From Hyphomicrobiales bacterium (lineage in GTDB: Bacteria > Pseudomonadota > Alphaproteobacteria > Rhizobiales > Rhizobiaceae), in assembly GCA_900473045.1 (NCBI GenBank), contig UCKS01000013.1, positions 62,001-126,000 of the forward strand: 64,000 nucleotides of DNA, given 5' to 3'. The position numbers and the translations under genes are program-made. Below the pieces are notes generated by a model. That model made no database searches. It had not been told where the DNA came from and worked only from the letters and a program-made list of their open reading frames with translations. Of this stretch, positions 1-64,000 are shown piece after piece. How positions within the stretch are numbered: position 1 is the first letter of the stretch; every line of letters starts with the position of its first letter.

Positions 1-782
1 CGCTGGTCGTGCGCACCTCCTTCACCACCTGGCAGACCTCGACGCCGATCGCCAAGGTCGCGCATGACGCCGGCGTTGCCAAGGTCATCTCCATTGTCAG
101 CGACTACGGCCCTGGCATCGACGCCGAAAACGCCTTCAAGGCCGGCTTCGAGAAGGAGGGCGGGGCAGTCGTCGAGGCGATCCGCATGCCGCTCTCGACC
201 AACGACTTCAGCCCGATCATGCAGCGCATCAAGGATTCCGGCGCGCAGGGCGTTTTTGCCTTTCTGCCATCCGGTCCAACGACACTCGGTTTCGTCAAGG
301 CCTACAATGAAAACGGCCTGAAGGCTGCCGGTATCAAGTTTTTCGCGCCCGGCGACCTGACGCAGGAATCCGATCTGCCGGCCCTTGGCGATGCGGCCCT
401 CGGCATCCAGACGACGTTCCACTATGCGGTTTCTCACGATTCCCCGGAAAACAAGGCGTTCGTCGAAGCCGCCTCGAAGGCGATCGGCAATCCCGCCGAA
501 CTGTCCTTTCCCTCTGTTGGTGCCTTCGACGGCATGAACGTCATCTATAAGATGATCGAGGCGACGGGCGGAGAGCAGGATGCGCAGAAAGCGGTCGATG
601 CGGTAAAGGGCCTTTCCTGGATCAGCCCGCGCGGCCCGGTTTCGATCGATCCGGAATCGCGCCACATCACGCAAAACATCTACCTGCGCGAAGTGACGAA
701 GGCGGATGACGGTTCCTATTATAACAAGGAAATCCAGACGTTCGAAAAGCAGGGCGATCCCGGGCTCGCGGCCATCAAGTAG
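1..782 (+). CDS. Branched-chain amino acid-type ABC transporter substrate-binding protein (3' part)
   Basis: Periplasmic ligand-binding protein of the Liv/HAAT class, which delivers a small amino acid-like solute to the permease encoded just downstream. The frame is open at the left edge, so the start codon and signal peptide lie outside the window; about 259 residues remain. Visible hallmarks are the inter-lobe segment SDYGPGIDAENAF and the late AFDGMNVIYKMIEATGG segment of the type I periplasmic-binding fold. The livH-like gene follows after about 130 bp, and the gene order binding protein, two permeases, two ATPases is the classic Liv arrangement. Family membership is clear. The ligand is not: Liv-type binding proteins also carry amides, urea and aromatic compounds. 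Confidence 0.9.
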   Translation, partial: LVVRTSFTTWQTSTPIAKVAHDAGVAKVISIVSDYGPGIDAENAFKAGFEKEGGAVVEAIRMPLSTNDFSPIMQRIKDSGAQGVFAFLPSGPTTLGFVKAYNENGLKAAGIKFFAPGDLTQESDLPALGDAALGIQTTFHYAVSHDSPENKAFVEAASKAIGNPAELSFPSVGAFDGMNVIYKMIEATGGEQDAQKAVDAVKGLSWISPRGPVSIDPESRHITQNIYLREVTKADDGSYYNKEIQTFEKQGDPGLAAIK

Positions 783-860
783 ACAGCCAACGGCACATCG
801 TACCGGCGCGTAGCGAGACAGATCGCACCTGCCAGTACCTTGCAGCATTTTCTTGCGATA

Positions 861-891
861 GCGGGGGAGGGGAGGCACTCTCGTCTCCCGC
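861..891 (+). other. Imperfect hairpin in the binding protein-permease gap
   Basis: GCGGGGGAG (861-869) can pair with CTCCCGC (885-891), with two bulged G residues. It lies between the binding-protein gene and livH. Hairpins in this position often stabilise the upstream mRNA, so that the binding protein is made in excess. The pairing is imperfect and the role is inference. Confidence 0.25.
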
Positions 892-915
892 AGACAACCG
901 AATGGACATTGCGCG

Positions 916-1779
916 ATGCAGACAGTCTTCAGCATAGCCATCGACGCTTTTGCCTATGGCATGGTTCTCTTCGTCATCTCAATCGGCCTTTCGGTCACGA
1001 TGGGCCTGATGCGCGTCGTCAATTTGGCCCATGGCGCCTTTGCCATGATCGGCGGCTATATCGCCTCCTATGCGGCCCAGCACCTCGGTCTGGGTTATGC
1101 AGTGGCCGTTCTCCTCGCCGTTGTCGGCACGGTGATCATCGCCATCCCGATCGAACGGCTGCTCTATCGGCGCATTTACGGCGCCCCGGAACTGACGCAG
1201 GTCTTGATGACCATCGGCATCACCTTCTGCATCATCGGCATTGCCAACTATGTCTTTGGCCCGACGCTGAAGACGATACCCTTACCCCCGGCGCTTCAGG
1301 GCTCGGCCGACCTCGGTTTCCGCTCGATTGCCGTGCACCGCCTGTTTGCCATCGTCTGTGGCCTGGCCGTCGCCGGCGGACTTTGGTACGCGATCGAAAA
1401 AACGGCGTTCGGCGTCAAGTTGCGCGCCTCCGTCGATAATGCCTCCATGGCCGCCGCCCTCGGCGTGCGCACGGAAATCATCTACGCGATCAGTTTTGCT
1501 GTTGCGGTCGGTCTTGCCGCTTTCGGCGGTGTGCTGGGCGCCGAGCTTCTACCGGTCGAGCCTTATTATGCCCTGCGTTACATGGTGACCTTTCTGGTCG
1601 TTGTTTCCGTCGGCGGCGCCGGCTCCATTCCCGGCGCGCTTCTGGCTTGCCTCGTGCTCGGCGGCATCGATACGACTGGCCGCTATCTCATGCCGGAGTT
1701 CGGCGAATTCTTCTTCTACCTCGCGGTCATCGCCATCATCTGCGTTTTCCCGCGTGGCCTTGCCGGGCGGGCACGCTAG
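916..1779 (+). CDS. livH: Branched-chain amino acid ABC transporter permease LivH
   Basis: Inner-membrane permease of 287 residues, the usual LivH length, with about eight hydrophobic segments. The N-terminal segment GLMRVVNLAHGAFAMIGGY carries the conserved NLAHG and the glycine-rich helix of LivH, and VSVGGAGSIPGALLAC near the C terminus is the EAA-like cytoplasmic loop that contacts the ATPases. It pairs with the LivM homologue immediately downstream; the two genes are separated by a single base. No strong Shine-Dalgarno precedes the chosen ATG, but an upstream start would add unrelated sequence. The family call is firm. The transported solute is inferred only from family. Confidence 0.92.
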   Translation: MQTVFSIAIDAFAYGMVLFVISIGLSVTMGLMRVVNLAHGAFAMIGGYIASYAAQHLGLGYAVAVLLAVVGTVIIAIPIERLLYRRIYGAPELTQVLMTIGITFCIIGIANYVFGPTLKTIPLPPALQGSADLGFRSIAVHRLFAIVCGLAVAGGLWYAIEKTAFGVKLRASVDNASMAAALGVRTEIIYAISFAVAVGLAAFGGVLGAELLPVEPYYALRYMVTFLVVVSVGGAGSIPGALLACLVLGGIDTTGRYLMPEFGEFFFYLAVIAIICVFPRGLAGRAR

Positions 1780-1780
1780 G

Positions 1781-2788
1781 ATGACGCTCATCATGAACAA
1801 TGAAACAGTCATAGCAAAGACCCGGCAAAGCCGCACTATCGGCCGCGATCTGACCGGCATCGGTGCCATCCTTGCTGTCGCGGTGGTCGGCTACTTCCTG
1901 TTTCCGGACAATCTCGCACTTTTGACACGGATCATCGCTATTGCACTTCTGGTCCTGTCGCTTGATCTCGTGACCGGCTATTGCGGCGTGGCGACCCTAG
2001 GTCACGCCGCCCTGTTCGGCTCCGGCGCCTATGCCGCCGGCATTGCAGCCGCGCATTACGGCATCACCAGCCCCTTGCTGATGACGCTTGCCGGTATTCT
2101 TGGTGGAGCGATTGCTGGCCTCATATGTGGCGTGATCATCCTGCGCGCACATGGATTGCCGCAACTCGTCCTGTCGATTTCGCTGATCTATCTCTTCCAT
2201 GAATTCGCCAACAAGGCTTCATCCTGGACAGGGGGCAGTGACGGCTTGTCAGGAATTTCACCCGACCCGCTTTTCGGCACTTATGAGTTCGACCTCTGGG
2301 GGCAGACGGCCTATATCTTCGGCGTTTTTCTGCTGCTTTCCGTCTTTGTGCTGTTGCGCGTCCTCGTGCGCTCGCCTTTTGGCATGCTCTGCCGTGGCAT
2401 CAAGGAAGATCCATTGCGCATCATGGCCATGGGCGCTTCCCCGAAAATCACGCTGATCAAGATGTATGTCATTTCCGGCGCTGTCGCCGGCGTCGGCGGA
2501 GCGCTGAACGCAATCTCGACGCAGGTTGTCGGTCTCGACAGCTTGTCTTTCACGCAATCGGCCGAAGCGCTGGTCATGCTGGTTCTCGGCGGCACCGGCT
2601 CGTTGTTTGGCGCGCTGATGGGCACGCTCGTCTTCATGCTGTTTGAGGACTATGTCTCGGCCGCCAATCCCTTTCACTGGCTGACCATGGTTGGTGTCCT
2701 GCTGATCGCGGTCGTTCTTTTTGCGCCGAAAGGACTTTACGGCACTGCCGCCGGGTTCATCGCCCGCCGCCTGGAGAAACGCACATGA
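1781..2788 (+). CDS. livM: Branched-chain amino acid ABC transporter permease LivM
   Basis: Second permease of the Liv complex, 335 residues from the ATG at 1781, one base after the livH stop. An open frame continues upstream inside livH, but the upstream residues are a shadow of livH and show no LivM similarity. Conserved features are LDLVTGYCGVATLGHAAL near residue 55, the GLICGVIILRAHGLPQLVLS region, and the cytoplasmic loop SAEALVMLVLGGTGSLFGAL near the C terminus. It overlaps livG by four bases (ATGA), so translation of the two is probably coupled. Confidence 0.92.
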   Translation: MTLIMNNETVIAKTRQSRTIGRDLTGIGAILAVAVVGYFLFPDNLALLTRIIAIALLVLSLDLVTGYCGVATLGHAALFGSGAYAAGIAAAHYGITSPLLMTLAGILGGAIAGLICGVIILRAHGLPQLVLSISLIYLFHEFANKASSWTGGSDGLSGISPDPLFGTYEFDLWGQTAYIFGVFLLLSVFVLLRVLVRSPFGMLCRGIKEDPLRIMAMGASPKITLIKMYVISGAVAGVGGALNAISTQVVGLDSLSFTQSAEALVMLVLGGTGSLFGALMGTLVFMLFEDYVSAANPFHWLTMVGVLLIAVVLFAPKGLYGTAAGFIARRLEKRT

Positions 2789-3549
2789 GCGCGGTCTTCG
2801 ACGTCCTCAATCTGAAAAAATCCTTCAGCGGTCTCACGGTCACCAACGACGTCTCCCTGTCGATGGCGCCCGGCGACCGGGTGGCGCTGATCGGCCCGAA
2901 CGGCGCGGGGAAAACCACCTTCGTCAACCTCGTCACCGGCAATCTTCGCCCGGATTCCGGCGAAGTTTGTCTCAACGGCGAAACCGTCACGAAAATCGAT
3001 GCCATCGGCCGCGTCCGGCGCGGGCTGGTCCGCTCGTTTCAGGTGACGCGGCTGTTTCAGGATATGACACCCGCCGAACATGTTGCTCTCGCCATCCTAC
3101 AGCGGGGCGGTCGCGCCGGAAAGATGTTCGGCAATTTCCTGTCCATGCCCAATGTCATGGACGAGGTGAGCGCGCTTCTGGCCAAGCTCGGTCTGGCCGA
3201 TCTGATGCACCGCAGGGTAAGCGAGATTGCCTATGGACAGCAGCGTCTGCTCGAAATTGCCATGGCGCTGGCCCTCAAGCCGAAGGTCCTGTTGCTCGAC
3301 GAACCGGCCGCCGGCGTGCCGCAAAGCGATACGGGGCGCATCGAGCAGGCCCTTGCCGACCTGCCTGCCGACCTTGCCGTGCTGATGATCGAGCATGACA
3401 TGGATCTGGTCTTCCGCTTTGCTAAGCGGGTCATCGTTCTGGCCGCTGGCACTATTATCTTCGACGGCTCACCCGCCGACGTCACCAAGGACGCCGCCGT
3501 GCGCGAAGCCTATCTCGGGAGCTATGCCAATGCCAACCACGCCGCTTGA
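2785..3549 (+). CDS. livG: Branched-chain amino acid ABC transporter ATPase LivG
   Basis: Cytoplasmic ATPase of 254 residues that powers the LivHM permease. Walker A is GPNGAGKTT at residues 37-45 and Walker B is LLLDEP with D172-E173. The signature is the LivG-type AYGQQRLLEIA rather than LSGGQ, and the switch histidine is in MIEHDMDLVF. The C-terminal REAYLG is the typical LivG tail that interacts with the permease loops. The start overlaps the livM stop in ATGA, and the 3' end overlaps livF. Confidence 0.94.
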   Translation: MSAVFDVLNLKKSFSGLTVTNDVSLSMAPGDRVALIGPNGAGKTTFVNLVTGNLRPDSGEVCLNGETVTKIDAIGRVRRGLVRSFQVTRLFQDMTPAEHVALAILQRGGRAGKMFGNFLSMPNVMDEVSALLAKLGLADLMHRRVSEIAYGQQRLLEIAMALALKPKVLLLDEPAAGVPQSDTGRIEQALADLPADLAVLMIEHDMDLVFRFAKRVIVLAAGTIIFDGSPADVTKDAAVREAYLGSYANANHAA

Positions 3550-4246
3550 GGTCGAAAACCTGTCGGCCGGCTATGGTCCGACACGGGTTCTCGAAAACGT
3601 CTCCTTCTCGGTTCCCGCCGGACAGCGCCTGGCGGTGCTGGGACGCAACGGCATGGGCAAGACGACGCTGCTTGCCACACTGGCCGGGCAGACGAAACGC
3701 TATGGCGGGGCGATCCGCATCGGCGCAACCGACGTCACCGGCATTTCCAGTGCTCTGCGCGCCCGCACCGGGCTTGGATACGTGCCGCAGACACGGTGCA
3801 TCTTTCCGACATTGACGGTCGAGGAAAACCTGTTCGTTGGTCTCAAGGACCGGCCGAAAAGCGATCTTCAGGATGCCTACGCGATGTTTCCCCGCCTTTT
3901 CGAGCGCAAGGGAAATCTTGGCTCACAGCTATCCGGTGGTGAGCAGCAGATGCTGTCGACGGCACGAACCATTCTTGGCCGCCCCACGGTGCTGTTGCTC
4001 GATGAACCGCTCGAGGGGCTGGCGCCGGTCATCTGCGAAGAACTGATGAAGGCGTTTTCCGAACTGGCCAGCACCGGCAACATGACCATCGTGCTTGTCG
4101 AGCAACGCATCCAGAGCGCGCTTGATTTCGCCGATCAGGTGATCGTTCTTGAACGGGGTAGGGTGGCCTGGAGCGGTACGCCACAGGCACTGGCCGCCGA
4201 TCATGATGCGGTGCACCGGCTGCTTGGTGTCGGCGGACTGCATTGA
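3530..4246 (+). CDS. livF: Branched-chain amino acid ABC transporter ATPase LivF
   Basis: Second Liv ATPase, 238 residues. Walker A is GRNGMGKTT at 38-46, the signature is LSGGEQQ at 134-140, and Walker B ends in D158-E159. Two in-frame ATG codons, 3524 and 3530, lie inside the end of livG. I chose 3530 because GGGAG at 3517-3521 then sits eight bases upstream; the choice changes only two residues. This is the last gene of the transporter operon, and the next gene is about 140 bp away. The neighbouring flavin enzymes raise the possibility of a non-amino-acid ligand, but nothing in the ATPase speaks to that. Confidence 0.93.
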   Translation: MPTTPLEVENLSAGYGPTRVLENVSFSVPAGQRLAVLGRNGMGKTTLLATLAGQTKRYGGAIRIGATDVTGISSALRARTGLGYVPQTRCIFPTLTVEENLFVGLKDRPKSDLQDAYAMFPRLFERKGNLGSQLSGGEQQMLSTARTILGRPTVLLLDEPLEGLAPVICEELMKAFSELASTGNMTIVLVEQRIQSALDFADQVIVLERGRVAWSGTPQALAADHDAVHRLLGVGGLH

Positions 4247-4388
4247 TGCAAGAGTCGCGGAGAAGCGCGGCTTAAAAATATCGACAAATTATCCTCAGGA
4301 CGAGGGAACAATTCGCCTTCTCGTGCATTTTTGCGTCAGGTCGATTTCTGTCGGCACCAACCACCGTTCACACGATGAGGATGTGCAG

Positions 4389-4781
4389 ATGAACAACCGT
4401 CTACCCGAACTGCATGAAGGCCATGCCCCGATCACGCTGCATCTGCTGTTTCGCGATGCACTGGAAGCCTATGACGACTGGGGGGACGAAACAGACGTTC
4501 CACTGGTTTTCCATCTTGGCATGCCAGTGCCGATCGGGCTGGTGTTCGAACATATGCGCAACTGCACCGATATCCTGCCGAATAACATGGTCAGCGCCAT
4601 TACCGAGCGGCTGACCAAGCCCTGGAACAGCACCAGCTCGCTGGACAATATGACGTTTTCCACGGCAGCCAGGGTGATGTGCGTCGTCATCCGCAAGAGA
4701 CAGCTGCAACGCAGCGGCACCGACATCGGCGTTTTCCTGCGCCGGTTTGAAAAGCTGCGTTCGAGCCGCGCCGATCCTTGA
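4389..4781 (+). CDS. Hypothetical protein, 130 aa
   Basis: I do not recognise this family. The ATG at 4389 opens a 130-residue soluble, mildly acidic protein with no signal peptide or membrane segment; the C-terminal third is basic (RKRQLQRSG, RRFEKLRSSRADP). The open frame continues upstream through the end of livF, but that part is a shadow. The GAGGA preceding 4389 at about ten bases is a passable ribosome site. It lies on the same strand between the Liv operon and the FAD protein, with more than 130 bp on both sides, so it is probably its own transcription unit. Codon use matches its neighbours. Confidence 0.6.
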   Translation: MNNRLPELHEGHAPITLHLLFRDALEAYDDWGDETDVPLVFHLGMPVPIGLVFEHMRNCTDILPNNMVSAITERLTKPWNSTSSLDNMTFSTAARVMCVVIRKRQLQRSGTDIGVFLRRFEKLRSSRADP

Positions 4782-5018
4782 AGTGTCGCGGCTTGCAAAG
4801 CTGCTTCCGGTTCTGCTGAAGTGACATCTCAAGCACTTGACGGTTAAGTAACGGAAACATATCGCGTTTTAACAGGCTGTGAAAACGGCTTGATAGAATG
4901 AGTTCTCCGTGTTTAAAATAACAAATTACATAGAGTATGCCGCATATTGCTGAACTGGCGTTTGAGTAGGGGTGCCGAAGTTCAACTATCCAGCCGCATG
5001 ATGCGGGGAGGAAATGAT

Positions 5019-6416
5019 ATGACGGTTCATGGTCTTTCGTCGTCTTTCAGTTCGCAAGGCGATCAGCCGTTGAAGATCGCCATCGTCGGCCGCGGTTTTT
5101 CCGGCCTGATGATGGCCATCGCGCTGTTGAAGTCGGTCAACCAGCCATTCAGACTGCGCATGTTCGATCCACGCCCGATCATCAGTGGTGGCCAGGCCTT
5201 GGCCACTGCGCGTTCCACTGAAATCCTCAACAGCCGCGCCCGCGACCTCTCCGTTTCGACTGGCGAGCCGAAGGACTTTACCCGCTGGCTGCAGGCGAAC
5301 GCGCCATTTCGCGAAGCGGTATCGGCTGCAATCCCTGGCTTTGGCCAGATCTTCGTGCCCAAATCGACGTTCAGCGACTATGTTTATCAGCGTTTTTCCG
5401 AAGCGCTGGCGCAGCGTACGGATGTGACCGTGCAGATGTCCAACGAGGGCATCACCCATATTCGCCGCAACGATAACGGTCAGTTCAAGCTTAGCCTCGC
5501 CGATGGCGGCGAGGGAATTTACGATACGGTTGTGCTGGCGACCGGCTACGGTTTGAAACCGTCGCTGGAGACGAGCGAGCAGGATATGGATGCCTTCTTG
5601 CTTGAACGCCCGGAGACGCGCCGGCACGTGATCGTCATGGGCAATGGACTGCGCGCCGTCGATCAGGTTCTGCAATTGCGCGATGGCGGCTTTACCGGCC
5701 ACATCACCATTCTGTCGCGCCGTGGTTTCCTGCCGCAGCCGCATACCCGGATGCCTGCCGACGCGGTCTTCCCGACACAGCCCATGCCGTCGCAACTGCG
5801 CAACATCGTTCGCTTCGTGCGCGATGCCTGCGCCGAGGCGGAAGAAAACGGCTGGAGCTGGCAAGCCGCGATGAACGGCCTGCGAAAACGCGCCCGCACC
5901 CTTTGGGCATCCCTGCCACCGAGCGAGAAACGACAGTTCAACCGTCATCTGCGCGCCATCTACGACAGCCATCGCAACCGGCTTCCGGCCGATGTGCACG
6001 CCAGACTGGAACGCGAATTCGCCAGCGGCCTGACTGAGTTGAAGCGCGGAACCACCCTCAAACGCACTTCGGATGGTCTTCTGGTCCGCTGGGCCGGCCA
6101 GTCGACTGAGAGCCATTTCTCCGCCGACGAGGTGATCGACTGCCGCTGCCTGTCGCCGGACCTCAAGGATCCGGTCGTCGTCGATCTCCTCGAGGCCGGC
6201 CTTGCAGCGACCGACGAGCTCGACCTGGGTCTCGCCGTCAATCCTGCGGGAGAACTGGTAACGCCGAAGGGCCGGCCGGCCGGTCTCTTCGCTGTTGGAC
6301 CGCTTGGTCTCGGTTCGCTGCCCGATATCGATCTCGTTCCGGAAATCGTCACGCAGACCTATGCGGCGGCAACCCTGATCGGCGCCCGGTCGTTGCCACA
6401 ATTGCAGGCGAGCTGA
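5019..6416 (+). CDS. FAD/NAD(P)-binding protein (lysine/ornithine N-monooxygenase-like fold)
   Basis: Predicted flavoprotein of 465 residues. The N-terminal dinucleotide-binding motif is IAIVGRGFSGL (GxGxSG type), followed by LNSRARDLSVS, which resembles the Pfam FAD-NAD(P)-binding group (NAD_binding_9). A second nucleotide-binding stretch, RRHVIVMGNGLRAVDQVL, lies mid-protein, and TVVLATGYGLKPS is the ATG motif of flavin monooxygenases. The start at 5019 is set by GGGGAGG at 5005-5011. The next gene is an SsuD-type FMN monooxygenase on the same strand, so a role in oxidising or reducing a sulfur or nitrogen compound is plausible. The substrate is unknown. Confidence 0.8.
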   Translation: MTVHGLSSSFSSQGDQPLKIAIVGRGFSGLMMAIALLKSVNQPFRLRMFDPRPIISGGQALATARSTEILNSRARDLSVSTGEPKDFTRWLQANAPFREAVSAAIPGFGQIFVPKSTFSDYVYQRFSEALAQRTDVTVQMSNEGITHIRRNDNGQFKLSLADGGEGIYDTVVLATGYGLKPSLETSEQDMDAFLLERPETRRHVIVMGNGLRAVDQVLQLRDGGFTGHITILSRRGFLPQPHTRMPADAVFPTQPMPSQLRNIVRFVRDACAEAEENGWSWQAAMNGLRKRARTLWASLPPSEKRQFNRHLRAIYDSHRNRLPADVHARLEREFASGLTELKRGTTLKRTSDGLLVRWAGQSTESHFSADEVIDCRCLSPDLKDPVVVDLLEAGLAATDELDLGLAVNPAGELVTPKGRPAGLFAVGPLGLGSLPDIDLVPEIVTQTYAAATLIGARSLPQLQAS

Positions 6417-6662
6417 TACCCGGCAATTGTTCTGCGAATAACCTTGGTTGCGCGCGGTATTTCCCCGCATGCACCTCGCCCTTTCTCGGCTTTAAGCGAC
6501 GGGCTCTCTCCTCAGGATGGGCGTAACGCCTCAAGAAGGCTGCAAACGCGAACGGATTTTCCATACACGAGAAAATTTATAGATATTATAATTTTGCGAT
6601 CACGGCCGATCCCGGAAAAACTAGGCGATGACCTATTTCGTATCCGCTGGAGACAATCACAT

Positions 6663-7832
6663 ATGAGCACCGTTCCGGAAAAGATCGACGTTCTCTGGTT
6701 TCTGCCGACCCACGGCGACAGCCGCTATCTCGGCACCTCGATCGGCGGCCGTAATGTCGATCTCAATTACCTGAAGCAAGTCGCCCAGGCTGCCGATACG
6801 CTCGGCTATTTCGGCGTGCTGATCCCGACAGGTCGCAGCTGCGAGGACAGCTGGATTGTTGCGTCTGCGCTCGCACCTTTGACCGAGAGGCTGCGCTATC
6901 TCGTCGCTGTCCGCCCGGGCCTGCTCAGCCCGACGCTGGCCGCGCGCATGACCGCGACGCTTGACCGGATCTCCAACGGCCGCCTGCTGATCAATGTCGT
7001 CACCGGTGGTGACCCGATTGAGAACAAGGGCGACGGCATCCACTATTCGCATGAGGAACGCTACGAGGTCACCGAAGAGTTCATCAATATCTACAAGGCC
7101 GTGTTGCGCGGTGAAGACGTCACCACCAAGACCAAGCATTTCGATATCGAGGACGCCAAACTCCTGTTCAAGCCGGTCCAGGAACCACATCCGCCACTCT
7201 ATTTCGGTGGCTCTTCCGGCGTCGGCCAGCAGGTCGCGGCCCGCACGATCGACAAATATCTGACCTGGGGCGAACCACCCGAGGATGTCGAAAAGAAGGT
7301 CGCGGAAGTGCGAGCGCTCGCAGAAGCCGAAGGCCGCGAGGTCACCTTCGGCATCCGGCTTCACGTCATCGTTCGCGAGACCGCCAAGGAAGCATGGACC
7401 GCTGCCGACGAGTTGATCAAATATGTCGATGAGGACACGATTGCAGCTGCTCAGAAGGTTTTCGACCGGATGGATTCCGTCGGCCAGAGCCGGATGAGCA
7501 AGCTGCATGGTGGCCGCAAGGACAAGCTGGAGATCAGCCCGAACCTGTGGGCCGGCGTTGGTCTCGTACGCGGCGGGGCAGGAACCGCTTTGGTTGGCGA
7601 TCCCGACCAGGTCAAGGCACGCATCGACGAATACCGCCAGATCGGCATCGATACCTTCATCTTCTCGGGCTATCCGCATCTGGAAGAGGCTTACCGGTTT
7701 GGTGAACTCGTGCTGCCAAACCTGCCGCTCAACCATCCAGTCAAGACCCACAAGGCCAGCGCCAATACCGGTCCGTTCGGCGAGACGATTGCCGGCGATC
7801 ACCGCCCGCCGCTGAAGGTGTCGCAGTCCTGA
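6663..7832 (+). CDS. ssuD: Alkanesulfonate monooxygenase (SsuD family)
   Basis: FMNH2-dependent luciferase-like monooxygenase that releases sulfite from alkanesulfonates, giving the aldehyde. At 389 residues it is close to E. coli SsuD (381). Family marks are [15 protein letters not shown] at the N terminus, [23 protein letters not shown], and [17 protein letters not shown] near the C terminus. It needs a flavin reductase (SsuE), which I do not see nearby; the upstream FAD protein is not of that family. About 245 bp upstream is A/T-rich just before the gene, fitting a promoter. No ssuABC transporter is adjacent, so the Liv-type transporter at the left edge could conceivably supply substrate (inference). 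Confidence 0.9.
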
Positions 7833-8009
7833 CCGGATAAAGCTTGGATCGGCGTTTTTATTCGTGACGCCGCGATTAAATCGTAACGTTCAACCGTTAA
7901 CCAGGGCAGTGGCTACATAATGGCCGCTGTCCAAGTCCGGTTGACAAGCTCAAGGCGAGCCTAAAGAGTAAACCGGTCAAAACGGCAGCGTTGGGGAGGA
8001 CTTTTGTCT

Positions 8010-11000
8010 ATGCGCGCGTTTATCCGGTTTTCAGCGATTATTCTCAGTGTCCTTGCGTTTTTACCCCTGGCTCAGGCGGCTGAAACGGGAAGGCATATCG
8101 TCACCACCCAGGATGGCGATTATTTCGGTTTTGACCTGCGAACGGAACAGAACGTCTCGCTTGCCGATTGCGAGAAGGTCTGCGTTGCGGATTCCTCCTG
8201 CCGCGCCTTCACCTATAACCCCAAGGTGAAATGGTGTTTTCTCAAATCCGATTATAACACGCTGAACACGTTTGCCGGCGCCATTGCCGGCAAGGTCGTC
8301 GATGCTGCAGCCACCGAAGCGGATATCGGTGCGCCACCAGCCTTGCCGTTCGTCACGGACCAGCTCCTGAACGACGCGCGCGCCACCAAGGAAAATCTCT
8401 CGGTGCTGGCAGACCAGGATGCGCTGGGGCTGAATGGCCGCAAGGCCGCCGCCTATCGCGAACTGACAGCCGGTAATGTCGGCCCGGCGCTGAAGGCTTT
8501 CCAGGGTGCACTGGCCATCACCCCCGATGACGGCGCATTGTGGATCGAAGCTGCGCGTGCGGCAAACCGCGTTTTCGGCAATTCCGATTTTGCCACGCAG
8601 GCCTCGCTTGCAGCGTTGAACGCCTATCAGCTGTCGCGCACCACACAGGCGCGGGCAGAGGCACTGGCCGTTCTCGCCACCGCGCTGAAGAACGTCGAGA
8701 ACTTCCGAGGTGCACTCAACGCCTACAAGGCCAGCCTCGAACTGGTCGAAGCCAAATCCGTCCGTGCCGATTATACCGACCTGCGCACCCGCCAAGGCTT
8801 TCGCGTCACCGAACATAAGATTGACTCTGACAGCGCTACGCCACGCGTCTGCGTCCAGTTTTCCGAACCGCTGGTCAAGGCCGGCGTCGATTACACGCCG
8901 TTCGTCCTTCTGGATGGCGCCACCCCCAAGGCTGTCGAAGCCAAGGGCAGCGAAATCTGCGTCGAGGGCCTCAGCCATGGTCAGCGATACAAGATCGCCC
9001 TGCGCTCCGGACTTCCGTCCTCCGTCGATGAACCGCTGGAAGCCAACGTCAATCTTGACGTCTATATCCCTGACCGCGCGGCGATGGTTCGCTTTACCGG
9101 TGATAGCTTCGTTTTGCCGGGAACGGCCCGTCGCGGCATTCCGATCGTTTCGGTCAACACCGCCAGCGCCAATCTGAAGCTCTACCGTATCGGCGACCGC
9201 AACATCGCCTCGCTGCTGACCGCCTCGCAATTCCTGACCCAGCTCGACGGCTACAGCGCCCAGCGCATCCAGGATGAAAACGGCGAAATGGTCTGGCAGG
9301 GATCGATCGACATCGCCACCGATCTCAACAAGGAAGTCGTCACCAGCTTCCCGGTCGATGAAGCGTTGCCACAGCGCAAACCCGGCGTCTATGTGCTGAC
9401 CGCCGTTTCGGCAACGGGTGCCAGGAATGAATGGGACAGCCAGGCGACGCAATGGTTCGTCATCTCGGATATCGGGCTATCCACCTATTCCGGTACCGAT
9501 GGACTCTCCGTCTTTGCCCGGTCTCTGGCATCGGCCAAGCAGATCACCGGCATCGAATTGACGCTGCTTGCCAAGAACAATGAAATCCTCGGCACCGCCA
9601 CCACCGATGGCGATGGCCGCGCGACCTTCGATGCAGGTCTGCTGCGCGGTACAGCCGCCATGACCCCCGCCGTCATCACCGCAAAGAGCGGCGACGACGA
9701 TTTCGTTTTCCTCGATCTGACCCGGGCCGGCTTTGATCTGTCGGATCGCGGCGTCACCGGACGTGCCGCTCCCGGCGCCATCGACGTCCTGACCTGGACC
9801 GAACGCGGCATCTACCGCGCCGGTGAAACCGTGCACGTATCAGCGCTCGCCCGCGACAGCGCCTCGGTCGCCATCGAGAAACTGCCGCTGACCTTCATCT
9901 TCATGCGCCCGGACGGCGTCGAGGATCGCCGCGTCGTCAGTGACGGTGGACTGGCGGGTGGTTATGCGCTGGATCTCCCGCTGCAGCCGAACGCCATGCG
10001 CGGCACCTGGACCGTACAGATTTTCACCGACCCAAAGAGCACGGCGATCAGCGAGAAGCAGTTCCAGGTCGATGACTTCGTGCCCGACCGCGTCGAATTC
10101 GACATGGCAAGCACGGTCAAGCAGATCGAGATCGATACACCGGCACCCATCACCATCGACGGCCGCTTCCTTTACGGTGCTCCGGCAGCAGGGCTTGAGC
10201 TCGAAGGCGAAGTCGGCTTGAAGCCGACCCGGGAAAGCGCCGACTTCAAGGGTTATTTGTTCGGCCTCGCCGATGAGGAGGCTACCGAAGACAGCCGCAC
10301 GACGCTCGAAGGACTGGAGCCGCTGGACGAGGACGGCAAGGCGACCTTCGATGTCACTCTGACCGACGTCCCATCCACGACGCAATTGCTCAACGCCAAT
10401 ATCAGTGTGCGTGTCCAGGAAGCCGGTGGCAGGGCCGTCGAGCGTTCCCTGACACTGCCGGTCAAACCGGTGGGCGCGATGATCGGCATCAAGCCGGAAT
10501 TCTCCGGCGATCTCGCGGAAAACGCCGTTGGAAAATTCCACATCATTGCCATCGACCAGAGCGGCGCCAAGCAGGCAAAGGCCGGCCTCTCCTGGAAGCT
10601 GCTGCGCGTCGAGCAGGACTATCAGTGGTACCGCGACGGCACCGCCTGGAAATATGAACCCGTCACCTCGACCAAGCAGGTTTCGACCGGCAAGCTGGAC
10701 GTCACCACGGATGGCGGAGAAATTGCCATCTCGGCCGGGTGGGGCCGCTACCGGCTCGAAGTCGAGACGGCTGAGATCGATGGCCCGACCTCGAGCGTCG
10801 AGTTCGATTCCGGCTGGTACGTCACGGCCAGCTCGACGGAAACACCGGACGGGCTGGAGGTTGCGCTCGACAAGCAGGACTATGCGATCGGCGACACTGC
10901 CAAGCTGCGCGTTTCACCGCGCTTTGGCGGTGAAGTTCTGGTCACGATCGGTTCAGAAAAGCTGATCGCCACGAAAACCGCGACCATTCCGGCCGAGGGC

Positions 11001-13460
11001 GGCGAAGTCGATATTCCGATCACTGCCGATTTCGGCGCCGGCGCCTATGTCACTGCAACGCTCTATCGTGCGGGCGACGCGCAGGAAAGCCGCATGCCGA
11101 TGCGCTCCATCGGCATCAAGTGGCTCGCGGTCGATCCGGCTGAACGCAAACTCTCCGTCAAGCTCGACCTGCCGGAAAAGACACTGCCGCGGCAGACGCT
11201 GAATATTCCGGTCGAAGTGACCGGGGCAGGGGTGGGCGACGAGGCCTATGTCACGGTCGCCGCCGTTGATGTCGGCATTCTCAATCTCACCCGTTACGAA
11301 GCGCCGGATCCGGCCGGCTGGTATTTCGGCCAGCGCCAGCTCGGCCTCGAAATCCGCGACCTCTACGGACGGCTGATCGACGGTTCGCTCGGTGCGACCG
11401 GGCGTCTGCGCACCGGCGGTGACGGCGGCCAGATGGCGCTGCAGGGCAAACCACCGACCGAGAAGCTGGTGGCATTCTTCTCCGGCCCGGTCCAGCTCGA
11501 TGCGAGCGGCAAGGCGATCATCAGCTTCGATATCCCGCAGTTCAACGGCACGGCCCGCGTCATGGCCGTCGCCTGGTCAAAGACCGGCGTCGGTCATGCC
11601 TCCACCGATGTCGTCATCCGCGATCCGGTCGTGGTGACGGCAAGCCTGCCGCAATTCCTCGCGCCCGGAGACAAGGCCGAACTGCGGCTCGACATCGCCA
11701 ATACCGACGGCCCGGCCGGTGACATGAATCTCAAGGTAACAAGCAGCTCATCCGTGGTGATCGACGCGGCGCAAGCGCAGCAGACGTTCAGCGTCAAGCC
11801 GGGCGGAAAGTTCGACCTGACGTTACCATTGACCGGCGTTCATCCAGGCGATGGTGCGATATCGATCGAGCTGACCAGCGCTGACGGCCTGTCGCTTCAA
11901 CAATCGGTCTCCGTTCCGGTGCGGCCAGCCGCCCTGCCGTTGACGACACGCCATCCGCTGACCATAGAGCCGAATGCCAGCCTGAAGGTCGATGGCGACC
12001 TGTTGGCCGAAAGCATGTTGCAGGGGGCGGCCGTCAGTATCAGCATCACCCGCTCCGCAGCCTTCGATATTCCGGCCCTGCTGACATCGCTCGATCGCTA
12101 CCCCTATGGCTGTGCCGAGCAGACGACCAGCCGGGCGCTGCCTCTGCTCTATCTCAGCGAACTCGCCAAGCAATCCGGCCTGCCGGAGGATGGCGATGTC
12201 CAGAAGCGCGTGCAGGAAGCCATCTACCGCGTGCTGTCCTATCAGTCCTCGACAGGTAGCTTCGGTCTCTGGAGCCCCGGTTCCGGCGATCTCTGGCTCG
12301 ACGCTTATGTCACCGATTTCCTGACGCGCGCTCGTGAACAGAAGTATCGGGTCCCGGACCAGGCGATGGTTCAGGCGCTCGACAACCTGCAGAATGCAAT
12401 GAGCTACGACGTCGACATAAAGAGCCAGGGAAACGAGATTGCCTATTCGCTCTATGTGCTCGCCCGCAACCGCAAGGCTGCGATCAGCGATCTGCGGTAT
12501 TATGCCGACACCAAGCTCTCGGAATTCCCGACGCCGCTGTCGAAGGGGCATCTCGCCGCCGCTCTCGCCCTTTATGGCGATGCGCAACGCTCGCAAAGCA
12601 TTTTTGAAGATGCGCTGCAGATGTCGGTAACGGCAAGCAATGCCAGCCTTGATCGCTCCGATTACGGCTCGGCCCTGCGTGACGATGCCGCCGTACTGAC
12701 GCTGGCAGCGGAAGCCCGGCCCGTGCCAACGATCATCCCGCAACTCGCCAAGATCGTTGCCCGAGAATGGGAACAGAGATCCTATACGAGCACGCAGGAG
12801 CAGATGTGGACGCTGATGGCGGCTCGCGCCATCCAGGGCGGTGACAGCGACCTCAATCTCGACATCAACGGCACGCCGCGCACAGGCGGCTATGCGGCAC
12901 GCCTCACCGGCGACGAGGTTCTCGATCAACCGGTGACGATCACCAACCGGTCGAGCGAGCCGGTGGCTGCTGTGGTCACGAGCGTTGCGGCACCGGCCTT
13001 CCCGCTGCCCGCCGGCGGCAACGGTTTTACCATCGAGCGCACCTACTACACGCTCGACGGTGAAGAGGCCAATGTCACACAGGCCAAGCAGAACGAGCGT
13101 TACGTCGTCGTCATCAACGCCACGGAAAGCAACACCTGGCCGTCGCGCGTGCTGATCACCGACCTCTTGCCAGCCGGCTTCGAGATCGACAATCCAACCC
13201 TGGTCGATAGCGCCAAGCTGTCGAATTTCGAATGGATCGGCGAAGTCGAGGCCGCTCATACGGAGTTCCGCAGCGACCGTTTCGTTGCCGCCTTTGATCG
13301 TACTGCCGGTGACAACCGCACGATCACCGTCGCCTACGTCGTTCGTGCCGTTACACCAGGCACTTACGATCACCCGGCGGCCAGCATCGAAGACATGTAC
13401 CGGCCGCAATTCTCCGCGCGCTCCGCGATGGGACGCATGGAGGTTCAGGCGGTCGAATAA
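8010..13460 (+). CDS. Bacterial alpha-2-macroglobulin-like protein with N-terminal PAN domain
   Basis: Very large (1816 residues) exported protein of the YfhM/A2M family, thought to trap proteases that breach the outer membrane and to act with penicillin-binding protein 1C. The N terminus has a signal peptide ending in AQAAE. A short cysteine-paired PAN/apple-like module follows (DCEKVCVADSSCRAF), then a helical region, MG2-type domains and the C-terminal thioester domain. The thioester motif is retained as CAEQ (C1368-Q1371, bases 12111-12122). There is no lipobox, unlike E. coli YfhM. A TTG at 8004 is also possible, but GGGGAGGA at 7993-8000 spaces better to the ATG at 8010. The stop overlaps the pbpC start (TAATG). 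Confidence 0.92.
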   Translation: MRAFIRFSAIILSVLAFLPLAQAAETGRHIVTTQDGDYFGFDLRTEQNVSLADCEKVCVADSSCRAFTYNPKVKWCFLKSDYNTLNTFAGAIAGKVVDAAATEADIGAPPALPFVTDQLLNDARATKENLSVLADQDALGLNGRKAAAYRELTAGNVGPALKAFQGALAITPDDGALWIEAARAANRVFGNSDFATQASLAALNAYQLSRTTQARAEALAVLATALKNVENFRGALNAYKASLELVEAKSVRADYTDLRTRQGFRVTEHKIDSDSATPRVCVQFSEPLVKAGVDYTPFVLLDGATPKAVEAKGSEICVEGLSHGQRYKIALRSGLPSSVDEPLEANVNLDVYIPDRAAMVRFTGDSFVLPGTARRGIPIVSVNTASANLKLYRIGDRNIASLLTASQFLTQLDGYSAQRIQDENGEMVWQGSIDIATDLNKEVVTSFPVDEALPQRKPGVYVLTAVSATGARNEWDSQATQWFVISDIGLSTYSGTDGLSVFARSLASAKQITGIELTLLAKNNEILGTATTDGDGRATFDAGLLRGTAAMTPAVITAKSGDDDFVFLDLTRAGFDLSDRGVTGRAAPGAIDVLTWTERGIYRAGETVHVSALARDSASVAIEKLPLTFIFMRPDGVEDRRVVSDGGLAGGYALDLPLQPNAMRGTWTVQIFTDPKSTAISEKQFQVDDFVPDRVEFDMASTVKQIEIDTPAPITIDGRFLYGAPAAGLELEGEVGLKPTRESADFKGYLFGLADEEATEDSRTTLEGLEPLDEDGKATFDVTLTDVPSTTQLLNANISVRVQEAGGRAVERSLTLPVKPVGAMIGIKPEFSGDLAENAVGKFHIIAIDQSGAKQAKAGLSWKLLRVEQDYQWYRDGTAWKYEPVTSTKQVSTGKLDVTTDGGEIAISAGWGRYRLEVETAEIDGPTSSVEFDSGWYVTASSTETPDGLEVALDKQDYAIGDTAKLRVSPRFGGEVLVTIGSEKLIATKTATIPAEGGEVDIPITADFGAGAYVTATLYRAGDAQESRMPMRSIGIKWLAVDPAERKLSVKLDLPEKTLPRQTLNIPVEVTGAGVGDEAYVTVAAVDVGILNLTRYEAPDPAGWYFGQRQLGLEIRDLYGRLIDGSLGATGRLRTGGDGGQMALQGKPPTEKLVAFFSGPVQLDASGKAIISFDIPQFNGTARVMAVAWSKTGVGHASTDVVIRDPVVVTASLPQFLAPGDKAELRLDIANTDGPAGDMNLKVTSSSSVVIDAAQAQQTFSVKPGGKFDLTLPLTGVHPGDGAISIELTSADGLSLQQSVSVPVRPAALPLTTRHPLTIEPNASLKVDGDLLAESMLQGAAVSISITRSAAFDIPALLTSLDRYPYGCAEQTTSRALPLLYLSELAKQSGLPEDGDVQKRVQEAIYRVLSYQSSTGSFGLWSPGSGDLWLDAYVTDFLTRAREQKYRVPDQAMVQALDNLQNAMSYDVDIKSQGNEIAYSLYVLARNRKAAISDLRYYADTKLSEFPTPLSKGHLAAALALYGDAQRSQSIFEDALQMSVTASNASLDRSDYGSALRDDAAVLTLAAEARPVPTIIPQLAKIVAREWEQRSYTSTQEQMWTLMAARAIQGGDSDLNLDINGTPRTGGYAARLTGDEVLDQPVTITNRSSEPVAAVVTSVAAPAFPLPAGGNGFTIERTYYTLDGEEANVTQAKQNERYVVVINATESNTWPSRVLITDLLPAGFEIDNPTLVDSAKLSNFEWIGEVEAAHTEFRSDRFVAAFDRTAGDNRTITVAYVVRAVTPGTYDHPAASIEDMYRPQFSARSAMGRMEVQAVE

Positions 13461-15544
13461 TGTCTCTCTGGGCGAAAACCTGCGCCGCATTGGTGGGCTC
13501 CGCACTTGTGTGCGTCGCCATCATGTTCGGCCTTGAGGCAGCGGACCGCGCCTATCCGCCGCCATTGGAGCAAGCCCGCACGGTATCGGCCGAAGTGCTC
13601 GATGCGGACGGGCAGTTGCTGCGCGCCTTTGCGACGCCGGAAGGCCGCTGGCGGCTGCAGACGGCGGCAAAGGACGTCGACCCGCAATTCGTCCGCATGC
13701 TGATCGCCTATGAAGACCAGCGTTTCTGGGAGCATAAGGGTGTCGACCCCTGGGCGTTGATGCGCGCTGCCTGGCAGTTTGCCACTCACGGGCGGATCGT
13801 CTCGGGCGCCTCGACGCTGTCGATGCAGGTGGCGCGTCTGATCGAACCGCGCGAAGGGCGTTCCTTCACGGCAAAGTTCCGCCAGCTTGCCCGCGCCGTG
13901 CAGATCGAGCGCCGGCTGAGCAAGGCCGAAATCCTCGATCTCTACCTCACCCATGCGCCCTATGGCGGCAATCTCGAAGGCATTCGAGCTGCCAGCCTGG
14001 CCTATTTCGGCAAGGAACCACGGCGTCTCACCGTCTCCGAAGCAGCACTGCTGGTCGCCCTGCCGCAGCTTCCGGAGAAACGCCGCCCCGATCGTCATCT
14101 GAAAGCAGCGGAGGCCGCGCGGCAGCGGGTTCTAGAGCGCATGGCGGTTTCTGCAGTGATCGGGGAAGGGGAGGCGGAACGCGCCACCTTGGTCGCCGTG
14201 CCGGAACGACGCCTGCAACTGCCGGCCTTTGCCGCCCATGTCGCCGAGGCGGCGCGGCGCAAGGATCCCAAGATCATCCGGCATCAGACGACGCTGCGGC
14301 GGAATATTCAGAAAGGACTTGAGACCGTCGCCAAGGAGGCAGCCAGCCGACTTGGACCGAAAGTTTCGATCGCCGTGGTCATGGCCGATGCGCGCACCGG
14401 CGAGATCGTCGGAGAGCTCGGCTCGGCCGATTATTTCGACGCCAGCCGCTCCGGCTGGATCGACATGACACGCATCTCCCGTTCGCCCGGCTCGACACTG
14501 AAACCTTTCATTTATGGCCTCGCCTTCGAGGAGGGACTGGTTTCCCAGGAAACCATTATCGAAGATCGCCCAGCGGATTTCTTCGGTTACCGGCCGCGCA
14601 ATTTCGACATGACCTATCAGGGCGATGTCAGCATCCGCCAGGCGCTGCAGCTGTCTCTCAACGTTCCGGCCGTGCGACTATTGGATTCCGTCGGCCCGAC
14701 GCGGCTGATGGTGCGCTTTCGCCGCGCCGACGTCCGGCCCATCCTGCCGCCGAACGAGGCACCAGGCCTTGCCATCGGCCTTGGCGGCTTGGGCGTCAAC
14801 CTGAAGGACCTCGTGCAGCTCTATGCCGCCCTTGCCAATCGCGGCAAGCCGGTGCGGCTCGGCGACGGCATTCGCGAGCAACCAGGCGCGATCGAAAACG
14901 AACCGCTTCTCGATCCGATCGCAACCTGGCAGATCGCCGACATTCTGTCCGGGGTGCTGCCGCCTGCTGGGGCCGTCCAACGCGGCATCGCCTACAAGAC
15001 CGGCACGAGCTACGGCTACCGCGATGCCTGGTCTGTCGGGTTCGACGGCCGCTACGTTCTCGGCGTCTGGGTCGGCCGCCCGGACAATGGCGCGGTCCCT
15101 GGCCTGACCGGCTACGGCACGGCAGCCCCGATCCTGTTCGAGGGCTTTGCCAAATCGGGCGTTGCCATGACGCCGTTGCCACGCGCCCCGGCTGGTGCCG
15201 TGCGTATCGCCCAAGCGGAATTGCCAATCAGCCAGCGCCGTTTTTCCCTGACCGCCAACGGCCTCGTTTCCGCCACGATCCGCGAGGCCGCACCACAGAT
15301 CGTCTATCCCCCGGAAGGCGCTCGCGTCGAACTGGGCATCGATACCGATGGCGTGTCCATGCCGCTTGTTCTCAAACTGCAGGGGGGAAGGGCACCTTTC
15401 CGATGGCTGGCCAACGGCAAGCCGTTGCCTGAAACATCGCGGCGCCGGGTCAATCAGTGGGTACCGGATGGTACCGGTTACTCGACGCTGACCGTCATCG
15501 ATGCGGCCGGGCGCGCCGCAAGCGTTCGGGTTTTTCTCAACTAG
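13460..15544 (+). CDS. pbpC: Penicillin-binding protein 1C, bifunctional glycosyltransferase/transpeptidase
   Basis: Class A penicillin-binding protein of 694 residues, anchored by an N-terminal helix (TCAALVGSALVCVAIMFGLEA). The glycosyltransferase domain carries EDQRFWEHKGVD with the catalytic glutamate at E85, then GASTLSMQVARL. The transpeptidase domain has the SxxK motif STLK with S345 and K348, and the KTGTS motif starting at K513. The C terminus (from about residue 600) is the beta-rich domain typical of PbpC. It starts inside the stop of the alpha-2-macroglobulin gene. This pairing is conserved in many Gram-negatives and is read as a repair or defence module of the periplasm. Confidence 0.95.
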   Translation: MSLWAKTCAALVGSALVCVAIMFGLEAADRAYPPPLEQARTVSAEVLDADGQLLRAFATPEGRWRLQTAAKDVDPQFVRMLIAYEDQRFWEHKGVDPWALMRAAWQFATHGRIVSGASTLSMQVARLIEPREGRSFTAKFRQLARAVQIERRLSKAEILDLYLTHAPYGGNLEGIRAASLAYFGKEPRRLTVSEAALLVALPQLPEKRRPDRHLKAAEAARQRVLERMAVSAVIGEGEAERATLVAVPERRLQLPAFAAHVAEAARRKDPKIIRHQTTLRRNIQKGLETVAKEAASRLGPKVSIAVVMADARTGEIVGELGSADYFDASRSGWIDMTRISRSPGSTLKPFIYGLAFEEGLVSQETIIEDRPADFFGYRPRNFDMTYQGDVSIRQALQLSLNVPAVRLLDSVGPTRLMVRFRRADVRPILPPNEAPGLAIGLGGLGVNLKDLVQLYAALANRGKPVRLGDGIREQPGAIENEPLLDPIATWQIADILSGVLPPAGAVQRGIAYKTGTSYGYRDAWSVGFDGRYVLGVWVGRPDNGAVPGLTGYGTAAPILFEGFAKSGVAMTPLPRAPAGAVRIAQAELPISQRRFSLTANGLVSATIREAAPQIVYPPEGARVELGIDTDGVSMPLVLKLQGGRAPFRWLANGKPLPETSRRRVNQWVPDGTGYSTLTVIDAAGRAASVRVFLN

Positions 15545-15731
15545 AATCATCCCCGGCTTCACAGCTGAGCCACAATCGGCCGACGAACTGGTAACTCTGA
15601 CTTGTGCCCTATCATGAATGGGGATTCCCGAATCTGGCCTCATGATCTATCAGTGGGTGATGATCCGATCCGATCTGATTCGAAACCGCGTCTGGCCGGG
15701 AGCTAACCGCGAAGAAATTGACGGAGGCATA

Positions 15732-16658
15732 TTGTCTTTTCCGCGAACCTCAACCGTTCGATTTACGCTTGCCGGCTTCGTACTGACGCTTGGGCTTTCA
15801 GGTTGTGGCGTGCGCGACGGCGTGAAGTTGTCCGATACCGCAACCACCGTACCTGACGAGACGGCGTATGCCCTGCCTGGTCCTGGCGGACCGGCAATCG
15901 TCAATATCGTCCAGCGCAATTTCAGCAATGCGACACAGCAGGATATTTTCCTGTTCACATCCGCGTCCACGCCCGGCCAGAATGTCCTGCGCGTGCAATT
16001 GTTCGGGCCGGTCGGATCGAACTTCGAAGGGACGAAGTCGCTTGGTTATTCATCCGTGCGCGCAAGCGAAATTGCCAAGGAAATGCGCCGAGAGCTTCCC
16101 GGCGTGGCACTGAGGCAATCGCCGATTTACCTGCAGAACAATTATGGCCCCTTCAGCTATGCCTTTGGCCGCGGCAGCGGTAGCGATGCGTGCCTTTATG
16201 CCTGGCAGCAAATCCGTTCGCCTGAGGACGCCAGAACGGCCTTTCAAAACCGTGGCACGATCCAGGTTCGCCTACGGCTCTGCGAAGAGAACGCCAGCGA
16301 AGAAAAGCTGGTGAGCAACATGTATGGCTATACGATCCGTGGTGCCTTCAATGCTGCGGGCTGGAACCCCTATGGCGAGCCCCCCAGCGTTGATCCGACG
16401 CTGGGCCGGACTGGCAATCCCATCTATCCGAAGACGAATGACGTGCGCGACAATGTGATGCCGGCCGTCGAAGCCCGAAGGGTGCGCCCGGTCGTGCAGC
16501 CCCGGCAGGTCGTTGTCGCAACGGAAAAAATCGCCCCGATCAAGCAACCGTCGGCGGAAGAAACCATTCCTTTACCAACAACGGGGGATATGAGTGGGAT
16601 CGTTGTTCCCTCCCCCGATTGCGTGAACCAGTCTGCGGGGGCCGGACAATGCAAGTAA
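15732..16658 (+). CDS. bcsN: Cellulose biosynthesis lipoprotein BcsN
   Basis: Predicted outer-envelope lipoprotein of 308 residues: a short hydrophobic leader ends in the lipobox LGLSGC, with the acylated cysteine at residue 23. I chose the TTG at 15732 because GGAGG (15723-15727) lies just upstream and this start gives a normal lipoprotein leader; an in-frame ATG further upstream would add a charged extension. The mid-region has no enzyme motif I recognise, and the C terminus is basic and Pro-rich. Position directly before bcsA is the hallmark of BcsN in rhizobial (type III) cellulose operons. Its biochemical role is not established; an assembly or export function is inferred. Confidence 0.82.
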   Translation: MSFPRTSTVRFTLAGFVLTLGLSGCGVRDGVKLSDTATTVPDETAYALPGPGGPAIVNIVQRNFSNATQQDIFLFTSASTPGQNVLRVQLFGPVGSNFEGTKSLGYSSVRASEIAKEMRRELPGVALRQSPIYLQNNYGPFSYAFGRGSGSDACLYAWQQIRSPEDARTAFQNRGTIQVRLRLCEENASEEKLVSNMYGYTIRGAFNAAGWNPYGEPPSVDPTLGRTGNPIYPKTNDVRDNVMPAVEARRVRPVVQPRQVVVATEKIAPIKQPSAEETIPLPTTGDMSGIVVPSPDCVNQSAGAGQCK

Positions 16659-16766
16659 CATCGGCATGATCCGAATTGCCGATTGCAGTTTGAGTTGACC
16701 ATGGCGTTTTGAGGGCTTCCGTTGGCATGTTGATGTCACCGGGTGGCCTCCTGAAGGGCACCAACC

Positions 16767-18953
16767 ATGCGCAAGGCGAGTATCATTCTTTTCTGGGGAA
16801 TCGCTTCCCTCTGCGTCATTGCGCTGGTCACTCTGCCCATCAACCTGCAGACTCAACTGATCGCCAGCATCGCCGTCGTCACGTTCATGGCTGTCCTGAA
16901 GATCCTCAAGGCTGAGGGAACGTGGCGCCTGACGGCGCTTGCCTTCGGTACGGCAATCGTGATGCGCTACGTCTACTGGCGCACCACCAGCACGCTGCCG
17001 CCAGTCAACCAATTGGAAAACTTCATTCCCGGTTTCCTGCTCTATCTCGCTGAAATGTACAGCGTGATGATGCTGGCGCTCAGCCTGTTCGTCGTCGCCA
17101 TGCCACTGCCGTCGCGCCCATCACGGGCCGCCTCGGAGGGGAAATATCCGAGTGTCGATGTCTACGTGCCAACCTACAACGAAGACTCGCATCTGCTTGC
17201 CAATACGCTGGCCGCCGCAAAAGCCATGGACTACCCCGCCGACAAGGTGACAGTCTGGCTGCTCGACGATGGCGGGACCTTGCAGAAACGCAACTCGGCA
17301 AACCTTCTCGAAAGCCAGACGGCCAAGTCCCGGCATCAGGAGTTGCAGACCCTCTGCAACGATCTTGGCGTCAAGTATCTGACGCGCGATCGCAACGAGC
17401 ATGCCAAGGCCGGCAATCTCAACAACGGCATGGAGCATTCCCAGGGCGAGTTGATCGCCGTCTTCGATGCCGACCATGCACCCGCGCGCGACTTCCTGCG
17501 GGAAACCGTCGGCTATTTCGAGGACGACCCGAAACTGTTCCTGGTTCAGACCCCGCATTTCTTTCTCAACCCCGATCCGGTCGAGCGCAATCTGCGGACC
17601 TTCGAAAAGATGCCGAGCGAGAACGAGATGTTCTACGGCATCATCCAGCGCGGCCTCGACAAGTGGAATGCCTCGTTCTTCTGCGGCTCGGCTGCGGTGT
17701 TGCGCCGTCAGGCGCTCGACCAGACCGGTGGCTTCAGCGGCGTCAGCATCACAGAAGACTGCGAAACCGCGATCGATCTGCATGCCAGCGGTTGGAACAG
17801 CGTCTATGTCGACCGGCCGCTGATTGCCGGGCTGCAGCCTGCGACCTTTGCCAGCTTCATCGGCCAGCGCAGCCGTTGGGCGCAGGGCATGATGCAGATC
17901 CTGCGGTTCAAATTCCCGCCCTTGAAGCGTGGCCTGTCGATCCCGCAGCGCCTTTGCTACATGTCGTCGACATTATTCTGGCTCTTTCCGTTCCCCCGGA
18001 CGATCTTCCTGTTCGCGCCGCTCTGTTACCTGTTCTTCGACCTGGAAATCTTCACCGCATCCGGCGGCGAGTTCCTGGGCTACACGCTTGCCTATATGCT
18101 CGTGAACCTGATGATGCAAAACTATCTGTACGGCTCGTTCCGCTGGCCCTGGATCTCGGAACTGTATGAATATGTCCAGACGGTTCATCTGCTGCCTGCA
18201 GTCGTCTCGGCGATCGTCAATCCGAGAAAGCCGAGTTTCAAGGTGACGGCAAAGGATGAATCCGTTCTGGTCAGCCGCCTCTCCGAAATCAGCAGGCCGT
18301 TCTTCATCATCTTTGCCGTTTTGCTGCTCGCCCTGCTGGTGACCATCTACCGTGTCTATACCGAACCATATAAGGCAGATGTCACGCTGGTCGTCGGTGG
18401 CTGGAACCTGCTCAACCTCATCCTTGCGGGATGCGCGCTCGGCGTTGTTTCAGAACGCGGTGAACTGTCGGCAACGCGCCGCGTCAAGGTCACCCGCCAG
18501 TGCGAATTCGGCCTCGGCGAGCACTGGTATCCGGCAACGATCGATGACGTTTCGGTCTATGGCGCCCGCATCAATGTCTATGCAAAGACGATCGGGTCAC
18601 CTGCGGTCGATACGCGCGGCCTGATCCGTTTCACCCCCCATGGCCGCGAAACCGCAGAAATCCTTCCGGTCGCCGTCCGCAACACGCAGGCCGATGGCGA
18701 TATCGTCACGATGGGTTGCCAATACCTGCCGGAAGCGGCACGTGACCACAGTCTCGTCGCCGACCTGATTTTCGCAAATTCACAGCAATGGACGGAATTC
18801 CAGTTGTCGCGTCGTGGCAATCCCGGCCTTCTCCGGGGTACGCTTTGGTTTTTCGGGCTGGCTTTTTATCAGACCAGCCGGGGGCTGGCCTATTTCTTCA
18901 GCAAGCGTGGGGCGGGCGGCAAGCCCCGGGCTTCTGCAGGAGCGAAAAAATGA
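16767..18953 (+). CDS. bcsA: Cellulose synthase catalytic subunit BcsA
   Basis: Membrane GT2 glycosyltransferase of 728 residues that polymerises UDP-glucose to beta-1,4-glucan and extrudes it through its own channel. Transmembrane helices flank the catalytic domain. Catalytic motifs are all present: LLDDGG with D167-D168, DADH with D234 and D236, TED with D331, and QRSRW (Q367-W371). A C-terminal PilZ domain (about residues 562-690) would bind cyclic di-GMP. Its DxSxxG element is intact (DVSVYG, 594-599), but the expected RxxxR reads S568-A-T-R-R572, so the first arginine seems to be serine. It overlaps bcsB by four bases (ATGA). Confidence 0.96.
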   Translation: MRKASIILFWGIASLCVIALVTLPINLQTQLIASIAVVTFMAVLKILKAEGTWRLTALAFGTAIVMRYVYWRTTSTLPPVNQLENFIPGFLLYLAEMYSVMMLALSLFVVAMPLPSRPSRAASEGKYPSVDVYVPTYNEDSHLLANTLAAAKAMDYPADKVTVWLLDDGGTLQKRNSANLLESQTAKSRHQELQTLCNDLGVKYLTRDRNEHAKAGNLNNGMEHSQGELIAVFDADHAPARDFLRETVGYFEDDPKLFLVQTPHFFLNPDPVERNLRTFEKMPSENEMFYGIIQRGLDKWNASFFCGSAAVLRRQALDQTGGFSGVSITEDCETAIDLHASGWNSVYVDRPLIAGLQPATFASFIGQRSRWAQGMMQILRFKFPPLKRGLSIPQRLCYMSSTLFWLFPFPRTIFLFAPLCYLFFDLEIFTASGGEFLGYTLAYMLVNLMMQNYLYGSFRWPWISELYEYVQTVHLLPAVVSAIVNPRKPSFKVTAKDESVLVSRLSEISRPFFIIFAVLLLALLVTIYRVYTEPYKADVTLVVGGWNLLNLILAGCALGVVSERGELSATRRVKVTRQCEFGLGEHWYPATIDDVSVYGARINVYAKTIGSPAVDTRGLIRFTPHGRETAEILPVAVRNTQADGDIVTMGCQYLPEAARDHSLVADLIFANSQQWTEFQLSRRGNPGLLRGTLWFFGLAFYQTSRGLAYFFSKRGAGGKPRASAGAKK

Positions 18954-21301
18954 CGAAGGCTGTCATCCTTGCTCTCACGCTGCTCGCGTTGCCGGCCGGC
19001 TCGCTCCATGCCCAGGCGGTGCCCTTCGACATGTCGCCGGAGCGTCCGGCCTCAGACAGTCCCAACGTGACAACGCCAACCGAAGATCAGGGAAAAGCTC
19101 CGTCCAACTTCCAGCCGGTCACCGTCGCCCCCGCTGCCGAAGCGGTCGAGGCAGTGCCCTTCCAGCGCTATGTTCTTCCGGAAGGCAGCCTTGGATTGAC
19201 GGGAGAGTTCGAGGATCGGCTGTGGTCCGTCTATCTCACGCCTCAGCAAGCGGCGACAGGGACGAAGCTCAATCTCGGCTACCAGAATTCGATTTTCGTG
19301 GCCCCCGAAACGTCCCGCCTGACCGTCGAGGTGAACAACACGAAGATCGCCGAGGAGGCCATCCGTTCACCGGAATCCATCTCCGATCTCAGCCTCAATC
19401 TTCCCAAGGACCTGTTGAAGCCGGGGTCCAACCTGATCCGGCTGCGCTCCGACCAGCGTCACCGCACCGATTGCTCCGTTCAATCGACCTACGAACTCTG
19501 GTCGAACATCGATGCGGAGAAGACCTATCTGAGCTTCGCCGGCAACGATCCGCTGACGATGCAAAGCCTTGACGACATCAAGGCTATCGGTGTCGATGAG
19601 AGCGGCCTTACCCGGTTTAATTTTGTCGTCCCGGCGCTGGAACAGCCCGGCTCGACCGTCCCGTTGATGCGGCTTGCGCAAGGTCTGGCGGTTCTTGCCG
19701 ACATGCCGAACCAGTCCTTTTCGTTCGAAACGAACAAGGTGGCGCCATCCGGTCCCGGAGAAATGACTGTCCTCGTCGGCACCCCGGCCGAACTGTCGCG
19801 GCTGTTTCCGTCCTTGCCGGATGGCGCGGCGTCCGCACCGGTTGCCGGTTTCGTTCGGGACGCGAAAACCGGATCGCCGGTTCTGGTGATTACCGGTCCG
19901 ACATGGCAGGGGATCCGCAGCGCGATCGAAAGCATTGTCGCCCCAACAGACGTTGCCGGGCCGGCTCGCCGCGACGTGATTACCACGCAGCGCTGGCGCG
20001 CTCCGGATGCGCCGTTTCTGTTTGCAGATACCCGGCTTCCGTTTTCGCAACTGGGGCTGAAGACCGAGCAATTTTCCGGCAGGCGTTTCCGTACGGATTT
20101 CACCATCGGCATTCCGTCGGACTTCTACGCCGCCGCCTATGGCGAGGCCGTCATCCTTCTGGACGCAGCCTATACCGATGCTGTCCTGCCGGGCAGCCAC
20201 ATCGATGTCTACGTCAATGACAGCATCGCTTCGACGGTTCCGATCACCTCGTCCGGCGGCGGGCTCCTACGTCACCTGCCGATCAACGTGACGATGCGGC
20301 ATTTTCGTCCGGGCGTGAATACGATCGCAATCGAAGCCATTCTGGAAACCGAAAGTGACAAGGTCTGCGCGCCGGGAGCAACCGGCACGGACGAACCACG
20401 CTTTGCTCTGTTTGACACGTCCGAATTTCAGATGCCGGACTTTGCCCGCGTCGGCCAGTTGCCCAATCTGGCAGCGACCGCGGGAACCGGAGCGCCTTAC
20501 AACAGGAGTGTAGATCCTGTTCCGCTGTTCATCGATCGTATCGATGCCAACACGCTTTCGGCGGCTGCGACATTTCTTGGACGGCTTGCCGCCGGCGCCG
20601 GGCATCCCCTTGCCGTGGAGACGGTGGCGTCCCCGGCATTGATCGGCAACAGAAGTGCAATCTTCATCGGCTCCCTGTCGCAGATGCCGCCGATGGCGTT
20701 CACCCAGATGAACATCTCGGAAGCGAGCCGCAACACGTGGGGACCGAATACAGGTGCCCAGGCTCAGGGTGTCGATACGCAGGCCGCCTATGATGAATGG
20801 CGCGATAAATTGAAGGGTGGTTTGTTCAGCGGCCAGATCAGCGCCCTTGAAGGGTGGCTGAAGCAGAATTTCGACATCACGCTGACATCCCTGCGTTTTG
20901 CGCCCAGATCGGAAAGCAGCTTCATGCCATCGAGCGAGGCATCGCTGCTCATGGCGCAGGCATCCAGCCCCGATGGAACGGGAACATGGACCATGGTCGC
21001 AGCCCCGACCGGAAAGGATCTGCGCGACAGCATGCAGGCCCTGAGCGGGCAGGCAAATTGGTCGCAGCTTGGCGGGCGTCTTGCGACATATGAGGGTGGC
21101 ACCAAAACCGTGCAGACCGTACCGGTGAATAGCTTCCAGTTCATACCGACCCAGGCCGGGTCATTTTCCAATTACCGGCTGATCGCCGCCAACTGGTTGT
21201 CGACGAATATCCTGTCCTACGCAGTGCTGCTCGCTGTGCTTGCCGTCGTTTTGGGATTGGCGACCGCGACGATGCTGAGTAATCTCGGACGGCGGCAATG
21301 A
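18950..21301 (+). CDS. bcsB: Cellulose synthase periplasmic subunit BcsB
   Basis: Periplasmic partner of BcsA, 783 residues, required for polymer synthesis and for guiding the glucan across the periplasm. It has a signal peptide (ILALTLLALPAGSLHAQA), repeated carbohydrate-binding and flavodoxin-like domains, and one C-terminal membrane anchor (ILSYAVLLAVLAVVLGLATA) that packs against BcsA. The segment FPYGF seen in some homologues corresponds here to FRTDFTIGIPSDFYAAAYGE. The start at 18950 forms ATGA with the bcsA stop, and a longer upstream frame is only a shadow of bcsA. The 3' end likewise overlaps bcsZ in ATGA, so the subunits are probably made in coupled amounts. Confidence 0.95.
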   Translation: MTKAVILALTLLALPAGSLHAQAVPFDMSPERPASDSPNVTTPTEDQGKAPSNFQPVTVAPAAEAVEAVPFQRYVLPEGSLGLTGEFEDRLWSVYLTPQQAATGTKLNLGYQNSIFVAPETSRLTVEVNNTKIAEEAIRSPESISDLSLNLPKDLLKPGSNLIRLRSDQRHRTDCSVQSTYELWSNIDAEKTYLSFAGNDPLTMQSLDDIKAIGVDESGLTRFNFVVPALEQPGSTVPLMRLAQGLAVLADMPNQSFSFETNKVAPSGPGEMTVLVGTPAELSRLFPSLPDGAASAPVAGFVRDAKTGSPVLVITGPTWQGIRSAIESIVAPTDVAGPARRDVITTQRWRAPDAPFLFADTRLPFSQLGLKTEQFSGRRFRTDFTIGIPSDFYAAAYGEAVILLDAAYTDAVLPGSHIDVYVNDSIASTVPITSSGGGLLRHLPINVTMRHFRPGVNTIAIEAILETESDKVCAPGATGTDEPRFALFDTSEFQMPDFARVGQLPNLAATAGTGAPYNRSVDPVPLFIDRIDANTLSAAATFLGRLAAGAGHPLAVETVASPALIGNRSAIFIGSLSQMPPMAFTQMNISEASRNTWGPNTGAQAQGVDTQAAYDEWRDKLKGGLFSGQISALEGWLKQNFDITLTSLRFAPRSESSFMPSSEASLLMAQASSPDGTGTWTMVAAPTGKDLRDSMQALSGQANWSQLGGRLATYEGGTKTVQTVPVNSFQFIPTQAGSFSNYRLIAANWLSTNILSYAVLLAVLAVVLGLATATMLSNLGRRQ

Positions 21302-22350
21302 GGGGAAAACTGCTGGCGGCTTTTCTTGCGGGACTTTTCAGCTTCTGTCTGGCGAGTACTTCGGCGAATGCGCAGCAGCCCTTGATCGCCGCCGAAGCCT
21401 GGCAAGCCTATAAGTCCAAATTTCTCGATCCCGGCGGCCGTATCATCGATGATGCCAACGGCAATATCAGTCATAGCGAAGGCCAAGGCTATGGGCTGCT
21501 GCTATCGGTGCTTGCCAACAGTCCTGCAGATTTCGAACTGATCTGGTCCTTTACCCGCACCGAACTGCTGTTGCGCAGCGATGGCCTGGCGGCGTGGAAA
21601 TGGAACCCTGCTACCAAGCCACATGTCACCGACATCAACAACGCGACGGATGGTGATATCCTGATTGCCTACGCGCTGGGCTTAGCCGGAGAGCAGTGGA
21701 ACCGGCCAGACTACATCAAGAATGGAGCCGGCATCGCGCGCGCCATCCTCGACAAAACCGTCATTCAGATTTCGGGGCGGAGCCTGCTTTTACCGGCCGC
21801 AGCAGGGTTTTCCGCCAAAGACCGCGATGATGGGCCGGTCATCAATCCCTCCTATTGGGTTTTCGAGGCCTTTCCGGTGCTCGATCAATTGGCGCCATCG
21901 CCGGTCTGGGCCAAGCTGCGTACAGATGGCATTGCCATTCTCGATGAACTTCGCTTTGGCCCGAAACAACTTCCTTCGGATTGGGTATCCTTGAAATCAC
22001 CCCCAGGGCCAGCAACCGGTTTCCCTGCCGAGTTCGGCTACAACGCCCTGCGCATCCCGCTCTACCTCGTGCGCGGGGGTGTAGCGGATCGCGCTCTGTT
22101 GACGAGACTGATGCGGGGAACATCCGGTGCAAATGGAGAATATACAACCATAGATGCAGTTTCCGGTACAGTGAAGGACAACCTTGCCGACCCGGGTTAT
22201 AGAATAATTAACCATATTCTGGCCTGTGTGGTGGACAAGACAGTGGTGCCCGACGATTTGAAGCAATTCGTGCCGACCCACTATTATCCTTCGACGCTCC
22301 ATTTGCTGGGGCTATCATTTATAGCTGCTCAGCAGCCGGAGTGCTCATGA
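21298..22350 (+). CDS. bcsZ: Periplasmic endo-beta-1,4-glucanase BcsZ (glycoside hydrolase family 8)
   Basis: Cellulase of 350 residues that trims or untangles nascent glucan; known as CelC in Agrobacterium and Rhizobium. A signal peptide (LLAAFLAGLFSFCLASTSANA) directs it to the periplasm. Family 8 signatures are SEGQGYG with the general-acid glutamate at E61, and DINNATDGDILIAYAL around residues 112-125, where the substrate-binding acidic residues lie. Length matches E. coli BcsZ (368). It is embedded between bcsB and the TPR gene with ATGA overlaps at both ends, so it belongs to the synthesis operon rather than to a cellulose-degrading system. Confidence 0.95.
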   Translation: MRGKLLAAFLAGLFSFCLASTSANAQQPLIAAEAWQAYKSKFLDPGGRIIDDANGNISHSEGQGYGLLLSVLANSPADFELIWSFTRTELLLRSDGLAAWKWNPATKPHVTDINNATDGDILIAYALGLAGEQWNRPDYIKNGAGIARAILDKTVIQISGRSLLLPAAAGFSAKDRDDGPVINPSYWVFEAFPVLDQLAPSPVWAKLRTDGIAILDELRFGPKQLPSDWVSLKSPPGPATGFPAEFGYNALRIPLYLVRGGVADRALLTRLMRGTSGANGEYTTIDAVSGTVKDNLADPGYRIINHILACVVDKTVVPDDLKQFVPTHYYPSTLHLLGLSFIAAQQPECS

Positions 22351-24512
22351 AGTCGACCTTCATCGCATTGTCAGCAGCGGTTGTCGCCATCGGTATCGTC
22401 GGGATGAACAAGCCCGACTATATCAAGAATGCGATGCAATCGCTGTCGCTGTCGGATGCTGAAGAACCTGTTGCGCGCTCATCCCGCCTGGCTCAGCAGT
22501 CAGATATCGGCATTGCAGGCGCAAACGCGCCGGTATTCCGGGAAATCAAACGCTCTGCCCGGCCGGTGCTTGACTCGGTGGTGACTGCAGCAACGGCGGC
22601 CACGGTCGATGAAAGCGCGTTGCGTTATTTTGCCAGCCGCGGCGATACGGCACGGCTGCAGGCGGAAATCTCGCGTTTGAAGGCGCTCTATCCGGATTGG
22701 GTACCGCCGAAGGATCCGCTGGCTGTTCCTCAAAACGAGGACAAGCAGCTGGAGGCAATGTGGGATCTTTACGCGCAGGCCCGCTATCCCGAGGTTCGCA
22801 AAGCCATTGCCGAACGTCTGGTCTCGGAACCTGCGTGGAAACCGCCAGCAGACCTGATCGACCGGTTGACCGTAGCCGAAGCCCGTACGCGGCTGATCAA
22901 CGCCTCGGACCTGAAACAATATGAAACTGTCGTGCGGATCGGTTCGGAAACGCCAAGCCTGCTCACCTGCAGCGAAGTCGATGTCCTGTGGCGCGTAGCC
23001 GAGGCCTTCTTCCGCACCGACAAGGCACAGCGCGCGACAGACGCCTATTCCTACATACTGAACAATTGCCAGAACGCCGCCGAGCGGCTGGCCACGATTC
23101 AAAAGGCCGCCGCCATTCTTCCCGCCAAGAGCGTCGAAGATCTTCTCGCCAAGGAAAAGGCCGCGCCTGATGGCACGATGGAATTCGACAGCATCCGCGA
23201 CGATCTCGCGCGCCGGTTTGTCGCCGAAGCCAATGCCGACGGCAAGCTCGTCGTCCCACCGCAATATCTCTCTCGCGTCGAGCGTCTGGCCGAGGCGGGC
23301 GGCCTTGCTTCCGATGCCCTGCTGCTCGGTTGGTATTATCTGCCGCGTGGCGACATGGAAGCCGCGGAAAAATGGTTCCGCAAGGCACGCGACAAGGAGG
23401 ATACGGCGTCTGCATCGCAAGGCCTGGCGCTTACCTTGATCGACCGCAACGACCAGCTTGCCGCCGAAGACACGATGTATCGCTGGCGCGACGATTCCAA
23501 GGAGGCAAAGGCTGTCTATCTCGCAGCCACAGCCAACCTTCTGGCGCTTGAGCCACCGGTTCCCATCTCGGGCGACGTGTTGAAGCGGGTCGCCACAGAG
23601 GTGATAAAATCGCGTGATCCGTCAACGGCCCAGCAGTTCGGCTGGTATGCCCGTGCGTTGAACCAGCCGCAGACTGCCCTGCAATGGTTCCGGACCGCGC
23701 TCAACTGGAAGCTCGACGACGAGCCGTCCGCCTATGGACTGGCCGTCACCTACCTGCAGCTGGACGATCTGAAGGGCCTGACAGAAATCCAGCGCCTGTG
23801 GGCCGGACGGTCGGAACGCATTGCCAGAGTCGGCGAAGTCGAAGAGCCGGAGACCGCAACCAGGCAACAGCGGCTTGCGAATGAAACTGTCCTCGTTCAA
23901 CAGCAGCCGCGCACCACAAGGGTTCCGCAAGACGTGGAAGACGTCCAGCCGGAACAGGTCGCCGTGATACGCCCACGCAGGACCGTCGCGGTCGACCGGG
24001 GCTGCAAGTCCACCATCAATCCGCAAACACTTGCGCCGGAAGCCGCGTTGACGCGCGGCTGGTGCCTGATGGAGCGCAACAGGCCGATGGAAGCTGCTGC
24101 GGCCTTCGAAGTCGGCATGCTCGGCTCGTCGGCGAAAACCCGCGAGGACGCAGCTTACGGCCAAAGTCTCGCCTATCTGCGCGCCGGCCTATCCGGCAAG
24201 GCTGCGGTATCCGCAGTCAAGGCGCCGCAGAACCGCCAACGCGCCTTCGAACTGCAGCAGGCCATCCTCGCCGACAAGGCAGTGGCGGCCTTTGACGGCG
24301 GCCGTTCCCGGGAAGCCCTGCTTATTCTCGATCAGTTGAAGCAGATCGCACCCGAAAGAACCGATTTGCTGTCTCTGCGCGGCTATGCCTATCTCCGGCT
24401 AAAACGCTACGCCGACGCGCGGCGGGTGTTCGAGGCGTTGGCTGCCATCGGCAATCGCGACGGCCAGCGTGGACTTGGCATCCTCTACCAGATATTCAAC
24501 GACAAGGATTGA
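22347..24512 (+). CDS. bcsK: Cellulose operon TPR protein (BcsK-like)
   Basis: Exported or membrane-anchored helical-repeat protein of 721 residues. An N-terminal hydrophobic segment (FIALSAAVVAIGIVGM) is followed by TPR/Sel1-like repeats, clearest at AEKWFRKARDKEDTASASQ, ALQWFRTALNWKLDDEPSA and RYADARRVFEALAAIGN. It lacks the C-terminal beta-barrel of BcsC, which is the outer-membrane porin of type I operons. This matches the BcsK protein described for rhizobial type III operons, and implies that glucan leaves the cell by a different outer-membrane route. The ATG at 22347 overlaps the bcsZ stop. The gene name rests on position and repeat architecture, not on function. Confidence 0.8.
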   Translation: MKSTFIALSAAVVAIGIVGMNKPDYIKNAMQSLSLSDAEEPVARSSRLAQQSDIGIAGANAPVFREIKRSARPVLDSVVTAATAATVDESALRYFASRGDTARLQAEISRLKALYPDWVPPKDPLAVPQNEDKQLEAMWDLYAQARYPEVRKAIAERLVSEPAWKPPADLIDRLTVAEARTRLINASDLKQYETVVRIGSETPSLLTCSEVDVLWRVAEAFFRTDKAQRATDAYSYILNNCQNAAERLATIQKAAAILPAKSVEDLLAKEKAAPDGTMEFDSIRDDLARRFVAEANADGKLVVPPQYLSRVERLAEAGGLASDALLLGWYYLPRGDMEAAEKWFRKARDKEDTASASQGLALTLIDRNDQLAAEDTMYRWRDDSKEAKAVYLAATANLLALEPPVPISGDVLKRVATEVIKSRDPSTAQQFGWYARALNQPQTALQWFRTALNWKLDDEPSAYGLAVTYLQLDDLKGLTEIQRLWAGRSERIARVGEVEEPETATRQQRLANETVLVQQQPRTTRVPQDVEDVQPEQVAVIRPRRTVAVDRGCKSTINPQTLAPEAALTRGWCLMERNRPMEAAAAFEVGMLGSSAKTREDAAYGQSLAYLRAGLSGKAAVSAVKAPQNRQRAFELQQAILADKAVAAFDGGRSREALLILDQLKQIAPERTDLLSLRGYAYLRLKRYADARRVFEALAAIGNRDGQRGLGILYQIFNDKD

Positions 24513-24571
24513 CCGGGACGCAAAGCTCCCCCCGGCCTTCCGGTTTAGCCATCGGGAGCGGAGTGGACAAC

Positions 24572-25123
24572 GTGACATCTTCCCCATTGGATATCCCGGT
24601 CAAGACAGCGGACGGACGCCAGACGACGCTTGCCGAATTTCGCGGCCGGGTGATGCTGGTCGTCAACGTCGCATCGAAATGCGGCCTGACAGTTCAGTAT
24701 GAAGGCCTTGAAAAGCTGTATGAGGCCAAGCGCGACGCAGGGCTGGTCATCCTTGCCTTCCCGGCCAACAATTTCATGGAACAGGAACCCGGAACCGAAG
24801 CCGAGATCGTCGAATTCTGCACCAGCACCTATGACGTGCAGTTCCCGATCTTTTCGAAAATTTCCGTCAAGGGAGAGGCGGCTCATCCGCTCTATCGCAG
24901 CCTAACGGCCATCGCACCTGACGCCATCGGCGAAGGCCCCATGCGCGACCGGCTGAAAGGATACGGCGTCGAGCCGGACAACAAGGCCGATGTACTTTGG
25001 AATTTCGAAAAATTCCTGATCGGCCGTGACGGCAAGGTTGCCGCACGCTTTTCACCGGATGTCACTGCCGAAGACAACCGCCTCGTTTCGGCGATCGATA
25101 AGGAACTGGCGCTGCGGGGTTAA
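24572..25123 (+). CDS. Glutathione peroxidase-like thiol peroxidase
   Basis: Cysteine-type GPx of 183 residues that reduces peroxides, probably with thioredoxin. The peroxidatic cysteine is C37 in ASKCGLT, and WNFEKFL holds the conserved Trp-Asn. The usual FPCNQF reads FPANNF, so the tetrad glutamine is Asn here, and a likely resolving cysteine lies in EIVEFCTSTY. I chose the GTG at 24572 because CGGAG lies eight bases upstream and homologues begin near this point; the GTG at 24563 is an alternative. It follows the cellulose operon by about 60 bp, but its function is unrelated. It ends at a strong hairpin, convergent with the kinase gene. Confidence 0.88.
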   Translation: MTSSPLDIPVKTADGRQTTLAEFRGRVMLVVNVASKCGLTVQYEGLEKLYEAKRDAGLVILAFPANNFMEQEPGTEAEIVEFCTSTYDVQFPIFSKISVKGEAAHPLYRSLTAIAPDAIGEGPMRDRLKGYGVEPDNKADVLWNFEKFLIGRDGKVAARFSPDVTAEDNRLVSAIDKELALRG

Positions 25124-25151
25124 AACACGCCGCCCTCTCGGAAACGACAAC

Positions 25152-25182
25152 GACCGGCATGCGGCAAGGCCGCATGCCGGTC
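25152..25182. terminator. Perfect 14-bp hairpin between convergent genes
   Basis: GACCGGCATGCGGC (25152-25165) pairs perfectly with its complement at 25169-25182 around an AAG loop. It sits between the ends of the GPx gene (plus) and the DhaKL gene (minus), so it can act as a shared bidirectional terminator. There is no uridine tract on either side, so Rho-independent termination is likely but not certain. Confidence 0.65.
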
Positions 25183-25201
25183 GGATTGAATGCGGTGCGA
25201 A

Positions 25202-26920
25202 TTATCGCGCCGAATTCTTCGCGATATAGTCCGCCGCCACCCGCGCCACGAGCGCCAGAGATACGGCGCCTGCGTCGGGATGACCGATGCTCTTTTCGGC
25301 GAGCGGCCGGGCGCGGCCGAGTTTCGGTGTCAGGGCCGAGGTCGCGTCGGCTGCTGCCTTTGCAGCGTCAGCCGCCACTGACCAGGCCTCCGGCAGCGAT
25401 TTTCCCGATGTTGCCTCGCGCTCCAGCGTCTCGACGAACGGGATCAGCGCATCGACCAGCGTCTTGTCGCCAAGACGCGCGCGGCCAAGCCGGGTGACGC
25501 CTTCGAGCGCAAGCCGAGCGCCCTTGACGGCCGCATCCTTCTCGATCGCGTCACTGTCGTTCAGCGCGTTGCTCCACGAGCGCAGCAGCAGGCCCCAGAT
25601 CGCGCCCGATGTGCCACCGGCCCGGTCAGCCCAGGCGTCACCGGCAACGGCCAGAACGCTTGCGGCTCCGGCGCCTGCGGCTACCGCCGCATTGGCAGCG
25701 TCGAGTGCAGCAGCCGAACCGCGGCGCATGCCCTGGCCATGGTCGCCGTCGCCGGCATGGGCATCGATCCGGCCGAGTTCCTCTTCCGCATCTTTTAACG
25801 CCGCAGCCATACCCGAGAGCAGGCCAGCGACGCATTTGCCCGCTTGCTTCGATGCTTCGGAGGCGGGAGCAAACGCCATCTTCCCTTCGATGTCCTCAGG
25901 GGCATCGGTTGCCGGCTCTGTCGCAAACGTCGCACCGCGGCGCAGCACCGGCGTATCACAGGCCGCCGACCAGAGTGTTTCCAGTTCATCATCGAGCCAG
26001 AGAAGCGTCAGCGAGCAACCCTGCATGTCGAGGCTGGTGACGAATTCACCGGCTTCCGGCGCCACAACGTCCAGTCCCGCATCCTTGAGCAGCGTCGAGA
26101 CCGTCGTCCAGAGCACGAACAGCTCTTCATATTTCGTCGCGCCCAAGCCGTTGAGAACAACGCCGACCTTGGTCGTCCCTGCCGGGCGCTCGGCCAGCAG
26201 CTTTTCCGTCAGCAGCTTGGCCAGATCCTTGGCGGGAATAATCGCCTCTTCCTTGATGCCTGGCTCGCCATGGATGCCGAGACCCAGTGCCATCTGGCCA
26301 TGCGGGACCGTAAACAACGGACCGTTGGCACCCGGCAGCGTGCAGCCCTTGAAGGCGACGCCGAAGGAAACGGTACGGTCATTGGCGAGACGCGTCACGC
26401 GCTCGACTTCATCGAGGTTCATCCCGGCTTCCGCCGCAGCACCGGCAATCTTGAAGACGACGAGATCGCCGGCGATGCCGCGGCGCTTGGCGGCCGTGTC
26501 CATCGGCGCGCTCGCCACATCATCCGTCACTGGCACGATGCGCACATCGATACCTTCAGCTCGCAGGCGTTCCGCCGCAACGCCGAAATTCAGCACGTCA
26601 CCGGCATAGTTGCCGAAACCGAGCAGGATGCCGCCGCCCTGATCCGCATGACGGCAGACGCGCGCCACCGCAGCCGTGGAAGGGGAGGCGAACACGTCAC
26701 CAGCCACCGCCGCATCGGCAAGCCCCGGGCCGACATAACCGGCAAACGCCGGATAATGGCCGGAACCGCCGCCGATCACCACCGATACCTTGCCCTTCGG
26801 CACCTTGGTCGAACGCAGGACGCCGCCCTTCACGTGGCGGACGTACCGGCTATAGATTGCGGCAAAGCCTTGAAGTGCGGTGGTGGCGAATTCCTCGGGT
26901 TCATCGAAAATGGTGGTCAT
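25202..26920 (-). CDS. Fused dihydroxyacetone kinase-type sugar kinase (DhaK-DhaL)
   Basis: ATP-dependent ketose kinase of 572 residues with both domains in one chain, as in the Citrobacter-type enzyme. The N-terminal DhaK domain has the substrate-binding GGGSGHYPAFAGYVG and the covalent-substrate histidine in GLGIHGEPGI. The C-terminal DhaL domain has the ATP/Mg-binding AHAGDGDHGQGM. Members of this family phosphorylate dihydroxyacetone or four-carbon ketoses such as erythrulose. It is the last gene of a pdxA-tctCBA-isomerase operon, overlapping the isomerase-like gene in ATGA, so a four-carbon sugar or sugar-acid intermediate is more likely than free dihydroxyacetone (inference). Confidence 0.88.
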   Translation of the reverse strand: MTTIFDEPEEFATTALQGFAAIYSRYVRHVKGGVLRSTKVPKGKVSVVIGGGSGHYPAFAGYVGPGLADAAVAGDVFASPSTAAVARVCRHADQGGGILLGFGNYAGDVLNFGVAAERLRAEGIDVRIVPVTDDVASAPMDTAAKRRGIAGDLVVFKIAGAAAEAGMNLDEVERVTRLANDRTVSFGVAFKGCTLPGANGPLFTVPHGQMALGLGIHGEPGIKEEAIIPAKDLAKLLTEKLLAERPAGTTKVGVVLNGLGATKYEELFVLWTTVSTLLKDAGLDVVAPEAGEFVTSLDMQGCSLTLLWLDDELETLWSAACDTPVLRRGATFATEPATDAPEDIEGKMAFAPASEASKQAGKCVAGLLSGMAAALKDAEEELGRIDAHAGDGDHGQGMRRGSAAALDAANAAVAAGAGAASVLAVAGDAWADRAGGTSGAIWGLLLRSWSNALNDSDAIEKDAAVKGARLALEGVTRLGRARLGDKTLVDALIPFVETLEREATSGKSLPEAWSVAADAAKAAADATSALTPKLGRARPLAEKSIGHPDAGAVSLALVARVAADYIAKNSAR

Positions 26921-27870
26921 GACGTCTGTCCTTGGTCACGAGGCAGGATGCGCCTCAGATAATCGCGATTTGCAGCGCTGACGGAAAGCCCGTCGCCGCC
27001 ATAATGTTCACAAAGGAAGGGGCTCGAAAAGCCATGAGCGAGCGCCATGCGGATTGCGGCGCGATAATTGATGATACCGGACTCAAGCGGCGCCGGATGC
27101 GTGACGATGACACCCGATGCCGGATCTTCGGTGCGGGTGTAATTCTTCACGTGCCAGTATTTCGCATAGGGCGCGACCTTGGCCATCATCTCCTGCCAAT
27201 GCTCGACCGGCCGGTGCAGCCGGATGAGATTGCCGAGATCGGCGTTGATGCCGACATTGGCCAGACCGATATCCTCGACAAAGCGCACCGAGCTTTCGGC
27301 CGTGCCGAGATAGGTATCCTCGTACATTTCCAGTGCCAGCGCGATGCCGAGTTCTTCGGCGTGACGCCCGAGTTCGCGAATGCGCGCCACGGCCTTGCCC
27401 CATGTCGCCGTATCATCCGGGTTCTTCGCGCCATCGACGGTCCAGAACCACAGCGCCTTCTTCTGCGCATCGGTCAAGGCTTCGAATAGGCCGAAAGACA
27501 CCGAGCCGGCACCGATCGCCTTGGCGGTATCGATGACCCGGTGTCCATAGGCGAGGTAGTCGTCGCCGTGCTTCGCATCGATAACACTGCGGCGCGCAGT
27601 CGAGATTGCCGGCATCGTCAATCCCAGCGATTGCGTCAACGCAACGAAAGCATCGAGGCGGGCGGGCGAAAGATCGGCGAGCCGGATCCAGCTATCGGTC
27701 GGGTCGAGCTCGGTGAAGCCGGCGTCGACCACATCGACAAGCGTTTCTGCCCATTCCTCGATGGACTGATCCTGAACCGAGCGCCCGTCGGGCAGGGCAT
27801 TGGGATACTGGATCATTGCGGCCGCGATCGGCCAGGTTTCTCTGTTCCATTGGCGCGGTTCAGCGATCAT
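26917..27870 (-). CDS. Sugar phosphate isomerase/epimerase-like TIM-barrel protein
   Basis: Predicted xylose-isomerase-like TIM-barrel (AP endonuclease 2 superfamily) enzyme of 317 residues. Metal-ligand positions are suggested by LALEMYEDTYLG, VGINADLGNLIRL, KYWHVKNY and SSPFLCEHYGGDG. Members include sugar isomerases, epimerases, inosose dehydratases and some sugar-acid decarboxylases, so the reaction cannot be named. The start at 27870 is preceded by AAGGATGG; a longer frame upstream has no similarity and would run back into tctA. It overlaps the kinase gene by four bases, so isomerisation or decarboxylation followed by phosphorylation is a sensible order of steps. Confidence 0.75.
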   Translation of the reverse strand: MIAEPRQWNRETWPIAAAMIQYPNALPDGRSVQDQSIEEWAETLVDVVDAGFTELDPTDSWIRLADLSPARLDAFVALTQSLGLTMPAISTARRSVIDAKHGDDYLAYGHRVIDTAKAIGAGSVSFGLFEALTDAQKKALWFWTVDGAKNPDDTATWGKAVARIRELGRHAEELGIALALEMYEDTYLGTAESSVRFVEDIGLANVGINADLGNLIRLHRPVEHWQEMMAKVAPYAKYWHVKNYTRTEDPASGVIVTHPAPLESGIINYRAAIRMALAHGFSSPFLCEHYGGDGLSVSAANRDYLRRILPRDQGQTS

Positions 27871-27899
27871 GGTTCCATCCTTGCAATTTCCGGGACATG

Positions 27900-27921
27900 C
27901 GGCGGCCAGATCAGGCCGCCG
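27900..27921 (-). other. Hairpin at the tctA 3' end
   Basis: CGGCGGCC (27900-27907) and GGCCGCCG (27914-27921) form a perfect 8-bp stem around the tctA stop codon. It lies between the transporter and the two downstream enzyme genes and could trim or pause the polycistronic message. No uridine tract is visible. Confidence 0.35.
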
Positions 27922-29443
27922 TCTTTCCATCGTGAGCTGATGCTTCCTTCTTGGCACCACGGACAAGCCCGATCAGCCAGAACACCAGCGGCGACAGCAG
28001 CAAGGCGAGGCCCAGTGCCATCAGGCCGGAGACAAGGCTGTTCGACCAGAAGATCGAGAGCTCGCCGTTCGACATCAGCATCGACTGGCGGAAAGCATCC
28101 TCCGCTTTGTCGCCGAGCACCATGGCCAGCACCAGCGGTGCCAGCGGATAGTCGAGCTTCTTGAAGATATAGCCGAGCAGACCGAAGGCAATGACAAGCC
28201 AGATATCCATCACCGAATTGGCCACCTGATAGGCACCGGAGAAGATGACGGCGACGATGATCGGGCCGATAATCGCAAACGGTACACGCAGGATCGACGC
28301 ATAGAGCGGCACGGTAGCAAGCACGAGGATGACAGCGACAATATTGCCGAGATACATCGAGGCGATCAGGCCCCAGACGAAGTCCGGCCGGTCGGTAAAC
28401 AGTGTCGGACCGGGCGTCAGGCCCCAGATCATCAGTCCGCCCATCATGACGGCGGCGGTTGCCGACCCGGGCACGCCGAGCGCCAGCATCGGCAGCAGGG
28501 CGGAGGTGCCTGCCGAATGGTCGGCCGTCTCCGGAGCGACGATACCGCGCGGGTCACCCTTGCCGAACATCGACTTGTCCCGCGCCGAGCGGCGGGCAAC
28601 GCCATAGCTCATGAAGGATGCGGCCGTCGGTCCGGCGGGCGTGATCCCCATCCAGATGCCGATGATGGTCGAGCGCAGGATGGTGAACCAGTAGCGCGGC
28701 ATTTCCATCAGTGTGCGACCGATCTCGGAAAGCTTGACGCGCGCCTTGATGCCTTCGAAGCGCAGGCCTTCCTCGGTCGTCAAAAGCAGTTCGCCGATAC
28801 CGAACAGGCCCATGACGGCGATCAGGAAGGAAACACCCTTGATCAGTTCGGGAATATCGAAGGTGAGGCGCAGGTTGCCGGAGATGGTGTCCATGCCGAC
28901 CGACGCCAGCGCAAAGCCGAGCATCATCGACACCAGTGTCTTGAACGGCGATTGCGCACCCATGGAGATGAAGCTGGCGAAGGCGAGGAAATAGACGGCG
29001 AAATATTCGGGCGACGAGAAGCGCAGCGCGAAATTGGCAACCCAGCCGGACAAAAGCGTGATCATCACGACGCCGGCCAGTGCTCCGATACCGGCGGAAA
29101 CGAAGGCGAGCGTCAGCGCCCGGCTCGCCTGGCCGTTCTTGGCCATCGGATAACCGTCAAAGGTCGTGGCGACGGACGAGGGCTCTCCCGGGATGTTGAA
29201 CAGGATGGATGTCGTCGATCCACCGAACAGCGCACCCCAGTACATGCAGGACAACAGAATGATCGCCGAGATCGGGTCCATCGAGAATGTCAGCGGCAAA
29301 AGCAGCGACACGCCGTTGGGAGCCCCCAACCCAGGAAGCACGCCGACGAGGATGCCGAGCGTCACGCCGAGCATCATCAGCAGGATATGGTTGAAGCTCA
29401 GGATATGGCCGAAGCCGTCGATCAGGAGACCGATATTTTCCAT
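27911..29443 (-). CDS. tctA: Tripartite tricarboxylate-type transporter large membrane subunit TctA
   Basis: Large integral membrane subunit of a tripartite tricarboxylate transporter (TTT), 510 residues with about 11-12 helices. Signature stretches are GVLPGLGAPNGVSLLLPLTF near residue 40, SILFNIPGEPSSVATTFDGYPMAK and LGVPGSATAAVMMGGL. It works with TctB and a periplasmic TctC to import carboxylates by a cation gradient. AGGAGGAAAG seven bases upstream fixes the start. The C terminus is a cytoplasmic, lysine-rich tail. The substrate is probably a hydroxylated carboxylate such as a sugar acid, judged from the neighbouring enzymes. Confidence 0.93.
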   Translation of the reverse strand: MENIGLLIDGFGHILSFNHILLMMLGVTLGILVGVLPGLGAPNGVSLLLPLTFSMDPISAIILLSCMYWGALFGGSTTSILFNIPGEPSSVATTFDGYPMAKNGQASRALTLAFVSAGIGALAGVVMITLLSGWVANFALRFSSPEYFAVYFLAFASFISMGAQSPFKTLVSMMLGFALASVGMDTISGNLRLTFDIPELIKGVSFLIAVMGLFGIGELLLTTEEGLRFEGIKARVKLSEIGRTLMEMPRYWFTILRSTIIGIWMGITPAGPTAASFMSYGVARRSARDKSMFGKGDPRGIVAPETADHSAGTSALLPMLALGVPGSATAAVMMGGLMIWGLTPGPTLFTDRPDFVWGLIASMYLGNIVAVILVLATVPLYASILRVPFAIIGPIIVAVIFSGAYQVANSVMDIWLVIAFGLLGYIFKKLDYPLAPLVLAMVLGDKAEDAFRQSMLMSNGELSIFWSNSLVSGLMALGLALLLSPLVFWLIGLVRGAKKEASAHDGKTAA

Positions 29444-29476
29444 GTCTTTCCTCCTAAAGACAACAAGGCGGCGGGA

Positions 29477-29977
29477 TCAATATATCCCGAACCACGCCTC
29501 GACCGGACCTTTCAGGAGCGGAACCTTGAAGCCGATTTCGAAGATGACGAAAAAGAGAAGCGAGACCGTGATGCCCGCAGGCAGGCCGATCCACCATTTG
29601 TAGCGCCCCTGGAATGTCATGGCACCGGCGACATAGAGCGCTGTTCCGATGTAAAGACCGAGAAAAGTGGAGACTGCGGCAAAGGCGACAAGCGGCAGCA
29701 GAAACGACAGCACCACCTTGAACCGCGCCGCCTCGAAGAAAATCTCTCCGCTGCCGCGATGTTTGATCAACGCGCCGATGAGATTGGCGGCGCTGCCGAA
29801 CATGATCAGAAGGCCGATATAGAAGGGGAAGTAGCCTGCATCCGGCCCCATGTCGGTCCAGCCGGTTCCGGCCTCGACCGAGCCGTAGCAGACGGCAGCC
29901 CCGAAGGCGCCGGTCAAAAGGGCGACGCCGATTTCCATCGCAAAACGGGACAGACCCTTGGCGCTGTTCTCGCTCAT
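29477..29977 (-). CDS. tctB: Tripartite tricarboxylate-type transporter small membrane subunit TctB
   Basis: Small membrane subunit of 166 residues with four hydrophobic segments (GVALLTGAFGAAVCYGS, FYIGLLIMFGSAANLIGAL, VVLSFLLPLVAFAAV, GITVSLLFFVIFEIGF). It matches TctB in size and topology, and in the DMGPDAGYFPFYIG motif between helices 1 and 2. It lies between tctC and tctA, with 33 bp to tctA, and depends on both for function. AAAGG precedes the ATG. Confidence 0.88.
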   Translation of the reverse strand: MSENSAKGLSRFAMEIGVALLTGAFGAAVCYGSVEAGTGWTDMGPDAGYFPFYIGLLIMFGSAANLIGALIKHRGSGEIFFEAARFKVVLSFLLPLVAFAAVSTFLGLYIGTALYVAGAMTFQGRYKWWIGLPAGITVSLLFFVIFEIGFKVPLLKGPVEAWFGIY

Positions 29978-29998
29978 CGTTCAAACCTTTCCGGTGGG

Positions 29999-30023
29999 TG
30001 CGGACGCTGTCGAAGCGTCCGCA
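29999..30023 (-). terminator. Perfect 10-bp hairpin between tctC and tctB
   Basis: TGCGGACGCT (29999-30008) pairs with AGCGTCCGCA (30014-30023), loop GTCGA. It is downstream of tctC and upstream of tctB. A stem here would let tctC message outlast or outnumber tctB/tctA message, matching the excess of binding protein that such transporters need. The attenuation or stabilising role is inferred. Confidence 0.5.
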
Positions 30024-30039
30024 GGGAACCTTAATGGGT

Positions 30040-31029
30040 TCAGTTGGCCAGCCAGCCTTCGCGGGTCAGCACTTGCGTCACCGAAGCTTCGTTGGTCTTG
30101 ATGAAATCGGCAAGCTGTGTGCCGCTCATGTAATCGGCAGACTGCGAGGTGTCAGTGAGATATTTGGCCCATTCCGGCGTCTCGGACACCTTCTTCAGCA
30201 CGCCTGCGTAGAAATCAACAACATCCTGTTCGACGCCAGCCGGCAGCCAGACGGTGCGCGGCATGGAATAGTTGTCGATGGCGATGCCGCTTTCCTTGCA
30301 GGTCGGGATATCGCCCCAGCCCTGTTCGCCAGCAACCTTGCCTTCACTCTTCAGCTTTTCCGACTTGAACACGCAGACCGGCTTGACCATGCCTGCCTGC
30401 CACTGGCCGAGGTTTTCGCTGGGGTTGTTGACGTTGGCGGCAATGTGCTCACCAGCCAGCTGAACGGCCGCTTCGCCGCCGCTCTTGAACGGGATGTAGC
30501 CGAGCTTGGTACCCGCCGCTTCATTGATCATCGAGGTCAGGATCTGGTCGACATCCTTCGACTGGCTGCCGCCAACCTTATAGTCGCCGGATTCCTTTGC
30601 CTTGGCGACGAAATCGGCGGCCGTCTTGATGTCGGCCTTGCCGTTGACCCAGAGCACGAACTCATCGGCGGCAAGCGCTGCGACCGGCGTCAGGTCTTCC
30701 GACTTGTAGGGAACCTTTGCACGAACCGGCAGCAGATAGGCATTGTTGGTGCCGAAGGCGAGCTTGTAGGAATCACCCTTGTAGCCAGCCGTGTAGACGA
30801 AGCCTTCCGCGCCGCCAGCGCTGCCCTTGTTGGTGACAACCACAGGGGCCTTCATCAACTCATACTTGGCAATGATCGACTGGATGGTGCGGGCAAAGAT
30901 ATCCGTGCCGCCGCCAGGACCGGCCGTGACGACGAACTCGACGGGACGGTTCGGCTCGAACGCCATTGCCGGGGCGGCAATGCCGAATGCGGCGGCCATG
31001 ATGCATGCGATTGAGACTGAATTTTTCAT
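30040..31029 (-). CDS. tctC: Tripartite tricarboxylate-type transporter substrate-binding protein TctC (Bug family)
   Basis: Periplasmic solute receptor of 329 residues with signal peptide SVSIACIMAAAFGIAAPAMA. The mature start EPNRPVEFVVTAGPGGGTD is the Bug-family ligand-loop motif, and KVGGSQSKDVDQILTSM and GYIPFKSGGEA are further conserved parts. Bug proteins bind dicarboxylates, tricarboxylates and related acids. The ATG at 31029 is preceded by AGGAG; an upstream in-frame start has no such site. It is second in the operon after the pdxA-like gene, with hairpins on both sides. Confidence 0.92.
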   Translation of the reverse strand: MKNSVSIACIMAAAFGIAAPAMAFEPNRPVEFVVTAGPGGGTDIFARTIQSIIAKYELMKAPVVVTNKGSAGGAEGFVYTAGYKGDSYKLAFGTNNAYLLPVRAKVPYKSEDLTPVAALAADEFVLWVNGKADIKTAADFVAKAKESGDYKVGGSQSKDVDQILTSMINEAAGTKLGYIPFKSGGEAAVQLAGEHIAANVNNPSENLGQWQAGMVKPVCVFKSEKLKSEGKVAGEQGWGDIPTCKESGIAIDNYSMPRTVWLPAGVEQDVVDFYAGVLKKVSETPEWAKYLTDTSQSADYMSGTQLADFIKTNEASVTQVLTREGWLAN

Positions 31030-31052
31030 CTTAAACTCCTCCGTTGAATGAA

Positions 31053-31075
31053 CGGCGTGGACCTCCTCCACGCCG
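31053..31075 (-). other. Perfect 9-bp hairpin between the pdxA-like gene and tctC
   Basis: CGGCGTGGA (31053-31061) pairs with TCCACGCCG (31067-31075), loop CCTCC. It lies just before the tctC ribosome site on the minus strand and could separate tctC expression from that of the first gene, either by processing or by partial termination. Confidence 0.45.
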
Positions 31076-31098
31076 GTAGAAACCAAACCCATTCGAAT

Positions 31099-32133
31099 TC
31101 AGGCAGCAGCCGCCTGCGCCGCACTTCTTTTCGCCATGCGCGCCGCCAGAAGAATGGCCTCACGGCTCGCACCAACGTCGGCAATACCCTTGCCGGCAAT
31201 GTCGTATGCGGTGCCGTGAGCGGGTGTGCACAGAGCGAATGGCAGTCCGCCCATCATTGTGACGCCCTTGTCGAAACCCATCATCTTCATCGCGATCTGC
31301 CCTTGATCGTGATACATGGTCAGAACAGCCTGGAAGCCTTCCTTCAGCGCCCGCAGGAATACGGTGTCGGCCGGGAAGGGGCCTTCGACATCCCATCCGC
31401 GCTGGCGGGCAAACTGCACAGCCGGCTCGATGATGTCGATTTCTTCCATGCCGAAGCTGCCGCCGTCGCCGGCATGTGGGTTCAGACCTGCGACCGCGAT
31501 GCGCGGGTTGTCATAACCGGCCGCCTTCAGGCACTGCCGTGTCAGCTCGATTTCAGCCAGGATACCGTCGACCGACAGGTTGGCCGAAACCTCGGACAGT
31601 GGGATATGCGAGGTAACGCGCGCATTCCACACCTTTTCCAGAACGTTGAACTCACGCACCTTGCCGGTAAAGCCGATGACATCGGCGACGAAACGGATTT
31701 CGTCGTCATAGCCCGGATAGGCAAAGCGCATCGCCTTCTTGTTGAAGGGCGTGAAGCACACGGCCTGCGCCCGCCCCTTGTCGGCCAACTGCAGGGCCGT
31801 GCGGAAATTGGTGGTGGCGAAGGTGCCGCCGGCAAGCGTTGCCTCGCCGCGATCAACATCGGCCGGATCGAGATGGGCAAGATCGATGAAAACATGCCGG
31901 CCAGTGCCCGCACTCTCAAAGTTCTCAAGCGATGCAGAAGCGAGGTCGAGCGTCAGCCCGGCGCATTCGGCACCTTCATCAAGGACGCGGCGATCACCGA
32001 TCACAACCAGGTGGGCCGCCTCACGAATATCGTCCATCGAAAGGAGCTTGGCGGTCAGTTCCGGGCTAACGCCTGCTGGATCGCCCATGGCGAGCGCAAT
32101 GACAGGACGCGCATCGTTGGCGCTCAGGGTCAT
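31099..32133 (-). CDS. PdxA-family 4-phosphate dehydrogenase (four-carbon sugar-acid type)
   Basis: NAD-dependent oxidative decarboxylase-type dehydrogenase of 344 residues. The N terminus ALAMGDPAGVSPELTAK and the metal-binding AGLNPHAGDGGSFGMEE and MYHDQGQIAMKMMGF are family marks. Classical PdxA makes the pyridoxal precursor. PdxA2-type enzymes in catabolic operons instead oxidise threonate- or erythronate-4-phosphate to dihydroxyacetone phosphate. The context with tctABC, a DhaKL kinase and a GntR regulator favours the catabolic type. GGAGG nine bases upstream fixes the ATG at 32133; a longer frame lacks a site. It is first in the operon and divergent from the regulator. Confidence 0.82.
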   Translation of the reverse strand: MTLSANDARPVIALAMGDPAGVSPELTAKLLSMDDIREAAHLVVIGDRRVLDEGAECAGLTLDLASASLENFESAGTGRHVFIDLAHLDPADVDRGEATLAGGTFATTNFRTALQLADKGRAQAVCFTPFNKKAMRFAYPGYDDEIRFVADVIGFTGKVREFNVLEKVWNARVTSHIPLSEVSANLSVDGILAEIELTRQCLKAAGYDNPRIAVAGLNPHAGDGGSFGMEEIDIIEPAVQFARQRGWDVEGPFPADTVFLRALKEGFQAVLTMYHDQGQIAMKMMGFDKGVTMMGGLPFALCTPAHGTAYDIAGKGIADVGASREAILLAARMAKRSAAQAAAA

Positions 32134-32167
32134 GATGAAAGTCCTCCGCTTCATGCTGTTGCAGCGG

Positions 32168-32196
32168 TCATACGGCATTCATAATTCTGCATCAAG
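32168..32196 (-). promoter_or_regulatory. Candidate promoter of the pdxA-tct-kinase operon
   Basis: On the minus strand CTTGAT (32196-32191) and GTATGA (32173-32168) are separated by exactly 17 bases, close to the rhizobial housekeeping consensus CTTGAC-N17-CTATAT. Transcription would begin near 32161, about 28 bases before the pdxA-like start codon. Found by eye, not by a scored scan. Confidence 0.45.
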
Positions 32197-32217
32197 TCTT
32201 TTGTATTCTGTATGCAG
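32188..32217. promoter_or_regulatory. Candidate GntR-type operator
   Basis: CTGCAT (32188-32193) and ATGCAG (32212-32217) form an inverted pair 18 bases apart in the gap between the pdxA-like gene and the GntR gene, with TTGTATTCTGTATGCAG inside it. The left half overlaps the putative -35 of the operon, so a bound repressor would block transcription. The assignment to the adjacent regulator is inference. Confidence 0.35.
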
Positions 32218-32317
32218 CATTTTTTGTTGACGGCAGATCAGGCAGTCTTCATGTTCGCAATGCGCTAAAAAACGATTCAGAAACACAACGCGCCAGAGCG
32301 GAACGGGCATTAAAGAC

Positions 32318-33004
32318 ATGGACGAGATATCCCCCCTGCAACGCCGCGCCGATGGCAGCGCTGGTCCGATCCGGCGCACCGCCCTGCATGACACGCTGGT
32401 CAATCACCTGCGCGACATGATCATCGAGGGTGATCTTGAGCCGGGTACGCGCCTGCACGAAGGCCAGCTGGGCGAACAGCTCGGGGTTTCCCGCACGCCG
32501 CTGCGCGAAGCAATCAAGTATCTGGCCAGCGAAGGCCTGGTGGAGCTGGTGCCGAGCCGGGGGGCGATTGTGAAGCGCTTTAGCCCAAAGGATATCCACG
32601 ACATGCTGACGGTCCTGCGCACGCTCGAAGAACTCGCCGGCCGTCTCGCCTGCGAAACGGCGACAGACGCAGAGATCGCGCATGTGCGGGAACTGCATGA
32701 CGAGATGATCGACCGCTACAAGGCCGCCGACCGCCTGCAATATTACAAGCTCAACCAGGACATCCACACCGCGATCGCCCGCCTGGCACAGAACAGCTCG
32801 CTGATCGATATCCATGCCATGCTGCAGACCCGGCTGAAGCGTATCCGCTTCATCGGCCACGAAGGCCCGGAAAAATGGGCCGCCGCCATTAGAGAGCACG
32901 AGGAAATGATCACAGCGCTCGAAGCCCGCGACAAGGACGGCCTCTCTGAGGTCCTCGGCCGGCATCTGTTCAATGCCTGGGACCGGGTGCGCGATTCGCT
33001 CTGA
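32318..33004 (+). CDS. GntR-family transcriptional regulator with FCD domain
   Basis: DNA-binding regulator of 228 residues. The N-terminal winged helix has LEPGTRLHEGQLGEQLGVS and TPLREAIKYLASEGLVEL, the standard GntR recognition region (about residues 25-85). The C-terminal FCD effector domain is all-helical, with metal-site candidates in ELHDEMID, LNQDIHTAI and REHEEMITAL. FCD proteins usually bind organic or sugar acids. It is divergent from the pdxA-like operon with a 185-bp shared gap, which makes it the likely local repressor, induced by a pathway metabolite. Confidence 0.92.
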   Translation: MDEISPLQRRADGSAGPIRRTALHDTLVNHLRDMIIEGDLEPGTRLHEGQLGEQLGVSRTPLREAIKYLASEGLVELVPSRGAIVKRFSPKDIHDMLTVLRTLEELAGRLACETATDAEIAHVRELHDEMIDRYKAADRLQYYKLNQDIHTAIARLAQNSSLIDIHAMLQTRLKRIRFIGHEGPEKWAAAIREHEEMITALEARDKDGLSEVLGRHLFNAWDRVRDSL

Positions 33005-33048
33005 AGCGGACCGCCATTGTCGCGTCAGCGGTGAAAAGACGTGTGATC

Positions 33049-34059
33049 CTATTCGCTGGCAGGCACCACCGTCTGCCGCCGGAAAGCCGCTGGGCTTTTC
33101 GCGGTCCATTTGCGGAAGGCGCGGTGGAAGGCGCTTGGTTCGGAATAGCCAAGTTGTGCAGCAATCTCGCCGACGCTTGTTTCAGTGCCCTGCAGTATCT
33201 CGATGGCAAGATCGCGGCGAATTTCGTCCTTGATACCGGCATAACTCTGGCCTTCAGCCTGCAGCCGGTGACGCAATGTCGAGGGTGACATGCGCATCTG
33301 CACCGCCAGGTCGTCAAACCCGGACCATGCCGCCGGTGCCTGTTGGCGCAGCCGTTTGCGGACGGTGGCAGCAAGTCCGGCATCATACCGGTAGCGCACG
33401 AGAATGTTGGCAGGCGCCCCACGGAGAAACTGTTTCAAGGCCAGCTCGGTGCGAACGATCGGTAGTTTCAGCACCGCGCTATCAAACGCGAGGCGGCTGA
33501 TGGGTTGCGAAAACTGTACCGGCGCACCGAAGAACAGGCGGTAATCGGCGCCTTCAAGTGGCTCAGCGCAACGGAAATCCACCCGGCGGATGGGGATGCG
33601 GCGGCCGACCAGCCAGCAGGTAATGCCATGCAGCAGGATCCAGTAGGTCCGATAGGCAAAGGCCGACCGGGCGTTTCCCTTGTCCGCCAGCACGATTTCA
33701 GCCAGCCCATCGCGGATGACCAGTTCGCCGCTCGGGTCCTCCAGCACCACGCCGAGAAAACGCAGTGCCCGCCGCAGCGCCTGATCGAGCGTCTTTGCGT
33801 GCAACACGCAATGACAGAGAAGCGTAAAACTGCCGCGCCGCATCGGCCGCTCGCCCATGCCGAAGAACTCGTCGTCGACTTCGGCCGCGACCGCCAGCCA
33901 CAGAGCACCGTAGCTTTCGGCGGAAATCGGGTTCTCGACAACAGCAGGCAATCCCAGCGACGCCAAGAGCGGCGCCGTCGGCTTGCCCGCCCGGCGCAGG
34001 CAGTCGAGCGCCTCCTCGACAAACGAGGGCGAGATCATCCGCCGGTCAGCATCCACCAT
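33049..34059 (-). CDS. AraC-family transcriptional regulator with arabinose-binding-like domain
   Basis: Regulator of 336 residues: an N-terminal ligand-binding domain of the Arabinose_bd type ([41 protein letters not shown]) and a C-terminal double helix-turn-helix ([20 protein letters not shown], then [20 protein letters not shown]). The ATG at 34059 has GGGAG at good spacing; the upstream ATG at 34074 does not. It is divergent from the branched-chain degradation cluster with about 205 bp between, so it is the obvious candidate activator of that cluster, probably responding to an amino acid or acyl intermediate. Confidence 0.88.
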
Positions 34060-34265
34060 CGACTTTTCTCCCATATGGCAAAACCGGCCGAAAAATGAAG
34101 GACAGTCTGTCATCGCTTGCAATATCGCGCGAGCGTAGAGTTCGGCAAGATGCTCGGCAAGATGCTATGATGAAAATCAGGCATGATGGGCGGAACGCGG
34201 CGGGGAGGCTGCATGACGTATCAAGGGCTGATCGCCGCGCGCCTTCGCACCAGAAGGGCGGCGCT

Positions 34266-35033
34266 ATGAACATTTCCGGCAAGGTTTTTGTGGTGACCGG
34301 CGGTGGTTCCGGCCTTGGCGCGGCTGTCACACGCATGCTGGCTGAGGCTGGCGCGCGCATCGTCATCGCCGATATCAATCAGGACGCGGGCGCGCAGATG
34401 GCCTCCGATCTCGGAGCGAACACCCGGTTTATCCGCACCGATGTCACCAGTGAAGCAAATGGACAGGCCGCAATCAAGGCAGCCCTCGAGAGCTTCGGCC
34501 ACCTGCATGGCCTGGTCAATTGCGCCGGCATCGCACCGGGCGAAAAGGTTCTCGGCCGCGACGGCCCGCATCGTCTGGAGAGTTTTGCGCAGGCGATCGG
34601 CATCAATCTGGTCGGTACGTTCAACATGATCCGCCTCGCCGCCGCCGCCATCCAAACGCAGGAACCGGACGGCGAGGGCGAGCGCGGCGTCATTGTCAAC
34701 ACGGCCTCTGTCGCCGCTTTCGACGGGCAGATCGGCCAGGCCGCCTATTCTGCTTCCAAGGGCGGCGTCGTCGGCATGACCCTGCCGATTGCCCGCGAGC
34801 TTGCCCGCTTCGGCATCCGCGTCGTTACCATCGCCCCGGGTATTTTCGAAACGCCGATGATGGCAGGCATGCCGCCCGAAACCCAGGAAGCGCTTGGCAA
34901 GAGCGTGCCGTTTCCGCCGCGTCTTGGCCGGCCCACTGAATTTGCCGCGCTGGTGCGCCATATCTGTGAGAACACCATGCTGAACGGCGAGGTCATCCGT
35001 CTGGATGGCGCGCTCCGCATGGCGCCGCGCTGA
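34266..35033 (+). CDS. 3-hydroxyacyl-CoA dehydrogenase, SDR type (2-methyl-3-hydroxybutyryl-CoA dehydrogenase-like)
   Basis: Short-chain dehydrogenase of 255 residues, most like the type II 3-hydroxyacyl-CoA dehydrogenase (HSD17B10) group. The cofactor motif is [10 protein letters not shown], with D in VIADIN suggesting NAD preference. NCAG, the catalytic serine in NTASVA and YSASK are intact. The tail [15 protein letters not shown] is typical for this group. In isoleucine breakdown it would oxidise 2-methyl-3-hydroxybutyryl-CoA to 2-methylacetoacetyl-CoA, the substrate of the thiolase encoded next. GAAGGGCGG lies upstream of the ATG; the longer frame upstream is not supported. Confidence 0.85.
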
Positions 35034-35054
35034 GAGCGGTTCGGGAGGTTTCAA

Positions 35055-36242
35055 ATGACAGCGCATGATCCCATCGTCATCGTCGGTTCCGCCCGCACCG
35101 CCATGGGCGGATTTCAGGGCGACCTGCAGGGTGCGACGGCGCCGGAGCTCGGGGCTGCAGCGATCCGCGCCGCATTGGAGCGCAGCGGTGTGGCGCCGGA
35201 TCTGGTCGAAGAAGTCGTGTTCGGCTGTGTGCTGCCGGCCGGGCAGGGGCAGGCACCCGCGCGTCAGGCTGCCATCGGCGCTGGCCTTCCGTTCTCAGCC
35301 GGCGCGAGCACCGTCAACAAGATGTGCGGCTCGGGCATGAAGGCGGCAATGCTGGCGCATGACCTTATTTTGGCAGGCAGCGCCAATATTGCCGTCGCCG
35401 GTGGCATGGAAAGCATGAGCAATGCGCCCTATCTGCTGGATCGTGCCCGCGGCGGTTACCGGCTCGGCCATGGCCGCGTGATCGACCATATGTTCCTCGA
35501 CGGACTGGAGGATGCCTATGACAAGGGGCGGCTGATGGGCACATTTGCCGAAGATTGCGCCGAGGCCTACCAGTTCACCCGTCCGGCGCAGGACGATTTT
35601 GCCGTAACCTCGCTGACCCGTGCCAAGAAGGCCATCGAGGACGGAGCGTTCGACGGTGAAATCACGTCGGTCACCGTCAAGGCCGGAAAGACCGAACAGG
35701 CCGTCGGCCGTGACGAGCAGCCCGGCAAGGCAAGGCTTGAAAAGATCCCGACGCTGAAGCCCGCCTTCCGCGAAAACGGCACGGTGACGGCCGCCAATGC
35801 CAGTTCGATTTCCGATGGCGCCGCCGCGCTGGTGCTGATGCGCCGATCCGAGGCCGATCGCCGAGGTTTGACGCCGCTCGCCACCATCACCGGCCATTCC
35901 ACCCATGCACAGGCACCCAATCTGTTTGCGACAGCCCCGATCGGCGCCCTGAAGAAGCTCAGTGAACGCACCGGATGGGCCTTGAAGGATGTCGACCTGT
36001 TCGAGATCAACGAGGCCTTCGCCGTCGTCGCCATGGCGGCGATGCGCGACCTCGACCTGCCGCATGACAAGGTCAATGTGCATGGCGGCGCCTGTGCGCT
36101 CGGCCATCCCATTGGCGCCTCCGGCGCCCGCGTCATCGTCACATTGCTGGCAGCCCTTGAGCGTTACGATCTGAAGCGCGGCATGGCCTCGCTCTGCATC
36201 GGCGGCGGCGAGGCGACGGCGATTGCGGTCGAGCGGCATTGA
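35055..36242 (+). CDS. Acetyl-CoA acyltransferase (thiolase)
   Basis: Degradative thiolase of 395 residues. The nucleophilic cysteine is in VNKMCGSGMKA, NEAFAV and GGACALGHPIGASGAR hold the active-site Asn/His region, and SLCIGGGEATA provides the second catalytic cysteine. It would cleave 2-methylacetoacetyl-CoA into acetyl-CoA and propionyl-CoA, the last carbon-carbon cleavage in isoleucine breakdown, although acetoacetyl-CoA activity is also possible. GGGAGG precedes the start. It is the second gene of the cluster, 21 bp after the SDR gene. Confidence 0.93.
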   Translation: MTAHDPIVIVGSARTAMGGFQGDLQGATAPELGAAAIRAALERSGVAPDLVEEVVFGCVLPAGQGQAPARQAAIGAGLPFSAGASTVNKMCGSGMKAAMLAHDLILAGSANIAVAGGMESMSNAPYLLDRARGGYRLGHGRVIDHMFLDGLEDAYDKGRLMGTFAEDCAEAYQFTRPAQDDFAVTSLTRAKKAIEDGAFDGEITSVTVKAGKTEQAVGRDEQPGKARLEKIPTLKPAFRENGTVTAANASSISDGAAALVLMRRSEADRRGLTPLATITGHSTHAQAPNLFATAPIGALKKLSERTGWALKDVDLFEINEAFAVVAMAAMRDLDLPHDKVNVHGGACALGHPIGASGARVIVTLLAALERYDLKRGMASLCIGGGEATAIAVERH

Positions 36243-36266
36243 TCAGGCAAAGGAGGAGATCCACAG

Positions 36267-37394
36267 ATGATCCTGTCTGAACAGCAGATCCAGATCCGCG
36301 ACATGGCCCGCGATTTCGCCCGTGAACGGCTGGCACCGGGCGCATCCGAGCGCGACGTGTCGCACGCGTTTCCGAAAGACGAACTGAAGGAGATGGGCGA
36401 ACTCGGCTTCCTCGGCATGCTGGTACCGGAAGCCTATGGCGGCTCGGAAACCGGAACCGTCGCCTATGCGGTCGCGCTCGAGGAAATCGCCGCTGGTGAC
36501 GGCCCCTGCTCGACCATCATGAGCGTGCACAGTTCGGTCGGTTGCGTGCCGATCCTGAAATTCGGCACCGAAGAGCAGAAGCAGCGGTTCCTGCCGAAAC
36601 TGGCCGCCGGCGAATGGATCGGCGGCTTTGCGCTGACCGAACCGCAGGCCGGCTCCGATGCGTCCAACCTGCGCACCCGCGCCCGCCGCGACGGCGATCA
36701 TTACGTGATCGACGGCGCCAAGCAGTTCATCACCTCCGGCAAGAACGGCAATGTCATCATCGTCTTTGCCGTTACCGATCCGGATGCCGGCAAGAAGGGC
36801 ATTACCGCCTTCATCGTACCGACCGATACGCCGGGCTATGAGGTCGTCCGCGTCGAGCACAAGCTCGGCCTACATTCTTCCGACACCTGCCAGATCGCTT
36901 TCACCAATATGCGCATCCACGCCGATCTGCGGCTCGGCGCCGAGGGCGAGGGTTACAGGATCGCACTCGCCAATCTCGAAGGCGGCCGGATCGGCATCGC
37001 TTCGCAATCGGTCGGCATGGCACGGGCGGCTTTCGAGGCCGCACGAGATTATGCCCGCGAGCGCATCGCGTTTGGCAAGCCGATCATCGAGCATCAGGCC
37101 GTCGCCTTCCGCCTTGCCGACATGGCAACTCAGATTACGGTCGCAAGGCAGATGGTGCTGCATGCGGCCGAACTGAAGGAAGCCGGGGAGCCCTGCCTGA
37201 CCGAGGCGTCGATGGCCAAACTGTTTGCCTCGGAAATGGCCGAAAAAGTCTGCTCGGATGCGATCCAGATCCATGGCGGATACGGCTACATGTCGGATTA
37301 CCCGGTCGAGCGCATCTACCGCGACGTCCGCATCTGCCAGATCTATGAAGGTACAAGCGACGTGCAACGCATCGTCATTGCCCGTAGTCTATAA
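36267..37394 (+). CDS. Acyl-CoA dehydrogenase (short branched-chain type)
   Basis: FAD enzyme of 375 residues that introduces the alpha-beta double bond. Family signatures are [16 protein letters not shown] in the FAD/substrate loop and [20 protein letters not shown] in the C-terminal domain. The catalytic base is probably the glutamate in [10 protein letters not shown], the position used by short-chain and branched short-chain enzymes. Its place between thiolase and the branched-chain dehydrogenase genes points to isobutyryl-CoA or 2-methylbutyryl-CoA. AAAGGAGGAG upstream fixes the start. Electrons would pass to ETF, which is not encoded here. Confidence 0.92.
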
Positions 37395-37402
37395 GAAAAT
37401 GA

Positions 37403-38692
<1,290 letters not shown>

Positions 38693-38693
38693 C

Positions 38694-39707
38694 ATGGCCA
38701 GAATGACGATGATCGAGGCTGTGCGCAGCGCCATGGACGTCTCGATGGAACGCGACGACGACGTCGTGGTGTTCGGCGAGGATGTCGGCTATTTCGGCGG
38801 CGTCTTCCGCTGCACCCAGGGCCTTCAGGCAAAATACGGCAAAACCCGCTGCTTCGACGCTCCGATCAGCGAAAGCGGCATCGTCGGCACGGCGATCGGC
38901 ATGGCGGCCTATGGCCTGAAACCCTGCGTCGAGATCCAGTTCGCCGACTATATGTATCCGGCCTACGATCAGATCACCCAGGAAGCCGCCCGCATCCGCT
39001 ACCGTTCGAATGGCGACTTCACCTGCCCGATCGTGCTGCGCATGCCGACTGGCGGCGGCATTTTCGGCGGCCAGACGCACAGTCAGAGCCCGGAGGCACT
39101 ATTTACCCATGTCTGCGGCCTGAAGGTGGTCGTGCCCTCCAATCCCTATGACGCCAAGGGCCTGCTGATCGCCTCGATCGAAGACCCCGATCCGGTGATG
39201 TTCCTTGAGCCCAAGCGCCTTTATAACGGCCCCTTCGACGGCCACCACGACAGGCCCGTGACGCCATGGTCGAAGCATGACTTGGGCGAGGTGCCGGAAG
39301 GCCATTACAGCATTCCGATCGGCAAGGCCGAAATCCGCCGTCCGGGTTCCGCGGTCACCGTGATCGCCTATGGCACGATGGTGCATGTGGCGCTGGCGGC
39401 CGCTGAAGAAATGAACATCGATGCCGAAGTGATCGACCTTCGCAGCCTGTTGCCGCTTGATCTCGATACGATCGTGCAGTCTGTCACTAAGACCGGCCGC
39501 TGCGTCGTCGTCCATGAGGCGACTCTGACCTCTGGCTATGGCGCAGAACTGACCGCTCTCGTGCAGGAACATTGCTTCTATCATCTCGAAGCCCCGGTCG
39601 TGCGCGTCACCGGTTGGGACACGCCCTATCCGCATGCGCAGGAATGGGATTACTTCCCCGGCCCCGGCCGTGTCGGCCGCGCACTTGCCGAAGTGATGGA
39701 GGCGTGA
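38694..39707 (+). CDS. bkdA2: Branched-chain 2-oxoacid dehydrogenase E1 beta subunit
   Basis: Beta subunit of E1, 337 residues. Characteristic elements are VVFGEDVGYFGGVFR near the N terminus, the FDAPISESGIVGTAIG active-site region, FADYMYPAYDQITQEAAR and the C-terminal RVTGWDTPYPHAQEWDYF of BkdA2. It contributes the second half of each TPP site. The ATG at 38694 follows the E1 alpha stop by one base, and the stop is followed at once by the E2 gene. Confidence 0.95.
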   Translation: MARMTMIEAVRSAMDVSMERDDDVVVFGEDVGYFGGVFRCTQGLQAKYGKTRCFDAPISESGIVGTAIGMAAYGLKPCVEIQFADYMYPAYDQITQEAARIRYRSNGDFTCPIVLRMPTGGGIFGGQTHSQSPEALFTHVCGLKVVVPSNPYDAKGLLIASIEDPDPVMFLEPKRLYNGPFDGHHDRPVTPWSKHDLGEVPEGHYSIPIGKAEIRRPGSAVTVIAYGTMVHVALAAAEEMNIDAEVIDLRSLLPLDLDTIVQSVTKTGRCVVVHEATLTSGYGAELTALVQEHCFYHLEAPVVRVTGWDTPYPHAQEWDYFPGPGRVGRALAEVMEA

Positions 39708-39709
39708 GC

Positions 39710-41026
39710 ATGGGTGAATTCATCATCAAGATGCCGGATGTCGGCGAAGGCGTGGCGGAAGCCGAACTGGTCGAATGGCATTGCAAGGTCGGCGACCCCG
39801 TCCGCGAAGACATGGTGCTTGCCGCCGTCATGACCGACAAGGCGACGGTCGAAATCCCATCGCCGGTCACTGGCACGGTTCTCTGGCTTGGTGCCGAGAT
39901 CGGCGATACCGTGGCCGTCAAGGCGCCGCTGGTGCGCATTCAGGTCGCGGGCGAGGACGGCGAGGCGGATGCGGTTCCGATGGCGGAAACGGTGACGGCC
40001 GCTTTCTCTTCTCCCCAGCGGGCGGAAGGTGCCCGAAGGGCGGATGACGGGGAGACTTCGCCCTCTCTTGGTCAGCCATCCCCCTCATCCGGTCCTGCGG
40101 GCCACCTTCTCCCCGCTGGGGAGAAGGGAAGGCGTACCGCACCCGACATGCTCTCCAAGCCACTGGCATCGCCTGCCGTCCGTCTCCGAGCACAGGATGG
40201 CGGTATCGATCTGCGTCAGGTGACGGGCACCGGTCCGGCCGGTCGCATCACCCATGACGATCTCGATCAGTTCCTGGCCCGTGGTGCGCAACCGCAACCG
40301 GCGCCGGCCGGCCTTGCCCGCAAAACCGCCGTCGAGGAGATCAAGGTCACCGGCCTGCGCCGCCGCATCTCGGAAAAAATGGTGCTGGCGACCTCGCGCA
40401 TTCCCCATATCACCTACGTCGAGGAAATCGACGTCACCGATCTGGAAGACCTGCGCGCGACCATGAATGCGGGCCGCAAGCCGGACCAGACCAAGCTAAC
40501 GATCCTGCCGTTCCTGATGCGGGCCATGGTGAAGACGATCGATGAACAGCCCGTCGTCAACGCCACCTTCGACGACGACGCCGGCATCATCAGCCGCCAC
40601 GCAGCGGTGCATATCGGCATCGCCACCCAGACACCGGCGGGCCTCACCGTTCCGGTGGTGCGCCATGCGGAAGCACGCGGAATCTGGGATTGTGCGGCGG
40701 AAGTGGTCCGGCTGGCGGAAGCCGCGCGCACGGGCTCCGCACTGCGTGAAGAGCTCTCCGGCTCGACCATCACCATTACCTCGCTCGGTGCGATGGGCGG
40801 CATCGTCACGACGCCGATCATCAACCACCCGGAAGTGGCGATCGTCGGCGTCAACAAGATCATGACCCGGCCGGTCTGGGACGGCAACCAGTTCATTCCG
40901 CGCAAGATGATGAACCTGTCGTCCAGCTTCGATCACCGGGTGGTAGACGGTTGGGACGCGGCGACCTTCGTCCAGCGGATCAAGGCGCTGCTTGAAACCC
41001 CCGCGCTGATTTTCATTGAAAGCTGA
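39710..41026 (+). CDS. bkdB: Branched-chain 2-oxoacid dehydrogenase E2, with a palindromic repeat in its linker
   Basis: Dihydrolipoyl acyltransferase core of 438 residues. Domains in order: lipoyl domain (residues 1-80, lipoyl lysine in [12 protein letters not shown]), linker, peripheral-subunit-binding domain ([19 protein letters not shown] through THDDLDQFL, about 150-187), and the acyltransferase core with [11 protein letters not shown], whose His and Asp are catalytic. Residues about 100-139 of the linker are encoded by a 119-bp inverted-repeat element (40008-40126) read straight through in frame. Total length stays close to the usual 420-430, so the repeat seems to have replaced, or extended modestly, an unstructured linker. 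Confidence 0.94.
40008..40126. repeat. RIME-like palindromic repeat inside bkdB
   Basis: Left arm 40008-40053 and right arm 40079-40126 are imperfect inverted repeats of about 46-48 bases: 15 identical bases at the outer end (CTTCTCCCCAGCGGG), then AAGGTG, CCCG, CGGATGA and GGGGA in matching order. The right arm also holds a self-complementary core, CTTCTCCCC-GCT-GGGGAGAAG (40106-40126). The same core with loop ATT occurs between nrdE and nrdF. The structure resembles the rhizobial intergenic RIME family, but here it is inside a gene and is translated. Confidence 0.85.
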
Positions 41027-41030
41027 GACC

Positions 41031-42422
41031 ATGAAAGAGATCGTCTGCAAACTTCTCGTCATCGGCGCCGGTCCGGGCGGTTATATCTGCGCCATCCGGG
41101 CCGGTCAGCTCGGGGTCGATACCGTTATCGTCGAAGCCGTCAAGGCTGGCGGCACCTGCCTCAACATCGGCTGCATCCCGTCAAAAGCGCTGATCCATGC
41201 GGCCGAAGAGTTCGAGAAGCTCAACCATATGGCGGGAGCCAAAAGCCCGCTTGGCATCTCCGTCGAAGCGCCAAAGCTCGACCTCGCCAAGACCATCGCC
41301 TGGAAGGATGGCATCGTCGGGCGGCTGAACAGCGGCGTGCTCGGCCTGCTGCGCAAGGCCCGGGTCAAGATCGTCCACGGCCGGGCAAAATTCCGCGACG
41401 GCAAGACCGTCGAAGTCGAGACCGAAACCGGAATGCAGGTCATCCGTGCCGAAACGATCGTCATCGCCACCGGTTCCGAACCGGTCGAATTGCCGTTCCT
41501 GCCCTTCGGAGGACCGGTGATTTCCTCGACCGAAGCCCTGTCCCTGAAAACCGTGCCGCAAAAGCTGGTAGTCGTCGGAGGCGGCTATATCGGGCTTGAA
41601 CTGGGCACGGCCTTTGCCAAGCTGGGGTCCAAAGTTACCGTCGTTGAAGCAACGTCGCAGATCCTGCCGCAATATGACGCCGAACTGGTCAAGCCGGTGG
41701 CCAAGCGGCTTACCGATCTCGGTATCCGCGTCCTGACCGGTGCCAAGGCCAAAGGGCTTTCCGGTAATACGTTGCTGATCGAAACCGCCGAAGGCGCGGA
41801 AGAACAGCTTGCCGCCGACAAGATTCTCGTCACCGTCGGCCGTAAGCCGCGCACGGAAGGCTGGGGACTGGACGAACTGGACCTTGACCGTGCCGGCAAA
41901 TTCCTGCGCATCGACGACCGCTGCCGGACATCGATGCGCGGCATCCATGCCATCGGCGATATTACCGGCGAACCGATGCTGGCCCACCGGGCGATGGCTC
42001 AGGGCGAGATGGTCGCCGAAATCGTCGCGGGCAAAAAACGCAGCTGGGACAAGCGTTGCATTCCGGCCGTCTGCTTCACCGACCCGGAAATCGTCACTGC
42101 CGGGCTGTCGCCGGACGAGGCGCGCGCGCAGGGCTACGAGGTCCGTGTCGGGCTGTTTCCGTTCAATGCCAACGGCCGCGCCATGACCATGCTCTCGGAA
42201 GAGGGTTTCGTCCGCATCGTGGCGCGGGCCGACAGCAACCTTGTTCTCGGCATCCAGGCGGTCGGTTCCGGTGTTTCCGAACTGTCGAGCGCCTTTGCAC
42301 TGGCGATTGAAATGGGTGCCCGCCTGCAAGACATTGCGGCAACGATCCACGCCCATCCGACACGCAGCGAAGGCTTCCAGGAAGCCGCCTTGAAAGCGCT
42401 TGGCCATGCCCTCCACATCTGA
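41031..42422 (+). CDS. lpdV: Dihydrolipoyl dehydrogenase (E3) of the branched-chain complex
   Basis: FAD disulfide oxidoreductase of 463 residues that reoxidises the lipoyl group of E2. The FAD motif is [19 protein letters not shown], the redox-active pair is [15 protein letters not shown], and the NAD motif is [16 protein letters not shown]. The C-terminal dimer interface has the catalytic dyad in [12 protein letters not shown]. It starts four bases after the E2 stop. Being in the operon it is probably the dedicated E3, as LpdV is in Pseudomonas. The 3' end overlaps the next gene by 17 bases. Confidence 0.95.
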
Positions 42423-43506
42423 AAACCGCACAGAAGCCGAAACGCTGGTCGAACGCGACGGCGCGCTCGGCCGCATCCGGCTTAACCGCCCGAAAGCGCT
42501 CAACAGCCTGACGCTGCAGATGGTGCGTGACATCGTGGCGGCGCTGGATGATTTCGAAGGTGATCCGGCCGTCGCAGCCGTACTTGTCACGGGTGAAGGC
42601 GAGCGTGGCCTCTGCGCCGGTGGCGATATCCGCGCCATCTATGATGGCGGCAAAGCCGGATCGGACGAACCAACGACGTTCTGGCGCGAAGAATACACGC
42701 TCAATGCGCGGATCGGACGCTATCCAAAACCCTATGTCGTGGTCATGGACGGCATCGTCATGGGCGGCGGTGTCGGCATCTCCGTCTATGGCAGCCACCG
42801 GATCGTCACCGAACGCACCCGTTTCGCCATGCCGGAAACCGGCATCGGCTTTTTCCCGGATGTCGGCGCATCCTGGTTCCTGACACGCCAAGCTGGTGAA
42901 CTCGGCACCCATGTCGGGCTGACCGGTGAGCCGCTGAGCGCCGCAGACGCCATCCTTGTCGGCCTTGCCGATGTTTTCGTCCGTTCCGAACGGCTTCCAG
43001 AATTGGTCGAGGCCTTGGCATCGCTGCCGGCGGATAGCTCCAGCGAAGCGGTTTCGACCGCGATCGCGGGCTTTGCAGACGTGCCGCCTGCCGGCGTTCT
43101 GGAGCCGCAACAACAGGCCATCGATCGCCTTTTCGCCTTCGACAGCATCGAAGAGATTGTCGCGGCCCTGCGTGCGGACGGCAGTCCCTTTGCCGAAAAG
43201 CTTCTCTCCGTTCTTTCTACCAAATCGCCGCTCAGTCTCACCGTCACGCTGCGGCTGCTGCGGCTCGGCCGCAAGACCGAAAGGCTGGAAGACTGCCTCG
43301 AACGCGAATTCGCGGCGACGGCGGCGGTCCTGCGCAGCCACGATTTCTACAAGGGGGTGCGGGCTGCCGTGATCGACAAGGACCGCAATCCACAATGGAA
43401 ACCGGCGCGGCTTGCCGATGTCACCGCAACCGATGTCGGTGCCTATTTCCAGCCCTCTGCCCATCCGCTTTTTGCAGCGAAGATCAAGGAAGGATCACCA
43501 GCATGA
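42406..43506 (+). CDS. 3-hydroxyisobutyryl-CoA hydrolase
   Basis: Crotonase-fold hydrolase of 366 residues, longer than ordinary enoyl-CoA hydratases and matching HIBCH. The oxyanion-hole motif [13 protein letters not shown] and the second loop [13 protein letters not shown] are characteristic, as is [18 protein letters not shown] with the catalytic glutamate and aspartate. It frees 3-hydroxyisobutyrate from CoA in valine breakdown. The ATG at 42406 lies inside lpdV, and the stop overlaps the mmsB start in ATGA, so production with MmsB, which uses the product, is probably coupled. Confidence 0.92.
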
Positions 43507-44393
43507 CGGTCGGCTTTATCGGTCTCGGTCACATGGGTGGCCCGATGGCTGCCAATCTCGTCAAGGCAGGGCATGCCGTCAAAGGGTTCGACCTTTCCCA
43601 GCCCTTGCTCGAAGAAGCGCGCGGCAAGGGTATCACCGCCTGCGCGTCGCTGGCCGAAGCGGCCGCTGGCGCCGATACGATTATCACCATGCTTCCCGCC
43701 GGAAAACATGTACTCTCGGTTTGGCAAGAGTTGGTGGCGTTGGTGCCATCCGGTACGCTTTTGATCGATTGCTCGACCATCGACATCGACAGCGCCCGCA
43801 AGGCACATGAACTGGCAGCCGGGAAGGGCTGCCCCTCGCTCGATGCGCCGGTATCCGGTGGAACCGGTGGCGCTGCGGCAGGGACGCTAACCTTCATGAT
43901 CGGCGGCGAACAGGCCGTTTTCGCGCAATCCCAGCCGATCTTCGAGGCCATGGGCAAGAAGATCATCCATTGTGGTGGGCCGGCAGCGGGGCAGGCGGCG
44001 AAGATCTGCAACAACATGATCCTCGGCATCAGCATGATCGCCGTCGGCGAGGCCTTCGTGCTCGGCGAAAAGCTCGGGCTTTCGCATCAGGCGCTGTTCG
44101 ATGTCGCCTCGGTTTCGTCCGGCCAATGCTGGTCGCTGACCAGCTACTGCCCGGTGCCCGGCCCCGTCCCGGCATCGCCAGCCAACAATGACTACAAACC
44201 GGGGTTTGCCGGCGCCCTGATGCTGAAGGACCTGAAGCTGTCGCAGGAGGCGGCGCAATCTGCCGGTGCCACGACGCCGCTTGGCGCCAAGGCTGCCAAA
44301 CTCTATGCGCTGTTCAATGAACTCGGAAACGCCGACAGGGATTTTTCCGGCATCATCGACATGCTACGGCAACAATCCGGCGACACCGCCTGA
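43503..44393 (+). CDS. mmsB: 3-hydroxyisobutyrate dehydrogenase
   Basis: NAD-dependent beta-hydroxyacid dehydrogenase of 296 residues. GFIGLGHMGGPMAANLVKAGH is the cofactor motif, DAPVSGGTGGAAAGTLTFM the substrate motif, and GQAAKICNNMILG holds the catalytic lysine. It makes methylmalonate semialdehyde in the valine route. The next enzyme, MmsA, is not in this window. The start overlaps the preceding gene by four bases. Confidence 0.95.
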   Translation: MTVGFIGLGHMGGPMAANLVKAGHAVKGFDLSQPLLEEARGKGITACASLAEAAAGADTIITMLPAGKHVLSVWQELVALVPSGTLLIDCSTIDIDSARKAHELAAGKGCPSLDAPVSGGTGGAAAGTLTFMIGGEQAVFAQSQPIFEAMGKKIIHCGGPAAGQAAKICNNMILGISMIAVGEAFVLGEKLGLSHQALFDVASVSSGQCWSLTSYCPVPGPVPASPANNDYKPGFAGALMLKDLKLSQEAAQSAGATTPLGAKAAKLYALFNELGNADRDFSGIIDMLRQQSGDTA

Positions 44394-44417
44394 AACGCCC
44401 GCAAGAGGATCACGCCC

Positions 44418-45188
44418 ATGGAAAAACCGATCATTGTCGAACAGCAGGACCGGGTCGTCATCGTCACCCTGAACAGGCCTGCGGCCCGCAATGCGCTCAA
44501 TTCCGAAATCATGAACGCGCTGGCGGCCGAGCTTGCACCGCTCGATCGCGATCCTGGCGTGGGCTGTTTCGTGTTGAAGGGGTCCGACAAGGCCTTTGCT
44601 GCTGGCGCCGATATCAAGGAAATGGCCGACAAGTCGTTTCCGGACATGTTTGGCGAGGACTTCTTTGCCGCCTGGGACAAGTTCGCCTCGTTCCGCACGC
44701 CGAAGATCGCGGCAGTCTCGGGCTACGCACTCGGCGGCGGCTGCGAGCTGGCGATGATGTGCGACATGATCTTTGCTTCGGACACCGCCATGTTCGGCCA
44801 GCCGGAAATCAAGCTCGGCGTCATCCCTGGCATGGGCGGCTCGCAGCGCTTGACGAAGCTGGTCGGCAAGGCCAAGGCGATGGACATGATCCTGACGGGA
44901 CGGATGATGGATGCGGCAGAGGCAGAACGCTGCGGCCTCGTCGCCCGTGTCCTGCCGGCCGAAAAACTGTTGGAAGAAGCGCTGGCAGCGGCCCAAACCA
45001 TCGCCGGCTACGGCAAGGCCGCCACCATGGCGGCGCGCGAAGCCGTCGACCGTGCGCTGGAAGGCGGGCTGCGGGAAGGCATCCTGTTCGAACGCCGCAT
45101 TTTTCACGCACTGTTTGCCACCCAGGATCAGAAGGAAGGTATGGCGGCTTTCATCGAAAAACGCCCCCCGCAATTTCAGGGCAAGTAA
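44418..45188 (+). CDS. Enoyl-CoA hydratase
   Basis: Crotonase-family hydratase of 256 residues, the standard length. The active-site elements are [13 protein letters not shown] (oxyanion hole), [16 protein letters not shown], and [19 protein letters not shown], where the two catalytic glutamates of true hydratases reside. It would hydrate methacrylyl-CoA and tiglyl-CoA in the valine and isoleucine routes. AGAGGA precedes the ATG. It is the last gene of the cluster and ends 15 bases from the convergent LysR gene. Confidence 0.93.
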
Positions 45189-45202
45189 AAGCCAAGCCCA
45201 GC

Positions 45203-46126
45203 CTATTGGGCGGTGTCCGAAATCACCGCATGGCGGGTGGCTGTCACGATAGCATCGATCGTCACGCGCAAGCGCGGCAGCATCACCGGGGCGCTCGGCC
45301 AAACCACATGAATGGGCAGGGCGCTCTCGATCCGGCCGGCCATAACCTGTTTCAGCGCGCCGGACGCCAGCTCCGGTGCCGCCAGCCATTGCGGCAGCAA
45401 GCCAATACCGCGACCAGCCTTGATCGCGGCAAGCGTCAGGGCACTGCCGTCGAGCAGCAGCCGGGCAGGGGGTGTCCACGTTTCGACACCGCCATCAGGA
45501 CGAACGATTGACCAGGGAACAACACCCTTTTCACCGCTGGTTGCCGCCAGCCGATGCGCGGCAAGATCGGATATCGATTGTGGCGCTCCATGCCGGTCGA
45601 GATAGCCCGACGATGCACAAAGCACGATCGTCTGGGTGCCAAGGCGGTGGGCGGTCAGTCCGGAGGTGTCGGGAAGATGGCCGATCCTGACGGCCAGATC
45701 CACCTGCTGCGTCAGGAAATCGACCTTCTCGCCTTTGAGCGTCATATCGAAAGAGAGCAGCGGATAAATATCCGCCAGAGCAAAGAGCGCCGGGGCGATG
45801 ACCGACATGCCGAACAACGGCGGCAGGCTGATCCGCACCAGCCCACTCGGCTCCGTCCGCGTCGCCGCCAGTTCCACTTCCACCCGGTCGATCTCGTCGA
45901 GCGCCGCACGGCAAATGCTGAAATAGCGCTCGCCCTCCTGCGTCAATTGCCGCCGCCGGGTCGTTCTTTCGAGCAGGCGCACCCCAAGCCGGGCCTCCAG
46001 CCGCGCGATCGCCTTTGCAACGGCAGATGGCGAAAGATGAAGCTGCGCGGCAGCCGCCGCAAAGGAGCGGGCGCTGCAAACGGCAAGGAAAATACGGATC
46101 GAACCGGTTCGCTCATTCTTCGACAT
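45203..46126 (-). CDS. LysR-family transcriptional regulator
   Basis: Regulator of 307 residues. The N-terminal winged helix-turn-helix reads FAAAAAQLHLSPSAVAKAIA with the LysR wing RLGVRLLERTTRRRQLT, and an effector-binding domain of the periplasmic type II fold occupies residues about 90-295. It is divergent from the SDR gene at 46210 with an 83-bp gap, so that gene is the probable target. No clear T-N11-A palindrome could be picked by eye. Confidence 0.92.
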   Translation of the reverse strand: MSKNERTGSIRIFLAVCSARSFAAAAAQLHLSPSAVAKAIARLEARLGVRLLERTTRRRQLTQEGERYFSICRAALDEIDRVEVELAATRTEPSGLVRISLPPLFGMSVIAPALFALADIYPLLSFDMTLKGEKVDFLTQQVDLAVRIGHLPDTSGLTAHRLGTQTIVLCASSGYLDRHGAPQSISDLAAHRLAATSGEKGVVPWSIVRPDGGVETWTPPARLLLDGSALTLAAIKAGRGIGLLPQWLAAPELASGALKQVMAGRIESALPIHVVWPSAPVMLPRLRVTIDAIVTATRHAVISDTAQ

Positions 46127-46209
46127 GATCCATTTAATGAAAACAAGTCGTGAGTGTCACGCTCAAACGTCGCTTCTCTGCCGATAAAGTCGTCAATACA
46201 GTCGGCACC

Positions 46210-46920
46210 ATGAGAAAAGCAAAGACATATGCCGTCATCGGCGGCACCTCGGGAATGGGCCTCGGCCTTGCGCAACGGCTTGTCGAGCGGGGTGACCGCG
46301 TCCTGATCGGCGGCAGAAACACCGGGCGGCTGGAGGCGGCGGCGCGGCAACTCGGTCCACAGGCAATCACCCGCTCGGTCGATATCGAAGACAGGACGTC
46401 ACTGACCACCTTTTTCGCCGGCCAGCAGGAACTGGCGGGGTTGTTCACCCCCGGCACCACCTATCGCACGGCCTCTTTCCGCGACGCCGATACGGAGACG
46501 GCCGAGAGCCCGTTCCGGTCAAAATTCTGGGGGCAATACTGGGCCGTGCACGCAGCGCTACCCTATTTTGCAAAGGATGCTGCCATCGTCTTGATGTCCG
46601 GCGCCGCCTCGGTTCGCCCGCTCGGCAATCCCGCCTACTCCGCTTGCAACGCAGCGATCGAGGGTCTCGCCCGGGCGCTGGCGGTGGAGTTGCGGCCGAT
46701 CCGGGTCAATTGCCTGTCACCGGGCACCATCGACAGCAACCTCTGGCGCAACCGCGACGCATCCATTCGCGAACCGGTTTTCGACGGATGGCGGGCGCTC
46801 ACCCTCACCGGCGAGGTTGGCACCGTTGATGACGCCGTGGGGGCTGCGCTGTTCCTGCTCGACAATGGCAACATGAACGGATCGACGCTCTACAGCGACG
46901 GCGGCTACACGATGCGCTGA
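46210..46920 (+). CDS. Atypical short-chain dehydrogenase with YxxxN in place of YxxxK
   Basis: SDR-fold protein of 236 residues. The cofactor-binding start is VIGGTSGMGLGLA and the catalytic serine candidate is in VLMSGAAS. The active-site motif, normally YxxxK, reads YSACN, so the lysine that lowers the tyrosine pKa is replaced by asparagine. The C-terminal half otherwise keeps the fold (VNCLSPGTIDSN, STLYSDGGYTMR). It may be a catalytically altered or ligand-binding SDR. The ATG at 46210 is chosen; a GTG at 46150 would add 20 residues. It is probably controlled by the divergent LysR protein. Confidence 0.85.
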   Translation: MRKAKTYAVIGGTSGMGLGLAQRLVERGDRVLIGGRNTGRLEAAARQLGPQAITRSVDIEDRTSLTTFFAGQQELAGLFTPGTTYRTASFRDADTETAESPFRSKFWGQYWAVHAALPYFAKDAAIVLMSGAASVRPLGNPAYSACNAAIEGLARALAVELRPIRVNCLSPGTIDSNLWRNRDASIREPVFDGWRALTLTGEVGTVDDAVGAALFLLDNGNMNGSTLYSDGGYTMR

Positions 46921-46942
46921 AAGCCGGTGGAGGGGCGACCGG

Positions 46943-47698
46943 TCATGGCCTGCCTAAAACCACCGTCTCGCCGTCCGCGGGGATTAGAAGCCGGGAGGGT
47001 GCAATACCCCTTTCCTCTGCGGCATGGCGCAAATCTTGGCGGCTGATCGTGGCATGATCGAGCGATTCCATATGGGTGGCGATGACGATTGCATCCGGCG
47101 CTGCCTCGCAGACCGCGACCGTCTCCAATGCGTCCATGACGATCAGGTCGCCATCCCAGCGCGCACCGCAGGAATGGGTGATGATAATATCCGGCTTGGT
47201 GTCGCGGATCACGGCCGCCACCGGCGGATAGAGCACCGTATCGCCGGCCCAATAAATCGAAGGCTCGCCCTCAGCCTCAAGGCTGAACCCCATCACCGAG
47301 CCCATCAATTCGACCACCGGCCCCAACCCGTGGCTGCCCTCGCGGCGCGTCAGCGTCAGGCCTTCCCATGTCGCGCGACCTGTCAGCGGCGCGACGTTGG
47401 TAAAACCCGCCTCGCGGATCGTGAGCTCATCACCTGGCTGACAGAAAAGCGGCAGATGTTTCGGCACATGCTGCATGGCAACGCTATCGAAATGATCGTC
47501 ATGCAGATGCGAGGCGATCACCAGTTCGACGCCATCCAGAATATCCTCAATCTGGAGCGGAAGCTCCACCATCGGATTGGGCGACCGGCCGGTAAACGAT
47601 GGCAGGCTATGTTTCGGCGCCAGATAGGGATCAACCAGCACGGTGCGTCCGGCATAGTCGAGCTTCAAAGTGGCATTGCGGATCAACTGGAGCTTCAT
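46943..47698 (-). CDS. Metallo-beta-lactamase-fold hydrolase (UlaG-like)
   Basis: Metal-dependent hydrolase of 251 residues. The metal-binding motif is SHLHDDHFD, further ligands are expected from GDTVLY and from the histidines in ITHSCGA and ATHMESLDH. N-terminal LIRNATLKLDYAGRTVLVDPYL is typical of the L-ascorbate-6-phosphate lactonase/UlaG-like branch. The substrate is unknown. It converges with the SDR gene (22 bp apart) and ends the gene run before an IS-like remnant. Confidence 0.85.
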   Translation of the reverse strand: MKLQLIRNATLKLDYAGRTVLVDPYLAPKHSLPSFTGRSPNPMVELPLQIEDILDGVELVIASHLHDDHFDSVAMQHVPKHLPLFCQPGDELTIREAGFTNVAPLTGRATWEGLTLTRREGSHGLGPVVELMGSVMGFSLEAEGEPSIYWAGDTVLYPPVAAVIRDTKPDIIITHSCGARWDGDLIVMDALETVAVCEAAPDAIVIATHMESLDHATISRQDLRHAAEERGIAPSRLLIPADGETVVLGRP

Positions 47699-47835
47699 GG
47701 TGGTTCCCGGCGATGGATTGGCGGATATGCTGGATGCCCATCGTCACGACCGCCCTGATAAAATCAAGCCGAAAGCGCGCTCGCTCATCGCTATCAATCC
47801 CATCCGCAATCTCCCAAGTCATCAAAACCCGGGGA

Positions 47836-47885
47836 GAGTGACATTCCAACTTTGCAGAAACAGGACACTTCAACTTTGAACCCAC
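47836..47885. mobile_element. Possible IS21-family terminal remnant
   Basis: Two related, same-direction segments, TGACATTCCAACTTTGC (47839-47855) and GGACACTTCAACTTTGA (47863-47879), lie 24 bases apart. This repeated TTCCAACTTTG/TTCAACTTTG pattern is what the ends of IS21-family elements look like. No transposase gene is present on either side, so at most one end survives. Recognition is from memory of the pattern. Confidence 0.35.
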
Positions 47886-47953
47886 CCGGCTACATTAGCC
47901 CATCACGTAATCTATCTTATGGAACATATTGCTTTGACCAAAATTGCTTTTGT

Positions 47954-48271
47954 TCAAGCGTGGTTCGCGCCTGAAGCGGTATTCCTGGTCGAATTGCGGG
48001 ATTTTCCATCTTGAACAACGCTGATGTAGCAAATGAGAGCCTCGTCTGCGGCGCACATCAGCGCCTCACGGACCACATCGGCTGGTACAAGATCCTGCAA
48101 CGCATCCCGGCAAGCCCGTAAAGCGTCCATATATTTGCCTCCCTCCTGCGAAGGCCATTGTTCAATCAGCAATCGGGCTGCGCCGTCCACCGTGTCTATG
48201 CGCTTGTATCTTTCTCCGACACTCATAAGGACCCAAAGTGCAGGAAAATGATGCGGCATGTTCGACCCCAT
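47954..48271 (-). CDS. DUF982 domain-containing protein
   Basis: Small soluble protein of 105 residues. The conserved DUF982 core is visible: DTVDGAARLLIEQWPSQEGG, then YMDALRACRDALQDLVPADV and REALMCAADEA. DUF982 proteins are almost confined to Rhizobiales, often in several copies, and their function is unknown. AGGAGG nine bases upstream supports the ATG at 48271. A possible promoter precedes it (see the adjacent intergenic entry). It stands alone between an IS-like remnant and the corrinoid importer operon. Confidence 0.8.
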   Translation of the reverse strand: MGSNMPHHFPALWVLMSVGERYKRIDTVDGAARLLIEQWPSQEGGKYMDALRACRDALQDLVPADVVREALMCAADEALICYISVVQDGKSRNSTRNTASGANHA

Positions 48272-48579
48272 GACACTTTTCCTCCTGTCTGCCTATTTAT
48301 ATTAGCATCCATGCAAGTATCATTCCAAACCGTCTTTCCGCCAGGCCGATGTGACCGGCAAAGACGCAACCAACGGTGCAACCCATCAAAAGCGGAGTGA
48401 TGGCACGACGGGCAATAACGCCTGGCAACCGGCCTTATCGACAGGGCTGTTTCCGTTTCCATCAAGCCGGAAACCAGATCGCGCGTAATGAAGAGCCGGG
48501 TTCTACCGCCGATGCGCATGCGGGGAATAGCTGCGAAGCAAGCTTTCGCTCCGGGTGGGGTCAACCACCCATTGACTGC
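48272..48579. other. Intergenic stretch of 308 bp without a gene
   Basis: It contains the 5' leader of the DUF982 gene. On the minus strand TTGGAA (48328-48323) and TAATAT (48304-48299) are 18 bases apart, a plausible promoter. The rest, up to the end of the ABC ATPase gene, shows no gene, strong hairpin or repeat that I can recognise. Confidence 0.4.
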
Positions 48580-49344
48580 TCAATCAAGCCGGTATTGCAC
48601 GTGCTGGCGTCCGTGATGGGCCGAGCGCTCGATATAGGCGCGCACGCCGAAGACACGGGCGATCAGCTCTTCAGTCAGGACCTCTTCCGGCGTGCCGGCG
48701 GCCACCACCTTGCCATGGTGGAGGATGGCGAGGCTATCGCAGAACATCGCTGCCAGATTGAGGTCGTGCAGCGCGATGATGCTGGTGACCGGCAGCTTTG
48801 CCACCAGCGACAGGATCTCCAGCTGGTGCTGGATATCGAGATGGTTTGTCGGCTCATCGAGCAGCAGTTCACTCGGGGTCTGCGCCAGTGCCCGGGCAAT
48901 ATGCACCCGCTGACGCTCGCCGCCCGACAGCGTGTGCCAGAACTGGCCGGCGCGCTCCGGCAGGCCGACATGATGCAGCGCGTCGCTGACGGCCTTGTCG
49001 TCGGTGGCACTCCAGGGTGATAATGGCCCGCGATGCGGCGTGCGCCCCAGCCGGACGACATCCAGCACGGTGACCTGCGCCTCGGTCGTCGCCTGCTGCT
49101 CGACCAGAGCCACGCGCCGGGCGATATCGAGACGGGCCATCCCGGCGATATCGGCATTGCCAAGCGCGATGATGCCGCTCTTGACGTTGCGCAGACGGCA
49201 GATCAGCTTGAGAAGGCTGGATTTTCCGGAACCGTTGGGGCCGAGCAGACCGAGCGTCTTGCCGGCCGCAACGTCGATACTGATGCCGTTGACGATCATC
49301 AAGCCACCGGCCGACCAGCGCACATCATTGATGGAGATGCTCAA
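48580..49344 (-). CDS. Corrinoid/iron-complex-type ABC importer ATPase (BtuD/FecE-like)
   Basis: ATPase of 254 residues for a type II ABC importer. Walker A is GPNGSGKSS, the signature is LSGGERQRVHIARAL, Walker B is LLLDEPTNHLD, and the switch histidine is in ALHDLNLA. The start is a TTG at 49344, with AGGAGG five bases upstream, overlapping the permease stop; no ATG fits. It is the third gene behind a cobalamin riboswitch, so vitamin B12 or another corrinoid is the likely cargo, although sequence alone cannot exclude siderophores. Confidence 0.9.
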   Translation of the reverse strand: MSISINDVRWSAGGLMIVNGISIDVAAGKTLGLLGPNGSGKSSLLKLICRLRNVKSGIIALGNADIAGMARLDIARRVALVEQQATTEAQVTVLDVVRLGRTPHRGPLSPWSATDDKAVSDALHHVGLPERAGQFWHTLSGGERQRVHIARALAQTPSELLLDEPTNHLDIQHQLEILSLVAKLPVTSIIALHDLNLAAMFCDSLAILHHGKVVAAGTPEEVLTEELIARVFGVRAYIERSAHHGRQHVQYRLD

Positions 49345-50381
49345 ACCGGCCTCCTCGCCTTGTAGAGAATGAGCGCGAAGGCAGGTGCGCCGAACAGCGC
49401 CGTGACGACGCCGATCGGCAGGATCTGCTGCGGGATGATGATGCGCGAGACGATATCGGCGGCTACCATGAAGATCGCGCCGATGATTGCCGAGGCCGGC
49501 AACAGGCGGCCATGCGACGGGCCGACCAGAAACCGCGCGGCATGCGGAATGACCAGCCCGACAAAACCGATCGACCCGACGATGCTGACCATTGCCGCCG
49601 TCATCAACGCCGTGGCGCCCAGCAGGATGACCCGTACCCGGTTGATGGCAATGCCCAATGCCGCCGCCGCATCGACGCCGAAGGTGAAGGCATCGAGTGC
49701 GCGCGCATAAAACATCGACACCGCAAAACCGAGCAAGGCCACCGGGGCGGCGAGATAGACGTCGGGCCAGCGGACGCCGGAAAGGCTTCCGAGCAGCCAG
49801 AACATCACGCCGCGCGCCTGCTCGGCATTGGCCGATGTGGTGACGATAAAGGAGGTCAGCGCATTGAAGAGCTGTGAACCGGCAACACCGGCCAGAATGA
49901 TCCGGTCCGCCCCGCCACCCGCCCCCGCAGCGAGAGCCGACACCAGAATGAAGGCAACGACGGCGCCGATGAATGCGCCGGTCGACAAGGTCAGCACACC
50001 ATAGCCAAAACCCAGGATCATCACCGCGACGGCGCCTGTCGATGCTCCGGCGGAAATGCCAAGCACATAGGGCTCGGCCAGCGGATTGCGCAGCAGCGCC
50101 TGCAGGATAGCCCCCGACAAGGCGAGGGCCGCCCCGGCACTTGCCGCCAGCAAGGCACGGCTCAGCCGGTAGTCCCAGACGATGCCCTGATGGATACGGC
50201 TGAGTTCGAACGCGGTGCCGAACAGGCGATTGGAAACAGCCTTGGTCGTCGTGCCCAGCGGAATGGAAATCTCGCCGATGGAAACGGCGAGACTGATCAT
50301 GAAGCCGAGCACGGCGAACGACAAGGTGATGAGCGCCAGGCGCGCGCCCCATCGCTCGCCTGCCACGACGGGTTGAACCAT
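49341..50381 (-). CDS. Corrinoid/iron-complex-type ABC importer permease (BtuC/FecCD family)
   Basis: Membrane permease of 346 residues, about ten helices, of the FecCD/BtuC family. Family marks are RLSRALLAASAGAALALSGA, RNPLAEPYVLGISAGAS, and GSIGFVGLVIPHAAR, the cytoplasmic coupling loop. The ATG at 50381 lies eight bases after the binding-protein stop; a much longer upstream frame is a shadow. It forms the homodimeric channel for the adjacent ATPase and binding protein. Confidence 0.92.
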   Translation of the reverse strand: MVQPVVAGERWGARLALITLSFAVLGFMISLAVSIGEISIPLGTTTKAVSNRLFGTAFELSRIHQGIVWDYRLSRALLAASAGAALALSGAILQALLRNPLAEPYVLGISAGASTGAVAVMILGFGYGVLTLSTGAFIGAVVAFILVSALAAGAGGGADRIILAGVAGSQLFNALTSFIVTTSANAEQARGVMFWLLGSLSGVRWPDVYLAAPVALLGFAVSMFYARALDAFTFGVDAAAALGIAINRVRVILLGATALMTAAMVSIVGSIGFVGLVIPHAARFLVGPSHGRLLPASAIIGAIFMVAADIVSRIIIPQQILPIGVVTALFGAPAFALILYKARRPV

Positions 50382-50389
50382 GGCGAGGC

Positions 50390-51436
50390 TCACTGCGACA
50401 GGCCGAAGGATTTGATGCCCTTGGCAAGGATCTCGATGCCGTCGATCGTGCGGATCGTCGGGTTCATCGATTGCGCATCCATCTCGACGAAACGCTTGTT
50501 CTTGACGGCATCCAGCTGGCTGGTGACCGGATCCGTCTCGAGGAAATCGATCTTCACCGCCGGATCGTCCGCTGCATAGCGGCGGCGGTCCATCGTCGCG
50601 ATGACGATCACCGACGGGTTGGCCTCGGCGATGGTTTCCCAGCCGACCAGCGGCCATTCTTCCTCGGTGGTCACCACATTTTTCGCGCCCAGTGCCTTCA
50701 GGATATAGGCCGGTGCACTGTTCTTGCCGGCGATGAAGGCTTCGCCCTGCACTTCCTTGCTGGAATACCAGAACACCACCCGCAGCGCGCCCAGCTTGGC
50801 AGCACCGATTGAGGCGACGGCATCGGCTTCGCGCTTCTTCAGGTCGGCGATGAGTGCGTCGCCGCGATCCTGAATATCGAAGATCTGCGCCAGCTCGCCG
50901 ATCTCCTGATAGATCCGGTCCATGGTGAAGAGCTCGCGGCGAACGCCATTGCCGCCATTGGTATTGATCTTCGCGACGCAATCGGCCGGCGAGACATAGG
51001 TATTGATGCCGAGGCCCGAAAACTGCTCGCGCTTGCCGACCGATCCCTGCGTGCCGACTTGCGATTCGAATTCGGCGGCCACCAGATCCGGCTCGACGCC
51101 GACGACGGATTCAAAGCTCGGGTCGTTGTCGGACAGCCGCTCGATCGTCGTGTTGGCTTCGGCAAAGTCCGGCAGGACCGGGCCAACCCAGGCGGCCGTG
51201 CCGGCGATCTTGTCGGCCAGTCCCAGCGAGAACAGGATTTCGGTCATGCCCTGGCCGATCGAGACGATCTTCTGCGGCGCCTTGTCGAAGCGCACGGTCT
51301 GGCCGCAATTGGTGATATCAAGCGGATAGGCGGTCGATGCGGCGGCGGCCGGCGTGGCAAAGCCCGCGATCGCAAAGGCGGCGACCGACAGGGGTGACAG
51401 AACGCAGGAAAGATGAGGGATGCGGTTGGTGAACAT
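50390..51436 (-). CDS. Corrinoid ABC importer substrate-binding protein (BtuF-like)
   Basis: Periplasmic class III binding protein of 348 residues with a signal peptide (SVAAFAIAGFATPAAAAS). Conserved features are APQKIVSIGQGMTEILFSLG near the mature N terminus, ATTIERLS-type NTTIERLSDN, and the glutamates in the two lobes that would salt-bridge to permease arginines. Four cysteines and an aromatic-rich pocket are visible, but no ligand residue is diagnostic. AAGG precedes the ATG at 51436. A cobalamin riboswitch lies 270 bases upstream, and this is the best evidence for B12 as ligand. Confidence 0.85.
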   Translation of the reverse strand: MFTNRIPHLSCVLSPLSVAAFAIAGFATPAAAASTAYPLDITNCGQTVRFDKAPQKIVSIGQGMTEILFSLGLADKIAGTAAWVGPVLPDFAEANTTIERLSDNDPSFESVVGVEPDLVAAEFESQVGTQGSVGKREQFSGLGINTYVSPADCVAKINTNGGNGVRRELFTMDRIYQEIGELAQIFDIQDRGDALIADLKKREADAVASIGAAKLGALRVVFWYSSKEVQGEAFIAGKNSAPAYILKALGAKNVVTTEEEWPLVGWETIAEANPSVIVIATMDRRRYAADDPAVKIDFLETDPVTSQLDAVKNKRFVEMDAQSMNPTIRTIDGIEILAKGIKSFGLSQ

Positions 51437-51708
51437 GGTGACCTTCTCGAAACGGAATTCCCGGCCGGGCGGCAATGCGCGTGTGCCGGATGGAAAGGTG
51501 GAAGCGGCGATGCCGTGCCTGTGCGGCAGCACTGCCGGGCCAGCCGGGTGCTTTGACGCTCACAGGCAATCTGCCGATCGCTTAATGATGGGTGGAATGT
51601 TCCGTTTGGAAGGAAACGGCGAAAGGACGCCGGATGCGGCGGTCGAAATCAGACATGGTGGCTCCTGTTCCGGGCATCCCCGCCCGGGAAGTTGGATGTT
51701 GCTTTCGA
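51437..51708 (-). other. Leader between the riboswitch and the binding-protein gene
   Basis: About 270 bases with no gene. It is expected to hold the expression platform of the upstream aptamer. I could not pick out one clear terminator with a uridine tract, so control may act on the ribosome site. Confidence 0.5.
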
Positions 51709-51918
51709 CGGCAGGTCTCCTGGCTCACAGATATCTGCCGGTCGCCTGCCTTCCCGCAAACCCGGAGGGCTCGCAGTGGCGTGGCGCTTTCAAAAGCGCC
51801 GGGTGGCGATCGGCAATCCGCTTACAGTTGCGGGGGCAGCCACGGTCTTGGTCCCTGTTGGGTCTTCCGCACCGTGTTCCCTATTAATCCCCTCGAAGTC
51901 ATCCATCGGGGAACCGTC
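51709..51918 (-). ncRNA. Cobalamin riboswitch upstream of the ABC importer operon
   Basis: Read on the minus strand, the leader holds the landmarks of the adenosylcobalamin aptamer in order: an opening GGTTCCCC stem strand, AATAGGGAACACGGTGCGGAA, the B12 box GCTGCCCCCGCAACTGTAAG (51840-51821), GCCACTG, GGGAAGGC, and the closing CCAGGAGACCTGCC (to 51709). Cobalamin binding would switch off translation or transcription of the importer behind it. The 5' end lies about where transcription from the putative promoter would begin. Confidence 0.93.
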
Positions 51919-51925
51919 GAGGTCA

Positions 51926-51954
51926 CTTAGTCCGAGCATGGCGGTGTCGTCAAG
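51926..51954 (-). promoter_or_regulatory. Candidate promoter for the riboswitch-importer leader
   Basis: On the minus strand CTTGAC (51954-51949) is followed after 17 bases by ACTAAG (51931-51926). The -35 is a perfect rhizobial consensus, the -10 is weak. The predicted start, near 51918, coincides with the 5' end of the aptamer. Confidence 0.45.
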
Positions 51955-51977
51955 ACGACAGCACCGCCCGTCCCGGC

Positions 51978-52772
51978 CTACGGCATCAACTGGCCACCAT
52001 TGACCTCGAGGATCTGGCCGGTGACATAGCCGGAGAGTGTGGGAGATGCGAGGAACAGATAAGCGCCGACGCATTCTTCCGGCGTACCGACCCGGCCTTG
52101 CGGAACGGTCTTGCGTTGGACGTCGAGCATTTCCGGGCTGGTATAGCGGTCATGGAATGGCGTCGCGATGACGCCGGGGGCGACCGCGTTGACGCGGATA
52201 TCGTCGCCAGCAAACTCCTTGGCGTGGCCGCGGGTGATCGTCGAGACGAAGCCTTTGGAAGCCGCGTAAAGGATGGCGCCGTTGCCGCCGCCGTTGCGGG
52301 CGGCGATCGAGGTCGTATTGATGATGAAGCCACCCTGCTTCTTCAGCCACGGATGTGCGGCGCGGGTCGCAGCCAGCACGGAGCGGGCATTGAGGTCCAT
52401 GACGCGCTCGTAATGCGCGTCGCTCATCTCGGACGTGGCGACACGGCCGAGCATGCCGCCGGCATTGTTGATCAGCCCATCGAGCCGGCCGAAATGATGG
52501 GCAGCCTCTTCGACCACACGCTCTGTCACGCCATCGGCCGAGACGTCGCCCTGAACCAGAACGGCCTTGCCGCCCGTGCTTTCGACATCGGAGAGCAGGT
52601 CTTCCGCAGCCTGCCTGCTCTCGTTGTAGTGGATCGCGATCCTTGCGCCTTGCGCAGAAAACGCACGCACAAGCGCCGCGCCAATGCCGGTCGAAGCCCC
52701 CGTGATCAGAATGATCTTACCGTCGAGGTCGGCGATGCGAACCCCGTTCCATTGTCCCTGCAGGCCTGCCAT
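51978..52772 (-). CDS. Short-chain dehydrogenase/reductase
   Basis: SDR of 264 residues. The cofactor motif is ITGASTGIGAA, the central motif is NNAGG, the catalytic serine is in INTTSIAA, and YAASK is intact. AIHYNESR after beta-2 suggests NADP preference. The C terminus TGQILEVNGGQLMP is typical. The specific substrate is unknown; glucose dehydrogenase or oxoacyl reductase annotations would be guesses. It shares the 5' gap with the divergent-free region before the SH3 protein and lies just upstream of the riboswitch promoter on the same strand. Confidence 0.9.
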   Translation of the reverse strand: MAGLQGQWNGVRIADLDGKIILITGASTGIGAALVRAFSAQGARIAIHYNESRQAAEDLLSDVESTGGKAVLVQGDVSADGVTERVVEEAAHHFGRLDGLINNAGGMLGRVATSEMSDAHYERVMDLNARSVLAATRAAHPWLKKQGGFIINTTSIAARNGGGNGAILYAASKGFVSTITRGHAKEFAGDDIRVNAVAPGVIATPFHDRYTSPEMLDVQRKTVPQGRVGTPEECVGAYLFLASPTLSGYVTGQILEVNGGQLMP

Positions 52773-52912
52773 CTCTCATCCTCGATTGTCACGACGTCGT
52801 GGTTTGGAGAATAGCGCTCGAAACAGGATTGGCCAGCCCCGTTGCAGGACGGTACTGGCTAAAAGCACGTACCGCCCGAAGGGACCCCTCCGACGGCACG
52901 CAGATCGGGTGG

Positions 52913-55474
52913 TCAGCGGCGGTGGAAGCCGCCACCTCCATGGAAGCCCCCGCCCCCGTGGAACCCGCCACCGCCGCCAAAATTACCGCCGCCGTGGAAG
53001 CCACCTCCACCGAAACCGCCACCACGCTGGAAATCGCCGCCATCGAACCCGCCCGGTGCCGGACGGCGGATCATGTCCTGCTGGAAGGCCCGCTGATTGC
53101 CGATCTGACGGCCGGCTCGGTCAAGGCCGAGATTGTCGGGCGCCACTGGGCGGACACGATTGCTGGTGCGGTTGGCCAGAGGTTTGATCGCGTCATGGTT
53201 CTGGCCGATTTTCTGGGCCGCGTCCGGATGCCTGGCGGCAAAATTCTCGCCATGCTGTTTCAAATTGTCGGTTGATGGTTTCTGCACGGGATCCCAGCCG
53301 TCCGGCGTATGCTTCTGCCATTGGCCATTGTCGCGGCGGTAGACGTTGCCGTCACGGCCGGCATAGATGTCACCACCCTTGCCGCCTGCGACAAAGCCAT
53401 GATTGCCGTCGGAGTTGCGCCAGTGAACGTGGCCGCCGGCCGCGTTGGTTCCGCCGGCAATATGCGCAAAATCCGAACCGTTCTTGACGCTGGCCGAGCC
53501 CCAGGAACCGTAGACATTGTGGCCGCCGCGCGCCATCACGCCGTTTCCGGTGCGCGGATTATAGGCTGCAATGAAGCCACGCTCTCCAGCCGGACCTGAA
53601 ACGGCGCCGCCGCGAATGTAGGTGCCGGTCCGGGGATTATAGGCCGCCCCGCCCGCGATGCCGCGATAGGGACCATAGGCATAGCCGTAACGTCCGAAAG
53701 TTCCGAAAGCCGGATTGTAGAAAGCGCCGACGCCATAGCTGACAGGGCGCGGATAGTATGGAACGTAACCGCCGCCCGCCCAGCCGTAGTCCCAGTAGTC
53801 GTCATAGGCCCAGCCGGTGCCGTAGACATAGGTATCCCAGGCCAGATAGGCGCCGAGATAGCCCATGGTGTAGCCATACCAGACAGCGTCCGGTTCGGCC
53901 TTGTAAACCCGCACATAGGTGGCGTTGTAGACCGGCGAAGATGGCGGGATTTTGTAGATCTCGTCCGGCACGGCCTTGGCGACTGTGAACGGACCGGTGG
54001 GGCTTGCCCCGACAAACCAGACGCCATCCTTCAGGACGAAATACTGATCGCCGACCTTGATGACCTGTTCGTTGGTGTTGACAGCGTAGGCAAGCGAGGT
54101 GCCGTCGATCGGTTCGAATTTCGGCTCGCCGCTATAGGAGACATCGACCTTCACCGATCCATCGGTGGAGACACGCGCCGTTTGCGGAATGCTGGCCTTC
54201 AGCCGCGCCTCGGCATTTTCCGAGGTGCCCGGCACCGATGCGCGCACGGCGTAATAGGGCGCATCATCCGGAATGTTCTGGAAATCGGCCGGCAGGTTCG
54301 GCGTGGCAAATGTCCACGGACCATTGAGCGATGCGGCGGAGAACCAGCGGCCGGAGAGAAGCACGTACCATTGCTTGCCATTATCGTCATAGAACACGTC
54401 ACCGGCCGAATTCGACGCCCATTTTAGCGCAGTGCCCTTGACGGGCTCCAGCTTCGGCTCGCCTTCGAACTGGATCAGCTCGGCCGGCGTTTCCGAATAG
54501 ACCACCTTCGGCAGTTTGTAGCCATCGACCGCTGCCAGCGGAATGGCCGTTCGGGCGGCCTTCCAGCTGTCGTCATCAGGAAGCTTCGTCAATGCGTCGG
54601 GAAGCGCTGCCGCGATCTGCCAGGTGCCGGCCGGGTCCTTGGAGGTCAGCCAGGTCTTGTCGTCGCGCAGATAATAGCTCTTGTCGGCATCGGCCTGAAA
54701 CAGGTCCCAATTGGTGTTGACCGCAAACGACAGCCCGGTCACGCCCTTGACCGGAGCGAGCACGATCTTGCCGTCCGTCTGCAGCAAGATAGCCGGCGTC
54801 TCGCTGATGAAGATCGGCGGCGGATCGGATTTCAGCCCCTTTATGTCGTCCATACGCTGATAGTCGGCAAGGCTGGCGGTCAGGCGTTCCTCGGGATAGG
54901 TCAGATTGCCCGTCGGCATCAGTTTGCCGATTTCCAGCGACAGATCGGAAATCTGCTTGCGGTCGAGCGCCGAGAAATTGATCTCCGTGGCTTTGATATT
55001 GCTGAGGATGACGGTCCCGGCCTCGGCATCGGACACCGTGTCGGCACTGACGCCGATGACGCCGAAGATCGGCTTTGCTTCCTTGGCCGGTTTATACTCC
55101 GTGGCGATCAGCGCCGAGAGCGTGGAGAAATCTTTCCAGTCGGTGATCTGCGGCTGATAGAGCGTGATCTCGGCACCGCCATCCGTGGTGTAGACGCGGG
55201 GCCAACCCGGCCGGTCCGTCGTCGCGTCGGCCTGGTTGAGATACTTGCCGTTGACGAAGCCCTGTTCGCCGTTGACGGAAACCGCGCACCAGGCACCGCT
55301 ATCGTCGCACGCGCCGAGATCGACGCTGGTGCCCTCGACAAGCTGGCCGAGGCTATCGAACCCGGTGCCCGGGCCTGAGCGGAAATTTACATTCGCCGTG
55401 GTGACCGCAGGTGCCGCGAGCGCGGAGCCGGCCGTCAATACGGCGGTCGCGAGTGCAAAACCAAATCTGACCAT
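52913..55474 (-). CDS. Large secreted SH3-domain protein with three internal repeats and Gly-rich tail
   Basis: Predicted exported protein of 853 residues. A signal peptide (RFGFALATAVLTAGSALA) is followed by a bacterial SH3 domain (ANVNFRSGPGTGFDSLG, about 22-82). Three tandem repeats of about 93 residues come next (219-312, 322-416, 432-523). The rest is a Trp/Tyr/Gly-rich region with AAYNPRTG motifs and a terminal (GGGGFH)n tract. There is no enzyme motif. It could be a surface or matrix-associated protein. Several in-frame ATGs lie within 24 bases; I chose 55474 because AAGGA sits eight bases upstream. Confidence 0.75.
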   Translation of the reverse strand: MVRFGFALATAVLTAGSALAAPAVTTANVNFRSGPGTGFDSLGQLVEGTSVDLGACDDSGAWCAVSVNGEQGFVNGKYLNQADATTDRPGWPRVYTTDGGAEITLYQPQITDWKDFSTLSALIATEYKPAKEAKPIFGVIGVSADTVSDAEAGTVILSNIKATEINFSALDRKQISDLSLEIGKLMPTGNLTYPEERLTASLADYQRMDDIKGLKSDPPPIFISETPAILLQTDGKIVLAPVKGVTGLSFAVNTNWDLFQADADKSYYLRDDKTWLTSKDPAGTWQIAAALPDALTKLPDDDSWKAARTAIPLAAVDGYKLPKVVYSETPAELIQFEGEPKLEPVKGTALKWASNSAGDVFYDDNGKQWYVLLSGRWFSAASLNGPWTFATPNLPADFQNIPDDAPYYAVRASVPGTSENAEARLKASIPQTARVSTDGSVKVDVSYSGEPKFEPIDGTSLAYAVNTNEQVIKVGDQYFVLKDGVWFVGASPTGPFTVAKAVPDEIYKIPPSSPVYNATYVRVYKAEPDAVWYGYTMGYLGAYLAWDTYVYGTGWAYDDYWDYGWAGGGYVPYYPRPVSYGVGAFYNPAFGTFGRYGYAYGPYRGIAGGAAYNPRTGTYIRGGAVSGPAGERGFIAAYNPRTGNGVMARGGHNVYGSWGSASVKNGSDFAHIAGGTNAAGGHVHWRNSDGNHGFVAGGKGGDIYAGRDGNVYRRDNGQWQKHTPDGWDPVQKPSTDNLKQHGENFAARHPDAAQKIGQNHDAIKPLANRTSNRVRPVAPDNLGLDRAGRQIGNQRAFQQDMIRRPAPGGFDGGDFQRGGGFGGGGFHGGGNFGGGGGFHGGGGFHGGGGFHRR
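53906..54820 (-). repeat. Three tandem protein repeats of about 93 residues
   Basis: Repeat units at 54539-54820, 54227-54511 and 53906-54181 share the pattern: ETPA(I/E)L or a related entry strand, L.PV.G(T) (LAPVKG, LEPVKG, FEPIDG), a VNTN/SNS turn, a Y(Y/F)(V)L strand, W(F/L), a G(T/P)W or GPF turn, LP or VP, and IP. Divergence at the DNA level shows old duplication. Confidence 0.7.
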
Positions 55475-55663
55475 CGTTCTCATCCTTGTCATGGGCATCG
55501 AGTATCGCCGCTACAGTCCGGGCGCGTATCGGGAAGCCCCGAAAGGCTTGCACGATGGCGCGCTGAAACAAGTACGTTACAGTTACTTTTGCGAAATCGG
55601 GGCATACGGCGGGCTTGGGTACCATCAAGACAAGCTACACCACTTGCCAAACGGACTGCGGTC

Positions 55664-57424
55664 TCAGGATTTTTTGGGCACCGCCTTCAACACGCCGATT
55701 GCGAGAAGATCAGTCAGTTCCGGCGTGAAGTAACGCGCGCGCAAGCTTTTGCGGAAGGCGACGTCGAAATCGGCGCGACCGGCTCCAAGGCTGGCCAGGG
55801 CCCATCGTGCGTCATCTGTTTTGCCCAGTTGGCCAGCAGCGGCGGCCAGAACCGCATGGGCCCCATAATCATCGGACATCTTCAACTGCTTCGAAAGCGC
55901 CAGCGCATCTTCGAAACGGCCAAGCCGGTAAGCATTCAGCGCGCGGGTCAACAGGCTGTCGGAAGCAATATTCCGGTCCATCTGCGCTGAACGCACAGCA
56001 AGGCCGGTACCTTCTTCCCAACGCCCGGCGGTAAAGAGGTAAAGGCCCAGCCGCGCGGCGATATCGCTGTTGTTGGGATTGAGTGCGATCGCCGCATATC
56101 CCGTCTCGATCGCCGCCTCGATCTGACCGGAGCGAAACTGGCTGTTCATCAGCGCATATTTGCTGCGGTCGGAAAATGGCGCGAGCTTCACCGCGTCGGC
56201 GGCCAATTTATAGGCTCGATCGGAGACATCCGTCGGCACTTCCACCGGGTCCTGTGCGAGCAGGACAATTGCCAATTCCGCCTTGGCACCGGCATCATTG
56301 GGCGTAATAGCCAAAGTCTGTTCCAGGCAACTGCGGGCATCGGCGATCCCCGCTTCATCGCCACGGTCGACCGCAGCGATTGCTCTCAGGATGCAGCCGT
56401 TTCCGAGCGAAGGCGCATCGAGGTCATGCCGGGTTTCAATGGTGTTGATGACACCACGGGTCCCGACAAGCGTGCGTGCCAGCCGGTTCGCCAGGCTCTG
56501 GCTTGCAGGCAACGAAACCGCATCTGGCAGCGACGCATCCTCAATCCCCGACAGAAAAACTTCTCCGGTGGACGCATCCGTCACCTGCCACCAGACAAAG
56601 ATCTCGTTGCCCTTCCCTTTGTATTTGAGAACAATGCGGTAGTCATCGGCCACCCTCTGGCCTCTGAGCGCCGATACAAGTTTTGGAGCAGTCCATTCGC
56701 CCAAAGACGCCGTCACTGTTTGATCAACGGTCGACGCAAGCCGGACGGTCTGGAACTGCGAGATCGCCACCGCGAGATAATCCCGGATCCTTTCAACGTC
56801 CTGTTCCGATGTGTCTGTATCGCCGCTGAACACTACGGAAACCAGAGGTTTCTGCCTCAATGCGTTGTGCTTCCAGGCGTCAAGACCTATCGTCAGCACA
56901 TATGTGGCAAGGCCTATACCGACCAGCAACCAGGCCAAGGCGAGCCTCTTGTTGGCTCCCCAAAACCGCCTGCCTGCACTCTCTTCCACGTTCGCAGCCT
57001 GATCCGGCCCATCCGGATCAGTGGCTTCTGCCGCCGGGGTGGGCATGTCGTTTGGTACCATCCGCGTGAAAACCGGAACATACCGGCCGCGTGGCAGGTC
57101 GACACGAATACCGGTGTCGCTTCCGTGGGCGTCATAATATTGTGTCAGCGCGGCGCGCAGCCGGGTTGCCTCGATACGCACGATCGGGTCAACCGAGGGG
57201 TCGAAATTGGCTGGGCGGCCGAACACATCGACCGCGATCGCATAAGCCTTGATCGCTTCGGCCCTGCCTTCGAAAAATTCGGTTGCGATGAAGCGGAGAA
57301 AGTTTCGGTTGCGTTCGGGAGATTGGAAACGGGAATCTGTCAGAAGCCGGCCGATCTCGGCCTGCGCCTCCGCTTGGTCGACATGTTCGCAGAATGATCG
57401 CCCGATTTTACGCTCGCCACCCAT
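55664..57424 (-). CDS. Membrane-anchored winged-helix/TPR protein, putative regulator
   Basis: Protein of 586 residues. Residues about 20-122 match the N-terminal module common in rhizobial TPR regulators (SPERNRNFLRFIATEFFEG, DPSVDPIVRIEATRLRAAL, then LPRGRYVPVF, a wHTH-like segment). A single membrane helix follows (LALAWLLVGIGLATYVLTIG, 161-180), then a periplasmic or cytoplasmic adenylate-cyclase-like middle part and C-terminal TPR repeats (AIETGYAAIALNPNNSDIAA). AGGGG supports the start. It lies 190 bp upstream of the secreted repeat protein on the same strand, and could control it. No catalytic cyclase residues are visible. Confidence 0.7.
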   Translation of the reverse strand: MGGERKIGRSFCEHVDQAEAQAEIGRLLTDSRFQSPERNRNFLRFIATEFFEGRAEAIKAYAIAVDVFGRPANFDPSVDPIVRIEATRLRAALTQYYDAHGSDTGIRVDLPRGRYVPVFTRMVPNDMPTPAAEATDPDGPDQAANVEESAGRRFWGANKRLALAWLLVGIGLATYVLTIGLDAWKHNALRQKPLVSVVFSGDTDTSEQDVERIRDYLAVAISQFQTVRLASTVDQTVTASLGEWTAPKLVSALRGQRVADDYRIVLKYKGKGNEIFVWWQVTDASTGEVFLSGIEDASLPDAVSLPASQSLANRLARTLVGTRGVINTIETRHDLDAPSLGNGCILRAIAAVDRGDEAGIADARSCLEQTLAITPNDAGAKAELAIVLLAQDPVEVPTDVSDRAYKLAADAVKLAPFSDRSKYALMNSQFRSGQIEAAIETGYAAIALNPNNSDIAARLGLYLFTAGRWEEGTGLAVRSAQMDRNIASDSLLTRALNAYRLGRFEDALALSKQLKMSDDYGAHAVLAAAAGQLGKTDDARWALASLGAGRADFDVAFRKSLRARYFTPELTDLLAIGVLKAVPKKS

Positions 57425-57620
57425 GCCCGCCCCTAAGACTTCAACTTAAGGTCACATTTGCACACGGAAACGGCACAACGGTCAAACGCTCTTTACTGAA
57501 GTAATCCGCTCGCAAACGCTAAAAATTCTTTTGACTGTTTCAAAAATGATAATATAGCGCAGAAGCGTTTCACTTTAGAGCAAGTTGGAAAAGCGAATAA
57601 ACACCAATGTGGGCGGCTTT

Positions 57621-57887
57621 TCAGCGCGGCTTGGTTTGCCCCCGTAGACAGATCTCGATCACTTCTCCCTCGATTTCGCTGCACAACGTCTCGTATTCGC
57701 GAATGATCGCATTATCGACGCTGGGGTCCCGCCTCAATGTATCGAGCGTTGAGCTTGCATCATGAAAGGCGTCGCAAAGAGCCAGCAGACTTGTGTTTCG
57801 CGCGCTGAGTATCTGAAGCTGACCGCGCAAGGCAGGCAACTTCAACATCAGCTTCCACAGTCCTTTCTGCGCCGTGCCGGTCGACAT
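57621..57887 (-). CDS. Small hypothetical protein, 88 aa
   Basis: Short helical protein starting MSTGTAQKGLWKLMLKL and ending in a basic tail (ICLRGQTKPR). It has no motif that I recognise, no signal peptide and no membrane segment. The ATG at 57887 is weakly supported by GAG upstream; a start at 57959 is also open. Codon use is compatible with coding, but there is no independent support. It lies between the TPR protein and nrdF, on the same strand as both. Confidence 0.4.
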   Translation of the reverse strand: MSTGTAQKGLWKLMLKLPALRGQLQILSARNTSLLALCDAFHDASSTLDTLRRDPSVDNAIIREYETLCSEIEGEVIEICLRGQTKPR

Positions 57888-58152
57888 CGATCTCGTACCT
57901 GGTTTGGTAGGCGGATGCATATCTGTCGGTTTCGAATTCACCCACCCGGATAGCCCCAAATGGGGACCACGGCATATATCGCTGTTTTCCCGGGCAATGG
58001 GAGTACGTTACTGTTACAATCGCCACGGAATATGCAAGCGCGCGGCAGCGGAACCTCAAACCACGTCAAAGTACCGGCAAAAGCTGCCGGTATTCTTCAA
58101 TTCTGGGTATAGCGCGGATAACGGGACCGGCTGGTCGTCAATCCCCTTTGGT

Positions 58153-59142
<990 letters not shown>

Positions 59143-59168
59143 TCAACAAAATCTCAAAGGGCGCCTGG

Positions 59169-59271
59169 CCCCCTCACCCTGCCCTCTCCCCAAGTGGAGA
59201 GGGGGACCTCGCGCTCGCCGCACGTCTCTTCTCCCCATTGGGGAGAAGGTGCCGGCAGGCGGATGAGGGGG
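59169..59271. repeat. RIME-like palindromic repeat between nrdE and nrdF
   Basis: About 103 bp with an outer inverted repeat (CCCCTCACCC at 59170-59179 against GGCGGATGAGGGG at 59259-59271) and two inner hairpins, CCCTCTCCCCAAGTGGAGAGGG and the core CTTCTCCCC-ATT-GGGGAGAAG (59228-59248). The core matches the copy inside bkdB. Its position between two co-expressed genes could affect mRNA processing or the NrdE:NrdF ratio. Confidence 0.85.
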
Positions 59272-59310
59272 CTCCGGGCTCAGGCGTGATTAAAACGGTA
59301 GCGCCTCAAA

Positions 59311-61464
59311 TCACAGACTACACGACACGCAGCCCTGCACTTCCGTGCCGGACAGCGCCATCTGGCGAAGGCGGATGTAGTAGATCGTCTTGATGCCCTT
59401 CTTCCAGGCATAGATCTGCGCCTTGTTGATATCTCGCGTCGTTGCCGTATCGCGGAAGAACAGGGTCAGCGACAGGCCCTGATCGACATGCTGGGTTGCT
59501 GCCGCATAGGTGTCGATGATCTTGTCAGGCCCGATCTCGTAGGCATCCTGGTAATAATCGAGATTGTCATTGGTCATGAACGGCGCCGGATAATAGACGC
59601 GGCCGATCTTGCCTTCCTTGCGGATCTCGATCTTCGAGACGATCGGATGAATCGAGGAGGTCGAATGGTTGATGTAGGAGATCGAGCCTGTCGGCGGCAC
59701 GGCCTGGAGGTTCTGGTTGTAGAGCCCTGTCGCCATGACGTCCTTCTTCAGGGCCAGCCAGTCTTCCTGCGTCGGGATGTGAATGCCGGCGGTCTCGAAC
59801 AGTTCGAGCACCCGTGCCGTCGCTGGCACCCATTCCTGTTCGGTATATTTGTCGAAATAGTCGCCAGACGCATATTTCGAGTTCTCAAAACCCTTGAAGC
59901 TCGATCCGCGCTCGACCGCGATCCGGTTCGATGCGCGGATGGCATGGTAGGTTACCGTGTAGAAGTATATATTGGTGAAATCGACGCCTTCGTTAGAGCC
60001 GTAATAGATGCGCTCGCGGGCGAGATAGCCGTGCAGGTTCATCTGGCCAAGGCCGATGGCGTGGCTGTCGTCATTGCCCTTCTCGATCGATGGGACCGAC
60101 GAAATATGGCTCATGTCCGAGACGGCCGTCAGCGCCCGGATCGACGTTTCGATGGTCTTGCCGAAATCGGATGAGTCCATCGCGGCGGCAATGTTCAGCG
60201 AGCCGAGATTGCAGGAAATGTCCTTGCCCATATGCTTGTAGGAGAGATCGTCGTTGTACTCGCTGGCTTCGCTCACCTGCAGGATTTCCGAGCAGAGATT
60301 GCTCATGGTGATGCGGCCGGCGATCGGGTTGGCCCGGTTCACCGTGTCCTCGAACATGATGTAGGGATAACCGCTCTCGAACTGGATTTCGGCGAGCACC
60401 TGAAAGAACTCGCGCGCCTTGATCTTCTTCTTGGAAATGCGGGCATCATCCGCCATCTCGCGGTACTTTTCCGTCACCGAGATTTCGGTGAATGGCACGC
60501 CGTAGACGCGCTCGACGTCATAGGGCGAGAACAGGTACATGTCCTCGTTGTTCTTCGCCAGTTCGAAGGTGATATCCGGAACGACGACGCCGAGCGACAG
60601 CGTCTTGATGCGGATCTTCTCGTCGGCATTCTCGCGCTTGGTATCGAGGAAACGCATGATGTCGGGGTGATGCGCGTTCAGATAGACAGCCCCTGCCCCC
60701 TGGCGGGCGCCCAGCTGGTTGGCATAGGAGAATGAGTCTTCCAGAAGCTTCATGACCGGAATGATGCCGGACGACTGGTTTTCGATCTGCTTGATCGGTG
60801 CGCCGGCCTCGCGGATATTGGTGAGAGACAGGGCCACGCCGCCGCCGCGCTTCGACAGTTGCAGCGCCGAATTGATGCCGCGGGCAATACTCTCCATATT
60901 GTCTTCGACACGCAAGAGGAAGCAGGAGACAAGCTCGCCGCGCTGCTTCTTGCCGGCATTGAGAAACGTCGGCGTCGCCGGCTGGAAGCGGCCGGAAATG
61001 ATCTCGTCAACCATATCGCGGGCCGTCGCTTCGTTGCCTTGGGCGAGCGCCAGCGCCACCATGCAGATACGGTCTTCATAGCGTTCGAGATAGCGCTTTC
61101 CGTCGAAGGTCTTCAGCGTGTAGCTGGTGTAATATTTGAAGGCGCCGAGGAAGGTCGGGAAACGGAATTTCTTCGCATAGGCGTGATCGTAGAGGTCCCG
61201 CACGAAGTTGAACGAATACTGGTCGAGAACCTCGCGCTCGTAATAGCCCTCGGTCACCAGATAATCGAGCTTCTCCCGCAGATTATGGAAGAACACGGTG
61301 TTCTGGTTGACGTGCTGCAGGAAGTACTGCTTCGCGGCCAGCCTGTCCTTGTCCAGCTGGATCTTCCCCTCGTCGTCATAGAGGTTCAGCATCGCGTTCA
61401 GCGCGTGATAATCAATCGCCTGTTCCGTGACCTTCAGAGGGCGTTCGAGCGTTGAGACGTCCAA
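59311..61464 (-). CDS. nrdE: Class Ib ribonucleotide reductase alpha subunit NrdE
   Basis: Catalytic subunit, 717 residues, reducing ribonucleoside diphosphates to deoxy forms. Active-site cysteines are in NLCSEILQ and [10 protein letters not shown], and the C-terminal shuttle pair in GCVSCSL receives electrons from NrdH. The start is set at a TTG (61464), giving [15 protein letters not shown] as in rhizobial homologues; it overlaps the nrdI end by 31 bases. A longer upstream frame is a shadow of nrdI. No N-terminal ATP-cone is apparent, consistent with class Ib. Confidence 0.95.
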
Positions 61465-61850
61465 AATCGTTCCAATCCATTGATAACATTGGCGACGTCC
61501 TCGTCCGTACCCAGAAGCTCGAACCTGTAGAGGTACGGCACTTGGCATTTATCCGAGATGACATTGCCCGCGAGACCAAACGTCTCGCCGAAATTGCTGT
61601 TGCCGGCGGCGATCACGCCCCGGATGAGGGATCGGTTGTCCGCATTGTTGAGAAAGCGGATCACCTGCTTGGGAACAGCGCCCCGGCCGTCATCGCCGCA
61701 ATAGGTCGGCAGGATGAGGACGAAAGGCTCGCGCACATCGGGCGTTTCCGCGCCTTGGCTGACGGGAATGCGGGCCGACTTCAAACCGAGCTTGGCGACG
61801 AAGCGATGGGTGTTTTCCGACAGGCTGGAATAGTAGACGATCAGTCCCAT
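61434..61850 (-). CDS. nrdI: Flavodoxin-like NrdI
   Basis: FMN protein of 138 residues that supplies the oxidant for the manganese cofactor of NrdF. The FMN-binding start is [13 protein letters not shown] and the second loop [14 protein letters not shown]. Its length and the position between nrdH and nrdE are standard. It starts 28 bases after the nrdH stop and overlaps nrdE. Confidence 0.94.
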
Positions 61851-61878
61851 CGCTTGTCCATCCGCACTCAGGCCATGC

Positions 61879-62100
61879 TCAGGACAGCGCGCTGATCTTG
61901 TCCGGACGAAATCCAGCCCAATGGTCTTGGCCCGCGATCACGACAGGAACCTGCTGGTAGCCAAGGCCGATCACCTTTGCGAAGGCGTCCTCGTCCTTGG
62001 AAATGTCGACGACCTGATAATCGATGCCTTCGCGATCGAGCGCGCGATAGGTCGCGGTGCACTGGACGCAGGAAGGCTTGCTGTAGACGGTAATGTTCAT
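61879..62100 (-). CDS. nrdH: Glutaredoxin-like protein NrdH
   Basis: Small thioredoxin-fold reductant of 73 residues for NrdE. The redox-active pair is C11 and C14 in PSCVQC, and the C-terminal GYQQVPVV and WAGFRPDKI are NrdH marks. GAGGACC precedes the ATG at 62100; an upstream in-frame extension has no similarity. It is the first gene after the riboswitch leader. Confidence 0.94.
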
Positions 62101-62378
62101 GATGGTCCTCGTGATCTGTGATGTTGCTGGCAAACGAAAGGCTCCGAGCCGCTGCACGCGGATCCGATCGCGGGTCTTGTATTGCTGAGCTTGCGAGGGG
62201 TTAGGCCTGCGCCGCCGATCGCGATCCCGCAATGTTTGGTCTGCGAATTCGATTGACTGACATGCCTTCACCCCGAAGCCTTTTGGCGGACATAGGAAGA
62301 ACGCAATCCAAAGCGGAGTCATTCCGCTCATCATCACGCGACCTTCCAGGCACCCCGCCTGTGGACGTTTTGTTTAAG
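62101..62378 (-). other. Leader between the riboswitch and nrdH
   Basis: About 278 bases with no convincing gene. AGCGGA (62312-62317) and TCCGCT (62323-62328) can form a 6-bp stem followed on the minus strand by only a few T residues, a weak candidate for the expression platform. Confidence 0.45.
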
Positions 62379-62566
62379 GCAGGTCTCCTGGCTTGCGGGT
62401 CGTGGCGCCCATTCCGCCTTCCCGAAGCATCATGCTTCAGTGACTTGAAATGAAACAGACGCTCGCCGCTTACAGTTGCGGGGGCAGCTCCGGTTTTGCC
62501 CGGCCAGAAAGGCCAAGCGCACCGTATTCCCTCTTAGCCTCCGCACCTTGCGATTCGGAGGAACCT
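62379..62566 (-). ncRNA. Cobalamin riboswitch upstream of nrdHIEF
   Basis: On the minus strand the aptamer reads GGTTCCTCCG, then GAGGGAATACGGTGCG, the B12 box GCTGCCCCCGCAACTGTAAG (62488-62469), CAGTCACTGAAG-type GTCACTGAAGC, GGGAAGGC and CCAGGAGACCTGCC (to 62379). These are the landmarks of the adenosylcobalamin class, in the right order. It would lower expression of the B12-independent reductase when cobalamin is present, which implies a B12-dependent class II reductase elsewhere in the genome. Confidence 0.93.
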
Positions 62567-62576
62567 TGAACACTAG

Positions 62577-62606
62577 ATATAGTATACGACAGGAAAATAG
62601 CGTCAA
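62577..62606 (-). promoter_or_regulatory. Candidate promoter for the nrd riboswitch leader
   Basis: Minus-strand TTGACG (62606-62601) and CTATAT (62582-62577) are 18 bases apart. Both match the rhizobial housekeeping elements, and the start would fall near 62570, at the aptamer 5' end. Confidence 0.45.
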
Positions 62607-62739
62607 TGTGTAGATGCCGGAAACGCACCCCACGACGCATAATTTTTCCAGCGTTGTGGATAATGGGGAGTTAATGCGGCACGCGGCAGTCGGCTGTGGA
62701 TAGCTCGGGCACGGCCGGGGACAGCGGCTGCGGTTTCCG

Positions 62740-63540
62740 CTATGAGGCTGGCGCCTGTGCCACGCGCCGGCCATCGGGATCAACCGATACCATGACGAAT
62801 TCCCCGCGCGCCGTCAGTTGCCGGCTGCCCTCCAGCAATGTCTCCGACCAGAGCTCGACCGCGACAGTCATCGAACTCCTGCCAGTCTGAACGATTTTCG
62901 CAATGACATCGATGATCGAACCGACAGCAATCGGGTGCTTGAAGTCTATCCGGCGGGAAGAAGCAAGCACGGTGATCGTGCGGCTGCGCCGCGACGCGAC
63001 CACGAAGGCGGCCTTGGTCATTGCCGCCAGAGCGTCTCCGCCGAACATCTTGCCAAAGCTGTTGGCCTGATCGGCAAACACGATATCGGTCATTCTGAGT
63101 TCGCCGCCTGCAGACTCCGGCGCCTCGGCAGGAATCGCAGGCAGGCGCCAGTCCGGGGTTTTGCCCTCGGGCATCGCCACCATGGCAAACGATCCGCGCG
63201 TGCAAAGGTGCCGCGCGCCGCCGATCAGGTCCTCGGCAACCATCTCCACCTCGACGGTCAAGGAGCGGCGCCCGGCCCGAACGGGCCGCGCCACCAGCTC
63301 AACCAGTTGCCCGATACGCGCCGGTGCGCGAAAATCGATGCGGTCGCAGGAGGCGGTGACGAAAGGGACGCGTCCGTGGCGCGTCGCGGCGATGAAGGCG
63401 ATGCGGTCCATCAGCGCGAAACCGGCGCCACCAAACAGCGTGCCGTGATGATTGGTATCGCCGGGAAAGACCAGATCGATCAAACGGGTCTGCGCCGGGG
63501 TGTCTCCCGGCGCAGTGTTTTGCATCAAACTCGGTGTCAT
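62740..63540 (-). CDS. Acyl-CoA thioesterase with two hot-dog domains
   Basis: Hydrolase of 266 residues made of two fused hot-dog domains, each with its own motif: [18 protein letters not shown] in the first and [20 protein letters not shown] in the second, where the expected Asn/His of the first is partly changed. Such proteins (BACH-like) cleave acyl-CoA. The start overlaps the metE stop in ATGA, so it is translated downstream of metE, an association whose meaning is unknown. Confidence 0.88.
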
Positions 63541-64000
63541 GAATTGACCGCGCGGCCACGCTCAAGGCCGGCCCGCAGCCGGATGGCTGCGGCTACCATG
63601 TTGACGAGCGCCGGCCTGACCTCTTCCCATTTGCGCGTCTTCAGGCCGCAATCCGGATTGACCCAGATCTGTCCGGCAACCAGTCCTTCGCTCGCCTTGT
63701 CCAGGAGTTCGACCATCTCCTCGACGGCGGGCACCCGTGGCGAGTGGATATCGTAGACGCCCGGTCCGATCTCGTTCGGATAACCGCGGCCGGTGAACGC
63801 CGACAGAAGCTCCATTTTCGAACGGGAGGTCTCGATCGAGATCACGTCGGCATCCATGGCGGCAATCGCCGGCATGATGTCGTTGAACTCCGAATAGCAC
63901 ATATGCGTATGGATCTGCGTCTCGTCGGAGACGCCGGTCGAGCAAAGATGGAAGCTCTGCACCGCCCAGTCGAGATAGGCCTTCCAATCCGCACGGCGCA
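63537..64000 (-). CDS. metE: Cobalamin-independent methionine synthase MetE (C-terminal part)
   Basis: C-terminal catalytic region (about 154 residues) of 5-methyltetrahydropteroyltriglutamate-homocysteine methyltransferase; the gene continues beyond the right edge. The zinc ligands are seen: His and Cys in THMCYSEF, Glu in ISIETSRS and Cys in NPDCGLKT. It makes methionine without B12. Its 5' end and any regulatory leader are outside the window. The stop overlaps the thioesterase start. Confidence 0.93.

Follow-up and report, generated by a model that had tools for sequence, protein, structure and literature searches.

An in-frame palindromic repeat of a dispersed rhizobial family in the E2 linker encoded by bkdB

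Palindromic repeats within bacterial genes

The Rhizobium-specific intergenic mosaic elements (RIMEs), reportedly described by Osteras in 1995, are palindromic and are built as a mosaic of arms. In the passages of two papers that concern them they are treated as intergenic (PMC2573895; PMC2245857). The repeat described here is likewise rhizobial, dispersed and palindromic with mosaic arms, and we call it RIME-like by description. Unlike the RIMEs, copies of it lie inside genes and in frame; this holds for the copy in bkdB and for several of its relatives.

For Rickettsia, the relevant part of PMC2229807 (citing Ogata 2000 and Abergel 2006) describes dispersed palindromes of 105–146 bp (RPE) which are inserted in frame in conserved protein genes and are tolerated there. 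Compared by description, the bkdB-type element shares these properties: it is a dispersed palindromic repeat of the ∼100–150 bp class, found in frame in conserved genes, and for bkdB, SpoU, TilS and MnhA the in-frame insertion is accompanied by empty orthologues. On the other hand, the hosts here are free-living soil bacteria from another order of the Alphaproteobacteria, the encoded peptide is rich in P, S, G and E, and in one case the element is reversed at the same site. By analogy, the bkdB-type elements appear to work like the protein-inserted palindromes of Rickettsia, a likeness of kind.

Other repeats have also been found within reading frames. According to the section on them in PMC3733652, small GTAG- or CGTC-tagged REP palindromes lie wholly within ORFs in several bacteria, and two Xanthomonas carry different REPs at about the same recB site. 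REPs are units of 20–40 bp that occur singly or in groups and bear a GTAG or CGTC tag, whereas the unit here measures 119 bp. The part of PMC2229807 dealing with Correia and RU elements reports that an open-frame Correia variant of 107 bp is found fused in genes, that the 155-bp variant containing stops is almost only intergenic, and that the RU-1/ERIC element of 127 bp also occurs as in-frame fusions. The Correia and RU/ERIC hosts are unrelated to ours, and in our case it is the build with two like arms whose frame is open. Among the titles of the best-matching open-licence papers we found no report of RIME-type rhizobial elements translated inside proteins, which is weak evidence of absence.

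The palindrome in the bkdB gene

The window, that is the whole stretch of 64,000 nucleotides analysed, belongs to a genome of 6.78 Mb in 125 contigs (G000). Its bkdB reading frame runs from the ATG at 39710 to the stop codon ending at 41026, and the product shares 91–93% identity with its counterparts in Pararhizobium polonicum, Rhizobium sp. Root1334 and their kin. The operon order E1alpha–E1beta–E2–E3 is alike in one P. qamdonense plasmid and two Shinella plasmids, as annotated. The features are:

39710..41026, plus strand: bkdB, lipoyl-carrying E2 subunit of the branched-chain 2-oxoacid dehydrogenase, 438 aa (ORF; Pfam Biotin_lipoyl, E3_binding and 2-oxoacid_dh; operon order)
39725..39940, plus strand: lipoyl domain, residues 6–77 (Pfam PF00364)
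40008..40126, plus strand: 119-bp palindromic element, in frame, coding S(S)...(G) (sequence, fold)
40008..40053, plus strand: left arm of the element, paired with the right arm (predicted fold)
40054..40078, plus strand: loop region between the arms with a predicted inner helix of three pairs (predicted fold; a 27-nt loop in the inversion comparison)
40079..40126, plus strand: right arm of the element, holding the 21-base core at 40103–40123 (predicted fold, core search)
40160..40264, plus strand: E3/E1-binding domain, residues 151–185 (Pfam PF02817)
40331..41014, plus strand: acyltransferase catalytic domain, residues 208–435 (Pfam PF00198)
59231..59251, minus strand: related 21-base core with 2 mismatches between putative ribonucleotide reductase genes (core search, ORFs read)

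The region 40004–40132 is predicted to fold into a single hairpin of −92.8 kcal/mol (z −8.22), and none of 200 dinucleotide shuffles was equally stable. Control folds of a stretch from a neighbouring gene and of three linkers from non-carriers gave z values between −0.32 and +1.11. With up to 3 mismatches allowed, the 21-base core occurs at three sites in the window, where 0.00 are expected. Two of them are the two ends of the bkdB element, one with 2 mismatches. The third (59231–59251, minus strand, 2 mismatches) lies between the ORFs 58153–59127 and 59311–61548, which we read as putative nrdF and nrdE, and is built otherwise, by eye as two smaller hairpins. The element itself, a palindrome with few imperfections, codes for about 40 residues between the lipoyl and the E3-binding domain and is free of stops. 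A sequence-only reading of this DNA had placed a 119-bp palindrome at exactly these coordinates, had it translated as some 40 linker residues with neither frameshift nor stop, and had its core recurring between nrdE and nrdF; all three statements hold, with the reservation that the reductase genes are putative and the copy between them is organized differently.

In the relatives' alignment E2 linkers naturally vary in length and are P/A-rich, and the 40 residues could accordingly be taken as an ordinary linker whose palindromic DNA reflects chance or Pro/Ala/Gly codon bias. Against this stand the z value of −8.2 relative to dinucleotide shuffles, the three non-carrier linkers without a hairpin, and the recurrence of the same sequence across genomes, in and out of genes. 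We have rejected this explanation on these grounds and regard it as exceedingly improbable.

No Rfam family matched the element above the gathering score. Within the window, Rfam matches were limited to two cobalamin riboswitches at other places (51693–51933 and 62361–62583, minus strand). The AlphaFold2 model of E2 is poor (mean pLDDT 48.5) and gives nothing reliable on disorder.

The element is not a general property of E2. Among 80 named relatives, kept from 215 found, 10 carry the element peptide (L094–L097, L105–L108, L112 and L144), 69 were judged by eye over residues 91–190 to be without any repeat peptide, and one has an unrelated repeat. Thus, the alignment proposed with the sequence-only reading finds these residues in only part of the E2 homologues. 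In the window's genus bkdB is present in 23 of 26 genomes, and the element in 11 of these 23 genes. The other 12 do not have it; the genus non-carriers show a conserved A/P/K-rich linker, and the three that were folded form no hairpin. One further observation concerns G015, where bkdB (G015:C3:322013-323282) is split across two frames, probably by sequencing errors, in a genome that is 78% complete.

On the operon tree carriers are interspersed with non-carriers; the carrier labels of this tree included L164, wrongly, where the pattern matched EGEKP, and L162, which has the other repeat, and L144 is absent. In six segment trees with 15 Pararhizobium-type rows, 3–5 changes of carrier state are needed. 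As carriers and non-carriers alternate on the trees, two linker alleles coexist, and these could have arisen via exchange between strains, via loss or via repeated insertion. The linker did not stand out as a site of recombination in either sliding identities or segment trees. On a tree of the elements themselves 11 of 13 bkdB copies group together, weakly (84/66), and the bkdB copies of Root1212 and of genome G003 fall among genomic copies. Given this weak grouping and the placement of these two copies, more than one insertion into bkdB may have occurred.

Judging from sequence alone, the element appears to be translated as part of E2. In 16 carriers compared it measures 113, 119, 137, 155, 161 or 173 bp, always 2 modulo 3, and the length changes from carrier to carrier preserve the frame at both ends. 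Among seven carriers (L094 excluded for its deletion) dN/dS is 0.84 in the element, whereas the lipoyl part gives 0.04 and the remainder 0.06, as would be found for a tolerated spacer evolving almost freely at the protein level. Silent divergence is lower in the element (pS 0.20) than in the flanks (0.33 and 0.375). This is unlike a plain neutral spacer and could reflect constraint on structure, a recent spread or gene conversion.

The lower silent divergence is one argument for the view that the hairpin persists because it has a role at the RNA or DNA level in the bkd operon, for example in pausing, processing or stability of the mRNA or in tuning subunit ratios, with the peptide as a by-product. 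A strong hairpin is indeed predicted in all 13 carriers folded (z −4.99 to −9.70 in 12 of them, −8.22 in the window; three Shinella carriers were left out of this set), and the covariation score of 0.072 was reached by just 38 of 500 shuffles. An RNA function based on covariation is nevertheless not established: other measures were reached by 60–136 of the 500 shuffles, with the observed number of double-changed pairs at 136, and 88.6% of the arm-pair cells are paired compared with 87.9% in shuffles, leaving 11.4% unpaired. These values are close to those of the shuffles, which related sequences can surpass without any structure. In addition, palindromes remain paired for a while through descent or arm conversion alone, and the 12 of 23 bkdB genes of the genus without the element speak against such a role. 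We consider it unlikely.

In our judgement it is very probable that the bkdB element is a non-autonomous, dispersed, RIME-like palindrome of the Rhizobiaceae that inserted in frame in the E2 linker and survives as a flexible neutral spacer. It is an additional dispersed sequence missing from most of the homologues examined, its frame is kept in 16 carriers, and its relatives stand in frame in conserved genes with empty orthologues. Such an insertion could keep the frame because 119 bp plus a few end bases in an open phase would be added, and owing to palindromy the peptide would hardly change in kind with orientation. This peptide (SPQRGEG...), a short and hydrophilic one with much P, S, G and E, would behave as a flexible linker. 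In bkdB the element would have displaced most of the older A/P/K-rich linker and would act as a neutral spacer permitting the lipoyl domain to swing. We infer that length and open phase, a peptide independent of orientation and a linker-like composition together account for its survival.

A dispersed family and its copies in other genes

Related repeats are abundant in the window's genome, where we kept 58 sites. By eye, about half of them show another left arm and many others a different build, and in a pattern search with up to 2 substitutions per arm only the bkdB copy has this pair of arms. Likewise, the bkdB copy is the only match in this genome to the Root1212 element at E <= 1e-18 among the 33 of 88 candidates scored. 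The expectation of further genomic copies is thus borne out for the wider family; the copies at hand are built differently, and the bkdB copy stands alone with its arms. The 119-bp build itself occurs at E <= 1e-18 in at least 13 of the 26 genomes of the genus, with at least 26 matches in G011, at least 9 in G003 and at least 5 each in G002 and G010; since no more than 33 candidates per genome were scored, these family counts are lower bounds. A profile search of 247 genomes of the family, with 30 candidates scored in most genomes shown, gave matches in at least 13, and most of those outside the genus lie in short ORFs.

The bkdB DNA of G011 is the same as that of Rhizobium sp. Root1212. For 29 copies of this genome the flanks were fetched (54 matches listed, 40 of 145 candidates scored), and at 14 of them the GC content by codon position is that expected of coding sequence on either side. 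Nine of the 29 are full-length copies in frame within genes, and two partial copies are likewise in frame. Three further copies (L234, L246, L248) were flagged and dropped, having fewer than 30 codons on one side; L231, L235 and L229 were unflagged by the composition test and are uncounted. The nine hosts encode E2, an HpcH/HpaI aldolase, a SpoU methylase, an Mrp/Nuo-type antiporter subunit, a MurJ-like flippase, MnhA, a DUF2339 protein, a metallophosphoesterase and TilS. The hosts of the partial copies (L244, L254) are, by Pfam, a Glu/Gln tRNA-synthetase-like gene and a gene for polysaccharide synthesis; of two overlapping ORFs that the composition test picked out at L244, we took the one with the tRNA-synthetase match. 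In the antiporter subunit and the metallophosphoesterase the Pfam match covers only the part before the element. Beyond the cases checked against orthologues, the in-gene calls rest on base composition and Pfam.

The orthologues show the sites without the element. SpoU has 66 extra residues in G011 and is empty in all 24 comparable genomes (the truncated G015 gene excluded), MnhA has a net 37 extra residues and is empty in 25 of 25, and the DUF2339 site, a variable loop, is empty in 24 of 24 comparable genomes. The TilS insertion is shared by G011 and G002, with a short remnant in G003, and 21 of 24 genomes are empty. For the MurJ-like gene no orthologue was found in the genus at E <= 1e-60. 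Elsewhere in the genus, G012 carries a shorter copy inside CobN. Together with the dispersed family, the empty homologues support the earlier proposal that an intergenic-type rhizobial repeat has become coding sequence; the suggested parallel to Rickettsia gains from a close relative in which the same 119-bp type stands in frame in several conserved genes, those checked having empty orthologues.

The window's genome likely holds two further in-gene cases, judged from their sequences. A class IV aminotransferase (L024:1424-1547; G000:C85, ∼164 kb) has an extra stretch of ∼67 residues containing a repeat of the common two-arm build; aligned with PDB 3qqm, residues 57–135 of the query stand against 53–64 of the chain. 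A LysR-type protein (L020:1218-2606; G000:C47, ∼218 kb) has two HTH matches, apparently with a repeat-derived stretch between them. A LysR protein with a double HTH is unusual in itself. L027 and other long ORFs of this genome without Pfam support were not counted as genes. A caspase-domain protein of G011 (L211:257-1945) may have an N-terminus encoded by an element in frame +2, ∼11 codons ahead; its start codon is uncertain.

An unrelated palindrome has also reached the E2 linker. In Pseudaminobacter arsenicus (L162:2280-2460) this linker contains another dispersed palindrome (z −7.7) with SPSPLWGGVRGGG in its peptide; parts of this palindrome match at least 99 places in at least 7 plasmid records. 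The E2 linkers thus appear as recurrent landing places, and insertion tolerance explains this most simply. A search of plasmids with the element DNA concerned 241 records: among the 60 listed, four have an annotated gene under the best match, which is E2 in every case, and 55 have no listed gene under the best match in a gene table that is incomplete. The element peptide gave no tblastn match to the plasmids at E <= 1e-3; as the DNA search did find the E2 genes, the short peptide query is too weak.

One could also argue that the insertion is adaptive, with the new linker altering E2 assembly or the reach of the lipoyl domain and the Pseudaminobacter palindrome being convergent for the same reason. 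This would agree with the presence of palindromic elements at this linker in Pararhizobium, in Shinella and, as an unrelated repeat, in Pseudaminobacter, and with E2 being the sole kind of annotated gene under best matches in the 60 plasmid records listed. However, dN/dS in the element is 0.84, 12 of 23 bkdB genes of the genus do without it, and tolerance alone accounts for the recurrence in the linker. We regard an adaptive origin as quite improbable, and keep to the neutral spacer.

Orientation and reading frame of the inserted copies

The nine in-gene copies of G011 are read in frame +2 seven times and in frame −2 twice, and never in frame +0, although this frame is open in all nine. For MnhA (L238) the composition test also accepted a second ORF, overlapping and in frame +0; it was set aside, as Pfam and the orthologues back the MnhA frame. 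In a hand-made consensus none of the other four frames gives as hydrophilic a peptide as +2 and −2 (GRAVY −1.14 and −0.96), and these two also have the highest content of P, E, S, G, Q, K and A (77% and 72%); the +0 peptide has a net charge of +7. Palindromy would thus supply nearly the same kind of peptide either way round, and only the linker-like one would survive. All nine copies are exactly 119 bp long; among the other full-length copies, ambiguous ones included, 7 of 13 are 2 modulo 3, and by simple arithmetic the chance of finding nine of nine in this class is ∼0.02. The frame bias is probably due to a filter after insertion rather than to targeting.

In one bkdB gene the element stands reversed. 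In G013 it lies at the same place, and its interior of 75 nt aligns with that of the other carriers when reverse-complemented. The inverted score is higher in all 13 comparisons computed, L094 dropping out because it did not fit the pattern, and for the loop the inverted fit beats shuffles at p <= 0.014 in 14 of 14 comparisons; forward, the fit reaches p 0.03 for L096 and p >= 0.1 for the other 13. The element tree places the G013 copy with the other bkdB copies, weakly. Because the loop is common to G011 copies elsewhere, a separate reversed insertion at the same site could also account for G013. On the basis of the shared junctions we favour a flip in place.

In Shinella the arms themselves differ. 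An in-frame insert of ∼36 nt stands in the left arm in L206 and L107 (shorter in L107), and L112 has the same insert reverse-complemented in the right arm (37 of 40 bases compared with L206) with the loop unturned. This pattern points to an exchange of arms. Taking these cases together, we propose tentatively, as a reading about which we are somewhat more doubtful than confident, that a palindrome family of the Rhizobiaceae invades proteins and yields one benign linker-like peptide either way round, that it enters housekeeping genes in bursts, as in the Root1212 lineage, and that flips and arm exchange within genes keep the frame.

In-frame palindromic insertions are best known from the intracellular Rickettsia and from the short REPs. 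A soil lineage with many such insertions, empty congeners and coexisting alleles is a natural system for studying the effects of selfish DNA on proteins. Repeat maskers and gene callers may mishandle such stretches. The same system could show whether selection picks the reading frame and whether selfish DNA supplies new linkers.
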